NCBI GenBank assembly: GCA_029243225.1
Contig: JAQWSL010000057.1
Location: 1-34,267 of the forward strand
DNA from: Flavobacteriales bacterium
Lineage (GTDB): Bacteria > Bacteroidota > Bacteroidia > Flavobacteriales_D > Parvicellaceae
Reading direction: 5' to 3'
Length of the DNA stretch: 34,267 nucleotides
Part shown: in pieces, positions 1 to 34,267 of the stretch
How the letters are laid out: the number at the start of each line of letters is the position of its first letter
How positions within the stretch are numbered: the first letter of the stretch is position 1
The notes under the pieces: model-generated
The model's input: the letters and a program-made list of their open reading frames with translations, nothing else
Databases searched by the model: none
Told to the model about the DNA's origin: nothing
Made by a program: the position numbers and the translations under genes

Positions 1-533
1 CGGTGCATTTCACCATAAACTTCAATGTTTTTTATTACTTCTGATTTATAAGCTTTTAATCCACAATTCATGTCGTGAAGCTTGATTCCTGAAACTAATC
101 GGGTAACACCATTATATAGTTTAGTTGGGACTGTTTTAGAAATAGGATCCCTTCTTTCTCTTTTCCACCCAGAAACAATGTCATAACCATCATTAGTTAT
201 CATTTTCATTAACTCTGGAATTTCATTTGGATTATCCTGCAAATCCGCATCCATTGTAATTACCACTGCACCATTTGATTTACTGAATCCTGTATTAAGA
301 GCGGCTGATTTCCCGTAATTTCTTCTAAAAGAAATGCCTTTTATTCGAGAATCATTTTCAGCAAGTGTTTCAATTGAAGTCCAAGAACCATCAGTGCTTC
401 CATCATCAATAAAATAGATTTCAAATGAAATGTTGTTTTCTTCACAAACCTTAATTATCCAATGAGATAATTCGGATAAAGATTCCTGCTCATTAAAAAG
501 CGGAATTACAACAGATAAATCTAGATTAGTCAT
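1..533 (-). CDS. Family 2 glycosyltransferase (polyprenyl-phosphate type), 3' part missing
   Basis: The reading frame starts at the ATG at 533 and runs off the left edge, so about 177 N-terminal residues are visible. They form a GT-A fold of the dolichol-phosphate mannosyltransferase / GtrB / ArnC type: the nucleotide-binding start SVVIPLFNE (residues 7-15), the acidic pair and loop IDDGSTDGSW (42-51), RRNYGKSAALNTG (70-82) and the metal-binding region TMDADLQDNP (93-101, Asp95 and Asp97). Enzymes of this family load a sugar from a nucleotide sugar onto a polyprenyl phosphate at the inner face of the cytoplasmic membrane; whether C-terminal membrane helices follow cannot be seen. It is divergent from the next gene. 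A -7 element lies only seven bases upstream of the ATG. Family assignment is firm; substrate unknown. Confidence 0.9.
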   Translation of the reverse strand, partial: MTNLDLSVVIPLFNEQESLSELSHWIIKVCEENNISFEIYFIDDGSTDGSWTSIETLAENDSRIKGISFRRNYGKSAALNTGFSKSNGAVVITMDADLQDNPNEIPELMKMITNDGYDIVSGWKRERRDPISKTVPTKLYNGVTRLVSGIKLHDMNCGLKAYKSEVIKNIEVYGEMH

Positions 534-540
534 ATCAAAA

Positions 541-548
541 CAAATATA
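541..548 (-). promoter_or_regulatory. Putative -7 promoter element of the glycosyltransferase gene
   Basis: The minus strand reads TATATTTG, a full match to the Bacteroidota -7 consensus TAnnTTTG. No good TTTG -33 element is seen at the usual spacing. It ends seven bases before the ATG at 533, so the transcript would carry almost no leader. Confidence 0.45.
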
Positions 549-619
549 TTGAGATTATCTAATTGATAATTCATATTTTAACATATATTTTCATATTAAT
601 ACTAATTAGTACTTAAGTT

Positions 620-1261
620 ATGAATGAACTTTTTAATTTATTTATAATTGGTCTTGTTATAAATTTAATATTATTTATAATTGATCTTCTAAACAAGAAC
701 TATCAAAGAATATATAATTATATAATTTTTGGCTCATTAGCAGCTATTTTAGACCTCTTAGTTGAATTTGCTGGCACCTACAATCTTTTTTGGACCTATA
801 ATGAATCATTCTATTTTATTTTTGATTTAATCCCTGTAGAGTTACCTGCTATTTTCTTTACTTCTGCTGTAATAGGGAAGTTTCTTCATTCAAAGTTTAA
901 AGATGTTAATTGGAAGCTTAACATTAATTGGATTTTTCTTTTTATTTCGGTTTTAGGTTTTTCAATCTATATTTTATCAAATATGATTTTTGACATGGAT
1001 GATTCTTTAATTGTGTTTACTCTTCCTATTGGAATTTGGGGTTTTAATACTTTTAAAAATGAAAAAAATAAAGTATTGTTAATTTTTGTAGCTCTATTTG
1101 TAGCTTTAATTGACTATTTAATAGAATCTTGGATTATATCTTCAGGAAATTATGATTATTCATCTGGATTTAAATTAATTACACCTATAAATTATTTCCT
1201 GCTAACCCTTGCAATGTTCGGTCTAATGGAAGCTTTTGATGTGACTAAAAAACGACAATAA
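620..1261 (+). CDS. Seven-helix membrane protein of unknown function with duplicated motif
   Basis: I do not recognise this 213-residue protein with certainty. It has about seven hydrophobic helices (roughly residues 3-24, 32-54, 64-89, 104-124, 129-145, 152-175, 187-208) and no signal peptide, so it is an integral inner-membrane protein. Two similar segments are visible: Asp45-x3-Glu49-x8-Trp58-x-Tyr60 followed by Pro72, and Asp165-x3-Glu169-x8-Tyr178-x-Tyr180 followed by Pro189. Acidic residues inside helices followed by an aromatic pair recall the CruF/PF04240 carotenoid hydratase-like family, but similarity is weak and this is inference only. It is divergent from a glycosyltransferase and is followed by gldF after 116 bases, so it probably has its own transcript. 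Confidence 0.75.
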   Translation: MNELFNLFIIGLVINLILFIIDLLNKNYQRIYNYIIFGSLAAILDLLVEFAGTYNLFWTYNESFYFIFDLIPVELPAIFFTSAVIGKFLHSKFKDVNWKLNINWIFLFISVLGFSIYILSNMIFDMDDSLIVFTLPIGIWGFNTFKNEKNKVLLIFVALFVALIDYLIESWIISSGNYDYSSGFKLITPINYFLLTLAMFGLMEAFDVTKKRQ

Positions 1262-1294
1262 TATTTTTTTAAACTTTATTTATTTAATTCATTA

Positions 1295-1333
1295 ACAATT
1301 AATTTTTAATAGATTATTAATTGTACCCTTTTT
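1295..1333 (+). terminator. Weak hairpin plus T-run between the membrane protein and gldF
   Basis: ACAATTAAT (1295-1303) and ATTAATTGT (1316-1324) form a perfect 9-base inverted repeat with a 12-base spacer; ACCC and five T follow. The stem is almost all A/T and the T-run is offset by four bases, so it may be only a weak terminator or chance. Confidence 0.3.
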
Positions 1334-1377
1334 ATATTAAATGAGTTATTAATTTAGCACCTATTAATTAATCTGCA

Positions 1378-2106
1378 ATGTATTATTTAGTAAAAAAAGA
1401 ATTAAATGCTTTCTTAAACTCTCTAACAGGGTATATTGCTATTGTGTTTTTTCTCATTGCAACAGGTTTTTTTCTGTGGATCTCTCCGGGAAACTACAAC
1501 CTTCTAGAAATGGGTGAATCAAGTTTAACAAACTTTTTCATTCTTGCACCTGACATATTTCTTTTTCTTATTCCGGCTATTACTATGCGTCTATTTTCTG
1601 AAGAAAATAGAACAGGAACTTTAGAGCTATTACTTACAAAGCCAATTACTGAATTTAAGCTTGTTTTCTCCAAATTTATTGCCGGATTAATTTTGGTTAT
1701 TGTATCAATACTTCCCTCATTAGTCTATTATATTTCTGTTGGTGAAATGGGAATGTCTAGCTGGAATATTGACTCAGCAGCAACATGGGGTGGATACATT
1801 GGTTTGTTGCTACTAGGTGGTGTTTTCGTTTCTATAGGATTATTTACTTCAGCTATCTCAAATAACCAAGTTGTTGCTTTTATGCTTTCTGTTGCAATAT
1901 GTTTTTTATTCTACTTAGGGTTTGGGTTTATAGCTTCATTCTTTGAAGCTCCATATGATTTAATTTTTCTTAAAGTTGGAATTGCAGAGCACTATTCAAG
2001 TATTCAAAGAGGTGTTATTGACAGCAGAGATGTTGTTTATTATTTGAGTGTTATTTCATTCTTCTTAATGTCAACAAAATTGGTTCTTCAATCTAGAAAA
2101 TGGTAA
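1378..2106 (+). CDS. gldF: Gliding motility ABC transporter permease GldF
   Basis: This 242-residue protein is an ABC-2 type permease. Six hydrophobic segments are visible (first about residues 16-36), and the ABC-2 signature EENRTGTLELLLTKPI (about 75-90) lies between helices 2 and 3. GldF is the membrane subunit of the GldA-GldF-GldG complex, which genetic work in Flavobacterium johnsoniae links to gliding motility; the ATPase GldA is encoded elsewhere, as is usual, and is not in this window. The ATG at 1378 puts the amphipathic start MYYLVKKELNAFLNS in front of the first helix, as in the family. gldG starts three bases after the stop codon, so the two are surely one operon. Confidence 0.93.
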   Translation: MYYLVKKELNAFLNSLTGYIAIVFFLIATGFFLWISPGNYNLLEMGESSLTNFFILAPDIFLFLIPAITMRLFSEENRTGTLELLLTKPITEFKLVFSKFIAGLILVIVSILPSLVYYISVGEMGMSSWNIDSAATWGGYIGLLLLGGVFVSIGLFTSAISNNQVVAFMLSVAICFLFYLGFGFIASFFEAPYDLIFLKVGIAEHYSSIQRGVIDSRDVVYYLSVISFFLMSTKLVLQSRKW

Positions 2107-2109
2107 TAA

Positions 2110-4035
2110 ATGAATTCTAAATTAAAAGACATATTTAATTTCATTCTTGCTGTAATAGTAATAGTTATTATTAACTATCTATGTTCATTTAGATTTTTTA
2201 GAAAGGATTTAACAAATGATCAACTTCATTCATTGTCTACAAAAACAATTCATTTTTTAGAAAATGAGATTAATGACGAGGTAACAGTAGATGTTTATTT
2301 AGATGGTGACTTTCCTGCTGAAATTCAGAAACTAAAAAATAGTCTTACAGAAAAATTAAATGAATTTAAAGCCTACGCTGGAACTAAATTAAAAATACGC
2401 TTTCATGATTTAAATGAAGATGAAGAATTAAAAGAAGATTTTAAAAAAGAGATTTATTCAGAAGGTATAGACCCATCATATATATTTATTAATAAAGATG
2501 CAACTGAGCAAAACAGTATTGAAATATGGCCAGGTGTTTTACTTAAACAAGGAGACAAAACTGTTGCAGTTCAATTGTTGCAGGGAGGAAATATTCCAAT
2601 TAATCAGCAAATTATCAATCGATTTTCAGATCAATTAGAATTCAAATTTATTCAAGGGTTATTGAAATTAACAACTAATAAGGTTAAAAACATATCATTT
2701 TTAAGAGGTCATAATGAGCTGAATAATGCAGAAATTTATGATATAAGACATAAATTAATGGAATTTTATTCTGTAGACACTATTCGGATAAGTCAACTTA
2801 AAACAGAATTTTTCAATCAATCTGTTGATTCTGCCAATAAAAAATGGGCAGGAATAATTAGTTCCAATAAACCTAGTGTTATCATTGAAAATGACACCAT
2901 TGATTTATACGATGAAAATGGTGTTTTAATTGACAATATTGATAATAATTTAAAAAGATATTTTCAAACAAAACAGCTTTCTTTATTTAAACAAAATTCA
3001 AATAATTTTAGTGAAGATTTAGGTGCTTTAGATAATTCAGATGGACTAATTGTTGCTAAGCCTAAATTGAGTTTTTCCGAGAAAGAAAAATTTGTGATTG
3101 ACCAATTCATAATGAAAGGTGGAAAAGTATTTTGGTTAGTCGACAGAATGGATGTTAAAGAATATCTACTAAAAGATTCCTCATTTGTTATGTCTGAAAC
3201 AATTGAAACTAAATTAGAAGATTTTATTACAACCTATGGAGCTAGAATTAATTCTGATTTAATAACAGATCTTCAATGTGCTCCTGTAAAAAGAATTGAT
3301 GGAATGGGTAATCTAATCAAGTGGTACTTCTACCCCATTTTAAGTACTGTTAACCCTAATGAATTCAATTTAAATGTTGGCCCTGTTCGACTAAAATATG
3401 CCAGCAGTGTAGATACATTTGGACACCCAGAAATCACTAAAGCTCCTTTGTTACAAACAAGTTCAAATTATTTAAAGAAAAGACAATTTAGAGTTACCTA
3501 TAAAGATTTAACAGCGTCTAATCCCGAAATGTTTGATTCACCAGAGGGGAACCTTAATCAGACAATGGGATTACTTCTAACAGGAAAATTCACCTCAAAT
3601 TATAAAAATCGTGGTGTTAGTGATGATTTTAAAAAGTTTTTAAAGTCGTCAAATTTTAAAGAAATTTCTGACACCATTAATAGCATGGTTGTATTTGGTG
3701 ATGGCGATTTCATTAGGAATGATTTAATTCTAAACAAAGAAACAGGGAAATACCAACCACTTTACTTAGATTTTGAAGCAGCAGATTTAGGCACTCCAAA
3801 TTTCGCTCCTATATATGGAAATAGTGTTTTCTTTTTGAACTTGGTAGATAAATTATTAGGAAACGATATATTAATACCATTAAGATCTAGAATGAAAATT
3901 CCAAGACTTTTATCTATTGAGGAAATTAAAATAAATAGAAAATATTGGCAATTTATCAATCTTTTCACCCCTTCATTTTTAATAATATTAATGGGTTTAT
4001 TAATATTATTCTTTAAAAGAAGAAAGTATAATTAA
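2110..4035 (+). CDS. gldG: Gliding motility ABC transporter component GldG
   Basis: A 641-residue protein anchored at both ends: an N-terminal helix (about residues 9-29) and a C-terminal helix (about 615-635) followed by the positive tail KRRKYN. Between them lies a large extracytoplasmic region of the GldG/ABC_transp_aux type (PF09822), with the typical early segment on DVYLDGDFPAEIQ (about 61-73) and the middle segment with VDRMD after a stretch resembling a Rossmann-like DUF4350 fold. It pairs with GldF (start three bases after gldF stop) and is followed after 15 bases by a DUF4340 lipoprotein. The GldG name rests on family pattern and the gldF neighbour; its exact biochemical role is not established. 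Confidence 0.92.
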   Translation: MNSKLKDIFNFILAVIVIVIINYLCSFRFFRKDLTNDQLHSLSTKTIHFLENEINDEVTVDVYLDGDFPAEIQKLKNSLTEKLNEFKAYAGTKLKIRFHDLNEDEELKEDFKKEIYSEGIDPSYIFINKDATEQNSIEIWPGVLLKQGDKTVAVQLLQGGNIPINQQIINRFSDQLEFKFIQGLLKLTTNKVKNISFLRGHNELNNAEIYDIRHKLMEFYSVDTIRISQLKTEFFNQSVDSANKKWAGIISSNKPSVIIENDTIDLYDENGVLIDNIDNNLKRYFQTKQLSLFKQNSNNFSEDLGALDNSDGLIVAKPKLSFSEKEKFVIDQFIMKGGKVFWLVDRMDVKEYLLKDSSFVMSETIETKLEDFITTYGARINSDLITDLQCAPVKRIDGMGNLIKWYFYPILSTVNPNEFNLNVGPVRLKYASSVDTFGHPEITKAPLLQTSSNYLKKRQFRVTYKDLTASNPEMFDSPEGNLNQTMGLLLTGKFTSNYKNRGVSDDFKKFLKSSNFKEISDTINSMVVFGDGDFIRNDLILNKETGKYQPLYLDFEAADLGTPNFAPIYGNSVFFLNLVDKLLGNDILIPLRSRMKIPRLLSIEEIKINRKYWQFINLFTPSFLIILMGLLILFFKRRKYN

Positions 4036-4050
4036 CTAACAATAATTTTA

Positions 4051-5049
4051 ATGAATAAACTACTTTTATCTTTTTTCACCCTAGGAGTATTATTTTTTAC
4101 AGGTTGTAATTCTACGAGTGACGCGCTTACTGAGTGGAAAGAGCAATCAGATTTTGCTATAAAAGATACTGCCTCGATTGTTAAATTCGCTATTTCTGAC
4201 ACTGAAAACAATACAATTACTATTTCTAGAAAAGAGGATGGTAAAACATGGAAAATTGAGGGCACTAAATATGATGCTCAAACAAACAATGTTAAATTAA
4301 TTTTAGAAACTTTTTATAGAATAAAAGTCAAAAGAGATGTTCCAACCAGGAATATTGGCCAGGTTATTACGTCACTTTCATCAAGAAGTAAAAAGGTTGA
4401 AATTTTTAGAAACAATGAATCCAAACCGTTTAAAACTTGGTTTATTGGAGGGGCAACAATGGACCATGAAGGTACATTTATGTTGTTGCAAACTGGTAAT
4501 GAGAAAAGTGCTGTTCCTTTTGTGATGTACAAACCTGGTATTCATGCTTCAATGGATGTTCGTTTTTTCACAAGCTGGATTGATTGGAGAGCTTCTTATG
4601 TTTTTAGGTATCCGGATACTAGAGAAATTCAATACATATCATTGGATTTCATTCAGGATTCTATAAACTCATACAAGGCAACAAGAGGAGAAAACAATCA
4701 AGTTGCCCTATTTGATGGCACTAATAATTCAATTTCAAAATTTGATTCATCTCAAGTTAAACATTACTTCACTCACTACAAAAAAATTCATTTTAATAAA
4801 AAAGTAATTGAATCTCAACAATACACTGACTCTGTTTTTAATTCTAAACCATTTTATAAGATATCACTTAAAGATAAAGAAGGTGTTTTTACTAATGTTG
4901 ATGTATGGAAAATTTATAATCCTAATACTGAAAACTGGGATGCTGAATATGGCTACATAAGAGTTGACAATGAGAATGAGTTATTTAGGATTCAATATTT
5001 TTCTTGGGATATTCTCTTTAAACCGCTTTCATACTTCACAAGAAAATAA
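4051..5049 (+). CDS. DUF4340 lipoprotein downstream of gldFG
   Basis: A 332-residue protein with a lipoprotein signal: MNKLLLSFFTLGVLFF then the lipobox FTGC with the acylated Cys at 19, followed by Asn and Ser. The rest looks like a DUF4340 protein: repeated beta-rich segments around KEDGKTWKI (residues 52-60) and the pattern of a threonine/serine-rich comparison loop near 116-130. DUF4340 genes are, from memory of the family, often next to GldG-like ABC components in many phyla, and here it is 15 bases after gldG, suggesting a third subunit or partner on the outer leaflet of a membrane. The start codon gives the signal peptide directly. No enzyme motif is visible. Family assignment fairly sure, function unknown. 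Confidence 0.8.
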   Translation: MNKLLLSFFTLGVLFFTGCNSTSDALTEWKEQSDFAIKDTASIVKFAISDTENNTITISRKEDGKTWKIEGTKYDAQTNNVKLILETFYRIKVKRDVPTRNIGQVITSLSSRSKKVEIFRNNESKPFKTWFIGGATMDHEGTFMLLQTGNEKSAVPFVMYKPGIHASMDVRFFTSWIDWRASYVFRYPDTREIQYISLDFIQDSINSYKATRGENNQVALFDGTNNSISKFDSSQVKHYFTHYKKIHFNKKVIESQQYTDSVFNSKPFYKISLKDKEGVFTNVDVWKIYNPNTENWDAEYGYIRVDNENELFRIQYFSWDILFKPLSYFTRK

Positions 5050-5117
5050 TTTCTATTATTGTTAATAAAATAATTAATTAGCTTATAAAATTAAACTCCT
5101 TCTTTTCTGATTTCAAT

Positions 5118-5125
5118 TATATTTG
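5118..5125 (+). promoter_or_regulatory. -7 promoter element of dnaN
   Basis: TATATTTG fits the Bacteroidota -7 consensus TAnnTTTG exactly, 18 bases upstream of the dnaN ATG. No clear TTTG -33 element is found at the usual distance. It implies dnaN is transcribed separately from gldFG. Confidence 0.6.
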
Positions 5126-5143
5126 TATCAAATCCTTTATTAC

Positions 5144-6262
5144 ATGAATTTTATAGTTTCAAGCACATCTCTACTTAAACAATTACAAGCTGTTGGTGGA
5201 GTACTCAATAGCAGTAATACATTACCAATTTTAGATAATTTCCTTTTCGAAATTAACGGTAAGACTCTTACTGTATCTGCATCTGATTTAGAATCAACCA
5301 TGACAACAACTATTGATGTTGAAGCAAAGAAAGATGGCAATATTGCTGTGCCAGCAAAACTTGTTCTAGACATTTTAAAAACATTTCCTGAACAACCGTT
5401 AACTTTCAGTGTTGATGAAAAAACAATGGGAATTGAAATTTCTGCAGATTCGGGTAAATATAAACTTAGTGGTTATAACGGAGTGGAATTTCCTAAAATT
5501 CCAGTAATTGAAAACCCTTCCAATGTTGAATTGGAATGTGATGTTGTTCAAAGAGCAATTGATAAAACTATTTTCGCATCTGGAAATGATGATTTAAGAC
5601 CTGTTATGAGTGGTATTTTCACTCAATTAAGTTCCGATGGGATTACATTTGTTGCTACTGATGCTCACAAACTAGTTTGTTATAAAAGAATTGATGTTAA
5701 AGTTGCCGATTCGGCTTCTTTTATAATGCCTAAAAAACCAATGAACCTTTTAAAAAGTTTACTTGTTTCAGCTACTGGTAAAATTAAAATTGAATACAAT
5801 GAATCAAATGCCAAGTTTGAGTTTCAAAATTACACACTAATTTGCAGACTTATTGATGGTAAATACCCTAATTACGAAGCTGTTATTCCTAGTGAAAATC
5901 CAAACACTTTAACCATTGATAGAGCTTCTTTTGCTCAATCTATTAAGAGAGTTTCAATATTTGCAAATAAAACAACTCATCAAGTTAAATTGAGAATATC
6001 TGGAAGTGAACTTGCTATTTTTGCAGAAGATATTGATTTCTCAAATGAAGCCAACGAAAGGTTAACTTGTTCATATGTAGGAAATGATATGGAAATAGGT
6101 TTTAACTCTAGGTTTCTTCTTGAAATGTTAAATAACATTGATACTGAGAACGTAAACCTTGAATTAAGTGCCCCTAACAGAGCAGGTATTTTATTACCAG
6201 ATAATAACGAAGAAGGTGAAGATTTACTAATGCTAGTAATGCCAGTAATGCTTAATAATTAA
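5144..6262 (+). CDS. dnaN: DNA polymerase III sliding clamp (beta subunit)
   Basis: A 372-residue beta clamp, the ring that holds the replicative DNA polymerase on DNA. The three clamp domains are visible in order: domain 1 begins MNFIVSSTSLLKQLQAVGG with NTLPILDNFL (residues 25-34); domain 2 begins near residue 128 with ATDAHKLVCYKR (about 174-185); domain 3 ends with the family's conserved C-terminal LMLVMPVML. I chose the ATG at 5144: the frame is open to a TTG at 5123, but that TTG overlaps the -7 promoter box and the extra seven residues do not belong to the family start. It ends four bases from the convergent rocD stop. Confidence 0.97.
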   Translation: MNFIVSSTSLLKQLQAVGGVLNSSNTLPILDNFLFEINGKTLTVSASDLESTMTTTIDVEAKKDGNIAVPAKLVLDILKTFPEQPLTFSVDEKTMGIEISADSGKYKLSGYNGVEFPKIPVIENPSNVELECDVVQRAIDKTIFASGNDDLRPVMSGIFTQLSSDGITFVATDAHKLVCYKRIDVKVADSASFIMPKKPMNLLKSLLVSATGKIKIEYNESNAKFEFQNYTLICRLIDGKYPNYEAVIPSENPNTLTIDRASFAQSIKRVSIFANKTTHQVKLRISGSELAIFAEDIDFSNEANERLTCSYVGNDMEIGFNSRFLLEMLNNIDTENVNLELSAPNRAGILLPDNNEEGEDLLMLVMPVMLNN

Positions 6263-6285
6263 GCTTCTATTTCTTAAAATTTAAG
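6251..6285. repeat. Two 13-base palindromes at the dnaN/rocD convergent junction
   Basis: CTTAATAATTAAG (6251-6263) and CTTAAAATTTAAG (6273-6285) are each perfect palindromes around a central base, sharing CTTAA/TTAAG arms. The first spans the dnaN stop codon; with flanking G6250 and C6264 it extends to 7-base arms. They could act as a weak bidirectional terminator; function is not proven. Confidence 0.45.
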
Positions 6286-7514
6286 ATTGTACTCTCAATA
6301 ATTGAAATACACTCGTCCATTTGTTGTTCGTTGATAACTAATGGTGGAGCAAATCTTATAATATTTCCATGAGTTGGTTTGGCTAATAGTCCATTATCTC
6401 TTAATGCTAAGCAAATATCATATGCAGTTGTGCTTTCAGGAGAATCATTAATAATAATAGCATTTAACAACCCTTTACCTCTCACTTTCTCAACTAAATC
6501 GGTTTTAGAAATTAATGAATTCATTCCATTCCTAAATCTTTCGCCTAATACATTTGCGTTGTTTGCCAAATCTTCTTCGATTACAACTTCAAGAGCTTTT
6601 TTAGCAACAACACAAGCCAAAGGATTACCACCAAATGTAGAACCGTGCTCACCAGGCTGAATACATAACATTACGTTATCATCTGCTAATACTGCAGAAA
6701 CGGGGAAAACCCCGCCAGAAATTGCTTTTCCAAGTATAAGAATATCCGGTCTTGCATCTTCATAATCTGTAGCTAACATTTTACCTGTTCTTGCTATTCC
6801 AGTTTGAACTTCATCAGCAATGAAAAGGACATTGTATTTCGTACATAAATCTCTAACACCTTTTAAATAACCTTCATCTGGTACCACAACCCCAGCTTCA
6901 CCTTGAATAGGTTCTACCATAAATGCTGCAACATTAGGGTCATTCAAAGTAGCTTCTAAAGTTTCTAAATCATTGTAAGGAATTAATTCATAACCTGGCA
7001 TATATGGTCCAAACCCTTTAAATGAAACTGGATCATCAGAACTTGAAATGGCAGCTAATGTTCTTCCCCAAAAATTTCCTTTTGCAAAAATAATTTTAGC
7101 TTCATTTTCGGGTATTCCTTTTTTTAAATACCCCCATTTTCTAGCTAATTTATTTGCAGTTTCACCACCCTCAACTCCAGTATTCATAGGCAAAACTTTT
7201 TCGTAACCAAATAAATCTGTAATGAATTTCTCATATTCACCTAGGATATTGTTATGAAAAGCTCTAGAGGTTAGCGTTAAAATAGAAGCTTGATCATTTA
7301 GAGCTTTGATTATTTTAGGGTGACAATGACCTTGATTAACAGCTGAATAAGCAGATAAAAAATCGAAATATCTTTTGCCTTCACAATCCCATAAATAGAT
7401 CCCTTCTCCTTTAGAAAGTACAACTGGAAGGGGGTGATAGTTGTGAGCTCCGTACTTGTCTTCTAATTGTATTGCTTCTTCTGATGAAATGGTCGTATTT
7501 AAATTTGAATTCAT
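6267..7514 (-). CDS. rocD: Ornithine--oxo-acid aminotransferase
   Basis: A 415-residue class III PLP aminotransferase matching ornithine delta-aminotransferase, which moves the delta-amino group of ornithine to 2-oxoglutarate, giving glutamate semialdehyde for the arginine/proline link. Diagnostic parts: the N-terminal [14 protein letters not shown] (residues 24-37), [21 protein letters not shown] (46 onward), [18 protein letters not shown], the cofactor region [15 protein letters not shown], and the PLP lysine in [10 protein letters not shown] (Lys263), followed by [11 protein letters not shown]. The ATG at 7514 gives a normal N-terminus. It diverges from ttcA and converges with dnaN. A near-match -7 box (TAGATTTA on the minus strand, 7557-7564) could drive it. 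Cytosolic enzyme. Confidence 0.95.
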
Positions 7515-7588
7515 GGTCTTGTAAATAATAATTTTCGATTGCGAATTTAATAATTTTAAATCTACTATTATGTATTATTGATTTGAAT

Positions 7589-7619
7589 TTTGAATAGGTT
7601 TTATTAATTATCATATTTG
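7589..7619 (+). promoter_or_regulatory. Promoter of ttcA
   Basis: TTTG at 7589-7592, a 19-base spacer, then CATATTTG at 7612-7619. This fits the Bacteroidota architecture TTTG-N19-TAnnTTTG with a single mismatch at the first -7 base. The box ends 14 bases before the TTG start codon. Confidence 0.65.
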
Positions 7620-7633
7620 CAGAAATTACAGGT

Positions 7634-8443
7634 TTGAAAACAGATTCTGATTTTATAAAAATTCAAAAGCAGCTAAGAACTTCCGTTTGGAACGCGATGC
7701 AAGAATTTAAAATGATTGCAAACGGAGATAGAATTATGGTTTGTATTTCTGGTGGAAAAGATAGCTATACAATGCTTGATATTCTTGTTCACTTTCAAAA
7801 ACATTCTGACATTAATTTTGAATTGATAGCTGTAAATTTAGATCAAAAGCAACCAGGGTTTCCTGAGGAAGTTCTCCCAAACTATTTATCAGAAAAAAGT
7901 ATACCTTTTGAAATAGTTGAAAGAGACACTTACAGTGTAGTAAAAGAAAAGGTTCCTCAGGGCAAAACTACTTGTAGCTTATGCTCTAGATTAAGGCGAG
8001 GAATTCTTTACGATACTGCTAGAAGATTAAATTGTAATGTTTTAGCTTTAGGTCATCATCGTGAAGATATTCTTGAGACATTTTTTTTGAATTTGTTTTT
8101 CAGTGGCAAACTAGAAACAATGCCTCCTAAATATAGAATTGATAATGGTGATCTTGATGTAATAAGACCTTTAGCTTTTTGTAAGGAAGAAACCATTTCA
8201 AGCTATTCAATTTTTAAAAATTATCCCATAATACCTTGTAATTTATGTGGTTCTCAGCCTCAACTTCAACGGCAAGCTATTAAAGAATTGTTAATTAAAT
8301 GGGAAGACAAATTTCCTAATAGAAAAGCAATTATGTTAAACGCTTTGAGAAATGTATCTCCATCTCACTTATTAGATACAGATTTGTTTGATTTTTTGGA
8401 CTTAGATCAATCTTTTAAGGATGATAGTCATCTTGTTATCTAA
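7634..8443 (+). CDS. ttcA: tRNA 2-thiocytidine(32) synthetase, TtcA family
   Basis: A 269-residue PP-loop enzyme. TtcA adenylates cytidine 32 of certain tRNAs and replaces the oxygen by sulfur, using a [4Fe-4S] cluster. The PP-loop SGGKDS is at residues 39-44, the cluster cysteines are in TTCSLCSRL (Cys114, Cys117) and PCNLCGSQ (Cys202/Cys205), and [16 protein letters not shown] (140-155) is the conserved centre. The start is TTG at 7634: the family needs the residues [17 protein letters not shown] ahead of the PP-loop, there is no ATG in frame upstream, and the first internal ATG (7697) would cut into this region. A good promoter lies just upstream. Its TAA overlaps the stop codon of porQ on the other strand. 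Confidence 0.9.
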
Positions 8444-9501
8444 TCTTGCTTATAGAAGCTATCTAGCTTAGGAGAACTACCAAACTTAGTTGCTATTGTA
8501 ATGTGATTAGAAGTACCTGCAAAATGATATTTTGCATTTGAATAGCTAATTTTTATTTTTTTCACTTTAAAACCAATTCCCCAAGAAATTCCAGTTGTTC
8601 CAGGTCTTGAAATTGGCGTCATTTCAAATCTTCGTTTAAAATCATAACCAAATCTTAAATGGAAATTTTTAGAAAGTAAAAATTCTGTTCCGATTACAAC
8701 ATGATTAAAAAATTGATTCAGAAAACTAGGGTAATCAATTGCAATAGGTGAACCAGTAAGCGGATCAATTGATTGTTGAGTTAAGGGATCAAAATAAGTT
8801 AAATTCCATCTTTGTAAATCATGATATGTAAAAGTAAATCTAAAAGGTGCATGCCCCAGTTTTTTACTTACTCCTAAATTAATAGCAAAAGGCAAAGGCT
8901 CTCTATTGTTTTTTTGGTAAGATTTTAATTGCAATCCTAAATTTTGAAAAATTAAACCAGCACCAAATTCTTTTGCTCTATTTTGATAATTTACAGCAAA
9001 ATCCATTGCAATTGCATATGCAGAATAAGATTCTAAAAAGCTTCCGCCAAATTTTAAATTAGTTCCAATAGAAAAATTGCTATCCAAAGACCTTCCCAAT
9101 CCAGCTTGAATTAAAATTTCATTTGCAGTAAACTGACTTCCGTTTCTTTGCCCTGAAGCATCAGCATAATCAAATTTCCCATAATTTGCATACATTACAG
9201 ATGTACTTAGTGTTCCAATATTTTTCAAATAATGAGCATATGAAGAATAACCATAGTCACTGTCTGCAAAATAATTCACATAGTTCAAATTAAATTGTCC
9301 ATGATGATTAACATTTAAAACAGAAGGGTTATTAACTCCTAAAGATGCATCATTATCATATAATGAAATTGCATATCCGCCTAAGGCTTCCAATCTAGCA
9401 GAATTGCTAAAACGCAAGAAATCAAAAGTGTAAAGTCCACCATTTTGAGCAACAACATTTACAAATAGGAAAAAAGGCAGTATAAATCTTATTAGATTCA
9501 T
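8440..9501 (-). CDS. porQ: Type IX secretion system protein PorQ
   Basis: A 353-residue outer-membrane beta-barrel protein. The signal peptide ends at FVNVVAQNG, and the mature start has the PorQ pattern [19 protein letters not shown] (about residues 24-42), followed by alternating aromatic/polar strands and a C-terminal [15 protein letters not shown] region. PorQ belongs to the T9SS surface attachment group (with PorU, PorV and PorZ) that releases and anchors cargo proteins after secretion. I chose the ATG at 9501; a TTG one codon earlier is also in frame. It lies 30 bases downstream of ychF on the same strand and may be co-transcribed. The window also holds T9SS cargoes of both sorting types. 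Confidence 0.9.
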
Positions 9502-9531
9502 CAAGTCTATAACGAATGATTTACAATAAAA

Positions 9532-10629
9532 TTATACATTAAATCTGAAATGCATAACATCACCATCATCAGGTAAATATTCTTTACCTTGAACTTGTAG
9601 TTTACCTGCTTCTTTAACAGCGTTTTCTGAGCCATATTTAACATAGTCTTCATATCCAATAACTTCCGCTCTAATGAAACCTTTTTCAAAATCTGTATGA
9701 ATAACACCAGCGGCTTGTGGAGCAGTCATTCCTTTATTAATAGTCCATGCTCTAACTTCTTTAACACCTGCAGTAAAATAAGTTTGCAAATTTAAAAGAC
9801 TGTAGGCATATCTAATTAATTTACTAACACCAGGCTCATCTAAACCAATATCATTTAAAAACTCTTTTCTTTCTTCAAAAGTATCTAACTCAGAAATATC
9901 AGCTTCAATTCCAGCTCCTAGAATTAAAACCTGGGCAGATTCTTTAGAAACTGCAGACTTCACCATTTCAACATATTTATTCCCATTAACCACTGAACTT
10001 TCATCAACATTGCACAAATACAAGACAGGCTTAATTGTTAAGAGTTGAAGTTCATTAGCGATAATCAATTGTTCTTTTTCAAGATCAATAGATCGTGCAG
10101 AATTACCACTTTCTAAGTGGTTTTTTAAGAGTTCATAAACTTTAAAAATTTTACTAGCATCTTTATCTCCTGTTTTAGCTTTTCTTTCTATACCTACTAT
10201 TTTCTTTTCAACAGTTTCCAAATCTTTAAGCTGAAGTTCCATATCGATAACTTCTTTATCTCTTACAGGATCTACACTTCCATCAACATGTACGACATTG
10301 CCATCGTCAAAGCAACGTAAAACATGAATAATTGCATCTACTTCTCTAATATTAGCTAAAAATTGATTACCTAAACCTTCTCCTTTATGCGCCCCCTTAA
10401 CTAGACCAGCAATATCTACAATTTCTATAGTTGTTGGAATAACTCTCTCTGGATTTACCAGTTCTTCTAACTTATTTAATCTTTCGTCAGGAACGGTAAT
10501 GGTACCAACATTAGGTTCAATTGTACAAAAAGGGAAATTTGCAGATTGAGCTTTTGCGTTAGAAAGACAATTAAACAAAGTTGATTTACCAACATTAGGT
10601 AATCCAACAATACCACATTTTAAAGCCAT
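9532..10629 (-). CDS. ychF: Redox-regulated Obg-like ATPase YchF
   Basis: A 365-residue member of the Obg-like YchF/OLA1 family, a ribosome-associated P-loop protein that prefers ATP. It shows the Walker A motif GLPNVGKSTLFN (residues 8-19), the switch motif DIAGLVKGAHKGEGLGNQFL (73 onward), the altered base-recognition motif CNVDES in place of NKxD (which explains ATP use in this family), and the C-terminal TGS domain starting at FTAGVKEVRAWTI and ending DDGDVMHFRFNV. Length and ends are normal for the family. Cytosolic. It is upstream of porQ on the same strand and 58 bases after the large T9SS cargo gene. Confidence 0.97.
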   Translation of the reverse strand: MALKCGIVGLPNVGKSTLFNCLSNAKAQSANFPFCTIEPNVGTITVPDERLNKLEELVNPERVIPTTIEIVDIAGLVKGAHKGEGLGNQFLANIREVDAIIHVLRCFDDGNVVHVDGSVDPVRDKEVIDMELQLKDLETVEKKIVGIERKAKTGDKDASKIFKVYELLKNHLESGNSARSIDLEKEQLIIANELQLLTIKPVLYLCNVDESSVVNGNKYVEMVKSAVSKESAQVLILGAGIEADISELDTFEERKEFLNDIGLDEPGVSKLIRYAYSLLNLQTYFTAGVKEVRAWTINKGMTAPQAAGVIHTDFEKGFIRAEVIGYEDYVKYGSENAVKEAGKLQVQGKEYLPDDGDVMHFRFNV

Positions 10630-10687
10630 AAAATTTATAGATTAAGTTAAGTGAAGATTCAATAAAAGATTATTAATAAAATTGGAG

Positions 10688-13180
10688 TTATTTATTATTG
10701 AAAATATTAATAGTACCTGTAGCTTCTTTAGTTCCACTATTATATGTTAGCACATAAAAATATGTTCCATCAGCAAGAGGTTTATCATTCATATTAAGTC
10801 CATTCCAATTGTTAGTATATGCTTCTGTTTTATATACTACCCTTCCCCATCTATTAAACACTTTAAGATTAACATCATTGTAATTATTTGCGAATTGTGT
10901 ATAGAAAAAGTCATTCACACCATCTCCATTTGGAGATATAACATTGGGTATTTCGCATGATTCAGCTACTATTTGTAGGTTGTCTGTTGCTATTCCACAA
11001 AAGTTTTCTGCTGAAACGGAATAGTCATAGACACCATCTATTAATGCATTAGTAACAAGAATCACAGTATCTCCAGATGCAACTGAAGTACCACTAGCAT
11101 CAAACCAAGTATATGTTGCATCTTCAATAGTATTTGATACTATAGCAATAGTTACATCGTTACCTACACATATCGTATCAAAAGGAGGAACCTCCACATT
11201 TGGGTCAGCAACAAAAACTAATTCATGGCTCAAAGTATCTTGACAATAATTATCAAAAAAGTTTAGCAAGTAAGTTCCATAAGAGTCAACTTCAATAAAC
11301 GGATTTAATACAGTTGGATTTGAAAATGTTAAATTTCCTGATCCTGAATAGCTCCACTCTCCTCCATTAGTAGCTGTCATTCCTATATATTGTAATTCAA
11401 CGTCACAAATAGATGTATCTCCAAGCATTGTTGGCCCAGGTGTAACAAATACATTTATTGTTGTATCATAACTACAACCAAAATTGTCTTCTACTTCAAA
11501 AGTATATGATGAAATTCCAGTAGAAGAAGGCAAAATAACAACAGTTGTGTCATCATCAATTATAATTGAAGGGTCTGAATGCCAAAATTCATCAGTTATT
11601 AATGGTGTATAATATTCAGTATTCGGATTCAGGGTATCATTAAAATAAATTCCCCATTCACAAATATAACCGTCATCAATTCCTAAATTATCTCTTACAG
11701 TAAGCGTCCAAGTTCCATTAATTGGGCAACCAGCCATTGCAGGTATAAATGCTTGTTCTGGTTGATACGTACCTGGAGATACCATTGTTCCAGTAGACGG
11801 TCCAGTTGCAGCTGTTGTAGGATAACCGTTATTCCAAGAAGGAAGTGCTCCTGCTTGCATTGAAAAACAATATTCTTCACAAACACCAATATTACCTGTA
11901 TTATTATCCCATGCGCCACCTAAATAAGTGCTTCCACCTCCAAAACCACCAGCAAAAAGTCCAGAACCAGTATAACTGTTAAAAATATTAATACTTTGAC
12001 CTGATGGACATTCAAGCATCATCTCTAAATCTCCTAAATAAGAATGCTCAATTTTCATACAAATTTTATCTATATCACCAGCATTTTGCAACGTGCCTCC
12101 AGCTGTAAAACCTGCAATTGGAATATCAGTTGTATAGTTTTGACCTGATCCATCTGGAAGGTAGGTTTGAGCTCCAAATACTCCACCAATTGGAAAATTA
12201 GTAGAAACAGGATCAACCCCAACTGTGTCTGAGACTGTTACCCCACCAAATAATTGTGTAGCAAGCCCTAAACACAAAGTATCTTGTAAGGCCATACAAG
12301 TAGCGAAACTAGGTATTGTAGACACTCTAACTCTAGAAGATAAATAATTAAAAATTCCATAAGAATCTTCAACTTTCATTTGAACAAAATAGCCATTTCT
12401 AGCTGGAGGGACAAACAATACTGAATCGCCAGTAACAATTGTTCCATCACTAAATTCCCAAGTCGTAGTATGATTCGTTGATTGCATGTATCCTCCTCCA
12501 CTAAGAGCTGCACTATCACCACCTGGTTCATATGGGAAATATGGTGTAGCTACAAAAAACACTGAATCTCCTAAACAAACATCAACATATCCAGTGTCAG
12601 AGGGTAAAATATCATTAATGTTATCACCAGAACCATTTGATTCTCCAAATGAATAAGCTACCATATGATTTGTAAATGGTTGATGAAGATTAGAACATGA
12701 AATATTTCCATCCCAACCAGCACCCTCAACTGCTGCATCACTAATGAAGTCAATTGTAAGACATCCAGATGTATTTGACCAACTAGCAGGAACATTTAAT
12801 CCGTTAGGTGTAATAACATTATTTAATTTAGCTAGTAAGGGACTTGCATTGGTTGGGCCATCATAAACGAATATTGTATCTGAAGCATCAACATCAAATA
12901 AATAACCTGCATTTGTAGCAAAAACTGCAACTACTTTTGACCCTGTTCCATCAGGACAAAATGTAATGGATTCATTTTCATTGGCTGAATATGGTGAACC
13001 TGAGCCTCCTGCATCATGAAAGTTTTGAATAGACCCATTATTGAAATCTGTAGAACAACCACATGCTCCATTTGAAGTTGAAGATGTCCAGTCTTGATCA
13101 TTTATATTGACATCAGGCTGGGCCCATGAAGTAATTGACACTAAAATACTAAAAGGTAGTATAAAAATTAAATTTTTCAT
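10688..13180 (-). CDS. Large secreted CUB/PKD/P-domain protein with type B T9SS sorting domain
   Basis: An 830-residue exported protein. A signal peptide ends near SITSWAQPD (residue 20). A CUB-like domain follows (about 29-163; conserved ITFCPDG, IFVYDGP, and GWDGNISC), then a PKD-like domain (about 225-290; WEFSDGTIVTGDS), a proprotein-convertase P-like domain (about 350-520; HSYLGDLEMMLECPSG, GTWTLTVRDN), Ig-like stretches, and the CHU_C / gliding-motility-associated C-terminal domain (745-830; PNVISPNGDGVNDFF, FNRWGRVVY, LADGTYFYVL). That last domain directs export by T9SS and fits type B sorting, where anchoring differs from type A. The likely role is in adhesion or binding at the cell surface; no protease catalytic motif is seen. 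Its ATG overlaps the stop of the preceding small secreted protein by four bases. Confidence 0.88.
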   Translation of the reverse strand: MKNLIFILPFSILVSITSWAQPDVNINDQDWTSSTSNGACGCSTDFNNGSIQNFHDAGGSGSPYSANENESITFCPDGTGSKVVAVFATNAGYLFDVDASDTIFVYDGPTNASPLLAKLNNVITPNGLNVPASWSNTSGCLTIDFISDAAVEGAGWDGNISCSNLHQPFTNHMVAYSFGESNGSGDNINDILPSDTGYVDVCLGDSVFFVATPYFPYEPGGDSAALSGGGYMQSTNHTTTWEFSDGTIVTGDSVLFVPPARNGYFVQMKVEDSYGIFNYLSSRVRVSTIPSFATCMALQDTLCLGLATQLFGGVTVSDTVGVDPVSTNFPIGGVFGAQTYLPDGSGQNYTTDIPIAGFTAGGTLQNAGDIDKICMKIEHSYLGDLEMMLECPSGQSINIFNSYTGSGLFAGGFGGGSTYLGGAWDNNTGNIGVCEEYCFSMQAGALPSWNNGYPTTAATGPSTGTMVSPGTYQPEQAFIPAMAGCPINGTWTLTVRDNLGIDDGYICEWGIYFNDTLNPNTEYYTPLITDEFWHSDPSIIIDDDTTVVILPSSTGISSYTFEVEDNFGCSYDTTINVFVTPGPTMLGDTSICDVELQYIGMTATNGGEWSYSGSGNLTFSNPTVLNPFIEVDSYGTYLLNFFDNYCQDTLSHELVFVADPNVEVPPFDTICVGNDVTIAIVSNTIEDATYTWFDASGTSVASGDTVILVTNALIDGVYDYSVSAENFCGIATDNLQIVAESCEIPNVISPNGDGVNDFFYTQFANNYNDVNLKVFNRWGRVVYKTEAYTNNWNGLNMNDKPLADGTYFYVLTYNSGTKEATGTINIFNNK

Positions 13181-13557
13181 TTATTGATTTCTGATGATAT
13201 GTGTTGACCTGATTTCACAACTAATAACAATTCTTTATCTTTTACTTTGAAGTACTGATAGTCATTTTCTAACATCTCAATTTCAAGTTTGAAAAAATTA
13301 AAATTTTCAACATCATCAATTTCAACAGTCCCTGAAATTCTTTCAGAAAAATCTTTTGATTTTGATGTTTCAACAAAATAAAAAGCATGATCTAAACAGT
13401 ATTCAATTAATTGAATTCTATAAGGATCTTCTTCCATAATGTTGCTAATTTCATTTTCACTAAAAAGTTCTAAAAGTCTAACATCATAGTTAGAATTATT
13501 TTGAGCTGTTAAAAATGATGAAAGAATAAGAAAGGATGCAATAAAAATATTTTTCAT
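13177..13557 (-). CDS. Small exported protein, unknown function, coupled to the T9SS cargo
   Basis: A 126-residue protein that I do not recognise. It begins with a clear signal peptide (MKNIFIASFLILSSFLTAQ, cleavage near residue 19), and the mature part is acidic, predicted as mixed alpha/beta, without cysteine pairs except Cys54, and with no sorting domain at the C-terminus. The TGA stop overlaps the ATG of the 830-residue protein (shared TCAT at 13177-13180), which implies translational coupling. A stand-alone periplasmic or surface helper for the cargo is a reasonable inference. The 168-base region upstream, shared with tktN, must hold its promoter, but no good -7 match is seen on this strand. 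Confidence 0.75.
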   Translation of the reverse strand: MKNIFIASFLILSSFLTAQNNSNYDVRLLELFSENEISNIMEEDPYRIQLIEYCLDHAFYFVETSKSKDFSERISGTVEIDDVENFNFFKLEIEMLENDYQYFKVKDKELLLVVKSGQHISSEINK

Positions 13558-13696
13558 GTTTAATTATATTAAGAAGGTAAATTTAGTTAATTCTTGCAAA
13601 TAATAGAAATAAGATTTATAGCTTAAATTGTTAATAACATTTAGTGTTTATTAAATAGAATTTACTTAAACCTATTTATTGGTAAAAGTATTCACT

Positions 13697-13704
13697 TACT
13701 TTTG
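13697..13704 (+). promoter_or_regulatory. -7 promoter element of the transketolase operon
   Basis: TACTTTTG is a full match to TAnnTTTG, 21 bases upstream of the tktN ATG. A TTG occurs further up (13679-13681) but at a short spacing. It is the only clear promoter seen for the six-gene unit ending at 18415. Confidence 0.55.
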
Positions 13705-13725
13705 ACGTAAATTTAATTATATAGG

Positions 13726-14577
13726 ATGCATAAAGAAAAAATAAATCAATTAAATGCCTTTAGTTCTCAAATAAGAAGAGACATTGTTAGAATGGTTCAT
13801 GCTCAAAATTCTGGACATCCTGGTGGGTCGTTAGGTTGTGTAGAGTTTTTCACTGCACTTTATATAGAAGTTATGACACATCAACCTAAACCATTTAACA
13901 TGGACGGCAATAATGAAGATTTATTTTTCTTATCTAATGGGCATATTTCCCCTGTTTTTTATGCTACTTTGGCTAGAACTGGTTATTTTCCTATTGAAGA
14001 ATTAAATACATTTAGGATGATAGACTCTAGACTTCAAGGCCATCCAACAACTCATGAAGGATTGCCTGGTGTTAGAGTTGCTAGTGGTTCCTTAGGTCAA
14101 GGCTTAAGTGTTGCAATAGGTGCTGCTCTATCTAAAAAGGCTAACAACGACAAGAGTATTGTTTACACTCTTCATGGAGATGGTGAGTTACAAGAAGGAC
14201 AAATATGGGAAGCAGCAATGTACGCAGCTTCAAACAAAGTAGATAATTTAATATCAACTATTGATTACAATGGTAGACAGATAGATGGAGATGTTGATGA
14301 TGTACTATCGCTTGGTAATTTAAAGTCAAAATGGCTTGCATTTGGTTGGGATGTTCTGGAAACAAATGGAAATAATATTGAAGAATTAATGTCTACTCTA
14401 GAAACGGCTAAAACAAAAACTGGTAAAGGAAAACCCATTATGATTATAATGGAAACAGAAATGGGCTTCGGAGTAGATTTCATGATGGGAAGTCATAAAT
14501 GGCACGGAGTAGCTCCTAATGATGAACAACTTGAAGTTGCTCTTAATCAGCTGGAAGAATCTTTAGGAGATTATTAA
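13726..14577 (+). CDS. Transketolase, N-terminal (thiamine pyrophosphate-binding) subunit
   Basis: A 283-residue protein equal to the first third of a one-piece transketolase. It holds the early active-site region NSGHPGGSLGCVEFFTALY (about residues 27-45), LSNGHISPVFYA, LGQGLSVAIGAAL, and the thiamine pyrophosphate/metal motif HGDGELQEGQIWEA with GDG at 151-153 and the Asn of DYNGRQIDG about 25 residues on. With the C-terminal subunit at 15997 it forms the enzyme that transfers two-carbon units between sugar phosphates in the pentose phosphate pathway. Split transketolase genes are common in Bacteroidota, but usually adjacent; here a VWA gene stands between them. Cytosolic. Start ATG is 21 bases after a -7 box. 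Confidence 0.93.
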   Translation: MHKEKINQLNAFSSQIRRDIVRMVHAQNSGHPGGSLGCVEFFTALYIEVMTHQPKPFNMDGNNEDLFFLSNGHISPVFYATLARTGYFPIEELNTFRMIDSRLQGHPTTHEGLPGVRVASGSLGQGLSVAIGAALSKKANNDKSIVYTLHGDGELQEGQIWEAAMYAASNKVDNLISTIDYNGRQIDGDVDDVLSLGNLKSKWLAFGWDVLETNGNNIEELMSTLETAKTKTGKGKPIMIIMETEMGFGVDFMMGSHKWHGVAPNDEQLEVALNQLEESLGDY

Positions 14578-14615
14578 TTTTCAATTTTGGAATTATTATT
14601 GTTACTAAAACTTTG

Positions 14616-15992
14616 ATGAATAGAATTATTTTTTTCTTAGTATTATTTTTTATTTCTTTTGGAACTGTTATTTCTCAAGATAACGAGATTGAAAAGATTA
14701 GGCTGTTATTCATATTTGATGGTTCAAACAGTATGAATGCTCAGTGGGAAAAAAGCAGTAAAATTAAAATTGCTAAAAGACTATTAACTCAGACTTTAGA
14801 TAGCTTAAAATTCATAGACAACATAGAAGTTGCATTAAGAATGTATGGTCATCAAACCAGAATATCTCCTGGAAAGCAAGATTGCTCAGACACAAAATTA
14901 GAAGTTCCTTTCTCTGCTGGAAAAGAAAATTACGATAAAATTAAATCCAAAATTAGAGGGTTAGAGCCAAAAGGAACTACACCTATTGCAAGGTCATTAG
15001 AATATGCTGCTGATGACTTTCCAGAATGTGATAATTGTAGAAATGTAATTATACTAATTACAGATGGAATAGAAGCTTGTGATGAAGATCCTTGTGCTGT
15101 TGCATTAGCTCTTAGAAAAAAAGGAATCAAATTAAAACCATTTATTATTGGAGTTGGACTCGACACATCTTACTTAGATCAATTTAATTGTGTTGGTGAA
15201 TTTCTTAGTGCAGAAACAGAAGATTCTTTTAAAAGTGTTCTGAGTTTTGTTATTAGCCAAGCGTTAAGTAACACAACAACTCAAGTAAAACTTTTTGACA
15301 TAAAGGGTTATTCTAAAGAAACTGATGTTACAATGAGTTTTTACAATTCCAAAAACAATAAACTCCTTTATAACTACATGCATACAATGAATAGAAACGG
15401 TGTTCCTGATACGCTTTCTTTAGATCCTCTTTACACATATAAAATGGTTGTACATACTTTACCTGAAGTAATAGTAGATAGCATAAAACTTATTCCTGCA
15501 AAACACAACATTATAAAAGCAAATTGCCCTCAAGGAAATCTCCACTTGCGTGTTCAAGGTTCAAATAGCCAATTTACCGGTATTAGCTCTATTGTTAGAA
15601 AAAAAGAGTCACATCAAACTCTTAATGTTCAAAACATGAATACCTCTCAAAAATATCTTGTTGGCTTTTACGACATCGAAGTGTTAACACTACCTAGATT
15701 GTATTTTGAGAATGTTAAAATTAATCAAAGTAGAACCTCAGAAATTACTATACCTCAATTTGGAACTGTTTCCATATCTAAAGGTGCTGGAGCTTGTGCT
15801 ATCTTTCAAATAAAAGAAGGCCAAAACGTTTGGGTTTGTGATTTAAACTATAGCGCTTCAACTAACCCTATTAATTTATTGCCTGGAAATTACAAACTAA
15901 CATATCGATTTGGCAGATCAACAAGTACAGCACATACTATAGTAAAAACTTTTAAAATAACTTCTGGATATCAGGAAAATATAACACTTTAG
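14616..15992 (+). CDS. Exported VWA-domain protein inserted between transketolase halves
   Basis: A 458-residue protein beginning with a signal peptide (cleavage near VISQ, residue 21). A von Willebrand factor A domain follows (about 28-215) with an intact metal site: Asp35-x-Ser37-x-Ser39 in FDGSNSM, the threonine pair in KGTTPIARSL (Thr121/122), and Asp150 in LITDGIE. Four or more cysteines lie around the DCSD, ECDNC and CDEDPC loops, suggesting disulfides and thus a periplasmic or surface site. The remaining 240 residues look beta-rich and carry no domain I can name. The ATG at 14616 is preferred over the TTG just before it. It is 38 bases after tktN and four bases before tktC, so all three are co-transcribed. 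Ligand unknown. Confidence 0.85.
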   Translation: MNRIIFFLVLFFISFGTVISQDNEIEKIRLLFIFDGSNSMNAQWEKSSKIKIAKRLLTQTLDSLKFIDNIEVALRMYGHQTRISPGKQDCSDTKLEVPFSAGKENYDKIKSKIRGLEPKGTTPIARSLEYAADDFPECDNCRNVIILITDGIEACDEDPCAVALALRKKGIKLKPFIIGVGLDTSYLDQFNCVGEFLSAETEDSFKSVLSFVISQALSNTTTQVKLFDIKGYSKETDVTMSFYNSKNNKLLYNYMHTMNRNGVPDTLSLDPLYTYKMVVHTLPEVIVDSIKLIPAKHNIIKANCPQGNLHLRVQGSNSQFTGISSIVRKKESHQTLNVQNMNTSQKYLVGFYDIEVLTLPRLYFENVKINQSRTSEITIPQFGTVSISKGAGACAIFQIKEGQNVWVCDLNYSASTNPINLLPGNYKLTYRFGRSTSTAHTIVKTFKITSGYQENITL

Positions 15993-15996
15993 AATT

Positions 15997-16947
15997 ATGG
16001 AAATAAAAATTTTAGGAAACAAAGACACCAGATCAGGATTTGGAGATGGGTTAACTTATTTAGGCGAGAACAATCCAAATGTTGTAGCATTGTGTGCAGA
16101 TTTAACAGGCTCTTTAAAAATGGGAGATTTTAAAAATAAATTTCCTGAAAGGTTTTTTCAGGTGGGAATTGCAGAAGCTAATATGGTAGGAATTGCAGCA
16201 GGGCTTACTATTGGTGGTAAAATTCCATTTACTGGAACTTTTGCAAATTTTTCAACTTCTAGAGTTTACGATCAGGTAAGACAATCCATTGCATATTCTA
16301 ATAAAAACGTAAAGCTTTGTGCTTCACATGCAGGTTTAACATTAGGCGAGGATGGAGCAACACATCAAGTTCTCGAAGACATTGGCATGATGAAAATGCT
16401 TCCAGGAATGACAGTAATTAACCCTTGTGACTACAATCAAACAAAAGCTGCAACAATAGCAATTGCGGATCATAATGGACCAGTATATTTGAGATTTGGG
16501 AGGCCTAAAGTTCCAATATTCATTCCTGAGAACACACCTTTTGAAATTGGAAAAGCCTTGCTTTTACAAGAAGGAACAGATGTTAGTATTTTTGCAACTG
16601 GACATTTAGTATGGGAAGCCGTAGAAGCAGCTAAAGTTTTAGCTGAGAATGGCATTTCAGTTGAGCTTATAAATATTCACACTATTAAACCTTTAGATAC
16701 TAATAGCATCTTAAAGTCTGTAGCTAAAACTAAATGTGTAGTTACAGCTGAAGAACATCAAATAGCTGGAGGAATGGGAGAGTCTATTGCTCAATTACTT
16801 GCTAGTAACTCCCCTGCTCCAATTGAATTCATAGCTGTAAATGATAAATTTGGAGAAAGTGGTAAACCAGCTGATTTGATGAAAAAATACGGTTTACATT
16901 CATCCAATATTATTGAAGCCACACATCGTGTTCTAAAGCGAAAGTAA
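15997..16947 (+). CDS. Transketolase, C-terminal (pyrimidine-binding) subunit
   Basis: A 316-residue protein matching the Pyr and C-terminal domains of transketolase. Visible parts: the family start DTRSGFGDGLTYLG (residues 9-22), FPERFFQVGIAEANMVGIAAG (about 47-67, with the catalytic Glu that activates thiamine pyrophosphate in GIAEANM), SHAGLTLGEDGATHQVLEDI, a nucleotide-like turn in YLRFGRPKVPIF, and the C-terminal regulatory-like domain with TAEEHQIAGGMGESIA. It complements the N-terminal subunit at 13726. It follows the VWA gene after four bases, and the sigma factor gene starts 10 bases later. Cytosolic. A 1-deoxyxylulose 5-phosphate synthase subunit is the alternative reading, but the partner and length favour transketolase. 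Confidence 0.93.
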   Translation: MEIKILGNKDTRSGFGDGLTYLGENNPNVVALCADLTGSLKMGDFKNKFPERFFQVGIAEANMVGIAAGLTIGGKIPFTGTFANFSTSRVYDQVRQSIAYSNKNVKLCASHAGLTLGEDGATHQVLEDIGMMKMLPGMTVINPCDYNQTKAATIAIADHNGPVYLRFGRPKVPIFIPENTPFEIGKALLLQEGTDVSIFATGHLVWEAVEAAKVLAENGISVELINIHTIKPLDTNSILKSVAKTKCVVTAEEHQIAGGMGESIAQLLASNSPAPIEFIAVNDKFGESGKPADLMKKYGLHSSNIIEATHRVLKRK

Positions 16948-16957
16948 GTGGTATAAA

Positions 16958-17506
16958 ATGATTGATAAGAAGTTAGAAGAGAAAATATTAAACTTGTTTA
17001 ACAATCCATCAACTAAAATTGAAGGATATAATCTTCTCGTTGAAACTTACAAACAAACAATCTATTTTCAAATAAGAAGGATTTTAATTACACATGAAAG
17101 TACAGACGATGTTCTTCAAGAGGTGTTTATTAAAATTTGGAACAATCTTCATAAATTTAAAAGTAAGGCTTTGCTTTCTAGTTGGATATACAGAATTGCA
17201 TATAATGAATCATTAATGTGGATTAGAAAAAACAAAAAGAAACATGAGTTTGAAGTAGAAACCTTACACCCTTCCTCTGAGCCAAAAACCAATATATTTA
17301 GTAAGAATGCAGATCAAATTAGCATTTTATTAGAAAAAGCAATTATTAGATTGCCTAATAAACAAAAAATGGTTTTTCAACTTAAGTATTTTGAAGATCT
17401 TAATTATAAAGAAATACAGGAAATTACTGGCGGATCAGTTGGAGGGTTAAAAGCAACATATCACCATGCAGTAAAAAAAATAAAACTTTTTCTTGAAGAA
17501 GATTAA
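16958..17506 (+). CDS. ECF-type RNA polymerase sigma-70 factor
   Basis: A 182-residue extracytoplasmic-function sigma factor. Region 2 is recognised from ESTDDVLQEVFIKIW (about residues 48-62) and the promoter-melting part LLSSWIYRIAYNESLMWIRKN (70 onward). Region 4 with its helix-turn-helix is at LPNKQKMVFQLKYFEDLNYKEI through SVGGLKATYHHAVKKIK. It starts 10 bases after tktC, with no separate promoter visible, and is followed by a small one-helix membrane protein and a Spy/CpxP-like exported protein, the usual Bacteroidota arrangement of an ECF factor with its membrane regulator and sensor. It probably directs an envelope-linked regulon; the target promoters are not known. Confidence 0.92.
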   Translation: MIDKKLEEKILNLFNNPSTKIEGYNLLVETYKQTIYFQIRRILITHESTDDVLQEVFIKIWNNLHKFKSKALLSSWIYRIAYNESLMWIRKNKKKHEFEVETLHPSSEPKTNIFSKNADQISILLEKAIIRLPNKQKMVFQLKYFEDLNYKEIQEITGGSVGGLKATYHHAVKKIKLFLEED

Positions 17507-17537
17507 ACCATTATATAATAAAAGCATCTTACAAACA

Positions 17538-17915
17538 ATGAACAAAATAAATGATATATTTTCTGAACATAAAAAAGACAAATCATTTTTTGCTTATGAT
17601 GTCCCTAATGATTATTTCGAGAATTTAAATAAAATGGTTCTTGGAAAAGTTATTAAATCTAAGAAAACAACCATTTTTAGATTAAATTATTTTTTTAAAT
17701 ACGCTGCAGCAATTGCATTAATTGTTGCTTCTTATTGGATATTAAGTAAACAAGCTGAAACAGCTGTATTAGACTGCACTAATCTAAGCTATTGTATTGA
17801 TGACTACTTGACTAGTGATGATGAAGTTTTCTACACATTCATTGACGAAGTAGAATCTAATGAATATCTTAATATTGATGAAAACATATCAGATTATTTA
17901 GTGTTCGAATTTTAA
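17538..17915 (+). CDS. Small one-helix membrane protein, putative anti-sigma factor
   Basis: A 125-residue protein with a cytoplasmic N-terminal segment containing the pattern FAYDVPNDYFENLNKMV (residues 18-34), one transmembrane helix (about 51-70), and an acidic extracytoplasmic C-terminus with two cysteines (Cys80, Cys86) in an aspartate/glutamate-rich tail. No ZAS metal motif is present. The position directly after an ECF sigma gene and the one-helix topology suggest it holds the sigma factor at the membrane; this is inference from context. The ATG at 17538 is 31 bases after the sigma stop. The frame is also open from a TTG at 17493 that would overlap the sigma gene, but that start lacks support. 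Confidence 0.7.
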   Translation: MNKINDIFSEHKKDKSFFAYDVPNDYFENLNKMVLGKVIKSKKTTIFRLNYFFKYAAAIALIVASYWILSKQAETAVLDCTNLSYCIDDYLTSDDEVFYTFIDEVESNEYLNIDENISDYLVFEF

Positions 17916-17932
17916 ACAAAAAAACAACTATT

Positions 17933-18415
17933 ATGAAAAATGTAACAAAGAAAAACTATTTAATACTCTTCACTTTAATAGCATTTATGCCTTTTATTGG
18001 TTTGTCTCAAGAATCAAGAACTGATGTTAATAATAAAAATCAAATTAAAGAAAATAGAGAAGCAACAAAAATTGCTTATTTCACTAATAAAATGGAATTG
18101 ACTGTTGAAGAATCTCAGAATTTCTGGCCTGTTGTAAACGAGATGCAAGAAGAATTAAAAGTTCTTAGATCTAAGAACAAGGATATGTTTAAAAGAAATA
18201 ATGACAAATCTGAAATTAATGATGAAGAATTAGAACAAATGATGGATACAAGAATGCAAATGGGACTTGATCAGATGAAGATTAAAATTAAATATCATGA
18301 AAAGTTTAAAGAAATCCTGCCTATAAAAAAAGTAGCAAAATACTATGAAGCTACCAAATCTTATAAAAAAATAAAAGAAGCTAAAAGAGCAAAAAGAATA
18401 GAGAACAAGAATTAG
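17933..18415 (+). CDS. Spy/CpxP-like exported protein (sensor of ECF sigma module)
   Basis: A 160-residue protein with a signal peptide (hydrophobic 9-24, cleavage after IGLSQ). The mature part is predicted almost fully alpha-helical and charged, with the pattern KMELTVEESQNFWPVVNEM (about 53-71), typical of the Spy/CpxP-type proteins annotated in flavobacteria as sensors of ECF sigma factors. The C-terminal third is very lysine-rich. It follows the putative anti-sigma gene after 17 bases and is closed by a strong terminator, so it is the last gene of the unit. Likely periplasmic, binding misfolded protein or signalling envelope state; the mechanism is not shown. Confidence 0.75.
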   Translation: MKNVTKKNYLILFTLIAFMPFIGLSQESRTDVNNKNQIKENREATKIAYFTNKMELTVEESQNFWPVVNEMQEELKVLRSKNKDMFKRNNDKSEINDEELEQMMDTRMQMGLDQMKIKIKYHEKFKEILPIKKVAKYYEATKSYKKIKEAKRAKRIENKN

Positions 18416-18431
18416 GCAACACCTATCTATC

Positions 18432-18467
18432 AAAAGCACTTTTCCAGAATGGATAAGTGCTTTTTTT
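18432..18467 (+). terminator. Intrinsic terminator closing the tkt-VWA-ECF unit
   Basis: AAAAGCACTT (18432-18441) pairs with AAGTGCTTTT (18455-18464), a 10-base perfect stem; TCC/GGA inside the loop can add three pairs. The T-run extends to 18467. It lies 16 bases after the Spy-like gene's stop codon. Confidence 0.88.
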
Positions 18468-18503
18468 ATATCAATATTTCTGTATTATTAATATATTCAC
18501 TCT

Positions 18504-19394
18504 ATGAAAATCAAACATTGGATTAAGGCTTTTAGATTAAGAACCCTTCCATTATCTGTTTCTTGTATCTTAATGGGTTTTGCACTATCTAGTATAGAAT
18601 CAACTGTAGATTACACTTTATTGTACCTCACCATTACAACAACTGTTTTTTTACAAATATTATCTAATCTTGCAAATGATTATGGTGATGGTGTAAAAGG
18701 AGCTGATAAGAGCAGAAAAGGAGAACAAAGAATGGTTGCATCTGGATTAATCTCTAAAAACAACATGTTTTCTGCTGTAATAATATTTAGTGTCTTATCA
18801 TTGTTTTCTGGTCTTACACTCATCTATTTTTCATTTGAATTTAGTAACCTATTCTACCCTTCTATTTTTTTAATATTAGGTCTTTTTTCCATTTGGGGAG
18901 CTATTAAATATACAATGGGAAAAACACCTTATGGCTATATAGGATTTGGAGATGTTTTTGTGTTTGTTTTTTTTGGGATTTTAGGTGTAATTGGCAGCTA
19001 TTTTCTTTTTTGCGGACAAATTAATTCCATAGTATTTGCTGGGGCATTTTTTTGTGGTTGCCTAAGTGTAAGTGTTTTGAACATGAATAATATGCGTGAT
19101 TATCATTCAGACAAATTAGCTGGAAAAAATACTGTTGTTGTAAATAAAGGACTTTCATGGGCAAAATATTATCATGTGTCATTAATCTTATCTGCAATAA
19201 TAGCATTGTCAATAATATATATTCATATACTTAATCATTGGCTTCTACTTGCCCTTATTCCAGTATTGGTATTGTTGCTAAACATCATAAAAGTGTTAAC
19301 ATTTAAAAACAACATTGAGCTTGATGCAGAGTTAAAGAAAATTGCACTTTCTACTTTTGTAATCACATTAATTATTACACTTTGCTTAGTATAA
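18504..19394 (+). CDS. menA: 1,4-dihydroxy-2-naphthoate prenyltransferase
   Basis: A 296-residue UbiA-superfamily membrane enzyme that attaches a polyprenyl chain to 1,4-dihydroxy-2-naphthoate in menaquinone synthesis. Starts with the MenA-type KHWIKAFRLRTLPLSVSC (residues 4-21). The first aspartate-rich motif is NLANDYGDGVKGADKSRKG (about 52-70) and the second is NNMRDYHSDKLAGKNTVVV (about 195-213), which bind the diphosphate through magnesium. Eight or nine hydrophobic helices are visible. Its stop codon is directly next to the mltG stop on the opposite strand, with no base between. The terminator 36 bases upstream means it needs its own promoter, which I could not identify by the -7 consensus. 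Confidence 0.93.
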   Translation: MKIKHWIKAFRLRTLPLSVSCILMGFALSSIESTVDYTLLYLTITTTVFLQILSNLANDYGDGVKGADKSRKGEQRMVASGLISKNNMFSAVIIFSVLSLFSGLTLIYFSFEFSNLFYPSIFLILGLFSIWGAIKYTMGKTPYGYIGFGDVFVFVFFGILGVIGSYFLFCGQINSIVFAGAFFCGCLSVSVLNMNNMRDYHSDKLAGKNTVVVNKGLSWAKYYHVSLILSAIIALSIIYIHILNHWLLLALIPVLVLLLNIIKVLTFKNNIELDAELKKIALSTFVITLIITLCLV

Positions 19395-20441
19395 TTAGTG
19401 TATGTTTTCACTTTTCAACCAATTAGTATATAATTTCTTATATTTTTCATGTTGATAATTTGTACTTGAAAAATTATGATATCCTGAATATGCTGGTTGG
19501 GCACACATAAATATAAAATCATGTTGCTCATAATTTAATACCGCATCAATAACTCTTGAATCTGGAATGCATATGGGGCCTGGAGGAAGGCCTTTAAACT
19601 TGTATGTATTGTAAGGAGAATTAACTTCTAAATGTCTATAATACAATCTTCTTAAACCTGGCATGTCTAAAGCAAATTTCACTGTGGGATCTGCTTGAAG
19701 TTTCATGTCTTTATTTATTCTATTTAAGTAAAGACCAGCAATTTTTGAATGCTCATCGTACTTTAAGCTTTGTTCACATTGTACAATTGAAGCTAAAATT
19801 GACACTTCCGATTGGGTTAAATTAATTGAGTCGGCTTTTAACTTTCTGTCTTCATTCCAAAACTTTTTATACTCTTTAGCCATAAATGAAACAAATTCTA
19901 TAGAATTATAATTGGAATAAATTTCATACGTGTTTGGAATGAACATACAAGGAAATTGATCTAAATTAAAGCCGTAACTTGATGAAACATTTAAATCTGT
20001 TAATACTGAAAGTAATTCTGTAGAATCATCCTCAATAAAACGGCTAACAAAATTTGCTAAATCTTCTAATTTTCTGAATGTAGGAATAGTTATTGAAATT
20101 ATTTTCTGATTCCGCATTAAATACAATTGGTTAACTAATTCATTATTCAGCCATTCTCTTTTAATAGTTATTTTACCTTTTGTTAATGTTGAATGGGAAT
20201 ACCCTTTTTTATAATTAACTAATAAATTAAAAGCATCATCATCTTTAATAATTCCTTCCTGTTTCAAATATTCACCTAAATCTTTAAAAAGAATATCATT
20301 ATCAATTTCTAATGATATTTCACTGCCTTTAAAATCTAAATTATCTAAATTTTTAGCTTTAAACAGGTTGTAATAAGGAAAGCTAAAATAAATTAGTCCT
20401 ACAATAATTAAGAAGGCAATTAGGAGAAAACTCTTTTTCAA
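19395..20441 (-). CDS. mltG: Endolytic peptidoglycan transglycosylase MltG
   Basis: A 348-residue YceG-like protein anchored by an N-terminal helix (residues 4-22). MltG cuts nascent glycan strands and so sets their length. The catalytic region is seen in ASIVQCEQSLKYDEHSKIAGLYLNR-type sequence (from about residue 217), with the following MKLQADPTVKFAL and the conserved YNTYKFKGLPPGPI near 278-291. Of the two Glu common in this motif, the first position is Gln221 and the second is Glu223. The start is TTG at 20441; it overlaps the TGA of the upstream LysM gene in TTGA, and there is no ATG before the domain. It is the last gene of guaA-LysM-mltG. Confidence 0.92.
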   Translation of the reverse strand: MKKSFLLIAFLIIVGLIYFSFPYYNLFKAKNLDNLDFKGSEISLEIDNDILFKDLGEYLKQEGIIKDDDAFNLLVNYKKGYSHSTLTKGKITIKREWLNNELVNQLYLMRNQKIISITIPTFRKLEDLANFVSRFIEDDSTELLSVLTDLNVSSSYGFNLDQFPCMFIPNTYEIYSNYNSIEFVSFMAKEYKKFWNEDRKLKADSINLTQSEVSILASIVQCEQSLKYDEHSKIAGLYLNRINKDMKLQADPTVKFALDMPGLRRLYYRHLEVNSPYNTYKFKGLPPGPICIPDSRVIDAVLNYEQHDFIFMCAQPAYSGYHNFSSTNYQHEKYKKLYTNWLKSENIH

Positions 20442-22291
20442 TCTAAACGAATTAATTGATAATCTTTGTAATGATAGATGTATACACCTTTATTTTCGTA
20501 ACCACTCTTAGTATCAACTTGAAACACATTGGATTTAAAATAATACCCTTGGTGATAGGAATCTAAAGATTTATAATATTCCGAAATATTACCTTCATAT
20601 AACATTAAACCTTTTAATGAATTGTAGGCAATGTCAAAACCTATAAATGAAAACTTATCCGGTTCAAAGCTATACTTTTCTCTATAGTCATTAATGAAAT
20701 CAATTGTTTTGCTACTTGAGTAATCTATTTTACCACTTAAAGGAAGGTGTAAATTAAAACTGTTTTTATACTTTTCATCAATGGTTTGCATTTCTTTCCA
20801 TTCTTCCATTCCATAAATCGTAAACTGATACTTTCTAAATTCATAAGTATTAATTAAACCGCTTAATCTTGTCATAAAATTACTTACAAAACCCATATTA
20901 GATGATGGTACAATTATAATGTTCTCAACATTTGGTTTCAAATATTTCTTAAGCTGATTTAAGTTGCTAGAACTGTTCAAATAAATAGATCGTAACGAAT
21001 CTAAATTTCCTGTTAAATTACTGTTGTAATATGACTTGAAAGCCTTAGAATATGAGATGTCTTTTTTTAATTTAGAATTAACCACCATTACTCTATTTAT
21101 CTCTTCTGGCTGTGTTAAATTGTATTTAGCCATCTGTTTCATCATTGTTTGTTTTGATGGGTTTAATCTTGTAACAAAAGTATTGTTAAATAATGCTTGG
21201 TTGGGAATTGGAACAGGACAAATGACATGAATTTTTTTTGCCTTACAAAAATCTGTTACCTTCTTTATGTTTCGAAGGTAAATTGGGCCTATTACTAAAT
21301 TCGAATTTAGAAAATTAGAATCAGCAAAGACCTTGTTGATAGTGGATGTATCATTTTCAGAATCGAATAAAGACAACTTAACTCTTAATCCAGCATTACG
21401 TAGAGAGTCTATTGCCAAAAGTATACCATTATAAAAGTGAATACTTTGAACAGAATTAACATGAATTTCACAATCTTCCAAGGGAGGACAATTTCGCTGA
21501 ATAGTATCATTTTCATCTAACATAAATGGTAACATTAGTGAAACATGAAAAATAGAATCAATAGGATAGTTAGAAATACTCTGAATATGGTCTATTGTAT
21601 CTATTATTAATTCATTCTCATCACAATCAATCTTCTTTACAGAGATTCTAATTTCTTCCCCTTTTTTTAATCCATTAATTAAGCCATTATTCACTTCTTT
21701 TATTGAAGGAATTGACACATTATAGACTTTTGAAATTGAATACAAAGTTTCTTTTTTCTTTACCTTGTGAATAAAAATACTATCACATGGACCACCAAGA
21801 GGATTCACTGGGTTTTTAACAATTGGTTTTACTGCATTAGTCGTATCTTTTGTAGGTGATGGAATAATTAAGCTTTGCCCAATTTGAAGCGGTTCGTTAT
21901 TTAACCCATTTACTTTTTTCAAATTATCAATAGAAATACTATAAACATTTGAAATAGACCAATATGTTTCACCTTCTCGAACTAGGTGTTTTTTGCTTAA
22001 AGAATCTAAATAAGTAACTGTATCAGGTACAATAGAAATAGATTCAATTTTAAATGGAACTTTCAGCTTTTGTTCAAGCTGAAGACCATTAGAAGCTTCT
22101 GGGTTGAGCTCAAAAAAAACATTTAAATCAAGATTGTATTTTTTAGAAATACCAAATGCGGTTTCCCCTTTTTTTACAATGTGAATTAAAAATTTCTGAC
22201 CATTTTCATTTACATAAGTTGATTCATCATTTTGAGAATAATATTCTAATGAATTCGCTAATAAAAATATGAAAACTAAAATTCTATACAT
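20438..22291 (-). CDS. Exported LysM protein with periplasmic-binding (type 1) fold
   Basis: A 617-residue protein. A signal peptide (residues 1-20, ending EYYSQ) is followed by three LysM peptidoglycan-binding domains (about 37-82, 102-148, 170-217; GETAFGISKKYNLDL, GETYWSISNVYSISI, KETLYSISKVYNVSI) and a C-terminal region (about 245-617) that resembles the type 1 periplasmic-binding fold (VSLMLPFMLDEND; HFYNGILLAIDSLRNAGL; NLVIGPIYLRNIKKV). Such a fold is also found in LpoA, which activates a peptidoglycan synthase, so a role in wall assembly with MltG is a fair inference. The ATG at 22291 is chosen: seven bases after the guaA stop and directly before the signal peptide; a TTG at 22312 would overlap guaA. 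It overlaps mltG by four bases. Confidence 0.88.
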   Translation of the reverse strand: MYRILVFIFLLANSLEYYSQNDESTYVNENGQKFLIHIVKKGETAFGISKKYNLDLNVFFELNPEASNGLQLEQKLKVPFKIESISIVPDTVTYLDSLSKKHLVREGETYWSISNVYSISIDNLKKVNGLNNEPLQIGQSLIIPSPTKDTTNAVKPIVKNPVNPLGGPCDSIFIHKVKKKETLYSISKVYNVSIPSIKEVNNGLINGLKKGEEIRISVKKIDCDENELIIDTIDHIQSISNYPIDSIFHVSLMLPFMLDENDTIQRNCPPLEDCEIHVNSVQSIHFYNGILLAIDSLRNAGLRVKLSLFDSENDTSTINKVFADSNFLNSNLVIGPIYLRNIKKVTDFCKAKKIHVICPVPIPNQALFNNTFVTRLNPSKQTMMKQMAKYNLTQPEEINRVMVVNSKLKKDISYSKAFKSYYNSNLTGNLDSLRSIYLNSSSNLNQLKKYLKPNVENIIIVPSSNMGFVSNFMTRLSGLINTYEFRKYQFTIYGMEEWKEMQTIDEKYKNSFNLHLPLSGKIDYSSSKTIDFINDYREKYSFEPDKFSFIGFDIAYNSLKGLMLYEGNISEYYKSLDSYHQGYYFKSNVFQVDTKSGYENKGVYIYHYKDYQLIRLD

Positions 22292-22298
22292 TTTTCTG

Positions 22299-23828
22299 TT
22301 ATTCCCATTCAATAGTTGCAGGTGGTTTTGAGCTTATATCGTATGTAACTCTATTTATACCTTTTACTTTGTTAATTATCTCATTCGAGATTTTAGCAAG
22401 AAAGTCATAAGGAAGATGACACCAATCTGCTGTCATTCCATCTGTTGATGTTACAGCTCTTAATGCTACTGCGTTTTCATATGTTCTTTCATCACCCATA
22501 ACTCCGACAGATTGAACAGGTAACAAAATTGAGCCTGCTTGCCAAACATCATCGTAAAGGCCGTCATTTTTTAGACCTTCAATGAAGATATAATCTACTT
22601 CTTGCAAAATCTGTACCTTTTCTTCTGTAACGTCTCCTAATATACGAATTCCTAAGCCAGGTCCTGGAAATGGATGTCTTGACAAAATATTTTTTGAGAT
22701 TTCTAATGAACTACCAACTCTTCTTACTTCATCTTTAAATAATGCTCTTAATGGTTCTACTACTTCAAGCTTCATGTAATCTGGTAATCCACCTACATTG
22801 TGATGAGATTTGATAGTTGCTGAAGGACCTTTTACTGAAATTGATTCAATAACATCTGGATAAATTGTTCCTTGAGCCAACCATTTTGCGCCAGAGACTC
22901 TATTGGACTCCTGATCAAAAACATCAATAAAAACATGTCCAATTGCCTTTCTTTTTTCTTCAGGATCTTTGAGTCCTTTTAATGCAGCATAAAATTTAGT
23001 TTTTGCATCTACACCTTTTACGTTTAAACCTAAGCTTTCATAACTCTTTAAAACTTCTTCAAATTCATTTTTCCTAAGAAGACCATTGTCCACAAAAATA
23101 CAATTCAGCTGAGATCCAATTGCTTTGTGTAACAAAATTGCGGCAACACTTGAATCAACTCCTCCGGATAATCCAAGTATTACTTTATCATCTCCTATTT
23201 TATCTTTTAATTCTTTAACAGTTGTTTCTACAAATGAATCTGGTGTCCAATTTTGCTCAGACTGGCATATTTTCACAACAAAGTTATTTATGATTAAATG
23301 CCCTTGAGTTGAGTGAAAAACTTCTGGATGAAATTGAATACCATAAATATTTTCACCTTCAATTTCAAAACCAGCATTAGTTACATCATTTGTACTACAA
23401 ATGTTTTTAAATCTTTTAGGAAGGCTATTTATTGTGTCACCATGAGACATCCATACTTGACTATCCAAAGAAACCCCCTTCATTAATACAGATTGCTCAT
23501 CAACGCTTATTAAGTTGGCTCTTCCATATTCTCTTGTTTTTGAAGCTTTAACAGTTCCTCCGTTAGAGTTTACAAGGAATTGAGCACCATAACAAATTCC
23601 CAACAGAGGAATATTGCCTAAATATTCAGACAAATCTGGATTTGGTGAGTCAGCATCATTTACACTAAAAGGGCTTCCAGAAAGAATAACACCAACAACC
23701 TGATTTTCTAAACTAGGTAGATTATTATAGGGATGAATTTCACAGTAAACATTCAATTCTCTTACTCTTCTTGCTATCAATTGAGTAAATTGAGAACCAA
23801 AGTCAATTATTAAAATCATTTTTTGCAT
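22299..23828 (-). CDS. guaA: GMP synthase (glutamine-hydrolysing)
   Basis: A 509-residue enzyme converting XMP to GMP with glutamine and ATP. The amidotransferase domain carries Cys79 in GICYGAQF and the His/Glu pair in [11 protein letters not shown]. The ATP pyrophosphatase domain has the PP-loop GLSGGVDSS, and the C-terminal dimerisation domain ends [17 protein letters not shown], the classic GuaA terminus. I chose the ATG at 23828 ([13 protein letters not shown]), which fits family N-termini; the ATG at 23819 is possible and would suit the nearby -7 box better. A TTG at 23852 is also in frame. It is the first gene of guaA-LysM-mltG and diverges from miaA. Confidence 0.97.
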
Positions 23829-23831
23829 ATG

Positions 23832-23839
23832 CAAAGCTA
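23832..23839 (-). promoter_or_regulatory. Putative -7 promoter element of guaA
   Basis: The minus strand reads TAGCTTTG, a full match to TAnnTTTG. It ends three bases before the ATG at 23828 and 12 bases before the ATG at 23819, so the transcript would be nearly leaderless or start at the second ATG. A 14-base palindrome, TTTGCATATGCAAA (23822-23835), overlaps it. Confidence 0.45.
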
Positions 23840-23885
23840 AAAAACCCAACAAAGAATAATCATTTTAACAAAAAAAAAATCCATA

Positions 23886-23893
23886 TATATTTG
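23886..23893 (+). promoter_or_regulatory. -7 promoter element of miaA
   Basis: TATATTTG fits TAnnTTTG exactly and ends 20 bases before the TTG start codon. TTTT at 23863-23866 stands at the position expected for the -33 TTTG. Confidence 0.6.
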
Positions 23894-23913
23894 TTAGTAT
23901 TTAATTTTAAAAA

Positions 23914-24825
23914 TTGAGCAATAAAAATCTAATAGTAATAGTTGGACCAACTGCAATTGGTAAAACAAGTCTTTCAATTGAATTAGCCAAAGAATTAAAG
24001 TGTGAAATTATTTCAGCTGATAGTAGACAATTTTACAGAGAAATTTCAATAGGAACTGCAAAACCAACAAAAAATGAGTTAATTCAAGTTAATCATCATT
24101 TCATTAATAATTTAAGTATTCATGATGAATATTCTGCTGGCAAATTTGAATTAGATGCTCTTAAATGCTTAGAATTTCTTTTTAAAAAATCTGATTATGC
24201 AATTCTTGTTGGAGGATCTGGAATGTATATAGATGCTGTATGTAAGGGAATAGATTTAATTCCCTCAGACAATAAAATAAGAGAAATTTTAAATCTTGAA
24301 TTTACAGAAGGTGGAATAATCCCACTTCAAAACGAATTAAAGGAAAAAGATCCTGTTCATTTTAATGAAATGGATATTAAAAACCCTCAACGTTTAATTC
24401 GTGCGTTGGAAGTTTGTAGGTCTACAGGAAAAACATATTCTAGCTTTAGAAAAAATAAAGCTAAAAAAAGAGATTTTAATATTAATAAAATAGGCCTTTA
24501 TGCAGACAAAGAAATAATTCACAATAGAATCAACCAAAGAGTTGATCAAATGATACTAGATGGTTGGCTTAATGAAATAAATGAAAACATCAAAAATTCC
24601 AATTTAAATGCATTAAATACAGTAGGTTATAAAGAGTTATTTAGATTTAAAAATAATGAGATTTCGTTAGTAAATGCAATTAAAGAAATTAAGAAAAACA
24701 CAAGAAAGTTTGCTAAAAGACAAATAACATGGTTTAAAAAAGATGAAGAAATTAAGTGGTTTAATTTATCGGAAGCTGATAAAATATTGAAATCAGTTAA
24801 AAGTCAATCTAATTTTATCGAATAG
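23914..24825 (+). CDS. miaA: tRNA dimethylallyltransferase
   Basis: A 303-residue enzyme that prenylates adenosine 37 of tRNAs reading codons that begin with U. It carries the P-loop GPTAIGKTSLS (residues 11-21), the tRNA-site motif SADSRQFYREISIGTAKP (34-51), the conserved GGSGMYIDAV, NPQRLIRALEV, and the C-terminal LNTVGYKELFRF. The start is TTG at 23914, directly after a promoter; the P-loop is only 10 residues away and there is no ATG upstream in frame, so this unusual codon is well supported. Ends four bases from the convergent gene at 24830. Cytosolic. Confidence 0.94.
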   Translation: MSNKNLIVIVGPTAIGKTSLSIELAKELKCEIISADSRQFYREISIGTAKPTKNELIQVNHHFINNLSIHDEYSAGKFELDALKCLEFLFKKSDYAILVGGSGMYIDAVCKGIDLIPSDNKIREILNLEFTEGGIIPLQNELKEKDPVHFNEMDIKNPQRLIRALEVCRSTGKTYSSFRKNKAKKRDFNINKIGLYADKEIIHNRINQRVDQMILDGWLNEINENIKNSNLNALNTVGYKELFRFKNNEISLVNAIKEIKKNTRKFAKRQITWFKKDEEIKWFNLSEADKILKSVKSQSNFIE

Positions 24826-24829
24826 TATT

Positions 24830-26443
24830 TTATAAACCACAATCACCTGTTAAACACTTAGATATATACAAAACCATTCCTTCTAAAGTAAATTCATTAG
24901 AACCTACATTTTCAAAATGTATTGTCACATATGTACCATTTCCACCTTCAATTATATTTCCTGTAGTAAATGATTCTATAAAAGATGTAAAACCATTTGG
25001 ATTTATTGAACTTCTTAACATAGGAATGTTCGATGCTGTAGAATTTTCATAAACATCAACCATATCACAAGGGTTGGCATCAAAATCTACTTTATATCCA
25101 GAAACGTAATAACCTTGTGGAATCATTATACTTGCATAAGCATCTGTACCTCCATATACTCTTATGGTATTTCCTCTAGATGAACCAGAAGAGCCTGTAT
25201 TCATACTCCAATTACCTGTTCCAGTAGATGCTCTTAAATCAGATGGCATTACATGTATTCTATCTGAATAACCTTTCCATCCAGTTCTAACAGTACCCTC
25301 TACGTCTAAAGGAGTTATGGGAGCTATTGTGCCAATACCTACATTGCCTGTACTATTTTGTAAAACCATGACATCACTACCATCGTCCCTGAAAATCAAA
25401 TCATCAGCCCCATTCATATATTGATACCAATCTTGTCCAGCAGTAACAAAACTGGTAAACTTAATTCCATCAGAAATAGATGATCCATCTTGTTGGATAT
25501 GTAATTTAGCTCCAGGTGAATTTGTTCCAAACCCAACATAATCTCCACTTTGCAAACCTAAACCTACACTTCTATTTCCATTAAACGAGGCAAATGCATT
25601 TCCTGTTGTTTGAATTCTTAAATTATGTGAAGTGTTATTTAAATTTATATAAGAATTATATGTCGCATCATCTAAAGAGAATAGGATTCTGCCGCCATTT
25701 AAATGTAATTCTGCAATAGGCAATGCTGTACCTATGCCCACATTGTCTGTAGTATTGTATATTACTCCTGACCCTGTTGTCCAATCATTATCATCTTGAA
25801 TAGGGCTTAAATCAACAGTTGTTGAAGTACCATTTTGAATGTCAATAGTAAGGTTAGTGCCATTTAAATTAGCACCAGTAAGGTCTTGACTATCTGTGCC
25901 TGTTAATGAAGATAAATCTGCAGTTTGAGTACCACCACCATCAGTTATTTCAAGGTTAGTGCCGTTAAGAGTAGCTCCTGTATTGTACTCATTAGCAGGA
26001 TCATTATCGGCATCATCTACTTGGTCATTAATTACGTCTTCAGCAGTTTTTGAATGAAGTGCATAAGGGACACTCATCATTTGTGTTGTGCTTACATCAT
26101 CATAGTTTGTTCCAGCATTAGGATCGACTTCCACTTTAATGTAATAAGGACCACTACTCCAATCTATTAAAGCTAAATCATCAGTTGTAGTTCCTGATCC
26201 AATTAACAATGTTACTAACCCATAACCATTAGTATTGGTAGTATGGGTTTCTGAATAGACTGAAGAACCTGTTATTGACCCTTGAAGAATATTAAACCTT
26301 ACGCTTATTGTTTGATTAGTTAATGAATGGCCACTATTATCACGAACAATACATTGATAGTTAAATCCCTCAGGCGATTGACCATATGAATTTAAGGAAA
26401 ATAGTGCAAGTGTAAATATGGTAGATAGTATTTTTTTTAGCAT
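24830..26443 (-). CDS. Exported surface protein with tail-fibre-like repeats
   Basis: A 537-residue protein with a signal peptide (residues 1-21, ending NSYGQ). It has the Bacteroidota-type start domain around GFNYQCIVRDNSGHSL, SVRFNIL and MSVPYALHSKTAEDV (24-135), then two copies of a 34-residue repeat (LNGTNL... DLS, about 155-222), then VGIGT/GFGTNSPGAKLHIQ modules (about 240-390) of the type found in tail-fibre and adhesin stalks, and a beta-rich C-terminal domain (396-537) ending CLTGDCGL. No T9SS sorting domain is seen, unlike its upstream neighbour, whose stop is two bases before this ATG. Likely surface stalk or binding protein; export route unknown. Confidence 0.75.
   Translation of the reverse strand: MLKKILSTIFTLALFSLNSYGQSPEGFNYQCIVRDNSGHSLTNQTISVRFNILQGSITGSSVYSETHTTNTNGYGLVTLLIGSGTTTDDLALIDWSSGPYYIKVEVDPNAGTNYDDVSTTQMMSVPYALHSKTAEDVINDQVDDADNDPANEYNTGATLNGTNLEITDGGGTQTADLSSLTGTDSQDLTGANLNGTNLTIDIQNGTSTTVDLSPIQDDNDWTTGSGVIYNTTDNVGIGTALPIAELHLNGGRILFSLDDATYNSYINLNNTSHNLRIQTTGNAFASFNGNRSVGLGLQSGDYVGFGTNSPGAKLHIQQDGSSISDGIKFTSFVTAGQDWYQYMNGADDLIFRDDGSDVMVLQNSTGNVGIGTIAPITPLDVEGTVRTGWKGYSDRIHVMPSDLRASTGTGNWSMNTGSSGSSRGNTIRVYGGTDAYASIMIPQGYYVSGYKVDFDANPCDMVDVYENSTASNIPMLRSSINPNGFTSFIESFTTGNIIEGGNGTYVTIHFENVGSNEFTLEGMVLYISKCLTGDCGL
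25850..25978. repeat. Direct repeat inside the surface-protein gene
   Basis: Two similar 27-base segments, 25850-25876 and 25952-25978, share AAGGTTAGTGCC at their left ends and lie exactly 102 bases apart (34 codons). They encode the LNGTNL part of the protein repeat. The in-frame period suggests unit gain or loss is possible. Confidence 0.6.
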
Positions 26444-26445
26444 AA

Positions 26446-26922
26446 TTAATGGGATTTTTGGATTTTAAATGTTTTTAGAATTTCATTTTCTTGATTAATA
26501 AATGTTAACAAATATGTTCCAGTAGAATAGTTGTTAAAAGGGAGTGATAATTCGTTAGAAATCATTAGCTGTTCTAGAATTAATTTCCCATTGAAATCCA
26601 CAAGATTTATTTTGCAACCAACTAGTTGTTCATTTGAAGATATATTCAAAAAATCTATTGCAGGATTAGGGTATATGTTTATGTTATAAGCTGGTGACTG
26701 GTTTTCAATTAATGTTATAAGAAGATTGGGTTGATGAAAGCCTTGAGTATAATCTATTCCTGTTTCAACAACAAGCTCCCCCATTGTCCAAGAAATTTCA
26801 TATCCATTTGAAATAATTCCAGTATTACCAGCTGAAGAGTTAATAAATTGATCAGAACTTGTTTGGCTAATTATATTAATGGATAAACTTATTAATAATA
26901 TTGATTTTATTAATCTTAACAT
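26446..26922 (-). CDS. Small secreted protein with type A T9SS sorting domain
   Basis: A 158-residue protein. A signal peptide (ending IISQ, residue 20) is followed by about 55 residues with the Bacteroidota motif YEISWTMGELVVETG and TQGFHQPNLL (41-68), then the type A sorting domain (81-158), seen as NIYPNPAIDFLNI, a middle beta-strand and the closing TGTYLLTF and KTFKIQK. Mature cargo is very short, so the protein is mostly sorting signal. Families of this kind are common in marine Bacteroidota, often beside the tail-fibre-like proteins, as here (gap two bases). Function unknown. Confidence 0.8.
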   Translation of the reverse strand: MLRLIKSILLISLSINIISQTSSDQFINSSAGNTGIISNGYEISWTMGELVVETGIDYTQGFHQPNLLITLIENQSPAYNINIYPNPAIDFLNISSNEQLVGCKINLVDFNGKLILEQLMISNELSLPFNNYSTGTYLLTFINQENEILKTFKIQKSH

Positions 26923-26988
26923 CTTACTTGTAATTTAATAATCGAAAATCCTAAATATACAGAATATTATTTTAAAATATAGTGTTTT

Positions 26989-27020
26989 ATGTGTGTATAA
27001 TGAAATATAAAATCACACAT
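26989..27020. repeat. 7-base inverted repeat between ppx and the small T9SS protein
   Basis: ATGTGTG (26989-26995) and CACACAT (27014-27020) are perfect complements with an 18-base AT-rich spacer. No T-run follows on either strand, so it is not a standard terminator; an operator or chance are both open. Confidence 0.35.
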
Positions 27021-27052
27021 GAGAAGAAAGACAAATAATTATAAAACAAAAT

Positions 27053-27937
27053 TTAATTTATTTCATTATCCAAGAACAAATTATAGATGATCCCATTCGC
27101 CAAACCAACTTTAGGAACAATAATCTGTTCTGCTTTAAATGAATTCATTACTTCTGTATATATATCACCTGAGGGAACAATCACATCTGCCCTGTCTGGC
27201 TTAAGACCTAAGATTTTAATTCTGTCTTCATAATCATAAGAGCTAATTAGGGTTAAAACTTTTTTAAGCGCTATAATGCTTAGAGGTTTTCCAATAGAAT
27301 TATTACTAATATTATATATCTTATTAATACTGCCGCCCGTACCTATGGCAGTGAATTTTTCATTTAAAACATTTTGCTTTTCTACCCATTTATTAATCGA
27401 TGGCCAAATTTTGTTGCTGACTTTGTTTTTTAATAACCTTACAGAACCTATTTTAAAAGATTTAGAAGCAATTCTTTTATTGTTTTTTATTATTGAAAGC
27501 TCTGTGCTTCCACCTCCTACATCAATGTAGATGTAATTATGTTTTGGATTTAATTTTGTTAAATGGAAATTAGAAAAAATAATATCTGCTTCCTCTTTAC
27601 CAGAAATTATTTCAAGATTAACTCCTGTTTTTAATTGTATATGTTTTTTTATTTCTAATGAATTTTCAGCTTCCCTCATTGCACTTGTAGCACAAGCTCT
27701 AAAAAAATCAACTTCATTAATTTCCATTATGAGCTTAAATGCATTTAATGCTTTAGTTAGTTTACTTAAATTCTTTAAAGAAATAGTTTTCTCCACAAAA
27801 ACATCATCACCTAACCTAATGGGTACTCTTGTTAAGCCAATTTTTTTAAAATAAAAATCATCATTTGAAATGATTTTAGATTCTAAAATTAAAAGTCTAA
27901 CAGCGTTTGAACCTATGTCTATAGCTGCATATTTCAT
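27053..27937 (-). CDS. Ppx/GppA-family phosphatase (exopolyphosphatase-like)
   Basis: A 294-residue member of the sugar kinase/Hsp70 ATPase fold. The phosphate-binding motifs are AAIDIGSNAVRLLI (residues 4-17), the second motif YIDVGGGSTELSI (about 136-148) and the third IGTGGSINKIY (about 198-208), with PSGDIYTEVM near the end. This corresponds to the first two domains only: the C-terminal HD-like part of E. coli Ppx/GppA is absent, as in many Bacteroidota members. It may hydrolyse polyphosphate or pppGpp; the sequence alone does not decide. It is divergent from mutA, with 128 bases between. Confidence 0.88.
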   Translation of the reverse strand: MKYAAIDIGSNAVRLLILESKIISNDDFYFKKIGLTRVPIRLGDDVFVEKTISLKNLSKLTKALNAFKLIMEINEVDFFRACATSAMREAENSLEIKKHIQLKTGVNLEIISGKEEADIIFSNFHLTKLNPKHNYIYIDVGGGSTELSIIKNNKRIASKSFKIGSVRLLKNKVSNKIWPSINKWVEKQNVLNEKFTAIGTGGSINKIYNISNNSIGKPLSIIALKKVLTLISSYDYEDRIKILGLKPDRADVIVPSGDIYTEVMNSFKAEQIIVPKVGLANGIIYNLFLDNEIN

Positions 27938-28043
27938 ATTGTAAATTTATAAATGAAAGATATGAATTAATTAAATGATTAATCTGCTTTGATTTCCAAT
28001 TGGCTTAATTTTCAAATTCTTCTATTTCTTTAAATAAATCTGA

Positions 28044-28051
28044 TAATTTTG
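28044..28051 (+). promoter_or_regulatory. -7 promoter element of the mutAB operon
   Basis: TAATTTTG fits TAnnTTTG, ending 14 bases before the mutA ATG. No clear -33 element was found. Confidence 0.55.
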
Positions 28052-28065
28052 CAATAAAATAGTCT

Positions 28066-29352
28066 ATGAATAATTGGGGAGAATTTGCAATACCTACATT
28101 AGAAAATTGGGAGAGTAAAATACTTAAAGATTTAAAAACAAACTCACTTGAAAGCATTTATTGGAATAGTTCTATAGGAGAAATTAACCCTGCAATTAAT
28201 TCTGTTAAAGAAATAAATCAAATAAATCCTACTTCTCAATTAAAAATTAATTCTGAATTTGATTTAAGTAATGAAAATATCAATGAGCAAATTTTATTTG
28301 CATTAAAATGTGGTATTGATTCAATCGTTTTCAAAGGGACTCCTAGCTCATCATCTCTTAATGGAGTGATGCATGAAATAATCGAAAATCACATTTTATT
28401 ATCCAACGAAAAAATAACTAACAACTACAAAGAGTGGTCAAATTGGCTAAATTCTAACGATAAAAAAATTGAAGGAACATTTAGGTACGACCCATTATAT
28501 AAATTTATTTCTCAAGGTGTTTGGAATGAATCTAAAACTGAAGACTTTAAAAATTGGCAATTATTTTATAATTCATCCGATCATGAATCTTTAAAAGTTA
28601 TTTATATTAATGGTTCTATTTATGCAAATGCTTTAGCTAATCCAATTCAAGAAGTTGCATATATTGGAGCGCATTTAAATGAATATTTTGAAAAAATTGA
28701 AAATTCAAAAAAAGAACATAAAATAATTCTTAAAGTTGCAATTGGTACTGAATATTTTATTGAAATAGCTAAACTTAGAGCTTTAAGAACGCTAGTGCAA
28801 TCAATAGCTTTGCATCGTAATATTTCTATTAAAATATCAATCGAAACTGTAGAGAAAAGCACAAGTATTTCACCAACTAATAAAGAATTAAATTTATTGC
28901 GATCTACTACCTGTTCAATGGCGTCAATAATTGGCGGATCAGACAGTATTTCCATTCATAAAGATTTAATTAATGCTGTTAATTACAAAAAAACCTTTAG
29001 GCATTACGCTAAAATTCCTATTGTTCTAAAGGAAGAATCTAATATATCCAAAGTCAATGATCCATCTAGAGGATCTTACTCAATTGAAAATTTAACCTCA
29101 ATAATTAAAAATAACAGCTGGGAATTATTTAAACAAATTGAAGAAAATGGTGGGTGGATAAATTATTTAGAAAAGCAAATTCCTCAAAAGCAATGCAAAA
29201 AAAATGCAGCTTTATTTATAAGTAAACTAATAAATAAGGATTCTGTTATTGTTGGTTTCAACAAGTATAACCTTAATAATGATATCTTAAAACCCAATCC
29301 AATTGAACAAACTAACTCATTTACAACATTAAAATTAGAAATGCTGCTATGA
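28066..29352 (+). CDS. mutA: Methylmalonyl-CoA mutase, small (non-catalytic) subunit
   Basis: A 428-residue protein related to the mutase barrel domain: the N-terminal [19 protein letters not shown]-type segment (about residues 15-33), the barrel strands with [29 protein letters not shown], and the conserved [16 protein letters not shown] (about 335-350). It has no C-terminal cobalamin-binding domain and none of its DxHxxG, so it is the structural partner of MutB. Shorter forms of this type occur in Flavobacteriia, so it is not a broken gene. Its stop overlaps the start of mutB by four bases (ATGA at 29349-29352), consistent with translational coupling. Confidence 0.88.
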
Positions 29353-31487
29353 AAAGAGTTGATTTTAAAAATGCAAAGCTTTCAACGTTAAATGATAATC
29401 AGGAAAATACTTCTGAATGGAATAGCGCAGAAAGTATTCCGATTAAAAGTCAGTACAGCTTAAAAGATTTAAAGCATGTAAACCATCTTAGTTTTGTTGC
29501 TGGAATCCCTCCATTTTTAAGAGGACCCTACTCCACTATGCATGTTACAAGACCCTGGACCATTAGGCAATATGCTGGGTTCAGTACTGCTGAAGATTCA
29601 AATGCATTTTATAAAAAAAATTTAGCTGCTGGTCAGAAGGGACTTTCTGTTGCCTTTGACTTGGCAACTCATCGTGGATACGATTCAGATCATCAACGAG
29701 TTGAAGGAGATGTAGGTAAAGCTGGAGTTGCTATTGACACTGTCGAAGACATGAAAATATTATTTAATGATATTCCGTTAGATAAAATGTCTGTATCGAT
29801 GACTATGAATGGTGCTGTCATTCCCATTATGGCTTTTTATATAGTTGCAGCTATTGAACAAGGAGTTAAACCAGATATGCTTACAGGAACTATTCAAAAT
29901 GATATTTTGAAAGAATTTATGGTGAGAAATACATACATATATCCTCCAAAAGATAGTATTAGAATTATTGCAGATATTTTCAAGTATACATCTAAACATA
30001 TGCCGAAATTTAATTCTATTAGTATTTCTGGATACCACATGCATGAAGCTGGTGCTAGTGCTGATATTGAATTAGCATACACTCTTGCTGATGGCTTAGA
30101 ATATGTAAAAACAGGGTTGAAAGCAGGGTTGAAAATTGATGATTTCGCCCCTAGATTATCTTTTTTCTGGGGGATTGGAATGAATCATTTTATGGAGATT
30201 GCCAAAATGAGAGCCGCAAGATTACTTTGGGCTAAATTGATTAAACAATTTAATCCTGAAAACCCTAAATCAATGGCACTTAGAACGCATTGCCAAACTT
30301 CTGGATGGAGTTTGACAGAACAAGATCCATATAATAATGTTGCTAGAACTTGCTTAGAAGCAATGTCTGCAGTTCAAGGAGGTACACAATCGCTTCATAC
30401 AAACTCTTTAGATGAGGCAATTGCTTTACCTTCTGAGCATTCAGCTAGAATTGCAAGAAACACACAATTATATATTCAAGAAGAAACCCAAGTAACAAAA
30501 TTAATTGACCCATGGGCAGGATCATATTATGTCGAAAAGCTGACAGCAGATTTGGTTTCAAGAGCATGGGAATTAATAAAAGAAGTAGAAGATTTAGGAG
30601 GCATGGCCAAAGCTATAGAAACTGGACTTCCTAAAATGCGTATTGAAGAAGCCGCAGCAAAACGACAAGCTAAAATCGATGTTGGTGATGAAGTAATAGT
30701 TGGCGTAAATGCTTATCAGGCTGATGATAATGAAGAAGTAGAAACACTTGAAATTGACAATGAAATTGTTAAAGAGAACCAAATTAATAGATTAAAATCT
30801 ATCAAAAAAAATAGAGATAACAAGGCAGTTGAAGCTGCACTTCATCAGCTTACTAAAGCAGCTCAATCTGGAGAAGGAAACTTACTTGAGCTTTCCATTG
30901 ATGCCGCTAAAAAAAGGGCTACTTTAGGAGAAATATCTTATGCAATGGAAATAGCATTTGGTAGATATAAAGCTAAAATTCGATCAATTTCTGGTGTATA
31001 TTCCTCTCAAATTATGAAAAATAAAGAGTTTATAAAAGCTTGTGATTTAGTTAAAGATTTTGAAAAATTAGATGGGAGAAGACCTAGAATAATGGTCGCT
31101 AAAATGGGTCAAGATGGGCACGACAGAGGTGCAAAAGTGGTGTCAACTTCTTTTGCTGATATTGGTTTCGATGTAGATATTGGACCATTATTTCAAACTC
31201 CAAAAGAAGTTGCAGAACAAGCAATAGAAAATGATGTTCACATTTTAGGTGTTTCATCTTTAGCAGCTGGTCATAACACATTAGTGCCAGGTGTTATTAA
31301 AGAATTAGAGTTTTTAGGCAGAAAAGACATAATGGTCATTGCAGGTGGTGTAATTCCTAAAAAAGATCATCAATTTCTATTTAATTCTGGTGTTGCTGCT
31401 GTTTTTGGACCTGGAACAAATATTTGTAAAGCAGCTCAAAACATATTAACCATTATGATTGATAGCTATCCAAAAAATAATGACTAA
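29349..31487 (+). CDS. mutB: Methylmalonyl-CoA mutase, large (catalytic) subunit
   Basis: A 712-residue adenosylcobalamin enzyme that interconverts (R)-methylmalonyl-CoA and succinyl-CoA, linking propionyl-CoA with the TCA cycle. The N-terminal barrel shows the substrate segments [23 protein letters not shown]-type sequence (about residues 55-78), [28 protein letters not shown] and [20 protein letters not shown]. The C-terminal domain has the cobalamin-binding DxHxxG, with Asp589, His591 and Gly594 in GQDGHDRG, followed by GVSSLAAGH and VIAGGVIP. Complete and of normal length. No meaB chaperone or epimerase is found in this window. The next gene overlaps the last eight bases. Confidence 0.97.
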
Positions 31488-31923
31488 CAGTTCAAAAAAA
31501 ATAAATAAAACATTAAAGGATATAACGTATTCTCCTAAAATTTTAATTGCATGGAAAGAAGCTATTAAGGGCAATAAGGGAATTAGAAAATGGTTGACAA
31601 TAAATGGTTATCAAGAACTTGGAGTTTTTTGTCATGCACTAACCAACGATTTCAAAGCTAAAAACTGGCTCTTAGATAATGGATACCCACATTTACTGGC
31701 ACTAATAAATGGAGCTGAAGGAGATCAAAAAGCACTTAAATGGTTGCTTCAACTAAAATTTGATGTTTTATTCCATATGGCTAAAGCTGCTGATAGTTAC
31801 AAGGACTCAAAAGATTTTTTAAAACATAAAGATCCTTTGCTTTTAGCAATAGCTATTGAAATGGAAACAATTAAAGATCAGATTGATGATAATTACATTG
31901 ACCCTCACAAGCTTAATCCATAG
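31480..31923 (+). CDS. Unrecognised repeat protein (25-residue period) overlapping mutB
   Basis: A 147-residue cytosolic-looking protein that I cannot assign to a family. It consists of tandem repeats of exactly 25 residues: the aromatic anchors are Trp38, Trp63, Trp88 and Phe113, and each unit follows KxxxxWL-xxNGYxxLxxxxxAxxxD; the best units are [24 protein letters not shown]-like (residues 59-82) and [21 protein letters not shown] (84-104). A half unit, [12 protein letters not shown] (21-32), precedes them. Two short helices per unit would give a small alpha-solenoid. The ATG at 31480 overlaps the last eight bases of mutB; an in-frame TTG at 31459 is less likely. No signal, no membrane helix, no cysteine-rich site. 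Confidence 0.7.
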
Positions 31924-31927
31924 ATTT

Positions 31928-32506
31928 CTAATGACTTAATACGTCAATGACTTCTACAGTTTCAACAGCTTCTAATGAGTCATTTGTGTTAGTTGAATCT
32001 AATTCAGGGTTAGCTGCAACAACAGTATCAACAGTAATAGTACCTTCTTCAGGTTTATCTATTTTTTTTTCTAAAGGTGTAGATTCTTCTGCATGATCAT
32101 TAACATCATGAGTTTGTTCAGTATCGTGAGTATCATCAGAAGAATCAGTAAAAAAGACAGTATATCCAAAATAACCACCTACTAAAAATAGTAATGCTAC
32201 AATTACAATTATAATTAATTTCTTTTTTGATTTTTTCTCTGGTTCAGCAGCAACAGATTCTTGAATTTCATGTACTATTTCATTCGATTCATTATTTGAG
32301 ACTGGTATTTGACTTCCCAAATTAGTAAAGTTAGGCCTAGCTGTTGATTTTAATTTAGATGGACCACCGTTAGAATAAATATCTTCTAAGCGAGCCATGA
32401 CATCATCTTCACTGGCTGCAAAAATTCTAACAATTTTTTTAACTAAATATAAACGTTCTGGATCATGCTGTTGAAAAAACTTTTTAAGCCTAACGTAAAA
32501 TGACAT
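31928..32506 (-). CDS. Single-pass membrane protein of unknown function
   Basis: A 192-residue protein with three parts: a basic N-terminal region with MSFYVRLKKFFQQHDPERLY, a small helical part up to about residue 52 ending in NGGPSKL, and a linker; one strong transmembrane helix (about 97-119) preceded by KKSKKK, which puts the N-terminus in the cytoplasm; and a very acidic, low-complexity tail (120-192; Asp, Glu, Thr, Ser) on the outside. I do not recognise the family. It converges with the repeat protein gene (gap four bases) and diverges from the patatin-like gene, with 65 bases between. Confidence 0.7.
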   Translation of the reverse strand: MSFYVRLKKFFQQHDPERLYLVKKIVRIFAASEDDVMARLEDIYSNGGPSKLKSTARPNFTNLGSQIPVSNNESNEIVHEIQESVAAEPEKKSKKKLIIIVIVALLFLVGGYFGYTVFFTDSSDDTHDTEQTHDVNDHAEESTPLEKKIDKPEEGTITVDTVVAANPELDSTNTNDSLEAVETVEVIDVLSH

Positions 32507-32571
32507 ATTATTTTATTTTTTAAATTGAAACCTAAATATAAACATTTTAAAAAATATTAAGTATAAATAAC

Positions 32572-33447
32572 ATGATTAAGCCTTTAAGAAAAAAATATGG
32601 CCTTGTAGTTCAAGGTGGCACTTTGCGTTCCATTTTCACTTCTGGAGTTTTAGATGCTTTCATAAGTGCAGGATTTAATCCTTTCAAATATGTTGTTGGT
32701 GTATCTGGAGGTGCAATGTGTATGTCATATTATTTAGCCAATCAATATAAAATAACTTATAAAATTATGCATGAACTGGCTAATGATGATAAATTTATGA
32801 ACTGGCTAAATATGTTTTCAGAAGAAGGATACATTAATTTAAATTACTTAGATGAATTTACTAAAAGAAAATTCCCATTAGATTTAAAAAAATTAACAAA
32901 GAAAATAAGAAATAAAAAAATTGAGATTGTAACAACTTCTCTTGAAGATGGAAGACCTATATATTTAAGAGCTAAAACAAACAATTGGTACAAATCATTA
33001 AAGGCAAGTGCTAGTATTCCATTTGTAACAAAAGGGGAAGTCGTAATAGAGAATCTAAAAGTAATGGATGGCGGATGGAGTGACCCTATTCCTATTAAAA
33101 GAGCAATAGAGAATAAATGCACTGACATTATTGTAATTAGAACATTGCCTAAATTTCATAGAGAAAAATGGAGCTACTTTGGTAAATTCGGTGGTTTTTG
33201 GCACAGAAGCTCACCATTGTTGAGTAAACGATTTCATCAAGATTATGTCTTTTATAATGAAATTGCTGATTTCTTAGAAATGGATCATGAAGGAATTAAC
33301 ATTTATCAAATTACCCCAGAAGATTATTTAAAGACTAGTAGCTATTCTACATCAACTAAAAATCTAAATGAAGATTATAGACTAGGAATGGAAATGGGAA
33401 TAAACTTATTAGAAATGTTAAAAGTGAAAAAGAAATTATTCAGCTAA
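32572..33447 (+). CDS. Patatin-like phospholipase
   Basis: A 291-residue protein of the bacterial YjjU-type patatin group. The Ser-Asp dyad is complete: Ser45 in GVSGG (residues 43-47) and Asp166 in the DGG motif (DGGWSDPIPI). The oxyanion-hole glycine loop is VVQGGTLRSIFTSGVLDAF (12-30), with the first Gly of the usual GGG replaced by Gln14, as in the YjjU group. No signal peptide, so it is probably cytoplasmic or membrane-associated, hydrolysing fatty acyl esters. Its last eight bases overlap the 3' end of the DUF2752 gene on the other strand. Confidence 0.88.
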   Translation: MIKPLRKKYGLVVQGGTLRSIFTSGVLDAFISAGFNPFKYVVGVSGGAMCMSYYLANQYKITYKIMHELANDDKFMNWLNMFSEEGYINLNYLDEFTKRKFPLDLKKLTKKIRNKKIEIVTTSLEDGRPIYLRAKTNNWYKSLKASASIPFVTKGEVVIENLKVMDGGWSDPIPIKRAIENKCTDIIVIRTLPKFHREKWSYFGKFGGFWHRSSPLLSKRFHQDYVFYNEIADFLEMDHEGINIYQITPEDYLKTSSYSTSTKNLNEDYRLGMEMGINLLEMLKVKKKLFS

Positions 33448-33739
33448 TTTTTTTTATAAACTTTTTAAAATCTAAAATAAAGTAAGTGGAAACAACTAGA
33501 ATTACCACAAAAATTAAAGGGTTTGAATTCCATGCTCCAATCGGATCAATTTTCAATAGACTAATGAATGCTTTAGTTAAGCCACAACCTGGGCAATGCA
33601 CATCAAAAATTAAATTCCATATACATGGGATAGTAATGTTAAAGCCAGAAACAGCATATAAGGCTGAAGAGAAAACAAAATAGGATGCTATTATAAAAAG
33701 ATATTTATTATGTACTATATATTTAAAAATCATAATCAT
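33440..33739 (-). CDS. DUF2752 membrane protein
   Basis: A 99-residue membrane protein with the DUF2752 signature HCPGCGLTKAFISLL (residues 48-62; Cys49 and Cys52) between hydrophobic helices (about 13-30, 35-47, and 72-92). Function unknown. It lies downstream of the TM2-domain gene on the same strand, a pairing seen often in Bacteroidota. The start is the ATG at 33739, with an alternative ATG at 33733; both lie directly after the U-tract of a strong hairpin, so its expression would depend on reading through that terminator. The 3' end overlaps the patatin gene by eight bases. Confidence 0.8.
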   Translation of the reverse strand: MIMIFKYIVHNKYLFIIASYFVFSSALYAVSGFNITIPCIWNLIFDVHCPGCGLTKAFISLLKIDPIGAWNSNPLIFVVILVVSTYFILDFKKFIKKIS

Positions 33740-33765
33740 AAAAAAGGGCGCTAATAGCGCCCTTT
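33740..33765 (-). terminator. Strong intrinsic terminator between TM2 and DUF2752 genes
   Basis: AAAGGGCGCT and AGCGCCCTTT (33743-33752 and 33756-33765) form a perfect 10-base stem with a three-base loop, GC-rich against an AT-rich background. On the minus strand six T follow, and the next three bases are the ATG of the DUF2752 gene. It lies 15 bases after the TM2 stop codon. Confidence 0.9.
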
Positions 33766-33780
33766 AATTTTGATAAAGAT

Positions 33781-33999
33781 TTATTCAGAAAGTGGTTGAC
33801 CGTCTGCAGTTCTATATTTACCTGTGATTATTTGAAATAAATCAATCCATGTTAATATACTACACAATCCAAAGGTTAATAATGCTAATACACCTCTTCC
33901 CGTGTGACCAGTCATAAATCTGTGTACACCTAAATTACCCAAAAAAAGACAAATTAATATCATAGTCATTTTTTTTGGAGCTGGTTTTTGTTCACTCAT
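33781..33999 (-). CDS. TM2-domain protein
   Basis: A 72-residue two-helix membrane protein of the TM2 family: the first helix MTMILICLFLGNLGVHRF (about 12-29) with the conserved Gly-x-x-GxHRF turn, then TGHTGRGVLALLTFGL and the acidic IDLFQIITGKY segment. TM2 proteins have unclear roles; many carry a domain that controls another partner, but here only the core is present. It ends with the strong terminator and is followed by DUF2752. ATG at 33999 is the natural start. Confidence 0.85.
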   Translation of the reverse strand: MSEQKPAPKKMTMILICLFLGNLGVHRFMTGHTGRGVLALLTFGLCSILTWIDLFQIITGKYRTADGQPLSE

Positions 34000-34074
34000 T
34001 TTATTTAATTTTTATTTGTGCTTACTCTAATGTTTTCGGCTACCCAATTATTTCTGTTTAATGAATTTAATAAA

Positions 34075-34118
34075 TTTTAAGAAAAAAATAAACAAAATTG
34101 ACATTTTTTTTCTTAAAA
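34075..34118. repeat. 14-base AT-rich inverted repeat between DUF2797 and TM2 genes
   Basis: TTTTAAGAAAAAAA (34075-34088) and TTTTTTTCTTAAAA (34105-34118) are perfect complements with a 16-base spacer. It begins two bases past the DUF2797 stop codon and could end that transcript, though the stem contains a single G-C pair. Confidence 0.5.
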
Positions 34119-34119
34119 A

Positions 34120-34267
34120 TTACTTTAGCTCTATGTGAAAACCCGAATGAGATCTTAAATTAATAACATTACCTTCTTCAAAAATCAAGTATTGACCTTT
34201 AATACCCATTAATTTCATTTCAAAATTGGGTATTTTATCTAATTTTATACTCTTTACTTTTTGAGGA
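34120..34267 (-). CDS. DUF2797 protein, 5' part missing
   Basis: The frame is open from the right edge to the TAA at 34120-34122; 49 residues are visible. They match the C-terminus of DUF2797 proteins: KSIKLDKIPNFEMKLMGIKG, QYLIFEEGNVINLRSH and the closing SGFHIELK. Function unknown for the family. The missing N-terminal part lies outside the window. It is on the same strand as the TM2 gene, with 120 bases and an inverted repeat between. Confidence 0.8.
   Translation of the reverse strand, partial: PQKVKSIKLDKIPNFEMKLMGIKGQYLIFEEGNVINLRSHSGFHIELK

Follow-up and report, generated by a model that had tools for sequence, protein, structure and literature searches.

On the minus strand of the window, a 34,267-nucleotide stretch of DNA from a Flavobacteriales bacterium, a small gene encoding a TM2-only membrane protein is parted from a DUF2752 gene by a hairpin with a following T-run (Table 1). 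Using profile searches, RNA folding and a comparison of the same junction across related genomes, we conclude that this hairpin is most probably the ordinary intrinsic terminator of a self-contained small TM2 unit and not a special DUF2752 switch. The proposed unit would comprise a DUF805b-like leader, a spacer of about 19 nt, a TM2 gene of 70–80 aa and a terminator placed 7–29 nt past the stop codon. Most transcripts begun upstream of TM2 would terminate within the T-run beside the DUF2752 start codon, and DUF2752 would be expressed at a lower level, either by leakage through a constitutive terminator or from an unrecognized promoter. That the T-run directly adjoins the ATG may then be explained by the shortness of intergenic gaps, with no need to invoke selection for a switch. 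The leakage, the RNA 3′ ends and a possible influence of the hairpin on translation are what we infer from the DNA.

Table 1. Features of the minus-strand locus in the window.
Feature	Position	Strand	Details
DUF805b-like leader element	34049-34019	minus	cmscan RF02914 21.9 bits; ends 19 nt before TM2 start codon
Small TM2-only membrane protein gene	33999-33781	minus	72 aa; PF05154 55.1 bits, E 8.5e-15
Intrinsic terminator	33765-33740	minus	10-pair hairpin 33765-33743, T-run to 33740
DUF2752 gene	33739-33440	minus	99 aa from first ATG; PF10825 54.9 bits, E 9.4e-15

The hairpin between TM2 and DUF2752

Both protein assignments lie above the Pfam gathering scores (27.9 for PF05154, 27 for PF10825). 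The hairpin starts 15 nt past the TM2 stop codon, and the junction reads AAAGGGCGCT-ATT-AGCGCCCTTT, TTT and then the first ATG of DUF2752. The stem scan yields 10 pairs, 6 of them G–C, around a loop of 3; if the A–T pairs at the stem foot are omitted, a 7-pair stem followed by six T is obtained instead. The original prediction of a 10-base stem, a three-base loop and six T was thus right about the pairs and the loop but counted three T in both the stem and the run, while its statement that the structure runs straight into the DUF2752 start codon holds exactly, with base 33740 touching base 33739. The 66-nt stretch containing the hairpin folds at −21.5 kcal/mol (z −5.29), a value reached by 0 of 200 shuffles. 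As in known Rho-independent terminators, a G–C-rich stem with a short loop (within the 3–8 typical of them) is preceded by an A-run and followed by a T-run; unlike in these, the last T directly adjoins the first ATG of the next gene, a feature common to other junctions of this genome.

Two other identities of the hairpin were rejected. A repeated mobile hairpin is ruled out by its being the sole copy in the assembly when up to 2 mismatches are allowed, and a known sRNA by scores far under the cut-offs (sraA, 29.6 of 56 bits; STnc40, 28.6 of 45), matches that reflect only a generic terminator hairpin. The start of DUF2752 carries two in-frame ATG codons, at 33739 and 33733. By an eye count, the N-terminal length from the second equals that of the relative in genome G099, so the true spacer between hairpin and gene may be 6 nt longer. 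At its other end, the 3′ end of DUF2752 overlaps by 8 bases (33440–33447) the 3′ end of a patatin-like gene on the plus strand (32572–33447). The window's genome (G000) contains a further DUF2752 gene (C81:11638–11823, locus L002; 42% identity over the matched part), and no TM2 gene was found beside it in that locus.

Terminators and TM2 genes across relatives

The original prediction had asked whether hairpin and spacing are conserved at the same junction in relatives. In the nearest of these, the other genome of the same genus (G001, an uncultured Flavobacteriales MAG; contig CALSPA010000002.1, locus L017), stem, T-run and spacing are kept: hairpin plus T-run are identical at 25/26 positions, with a single difference located in the loop, and directly behind them stands ATGATTATGATT. 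The DUF2752 genes of the two genomes share 271/299 bases. G001 carries tandem TM2 genes with nearly identical leaders (L017 1947–2455), of which the first is 62% and the second, adjoining the hairpin, 67% identical in DNA to that of the window; the reading frame of the second is broken, either in reality or by sequencing error. G099 and G091, of another family, have different hairpins at this junction; between the end of the scanned hairpin and the ATG chosen lie 46 nt in G099 and 26 nt in G091, where the T-run ends 20 nt ahead of the first ATG. Given these distances, we rejected the idea that a strictly kept spacing marks function. A fifth genome, G094 (L045), probably also has a different hairpin at this junction: a terminator lies past its small TM2 gene, and DUF2752 may start 8 nt after the T-run, although the start codon picked led to its being scored as an overlap without terminator, and the pair counts below were left unchanged. 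No hairpin was found at the junction in Flavicella (L018), where TM2 and DUF2752 overlap or abut. Four genomes (G000, G001, G091 and G099) have a close relative of DUF2752 following a small TM2 gene, and in every one of them a terminator directly precedes DUF2752, which could also mean a selected leak.

Our survey of 299 genomes found DUF2752 places in 117; the loci analyzed from these and from further searches contain 107 distinct DUF2752 ORFs. A same-strand TM2 gene lies <700 nt upstream in 27 of these 107; 16 of these pairs overlap or are at most 6 nt apart, 5 are parted by a terminator and 6 by a gap without one. The view that DUF2752 usually goes with TM2 is thus correct insofar as the two are often adjacent, but the partner is mostly a larger TM2 gene that overlaps or abuts DUF2752 with no terminator.

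The size class of the TM2 gene separates these arrangements. A terminator follows within 90 nt of the stop codon in 8/11 intact small TM2-only genes (70–80 aa), or in 9/12 when the frame-broken copy of G001 is counted, against 2/27 larger TM2 genes and 79/897 other ORFs of at least 150 aa taken as background. The difference from the larger TM2 genes (Fisher p 1.3e-4) and from the background (p 6.8e-7) is expressed by p values that overstate independence, because the small sets are related by descent. The 27 larger genes exclude the frame-broken G001 copy (with a terminator) and include broken G013, L037 (without), and the two positives among them include one weak match (L120), 52 nt past the stop, which was kept. 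The 3/11 small genes lacking a terminator include the first TM2 copy of G001. What lies behind the small-TM2 terminators varies: DUF2752 in G000, G001, G091 and G099, a second TM2 gene in G285 and G197, and no same-strand gene found close behind in G023 and G046. The terminator tracks the TM2 gene type rather than DUF2752. The order in G285 is DUF805b RNA, small TM2, terminator, larger TM2, DUF2752, and the layout of the window would arise if the larger TM2 gene were lost from such an order.

We also asked how often terminators touch the next start codon, taking as the sample 40 stretches of the window's genome together with the window (604,336 bases, 27%). Of 140 junctions between same-strand genes spaced 25–800 nt apart, 12 contain a terminator, whereas shuffled sequence gives 0.7. 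Four of the 12 have a T-run that stops no more than 13 nt short of the following ATG, where random placement in the same gaps expects 3.0, with gene starts set at the first ATG, a choice that favors short distances. The corresponding counts are 4/15 in G001 (3.2 expected), 1/12 in G003, 1/8 in G091 and 2/13 in G099. Abutment therefore recurs in the window's genome but not in clear excess over chance, and the notion of a strict, special layout is not borne out; contact between a terminator and a start codon is no sure sign of a switch and is a usual outcome of short gaps in this genome. A terminator 2 nt from the ATG of a gene with the start MIFKIHILGCGSALP, presumably ribonuclease Z-like, is likewise kept in G000 and G001 (L180, L226).

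Alternative readings of the junction

A terminator hairpin before a start codon is shared with attenuators and the expression platforms of riboswitches, and the original prediction was of an attenuator or read-through switch. Such a switch would have an RNA element, a protein or a ribosome on the TM2 mRNA gate the hairpin, turning DUF2752 on in some conditions, and it could draw on the conservation of the layout with G001 and on the DUF805b-like element at the start of the same transcript. However, neither hairpin arm pairs with upstream mRNA clearly better than shuffles do (181/200 and 40/200 were as good), for which reason we rejected an attenuator that works by pairing with the TM2 mRNA; the hairpin sequences differ between genera; and G099 has the terminator with no DUF805-type leader detected. 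The terminator stem keeps a pair probability of at least 0.81 in transcripts from the leader to inside DUF2752, and the lowest value, 0.595 in a shortened transcript ending at the hairpin, would allow for weak competition with its folding. Further unlike known platforms, the hairpin stands behind a complete gene, no alternative structure was found for it, and hairpins of this kind occur with other genes, or none, behind them. We therefore find the switch unsupported and very unlikely; the lack of a clear antiterminator, together with the terminator of G099 without a detected leader, favors a constitutive, leaky terminator.

Whether the leak itself is selected is a separate question. A constitutively leaky terminator could be maintained to hold DUF2752 below TM2, with the hairpin, 3–9 nt before the start codon, also lowering translation. 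That a terminator parts both genes in G000, G001, G091 and G099, each of the two genera having its own hairpin sequence, by contrast with the 16/27 pairs in which TM2 and DUF2752 overlap or abut, makes this a tenable if tentative proposal; on the other hand, small TM2 genes carry a terminator even where no DUF2752 follows, and the terminator thus needs no role for DUF2752. We regard as somewhat doubtful that DUF2752 has a promoter of its own inside TM2 or the hairpin region, with the terminator simply insulating two units. A sigma-70-like match (33855–33827 minus, 10 of 12) would suit it, but such matches number 10 in the region against 13.8 expected and are not above chance. Promoters of the Bacteroidetes type have a −7 box, TAnnTTTG, with TTG upstream. 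Before DUF2752 the search for a −7/−33 pair returned only single-mismatch −7 boxes, none with TTG 17–23 nt upstream, in agreement with the original prediction that no −7 promoter would be seen there. Under the preferred reading of an ordinary terminator, DUF2752 probably relies on leakage or on an unseen promoter. As the evidence for the terminator is good and relatives retain it, DUF2752 may plausibly depend on read-through.

A broader scheme, which we consider rather improbable, would combine the leader, the small TM2 gene and the terminator into a recurring membrane-protein cassette under RNA control, in which a DUF805-clan pseudoknot senses a signal shared with flavobacterial proteorhodopsin genes and leakage through the terminator determines how much DUF2752 is made.

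The DUF805b-like leader of TM2

The upstream DUF805-clan leader is a better lead than the terminator. The unexplained RNAs of this clan are tied here to the small TM2 unit and to rhodopsin genes, which provides an orphan RNA class with testable targets. DUF805 RNAs have reportedly been described in an earlier paper, and the pseudoknot discussed below may be in print. A literature search on DUF805, DUF2752 and proteorhodopsin with riboswitch gave nothing on these elements among the papers listed, and the available part of PMC5069720 holds nothing on the DUF805b-like element.

The leader aligns with the whole RF02914 model (1–35/35; E 0.00024 in a 161-nt stretch) but does not reach the gathering score of 35.6, no Rfam family being found at gathering in the whole window, and we call it DUF805b-like, not a member of RF02914. 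Its likeness to DUF805b RNA (RF02914; DUF805, RF03081, belongs to the same Rfam clan) lies in the conserved blocks CCGAAAA and AGAGTA, in a start-codon distance matching that of the reference copies (27/30 at 15–26 nt) and in a downstream gene of the same type as in G091 and G285. Unlike the family, its score is low, and the 3′ arm of helix 1, of which three inner pairs were tested, is missing in all three copies of this genus. The 40 nt ahead of TM2 match the leaders of the two G001 copies at 39/40 and 40/40 positions, while the three TM2 genes are only 62–75% identical mutually.

In two other families, small TM2 genes have a true DUF805b RNA upstream, ending 19 nt before the gene in G091 (44.3 bits) and 20 nt before it in G285 (42.5 bits). 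In G052, a DUF805 RNA (RF03081, 64.8 bits; L041 1267–1333) lies 23 nt before a TM2–DUF2752 pair; no DUF805-clan match was found in the remaining loci scanned, apart from that of G001 itself (L003). DUF805b exceeds the cut-off in 38/150 relatives, a tally that misses diverged copies, since the window's own leader is not among the matches of the whole-genome RF02914 search.

An alignment of 33 leader copies (A2; 30 DUF805b and the three of this genus) points to a second helix, in which N-C-C before GAAAA pairs with G-G-N′ in the 3′ block (the GG of GTAGG). Across 32 distinct sequences the N–N′ pair is GC in 12, UA in 12, AU in 2, UG in 1 and unpaired in 5, and the covariation score for the structure with both helices is 0.466, compared with 0.139 for shuffled sequences and no more than 0.066 for slid versions. 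This covarying helix would make DUF805b a small pseudoknot. The window's leader keeps N–N′ (as G–C), and an A in its 3′ block breaks one C–G pair, one of the three pseudoknot-type pairs.

Among the 30 DUF805b copies with loci, 9 have bacteriorhodopsin-like, proteorhodopsin-type genes behind them (L051–L054, L057–L059, L076 and L079), with the RNA about 18–25 nt before the gene.
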